Origin: Planctomycetota bacterium
GTDB taxonomy: Bacteria > Planctomycetota > PUPC01 > DSUN01
Length of the DNA stretch: 6,276 nucleotides
Reading direction: 5' to 3'
Assembly: GCA_016872875.1 (NCBI GenBank)
Contig: VGYW01000466.1
Location: forward strand, 1-6,276
The notes under the pieces are model-generated. The model was given only the letters and a program-made list of their open reading frames with translations. It was not told where the DNA came from and searched no databases. A program made the position numbers and the translations under genes. This document shows positions 1 to 6,276 of this stretch, piece after piece (positions within the stretch are counted from its first letter, which is position 1; each line of letters begins with the position of its first letter).

Positions 1-524
1 CGGAGCGGGCCGTGCGCGAGGTCTTCCGGAAGGCCCGCCAGGCCGCTCCATGTATCCTCTTCTTCGACGAAATCGACTCCCTCGTCCCGGCCCGCGGCTC
101 GGCCTCCGCCGACTCCCACGTGGCCGAACGCGTCATCAGCCAGTTCCTCACGGAGCTGGACGGCGTGGAGGACCTGAACGGCGTCCTGGTGCTGGGTGCT
201 ACGAACCGGCCCGACATCCTGGACCCCGCGGTGCTGCGCCCCGGCCGCTTCGACATGGTGCTGGAGATAGCGCCGCCCGACACGGAGGGCCGCAAGGCGA
301 TCTTCCGCATCGGCCTGCGCGGCAAGCCCGTGGCCAACGACGTGCAGGTGGACAAGCTGGCGGCTGCCACTCAGGGCTTCACCGGCGCTGACATCCAGGC
401 CGTCTGCACCCGCGCCGCACTCGCCGCCATCCGCGAAGCCGTCGAGCAGGAGAAGCCCACAAAGGTCCAGATCACGCGGGCACACCTCCAGCAGGCGCTC
501 GCCAGTTTGCGCACCGCCCGCTGA
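1..524 (+). CDS. CDC48/p97-like AAA+ ATPase, C-terminal part (5' end outside the window)
   Basis: Partial gene: the reading frame is open from base 3 and the upstream part is outside the window. The GTG at 12 is not a start, because the preceding codons read E-R-A and continue a conserved AAA helix. Numbering from that E, the Walker B motif ILFFDEID has its acidic pair at D22/E23. Sensor 1 is N68 in GATNRPD. The second region of homology LRPGRFD carries the two arginine fingers (R79, R82), and the sensor-2 helix begins at GFTGAD (about 125-130). The short end ITRAHLQQALASLR resembles the C-terminus of CDC48 D2 modules. The Walker A lysine is upstream and cannot be checked. CDC48-type enzymes are hexameric unfoldases or remodelling ATPases. 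Its place 51 bp ahead of a gvpF/L gene suggests a gas vesicle assembly role, which is inference. FtsH-type is unlikely because no protease domain follows. Confidence 0.9.
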   Translation, partial: ERAVREVFRKARQAAPCILFFDEIDSLVPARGSASADSHVAERVISQFLTELDGVEDLNGVLVLGATNRPDILDPAVLRPGRFDMVLEIAPPDTEGRKAIFRIGLRGKPVANDVQVDKLAAATQGFTGADIQAVCTRAALAAIREAVEQEKPTKVQITRAHLQQALASLRTAR

Positions 525-535
525 AACCTGGTAGG

Positions 536-553
536 GCGTGCATACTTGCACGC
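536..553 (+). repeat. Perfect 7-bp inverted repeat between the ATPase gene and gvpF/L
   Basis: GCGTGCA (536-542), a 4-nt loop TACT, then TGCACGC (547-553). It sits in the 51-bp gap between the ATPase stop and the GTG start of the first gvpF/L, just before the purine-rich ribosome binding stretch. It could be an RNA hairpin shaping mRNA stability or translation, or a dyad operator. No U-tract follows, so it is not a standard intrinsic terminator. The perfect arms are seen; the function is unknown. Confidence 0.5.
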
Positions 554-575
554 GAAAGGAAAGGGGGAGACGTAG

Positions 576-1562
576 GTGGAAGCCAACGGCGTGTACCTCT
601 ATTGCTTCGCACGCCCCGGGGCAGCCCGCGGCATCGCGGCACCAGGGGTGGGCACCTCGGGCGCTGTCTCCGAAGTGCAGCTCGGCCCCCTGGCCGCCGT
701 GGTCAGTCCTGTCTCCCTCGAAGAGTTCAGCGAAGCGCCAGGTCACAAGAACACCCAGAACCCCGATTGGCTCATCCCGCGCGCCTGCCGCCACCAGCGG
801 GTGGTGCGGGAGGCGATGGCACGCTCCGGCGTCCTGCCAGTGAGGTTCGGGGCCGTCTTCTCCTCCGAGCAGCGCCTCGCCGAGCTCGTGCAGGCGAAGC
901 ACGCGGAGATAGCCGACTTCCTCGACTCAGTAGAAGGCAAAGAAGAGTGGGCCGTCAAGGGCACGCTCGATCCCGCCCGAGCCACGGCACGGCTGCGAGA
1001 AACGGACCGCGGAGCCAGATCAGAAATCAGAAATCAGAAATCAGAAATGGCCAGCCCCGGCGCGCGCTACCTTGCGGACAGGAAGGCCCAGCTCGCAGCG
1101 CGCGAACGCCTTAGGCCCTGGTGCCTGGCCGTGGCAGACCGGGTGGCCGCCGAACTGGATGCCGCGGCCGAGGCCGCACGTCCTCTGAAGCTGTATCCCT
1201 GTGGCAACTCCACGCAGGCGGGACAGATGTTCTTCCACAGGGCGTTTCTCCTCCCGCGGGAGAGCGTGGGGGCGTTCCTCGAACACGTCGAGCGCATCGG
1301 CCGGGAGATCGCCCAAGAGGGCCTTGCGCTGGCACCCTCCGGGCCGTGGCCCCCCTACTCCTTTGCCCCATCGCTCTGGGAGGCAGCGGAGGGTTGTGGC
1401 GCAGCTTCCATAGAGGCCCAACAAGAGAGCGGGGGGCCTCAGGCGGCGGGGGTGGGGGGCCAAGCGCCGCAAGTGGCTGTGCCACAAGGGGCAACGGCGA
1501 AAGCGGGGTCGCACGCGCCCTCTGGCACGGCCATTGCTCAGGCAGTGAGCAACCTCTTGTGA
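576..1562 (+). CDS. gvpF: Gas vesicle protein GvpF/GvpL family, divergent member with long C-terminal tail
   Basis: GvpF/L proteins are minor shell or assembly components of gas vesicles, and GvpF of some organisms binds GvpA. The 328-aa product starts with the family's N-terminal strand (GVYLYCFARP, 5-14) and has AAVVSPV (40-46), where relatives have AAVVSDV. The helix-strand region with RHQRVVREAM and VLPVRFGAVF lies at 72-94. Then come SVEGKEEWAVKG (118-129), YLADRKAQL (165-173) and the C-terminal core ending GPWPPYSF (256-263), a hallmark of the family. The GTG start at 576 is chosen for the AAGGGGGAG ribosome site at 561-569 and because the conserved strand follows at once. Oddities: residues 148-158 (RSEIRNQKSEM) are encoded by a 7-bp tandem repeat, and residues 264-328 form a G/A/Q-rich tail beyond the family core whose DNA contains a sigma-54 promoter. 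GvpF versus GvpL cannot be settled from this sequence. Confidence 0.9.
   Translation: MEANGVYLYCFARPGAARGIAAPGVGTSGAVSEVQLGPLAAVVSPVSLEEFSEAPGHKNTQNPDWLIPRACRHQRVVREAMARSGVLPVRFGAVFSSEQRLAELVQAKHAEIADFLDSVEGKEEWAVKGTLDPARATARLRETDRGARSEIRNQKSEMASPGARYLADRKAQLAARERLRPWCLAVADRVAAELDAAAEAARPLKLYPCGNSTQAGQMFFHRAFLLPRESVGAFLEHVERIGREIAQEGLALAPSGPWPPYSFAPSLWEAAEGCGAASIEAQQESGGPQAAGVGGQAPQVAVPQGATAKAGSHAPSGTAIAQAVSNLL
1019..1048 (+). repeat. Four tandem copies of the heptamer ATCAGAA inside gvpF/L
   Basis: ATCAGAA is repeated four times without error at 1019-1046, followed by AT. The array keeps the gvpF/L frame open and gives residues of the type SEIRNQKSE, between the GKEEW region and the YLADRKAQ helix. 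It is A-rich in an otherwise GC-rich gene, so composition marks it as an insertion or slippage-grown tract. The encoded peptide resembles low-value inserts I associate with repeat-rich Planctomycetes-like genomes. That parallel is from memory and unchecked. Confidence 0.85.
1394..1487 (+). promoter_or_regulatory. Possible upstream activator sites for the gvpA sigma-54 promoter
   Basis: TTGTGGC at 1394-1400 has its exact reverse complement, GCCACAA, at 1481-1487. The latter is part of a compact dyad GTGGC-TGT-GCCAC at 1473-1485. Relative to a predicted transcription start near 1549, these lie around -155 to -149 and -76 to -62, a range used by sigma-54 enhancer-binding proteins. They fall in the part of gvpF/L that codes for the unconserved tail. 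Short GC-rich dyads arise by chance, so this is a weak call with no specific activator implied. Confidence 0.25.
1522..1538 (+). promoter_or_regulatory. Sigma-54 (RpoN) promoter for gvpA, inside the 3' end of gvpF/L
   Basis: The sequence cTGGCACGgccaTTGCt matches the extended sigma-54 consensus YTGGCACGRNNNTTGCW at every defined position. The -24 GG is at 1524-1525 and the -12 GC at 1536-1537, with the required 12-bp offset. Transcription would start about 12 bases past the GC, near 1549, giving a leader of roughly 207 nt before the gvpA ATG. It overlaps codons for residues 316-321 of the GvpF/L tail. Sigma-54 promoters need an ATP-hydrolysing enhancer-binding protein, none of which is encoded in the window. 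Confidence 0.8.
1534..1552 (+). repeat. 7-bp inverted repeat overlapping the -12 box
   Basis: TTGCTCA (1534-1540), spacer GGCAG, then TGAGCAA (1546-1552). The left arm contains the TTGC of the sigma-54 -12 element and the right arm covers the expected start point. It could be a repressor operator or a chance dyad. As RNA it would make a small hairpin at the end of gvpF/L without a U-tract. Confidence 0.4.
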
Positions 1563-1755
1563 CGGGGCGTGCTCCCACTGGCTGCTCCCTCGGGAGGGCT
1601 GACGTTGCGAAGCGAGCGATGCACGGGATGTCCAGAATCCATGAAACCACCGGTGGTCGTGGGCGGGGCGGGCGGACGGGACCGCGGACTCGTCGAGTTG
1701 CCCTCCCCAGTGTATCGAAGGTGCCATTCCAACCCCTTGAAAGGAGGTAGAACCA
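1549..1755 (+). promoter_or_regulatory. Long gvpA leader region
   Basis: This covers the predicted 5' leader of the sigma-54 transcript. It includes the last codons of gvpF/L and the 193-bp gap with no supportable gene. It holds a perfect 12-bp palindrome ACCACCGGTGGT (1646-1657), a G-rich stretch at about 1659-1680, and ends in AAAGGAGGT (1741-1749), an essentially ideal ribosome binding site placed 7 bases from the gvpA ATG. No known riboswitch was recognised. A leader role in stability or translation of the gvpA message is inference. Confidence 0.45.
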
Positions 1756-1977
1756 ATGGCACAAGTGCAGAAGTCGACGGACAGCTCGAGCCTGGCTGAG
1801 GTCGTGGACCGCATCCTCGACAAGGGCATCGTGATCGATGCGTGGGTCAAGGTGGCCCTCGTCGGCATCGAGCTGCTCTCCATCGAGGCCCGCGTCGTGA
1901 TCGCGTCGGTCGAGACGTACCTCAAGTACGCCGAGGCCATCGGCCTCACGGCCACCGCGGCTGCCCCGGCGGCCTGA
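1756..1977 (+). CDS. gvpA: Gas vesicle major structural protein GvpA
   Basis: GvpA is the small hydrophobic subunit that polymerises into the ribs of the gas vesicle shell. The 73-aa product matches the very conserved family sequence throughout: [18 protein letters not shown] (13-30), [18 protein letters not shown] (33-50) and [15 protein letters not shown] (51-65), followed by a short A/P-rich end. This is the classic helix-strand-strand-helix fold with the usual length of about 70 residues. The ATG at 1756 is fixed by AAAGGAGGT at 1741-1749, the strongest ribosome site in the window, as fits the most abundant product of such operons. The gene has its own sigma-54 promoter upstream and a strong hairpin 24 bp after its stop. 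GvpJ and GvpM paralogs are less likely because the match to GvpA itself is nearly complete, with no long C-terminal extension. Confidence 0.98.
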
Positions 1978-2001
1978 GGCCCCAGGAGCGTGACGGGATT
2001 C

Positions 2002-2050
2002 GTTCCCCGGCGCCGGTGAGGACCCGCAAGGCCCTCACCGGCCGGGGAAC
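2002..2050 (+). terminator. Strong hairpin downstream of gvpA (attenuator or 3'-end stabiliser)
   Basis: The 5' arm is GTTCCCCGG (2002-2010) plus CCGGTGAGG (2013-2021), with a 2-nt bulge CG between them. An 11-nt loop follows, then CCTCACCGG (2033-2041) plus CCGGGGAAC (2042-2050). All 18 pairs are Watson-Crick. No U-run follows, so a classical intrinsic terminator is not shown. It may act as a weak terminator, a processing boundary or a block to 3' exonucleases, raising the gvpA share of the transcript. Confidence 0.7.
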
Positions 2051-2073
2051 ACCCCGAGAACCGCAAACAGGGA

Positions 2074-2136
2074 AACGTCGAACATCGAACTCCAGACGAA
2101 GGCAGTTCTCTCTTCCGAAGTTCGAGGTTCGACGTT
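2074..2136 (+). repeat. Inverted repeat of degenerate GTTCGAC/GTCGAAC heptamers
   Basis: AACGTCGAACATCGAACT (2074-2091) pairs with AGTTCGAGGTTCGACGTT (2119-2136) with one mismatch in 18, around a 27-nt loop. Each arm is itself built of 7-bp units: GTCGAAC, ATCGAAC on the left; GTTCGAG, GTTCGAC, GTTCGGC on the right, the last reaching 2140. It lies in the 221-bp gap between gvpA and the gvpC-like gene, which holds no supportable ORF. It resembles an interspersed repeat whose translations read like ERRTSNFE. The family name is unknown to me. Confidence 0.7.
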
Positions 2137-2198
2137 CGGCGTTGAGAAGTGTCCGCACCCAACAGGTCCTGCCCAGTACCAGAACAGGAGATTGTCCG

Positions 2199-2705
2199 AT
2201 GGGAGCAATGACCGAGCAGATGGAAGCCCTGACGAACGGGATTTTCAGGGCCGCGCGTGACCGCCGGGCCTTCGTCAAGGAACTCAAGGAGACTGTCCCA
2301 CCGATGCGGGCCCGCTTCCGGGAGGCCCACGCTGAGATGGCTCGGAAGTCCAGAGCCGAGCGCTCGGCGTTCCTGGCCGACCTGAAAGCCAAGGTGGCCG
2401 AGTTGCAGGAAGGCTTCCGCGCCGCTCACGCCGAAATGGCCAGCGAGGTGCGCGGAACTCTAGAGGCGGGCGAGGCCGCCAGGCAGCAGGAGGCACAGGC
2501 CGGCCGTGCTCAGCGACTCGACTTCGTGCGCAACCTCAGGGAAGATGTGGCGCACCTGCTGGGCGAGTTCGCGGCTGACATCGAAGGCGCCCGCCGAGCT
2601 TGGTTCGGCTCCACACCTGTGGCTGGGCCGGCCGACCAAGGAGAAGAAGCGCCGGCGCCCGCACCCAAGGCCAAGAAGGCCAAGAGGACCAAGATGTCCC
2701 GTTAG
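2199..2705 (+). CDS. gvpC: GvpC-like protein with 33-residue helical repeats
   Basis: GvpC proteins bind the outside of the GvpA shell and stiffen it through tandem amphipathic repeats, 33 residues long in cyanobacteria. This 168-aa product shows the same period: F25 and F58 are 33 apart, as are F40/F73 and AHAEMA 43-48/76-81. Each unit follows the pattern F-x3-L-x3-V-x6-F: F25/L29/V33/F40, F58/L62/V66/F73, and a third copy F109/L113/V117/F124 after an 18-residue insertion rich in A, E and Q. There is no cysteine, signal peptide or membrane segment. The C-terminus is A/P-rich, then strongly basic (KAKKAKRTK). The ATG at 2199 is chosen for the GGAG at 2187-2190; the longer open frame upstream runs through hairpin DNA and gvpA. 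Placement directly after gvpA fits GvpC. Identity rests on repeat period and position rather than on sequence match, so a generic coiled-coil accessory protein remains possible. Confidence 0.65.
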   Translation: MGAMTEQMEALTNGIFRAARDRRAFVKELKETVPPMRARFREAHAEMARKSRAERSAFLADLKAKVAELQEGFRAAHAEMASEVRGTLEAGEAARQQEAQAGRAQRLDFVRNLREDVAHLLGEFAADIEGARRAWFGSTPVAGPADQGEEAPAPAPKAKKAKRTKMSR

Positions 2706-2708
2706 AGG

Positions 2709-2731
2709 CGCAGCCCGTCTGTCCGGCTGCG
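2709..2731 (+). repeat. Perfect 7-bp inverted repeat between gvpC-like and zinc-finger genes
   Basis: CGCAGCC (2709-2715), a 9-nt loop, then GGCTGCG (2725-2731), starting 4 bases after the gvpC-like stop and ending before the GGAGGAG ribosome site of the next gene. No U-tract follows. It is a likely RNA hairpin at a gene boundary, perhaps setting the 3' end or stability of the upstream message. Confidence 0.45.
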
Positions 2732-2749
2732 TAGGATGGAGGAGCAGAC

Positions 2750-3163
2750 ATGTATCGCAGGGGGCCTGCCCCGAGCGGAGCCGAGGGGATAGCAGCGAAG
2801 CAACGAGCCACGGTGAAGGTTCCCTGCACCTTCTGCCGAGGCTCGGGCAAGGACCCCTTCGGTGTCATGTCTGCTCTTTCTGCCTGTCCCGTTTGCGCGG
2901 GGAGAGGCGTCACAGAGGTCCGGGCCCCCAATGTGCGCTGCGCCCATTGCAGGGGGACTGGTGCGATCAAGCGCTTCCGCTGCACCGTGTGCGGCGGCAC
3001 AGGGTGTCTCCCCGCGCCGGAGAACCCGACCCTGGTATGCCCGCACTGCTGGGGCTCGGGTGACGACCGTTCGGAGCCGGCCATGGCCTGCTTGGCATGT
3101 CACGGCCGCGGACACATCCAGGCACAGGCCGCAAACGCAGAAAAGGAGGAATACAGTGGGTGA
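2750..3163 (+). CDS. DnaJ-type zinc-finger protein without J domain (first copy, six CXXC motifs)
   Basis: The 137-aa product is almost wholly made of CXXCXGXG-type motifs: CTFCRGSG (C26/C29), CPVCAGRG (C46/C49), CAHCRGTG (C64/C67), CTVCGGTG (C78/C81), CPHCWGSG (C97/C100) and CLACHGRG (C114/C117). DnaJ/Hsp40 has four of these, binding two zinc ions and helping bind unfolded client proteins. Here there are six, enough for three zinc sites, and no J domain, so it cannot by itself stimulate DnaK in the usual way. The ATG at 2750 follows GGAGGAG (2738-2744). Its stop overlaps the gvpN start by 8 bases, which implies coupled translation. A related protein lies at 4822-5238. A chaperone-like role for hydrophobic Gvp proteins is inference. 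Residues 7-16 are encoded by a possible interspersed repeat. Confidence 0.85.
   Translation: MYRRGPAPSGAEGIAAKQRATVKVPCTFCRGSGKDPFGVMSALSACPVCAGRGVTEVRAPNVRCAHCRGTGAIKRFRCTVCGGTGCLPAPENPTLVCPHCWGSGDDRSEPAMACLACHGRGHIQAQAANAEKEEYSG
2769..2788 (+). repeat. Possible interspersed repeat of the GAGCGGAGCCGAGG type
   Basis: A near-palindromic stretch begins CCCCGAGCGG and ends AGCCGAGGGG, inside the N-terminal codons of the zinc-finger protein (PAPSGAEG). It resembles a short element of the form GAGCGGAGTCGAAGGG that I recall as dispersed in several GC-rich genomes. The paralog at 4822 has no such segment. Only one copy is in the window, so repeat status is unproven. Confidence 0.35.
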
Positions 3164-4214
3164 CAATGCCGCCAGCCCGGCTCGGGGCAGCATGGTGAGG
3201 GTTCAGATCGATGGCGACAACATCGAGCCCGAGGCCAGCGAGGAGTTCGTCCTTACGCCTTATGTCGAGGCGCTCACACAGCGCGCTATGGCCTATCTCG
3301 AAGCGGGCTACCCGGTCCATTTCGCCGGCCAAGCTGGAACTGGCAAGACCACTCTTGCATTCCACGTTGCCGCCAAGCTCGGTCGGCCAGTCTCCCTCAT
3401 TCACGGGGACGACGAGTTTGGGAGTTCCGACCTAGTGGGCCGAGACGCCGGCTACCGCAAGTACCGGCTCATTGACAACTTCATCCACTCGGTGCTGAAG
3501 ACCGAGGAAGAGGTCAAGACCCTGTGGGTGGACAACCGTCTGACCACGGCCTGCGAGAACGGCTACACCCTGATCTATGACGAGTTCACCCGCTCCAGGC
3601 CGGAGGCCAACAACGCGCTCCTGAGCATCCTCTCCGAGAAGATCCTCAACCTCCCGAAGCTCCGCAGAACAGGTGAGGGCTACCTGGAGGTCCACCCCCA
3701 CTTCCGGGCCATCTTCACCTCGAACCCCGAGGAGTATGCTGGCGTCCACAAGACCCAGGATGCGTTGATGGACCGGCTCATCACCATCCGCCTGGGCCAC
3801 TTCGACCGGGACACCGAGGTCCGCATCACGATGGCGAAATCGGGCGTCACTGAAGCCGCCGCCCAGACGATTGTAGACATCGTGCGCGCGCTGCGCGATG
3901 TTGGCGTCAAGAACCAGCGGCCCACCATCCGCGCCTCCATCGCCATCGCCCGCATCCTCGCCAGCAATGGCGCGCGCCCCCGGTCGAACGACCCTGTGTT
4001 CCAGTGGGTATGCCAGGACGTGCTGGCTAGCATCGAGACCGCGAAGGTGACCCGAGCGGGCGCGTCCCTCATGCCTCAGAGGGTGCAGGAGGTCATCGAG
4101 AAAATCTGTGGCTCGCCCAGAACCAGGCGCAACGCAACAGGGCGTAGCGCACGCCAAGCGAACGGAGAAAACACGTGCGGGCATGTCTTCGGAGCAAGCC
4201 CCGAAAGGGGCTGA
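3156..4214 (+). CDS. gvpN: Gas vesicle ATPase GvpN (AAA+)
   Basis: GvpN is a MoxR-like AAA+ ATPase needed for full enlargement of gas vesicles. The 352-aa product has Walker A GQAGTGKTT (58-66, K64), the GvpN signature HGDDEFGSSDLVG (83-95), Walker B TLIYDE (138-143), the following segment FTRSRPEANNALLSILSEK (144-162), a sensor-1 type SN in FTSNPEEYAG (187-196) and a DRL motif at 206-208. The GTG at 3156 is preferred over the ATG at 3192 because AAAAGGAGGA (3141-3150) lies just upstream. The open frame extending back to 2862 overlaps the zinc-finger gene and is rejected. It overlaps that gene by 8 bp and the next frame by 40 bp. The last 34 or so residues (from about 319) are polar and unlike the compact end of the family, and the stop codon lies at the end of a GNRA-loop hairpin. 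Confidence 0.95.
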   Translation: MGDNAASPARGSMVRVQIDGDNIEPEASEEFVLTPYVEALTQRAMAYLEAGYPVHFAGQAGTGKTTLAFHVAAKLGRPVSLIHGDDEFGSSDLVGRDAGYRKYRLIDNFIHSVLKTEEEVKTLWVDNRLTTACENGYTLIYDEFTRSRPEANNALLSILSEKILNLPKLRRTGEGYLEVHPHFRAIFTSNPEEYAGVHKTQDALMDRLITIRLGHFDRDTEVRITMAKSGVTEAAAQTIVDIVRALRDVGVKNQRPTIRASIAIARILASNGARPRSNDPVFQWVCQDVLASIETAKVTRAGASLMPQRVQEVIEKICGSPRTRRNATGRSARQANGENTCGHVFGASPERG

Positions 4215-4546
4215 GCGATATTCGAACCATGATGGACGTGGTCACAGGAACTCACGAGCCGCAGCGCAGGTTCCTCAGGCTGGCCATGTTGGCCAGGGAG
4301 AAAGTCCGTCGCGGCACGGAGCGGGACACCGCGCGCCAGCGCATTGAGGACATCGATGCCCGTTCCGCGAACATCGATGCCGAGTCGGAAATCCTCCTGC
4401 GAGAGGCCATCGAAAGCACGCTTGCGGCAGCCCCCGCGGAGGACAGGGGGCATGCTGGTAGCCCGACCTCGCCCAAAGTAGCTTCGAGCAATCCCCCTAG
4501 GCCCGCGCCTGCCCGCGCCAGTGGCCGGCTCAAGTTGAGGTACTAG
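4175..4546 (+). CDS. Unrecognised small helical protein downstream of gvpN
   Basis: I do not recognise this 123-aa product. The central part (about 27-82) is rich in R, E, A and L with regular hydrophobic spacing (RRFLRLAMLAREKVRR, then RQRIEDIDARSANIDAE), which suggests two charged helices. The end is rich in A, P and S and finishes GRLKLRY. There are no membrane segments. The start is uncertain. GTG at 4175 has GGAG at 4164-4167 with good spacing but overlaps gvpN by 40 bp. ATG at 4229 avoids the overlap and keeps all the helical part (105 aa), yet its nearest purine-rich stretch (4204-4210) is about 18 bases away. The next gene begins 14 bp after its stop. A gas vesicle accessory role is inferred only from position. 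Confidence 0.6.
   Translation: MRACLRSKPRKGLSDIRTMMDVVTGTHEPQRRFLRLAMLAREKVRRGTERDTARQRIEDIDARSANIDAESEILLREAIESTLAAAPAEDRGHAGSPTSPKVASSNPPRPAPARASGRLKLRY
4197..4212 (+). repeat. Hairpin with GAAA tetraloop at the gvpN stop
   Basis: AGCCCC (4197-4202), loop GAAA, then GGGGCT (4207-4212). The T of the TGA stop of gvpN (4212-4214) closes the stem. GNRA loops are unusually stable in RNA. It lies within the overlap of gvpN and the following frame and upstream of the alternative ATG at 4229, so it could tune translation of the downstream gene. No terminator U-tract. Confidence 0.45.
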
Positions 4547-4560
4547 AAGGAGGACGGCGG

Positions 4561-4818
4561 ATGCTCACACTGAGGAGTATGAGACACACCCGCACGAGCC
4601 GAAACATCAAGAGCTTCCGCTCGTGCCGGCAGAACACCGGCGAGCCCTGTGTGCGTGAGGACCAGACGCGCATAGCGCGTGAAGGAAAGCGGCTGGGCGC
4701 GCGCGAGGCACAACGCCGCTGGCTCGCCGATCAGTGGGCCGGGCACTTCGAGGCAGTGGCCGGGCCGTTGCGCGCGCTTCCACCCTCGGCGCGTTCCCGG
4801 CAAACGAAAGGCCGATAG
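4561..4818 (+). CDS. Small basic hypothetical protein
   Basis: The 85-aa product has no family I recognise. It is strongly basic (many R and K, including the end ARSRQTKGR), with two cysteines (in SCRQNTGEPC) and a helix-like middle (REGKRLGAREAQRRWLADQWAGHFEAV). The ATG at 4561 is supported by AAGGAGG at 4547-4553, one of the best ribosome sites in the window, which argues that it is a real gene. A second ATG at 4579 would shorten it by six residues. It fits tightly between neighbours: 14 bp after the previous stop and 3 bp before the next start. Its charge could suit RNA or acidic-protein contact, but no function is claimed. Confidence 0.6.
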   Translation: MLTLRSMRHTRTSRNIKSFRSCRQNTGEPCVREDQTRIAREGKRLGAREAQRRWLADQWAGHFEAVAGPLRALPPSARSRQTKGR

Positions 4819-4821
4819 CAA

Positions 4822-5238
4822 ATGGAGTACGCTCAGAAGATCCTTGCCAAGTCCGGGCAGCTTGAAGGAAAACGGCGCCGCAACAAGCGTTACGTCCACT
4901 CGGTTGCCTGTGCCTACTGTGGGGGCAACGGCGTGGACCCAATGTTCGGGAGCGGCAGCCACTGCCCCGTCTGCGGCGGAGCCCGTCGGATCAAAGTCGC
5001 ACCCCCGGTCGTCACCTGCTTGAGGTGTTCCGGCACAGGGCGCGAAGGCGGGAGGCTGAGCTGCCTGGCCTGTCGAGGCACAGGGGTAGCGTCGGTCCGC
5101 AAGGACGCCACCACGTGCCCCAAGTGCAAGGGCACAGGGAAAGATGGGGTCTTTTACTGTTCCCCGTGCAAGGGCCAGGGCATCGCTTCACCCGGCCTCC
5201 AACCGGAAAGGCGCTCACATGGCGAGCATTCTGGATAG
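4822..5238 (+). CDS. DnaJ-type zinc-finger protein without J domain (second copy)
   Basis: This 138-aa relative of the protein at 2750-3163 has the same layout of six CXXC pairs: CAYCGGNG (C30/C33), CPVCGGAR (C48/C51), CLRCSGTG (C66/C69), CLACRGTG (C81/C84), CPKCKGTG (C99/C102) and CSPCKGQG (C113/C116). All twelve cysteines are present, but the second motif has lost its trailing glycine (AR in place of a G-x-G ending). The N-terminus differs from the first copy, being a basic stretch GKRRRNKRY (16-24). The ATG at 4822 follows GAAAGG (4806-4811), and the stop overlaps the GvpO start by 20 bp. The pair looks like an old duplication on either side of gvpN and the two unknown genes. Zinc binding is a family expectation; a Gvp-client chaperone role is inference. 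Confidence 0.85.
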   Translation: MEYAQKILAKSGQLEGKRRRNKRYVHSVACAYCGGNGVDPMFGSGSHCPVCGGARRIKVAPPVVTCLRCSGTGREGGRLSCLACRGTGVASVRKDATTCPKCKGTGKDGVFYCSPCKGQGIASPGLQPERRSHGEHSG

Positions 5239-5578
5239 CGTGACGATGGCCCAGCGGGCCTCATCTGCGAGCGGTCCTCAGGGAGGCGGAACGGGCCCAC
5301 CGATTGAGGAGGTCCGCGAAGCCGCTATCGCCTTCTTGAGCAAGATGCTGCCGGACATCAGGCGCACGAACATCACCAAACTGGCGCCGATCAACCCCGA
5401 ACAGGGAGAATGGGAGGCTGAGGCAGATGTCCATGTGCCGAATGCGACCATAAAGGTCTTGGGCCTGCCGACACGGAAGGAAGTGCTCGATTGCCAGCCC
5501 TTCCTCCTGAGGCTGGACCGCCAACTGAAGGTCACGGCTTACGGACGTAGGGACTCCGTACAGGAAAGGGGAAAGTGA
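5219..5578 (+). CDS. gvpO: GvpO-like gas vesicle protein
   Basis: GvpO is a small soluble protein required for gas vesicle formation in haloarchaea and found in many bacterial clusters. The 119-aa product has a flexible G/S/P-rich N-terminus (to about 28). Next is the helix PIEEVREAAIAFLSKML (28-44), then the strand pattern EWEAEADVHV, and a C-terminal part in the style of the family (RLDRQLKVTAYGRRDSVQERGK), where GvpO normally has an L-D-x-D-G-x-L-x-x-Y-x-R-x-x-R-Y strand. The ATG at 5219 has GGAAAGG (5205-5211) upstream and overlaps the zinc-finger gene by 20 bp; the earlier GTG at 5144 lies deep in that gene and is rejected. The next gene starts one base after its stop. The match is by fold pattern and cluster position rather than strict motif. 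Confidence 0.75.
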   Translation: MASILDSVTMAQRASSASGPQGGGTGPPIEEVREAAIAFLSKMLPDIRRTNITKLAPINPEQGEWEAEADVHVPNATIKVLGLPTRKEVLDCQPFLLRLDRQLKVTAYGRRDSVQERGK

Positions 5579-5579
5579 C

Positions 5580-5780
5580 ATGAAGATCAACTGTCTTGCT
5601 TGCGGACACTCGGTCAACCTCGACGCCGCCTACGATGACTACGAAGGGCAAGTCAAGTGCCTCGCCTGCGGCGCGATCCTCCAGATCAAGGCGGAACAAG
5701 GCAGCGTCCGCTCGGTCCACTTCGTCGCACTGCCGCGACGCCCGACCCGCGAAGAGGTCCTCCTCGAGGGTGCGCGCTAG
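5580..5780 (+). CDS. Small two-CXXC zinc-ribbon protein
   Basis: The 66-aa product opens with MKINCLACGH and has a second knuckle VKCLACGAIL, so C5/C8 and C27/C30 would bind one zinc ion in a zinc-ribbon fold. The C-terminal half (SVRSVHFVALPRRPTREEVLLEGAR) has no recognised domain. The ATG at 5580 lies one base after the GvpO stop, with AAAGGGGAAAG upstream, which suggests coupled translation; the following gvpF/L starts 14 bp later. It is the third cysteine-knuckle protein in this cluster. Function unknown; adaptor or assembly factor by position only. Confidence 0.8.
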   Translation: MKINCLACGHSVNLDAAYDDYEGQVKCLACGAILQIKAEQGSVRSVHFVALPRRPTREEVLLEGAR

Positions 5781-5794
5781 GAAAGGAGCAGGAA

Positions 5795-6276
5795 ATGTCC
5801 AACCATGCGGCCTCACGCGCACAGGCAACCGACGAACCCATGGGCGCGCAGCAGACCGCGGCCAAGAGCGGAAGGTGTCTCTATGCCATGGTCTACGCCG
5901 CACAGGCAGGCCTGTGCGACGGCCTCGTCGGTGTGGCGGAAGGGCCCGTCTATGCCATCTCCGAGGGGCAGGTGGCGGCCGTGGTCAGCGACGTGCCCAA
6001 CAAGCGGATCCGCCCCGAGCGCCGCCACCTCGCCGCCCACCAGGGCATCCTCCGCGCGCTCTCCGAGGAGGCTGCGGTGCTCCCAATGGCCTTCGGCACC
6101 ATCGCCGACGGCGAGGAGAGCATCCGCACCATCCTTCGCTCGAACCAGGACGACTTCCTCGCCCAACTCCGCCGCGTCGAGGGCAAGGTCGAGATGGGCC
6201 TCAAGGTCGTCTGGGCAGTCCCCAACATCTTCGAATACTTCGTCGGCTTCCACGCCCCGCTGCGCGAGCTCCGCGA
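5795..6276 (+). CDS. gvpL: Second gas vesicle GvpF/GvpL protein, 3' end outside the window
   Basis: The frame is open from the ATG at 5795 to the window edge (160 codons). After an unconserved start of about 26 residues it follows the family closely: RCLYAMVYAAQ (27-37), VYAISEGQVAAVVSDV (53-68), then PERRHLAAHQGILRAL, AAVLPMAFGTI, EGKVEMGLKVVW and PNIFEYFVGF. This copy is much closer to the family consensus than the one at 576-1562 (compare AAVVSDV with AAVVSPV, and PMAFGTI with PVRFGAV). The start has AAAGGAG at 5782-5788. Internal ATG codons (for example the M at residue 16) would trim only the unconserved leader. The two paralogs probably do different jobs in the shell or its nucleation. 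GvpL versus GvpF naming is arbitrary here. Confidence 0.93.
   Translation, partial: MSNHAASRAQATDEPMGAQQTAAKSGRCLYAMVYAAQAGLCDGLVGVAEGPVYAISEGQVAAVVSDVPNKRIRPERRHLAAHQGILRALSEEAAVLPMAFGTIADGEESIRTILRSNQDDFLAQLRRVEGKVEMGLKVVWAVPNIFEYFVGFHAPLRELR

Follow-up and report, generated by a model that had tools for sequence, protein, structure and literature searches.

Gene layout and position of the motif

The gas-vesicle (gvp) gene cluster on this planctomycete contig raises the question of how gvpA is controlled, and whether a promoter for it lies inside the gene that precedes it. We analysed a stretch of 6276 bases with 66% G+C (hereafter the window), which carries the cluster on the plus strand (Table 1). 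The initial annotation had placed an exact sigma-54 consensus, correctly spaced and on the gvpA-sense strand, in the 3' end of gvpF/L ahead of gvpA. Both the motif and its location were confirmed. The sequence CTGGCACGGCCATTGCT satisfies all defined positions of the consensus YTGGCACGRNNNTTGCW, taken as used in that annotation and compatible with the published form TGGCAC-N5-7-TTGCT (PMC12316311), and it is the sole exact match in the window.

The motif starts 234 nt upstream of the gvpA ATG. With the C of the -12 GC placed at 1537, transcription would start near 1549 and the 5' leader would be about 207 nt long, against about 63–70 nt predicted in other clusters. A search of this predicted leader returned no Rfam match, and its folding was not above that of shuffled sequences.

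Table 1. Features of the window, with the evidence on which each is placed.
Feature	Position	Strand	Basis
Partial AAA ATPase	to 524	+	ORF list, Pfam scan
gvpF/L, motif in its 3' end	576–1562	+	ORF; PF06386, E = 1.7e-53
GvpF/L C-terminal extension covering the motif	1386–1559 (start approximate)	+	Protein alignment
Candidate activator sites (weak): TGTGGC at 1395, inverse GCCACA at 1481	1394–1487	+	Inverted repeat
Sigma-54 consensus match CTGGCACGGCCATTGCT	1522–1538	+	Exact match
-24 element TGGCAC	1523–1528	+	Sequence
-12 element TTGC	1534–1537	+	Sequence; GG-to-GC gap of 10 bases
Predicted transcript start	1549	+	Sigma-54 promoter geometry, C1537 taken as -12
Predicted gvpA 5' leader, ~207 nt, AAAGGAGGT ahead of ATG	1549–1755	+	Sequence
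gvpA	1756–1977	+	PF00741, E = 2.1e-16
Uncharacterised protein	2199–2705	+	
DnaJ-zinc-finger-like protein	2750–3163	+	
gvpN	3156–4214	+	Name taken from homologues
Small genes	between gvpN and second DnaJ-like gene	+	
Second DnaJ-like protein	4822–5238	+	
Second gvpF/L	from 5795	+	

Some other features of the cluster were recorded. The two DnaJ-zinc-finger-like proteins are 37% identical over 106 positions, and the Pfam scan found no J-domain match in either; it is possible that they are accessory factors. Within gvpF/L, an ATCAGAA tandem repeat (4.3 copies, 1019–1048) encodes SEIRNQKSE; similar peptides also occur in the proteins P0122 and P0123, and the repeat resembles a dispersed element inserted into gvpF/L. 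Immediately 3' of gvpA are two strong hairpins (2002–2050 and 2074–2136), one with the stem GTTCCCCGGC...GCCGGGGAAC and the other a 26-nt inverted repeat with 85% complementarity. The region 1978–2160 folds more strongly than 200 of 200 shuffles (z = −4.0), and the hairpins could limit read-through or stabilise the gvpA mRNA.

Rarity of the motif

Exact matches to YTGGCACGRNNNTTGCW numbered one in the window and none in 200 dinucleotide-preserving shuffles. Under a first-order Markov model, 5.8 × 10−4 exact 17-mers are expected per window on both strands, and the core TGGCAC-N5-TTGC is expected 3.4 × 10−4 times on the gvpA-sense strand in the 400 nt before gvpA. In codon shuffles of gvpF/L, 13 of 20,000 synonymous-codon shuffles contained the 17-mer and 119 the core, while whole-codon shuffles yielded the 17-mer in 0 and the core in 5 of 20,000. 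These raw figures overstate the significance, because the motif was picked among many recognisable motifs. A chance origin of the motif is unlikely.

With up to three mismatches allowed, 3 matches were observed in the window against 3.35 expected. Since this count is at chance level, the weaker sigma-54-like matches are uninformative, and those elsewhere in the window were rejected as sites.

Had the motif arisen by chance in G+C-rich coding DNA, transcription of gvpA would come either from gvpF/L, by read-through, or from an ordinary promoter within 1563–1755. About 14 chance core matches are expected per 5 Mb of such DNA (first-order Markov), and the order of gvpF/L and gvpA on one strand permits read-through. 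However, the core is rarely expected so close ahead of gvpA, and no sigma-70-type match was found in the window with an E. coli-style consensus. We regard this explanation as unlikely.

Overlap with the gvpF/L coding region

The motif is hidden in gvpF/L because a C-terminal extension of about 58 residues in the ORF covers the site. Two of nine aligned GvpF/L proteins, that of the window and P0122, carry this extension over the site, and the other seven stop before it. P0122 is known as a protein only and is 68% identical to the window's GvpF/L; the closest named relative is P0125, a protein of a Planctomycetota MAG (67% identity), which points to a planctomycete host. Searches for further relatives returned little: the extension alone as query retrieved only the window's own protein and missed P0122 too, a GvpF/L search of genome contigs had a distant Bacteroidetes MAG as its sole match (26%), and one scan of viral contigs found none.

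At the motif site the window encodes SGTAIA and P0122 FGTTLA. All three amino-acid changes can be accommodated where the consensus is degenerate (Y, R and N), so the motif could be intact in P0122. We applied a mask of the same kind over all aligned positions and counted the alignment windows that stay motif-compatible: 50 of 50 unchanged windows, 32 of 94 with one change and 7 of 83 with two. Only 2 of 49 windows with three changes remained compatible, and the motif site is one of these two. Counted over the extension alone, compatible windows numbered 10 of 61. The compatibility of P0122, seen in one relative at the protein level, favours a constraint on the DNA and argues against a chance match. 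The peptide AQxVSNLL, downstream of the motif, is likewise conserved in P0122, so a constraint at the protein level is also possible. The alignment suggests that the gvpF/L ORF grew over a promoter formerly in the gvpF/L–gvpA spacer.

The position inside a coding region calls up a different explanation, in which the site is a true sigma-54 site that serves something other than gvpA: an intragenic site acting in interference or for a small RNA, or one that is idle. Such sites are common in Salmonella, where 41 of 70 sigma-54 sites are intragenic and 4 of 8 tested intragenic sites were active with a test activator (PMC3844500). However, the motif is on the gvpA strand and close upstream of the gene, and in other clusters the sites stand immediately before gvpA. 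We consider this reading very improbable.

Sigma-54 sites in other gas-vesicle clusters

The phylum of G001 (Bacteroidetes) was surveyed in 395 genomes, 38 of which have PF00741; the sigma-54 DNA-binding domain PF04552 was found in 37 of these 38. The order of G095 comprises 98 genomes, 34 of them with a match to the window's GvpA, and 30 were examined after G292, G146, G265 and G190 were left out for weak or fragment matches. A site was scored if both GG and GC were present, with at most four mismatches. In the group with MAVEKT-type gvpA (20 genomes, G178 being omitted for its 43 nt of upstream sequence), a TGGCA-N7-TGC site was found in 15 of 19 testable genomes, always 90–95 nt before the ATG (loci L071, L073–L076, L078–L081, L083, L084 and L087–L090). 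G076, with 2 nt upstream in the main scan, was scored from a separate scan, and G158 was scored as site-less despite a 4-mismatch match upstream in L050.

Alignment of 13 of 14 chosen gvpA upstream regions (L075 was too short) showed TGGCA and TGC to be invariant and the stretch further upstream to be unconserved. The invariance of GG and GC in these rows is by construction, because the scan demanded both. Matches with up to four mismatches occur 5–9 times per 18–20 kb in four site-bearing loci; they are not unique there, so the evidential weight rests on the fixed position.

In the leaders of 13 gvpA genes of this order (L071, L073, L074, L076, L078–L081, L083, L084, L087, L088 and L090), an element GAGG..A..CCGTC.CTC is conserved; a GACGG stretch often lies downstream and could base-pair with this element.

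The order also has a second gvpA group, and none of its 11 rows (10 genomes) had the common site at 90–95 nt. Two exceptional matches lie further away, 224 nt before gvpA with four mismatches in L067 (G339) and 214 nt with two mismatches in L068 (G238); both imply a long leader, as in the window.

Outside this order, the plasmid gvp clusters of Methylocella tundrae and Methylosinus sp. C49 (L035, L036) carry sigma-54 activator, kinase and receiver genes. A TGGC-N7-TTGC site precedes gvpA by 97 nt in Methylocella and 90 nt in Methylosinus, with frequencies among 200 shuffles of 0.01 and 0.005, respectively. The methanotroph plasmids show the pairing of site and activator in weaker form. In the gvp clusters of Spartinivicinus and Octadecabacter, no sigma-54 activator is annotated and no site was found.

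A 4-mismatch match ahead of Nostoc gvpA was reached by 0 of 200 shuffles, and the Nostoc gvp stretch has no annotated activator. This match is most likely due to chance, because no PF04552 match was obtained in the cyanobacterial genome used as a control and gvpA of N. punctiforme is SigJ-dependent (PMC6495340). The case indicates that a lone weak match proves little; a 3-mismatch match lies ahead of a different gvp gene as well (L031).

Comparable sites precede gvpA in most testable MAVEKT-type genomes and in the two plasmids; none was found at the corresponding place in the second gvpA group, and none in Spartinivicinus and Octadecabacter. The clusters that lack the site are compatible with a chance match in the window, as is the control of gas vesicles by other regulators: besides SigJ, these are CtrA in Cereibacter, where the link to RpoN3 is indirect, via a ctrA repressor (PMC11999139), and RegA in Rhodobacter capsulatus (PMC5359404). 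A chance match is made less likely by the sigma-54 sites that turn up ahead of gvpA in further lineages.

Activator genes and candidate activator sites

The NtrC-type activator domain PF00158 was searched in all 15 site-bearing genomes. Five of them (G253, G387, G331, G218 and G355) were excluded from the count because their contigs end within the gvp cluster. In 8 of the 10 testable genomes an NtrC-type activator gene with a strong PF00158 match was found beside the cluster; it lies 1.6–1.7 kb beyond the last gvp match in seven genomes, and in G095 the distance is 6.0 kb. In G166 and G347, no PF00158 gene lies beside the cluster though the contig continues. The activator proteins in four of the eight positive genomes have receiver, PF00158 and HTH_8 (Fis-type HTH) domains and are 66–83% identical to one another.

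Among site-less genomes, 0 of 10 had an activator within 10 kb, contig reach being checked in part of them; the difference from 8 of 10 gives a Fisher p-value of 7 × 10−4 with kinship ignored. G158 was kept out of this comparison because of a contig end. In G020 and G391, which lack a sigma-54 site, an activator-like gene lies close to gvp, and G238 and G339 have no PF00158 gene on their gvp contigs. With these four added, the activator was present in 2 of 14 site-less genomes (Fisher, p = 0.003).

None of the 10 window proteins scanned has PF00158. Upstream of the motif, the TGTGGC inverted repeat and a further TGTGGC at 1200 are a lead only as activator sites: the hexamer occurs 3 times in 1200–1521 against 0.23 expected, it was chosen post hoc, and the GCCACA site at 1481 is not kept by the P0122 protein.

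Proposed control of gvpA

It is likely, judging from the sequence comparisons above, that the motif is a functional sigma-54 promoter for gvpA. We infer the binding of sigma-54, the start site, the activator and the history of ORF growth. Sigma-54 RNA polymerase would sit on the -24/-12 element as a closed complex, and an NtrC-type enhancer-binding protein, bound further upstream within gvpF/L, would open the complex by ATP hydrolysis. The transcript would begin near the predicted start, with its long leader, and would cover gvpA and perhaps downstream genes. The promoter was probably located in the gvpF/L–gvpA spacer originally, and the gvpF/L ORF would later have extended across it.

The initial annotation had put gvpA under sigma-54 and an enhancer-binding protein, tied to nitrogen, carbon or surface-structure signals. 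The promoter part is supported by the exact site, by its compatibility with P0122 and by comparable gvpA sites that often have an NtrC-type gene nearby. The proposed signals found no support; nothing that we found points to nitrogen or carbon.

A broader reading, which we offer tentatively as a little short of an even prospect, is that gas vesicles are repeatedly switched by sigma-54 together with an NtrC-type activator dedicated to them, in gammaproteobacteria, methanotrophic alphaproteobacteria, the Bacteroidota-side order and planctomycetes. This switch would have been gained or lost largely with the activator gene, and the planctomycete promoter would have been overgrown by the gvpF/L frame. 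If so, vesicle formation in several lineages would be set by an ATP-dependent, signal-reading activator, often encoded beside the cluster. The buoyancy signal would become testable, the promoter would offer a handle for inducible gas-vesicle expression, and gvpA would join the targets of the sigma-54 regulons of planctomycetes, which are reported to exist in this phylum, Pirellula strain 1 included (PMC12316311). The wider interest is that sigma-54 sites with local activators recur across several gvp lineages.

Comparison with known systems

Like the window, the Bacteroidota-side order has TGGCA-N7-TGC upstream of gvpA, the full TGGCA being seen in the 13 rows that were aligned. However, its site stands 90–95 nt from the ATG in 15 of 15 cases and mostly has TATGC at -12, whereas the window has TTGC and a distance of 234 nt.

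The Methylocella and Methylosinus clusters are similar to the window in GvpA (89% and 86% identical, respectively), in the gvpL/F gene upstream of gvpA and in the candidate -24/-12 site. They differ in their weaker sites (three mismatches), their short leader and the genes for a sigma-54 activator, a kinase and a receiver that precede gvpA. The intragenic sigma-54 promoters of Salmonella likewise lie within coding sequence, and there they were demonstrated by ChIP and reporters (PMC3844500).

The closest experimental precedent is Serratia sp. ATCC 39006, in which the start of gvpA1 was mapped by 5'RACE, a sigma-54 consensus site lies upstream and control is exerted by the NtrC-like GvrA (PMC4982088). 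Gas vesicles were reportedly lost in an rpoN insertion mutant (PMC11778176, citing Hill 2021). The initial remark that few gas-vesicle systems have a described sigma-54 control fits this picture: in the extracts of the literature searched, this was the one experimental case found, and no other sigma-54-controlled case was recognised. In Serratia as in the window, the gas-vesicle cluster has a site of the sigma-54 consensus upstream of its (first) gvpA. In Serratia, however, the locus includes the activator genes gvrA–gvrC, whereas no activator was found among the window proteins scanned, and the window places its site within the upstream gvpF/L ORF and has a long predicted leader. Sigma-54 control of gvpA is thus already established in Serratia 39006, and the window is probably a further instance of it, not a new type of control.
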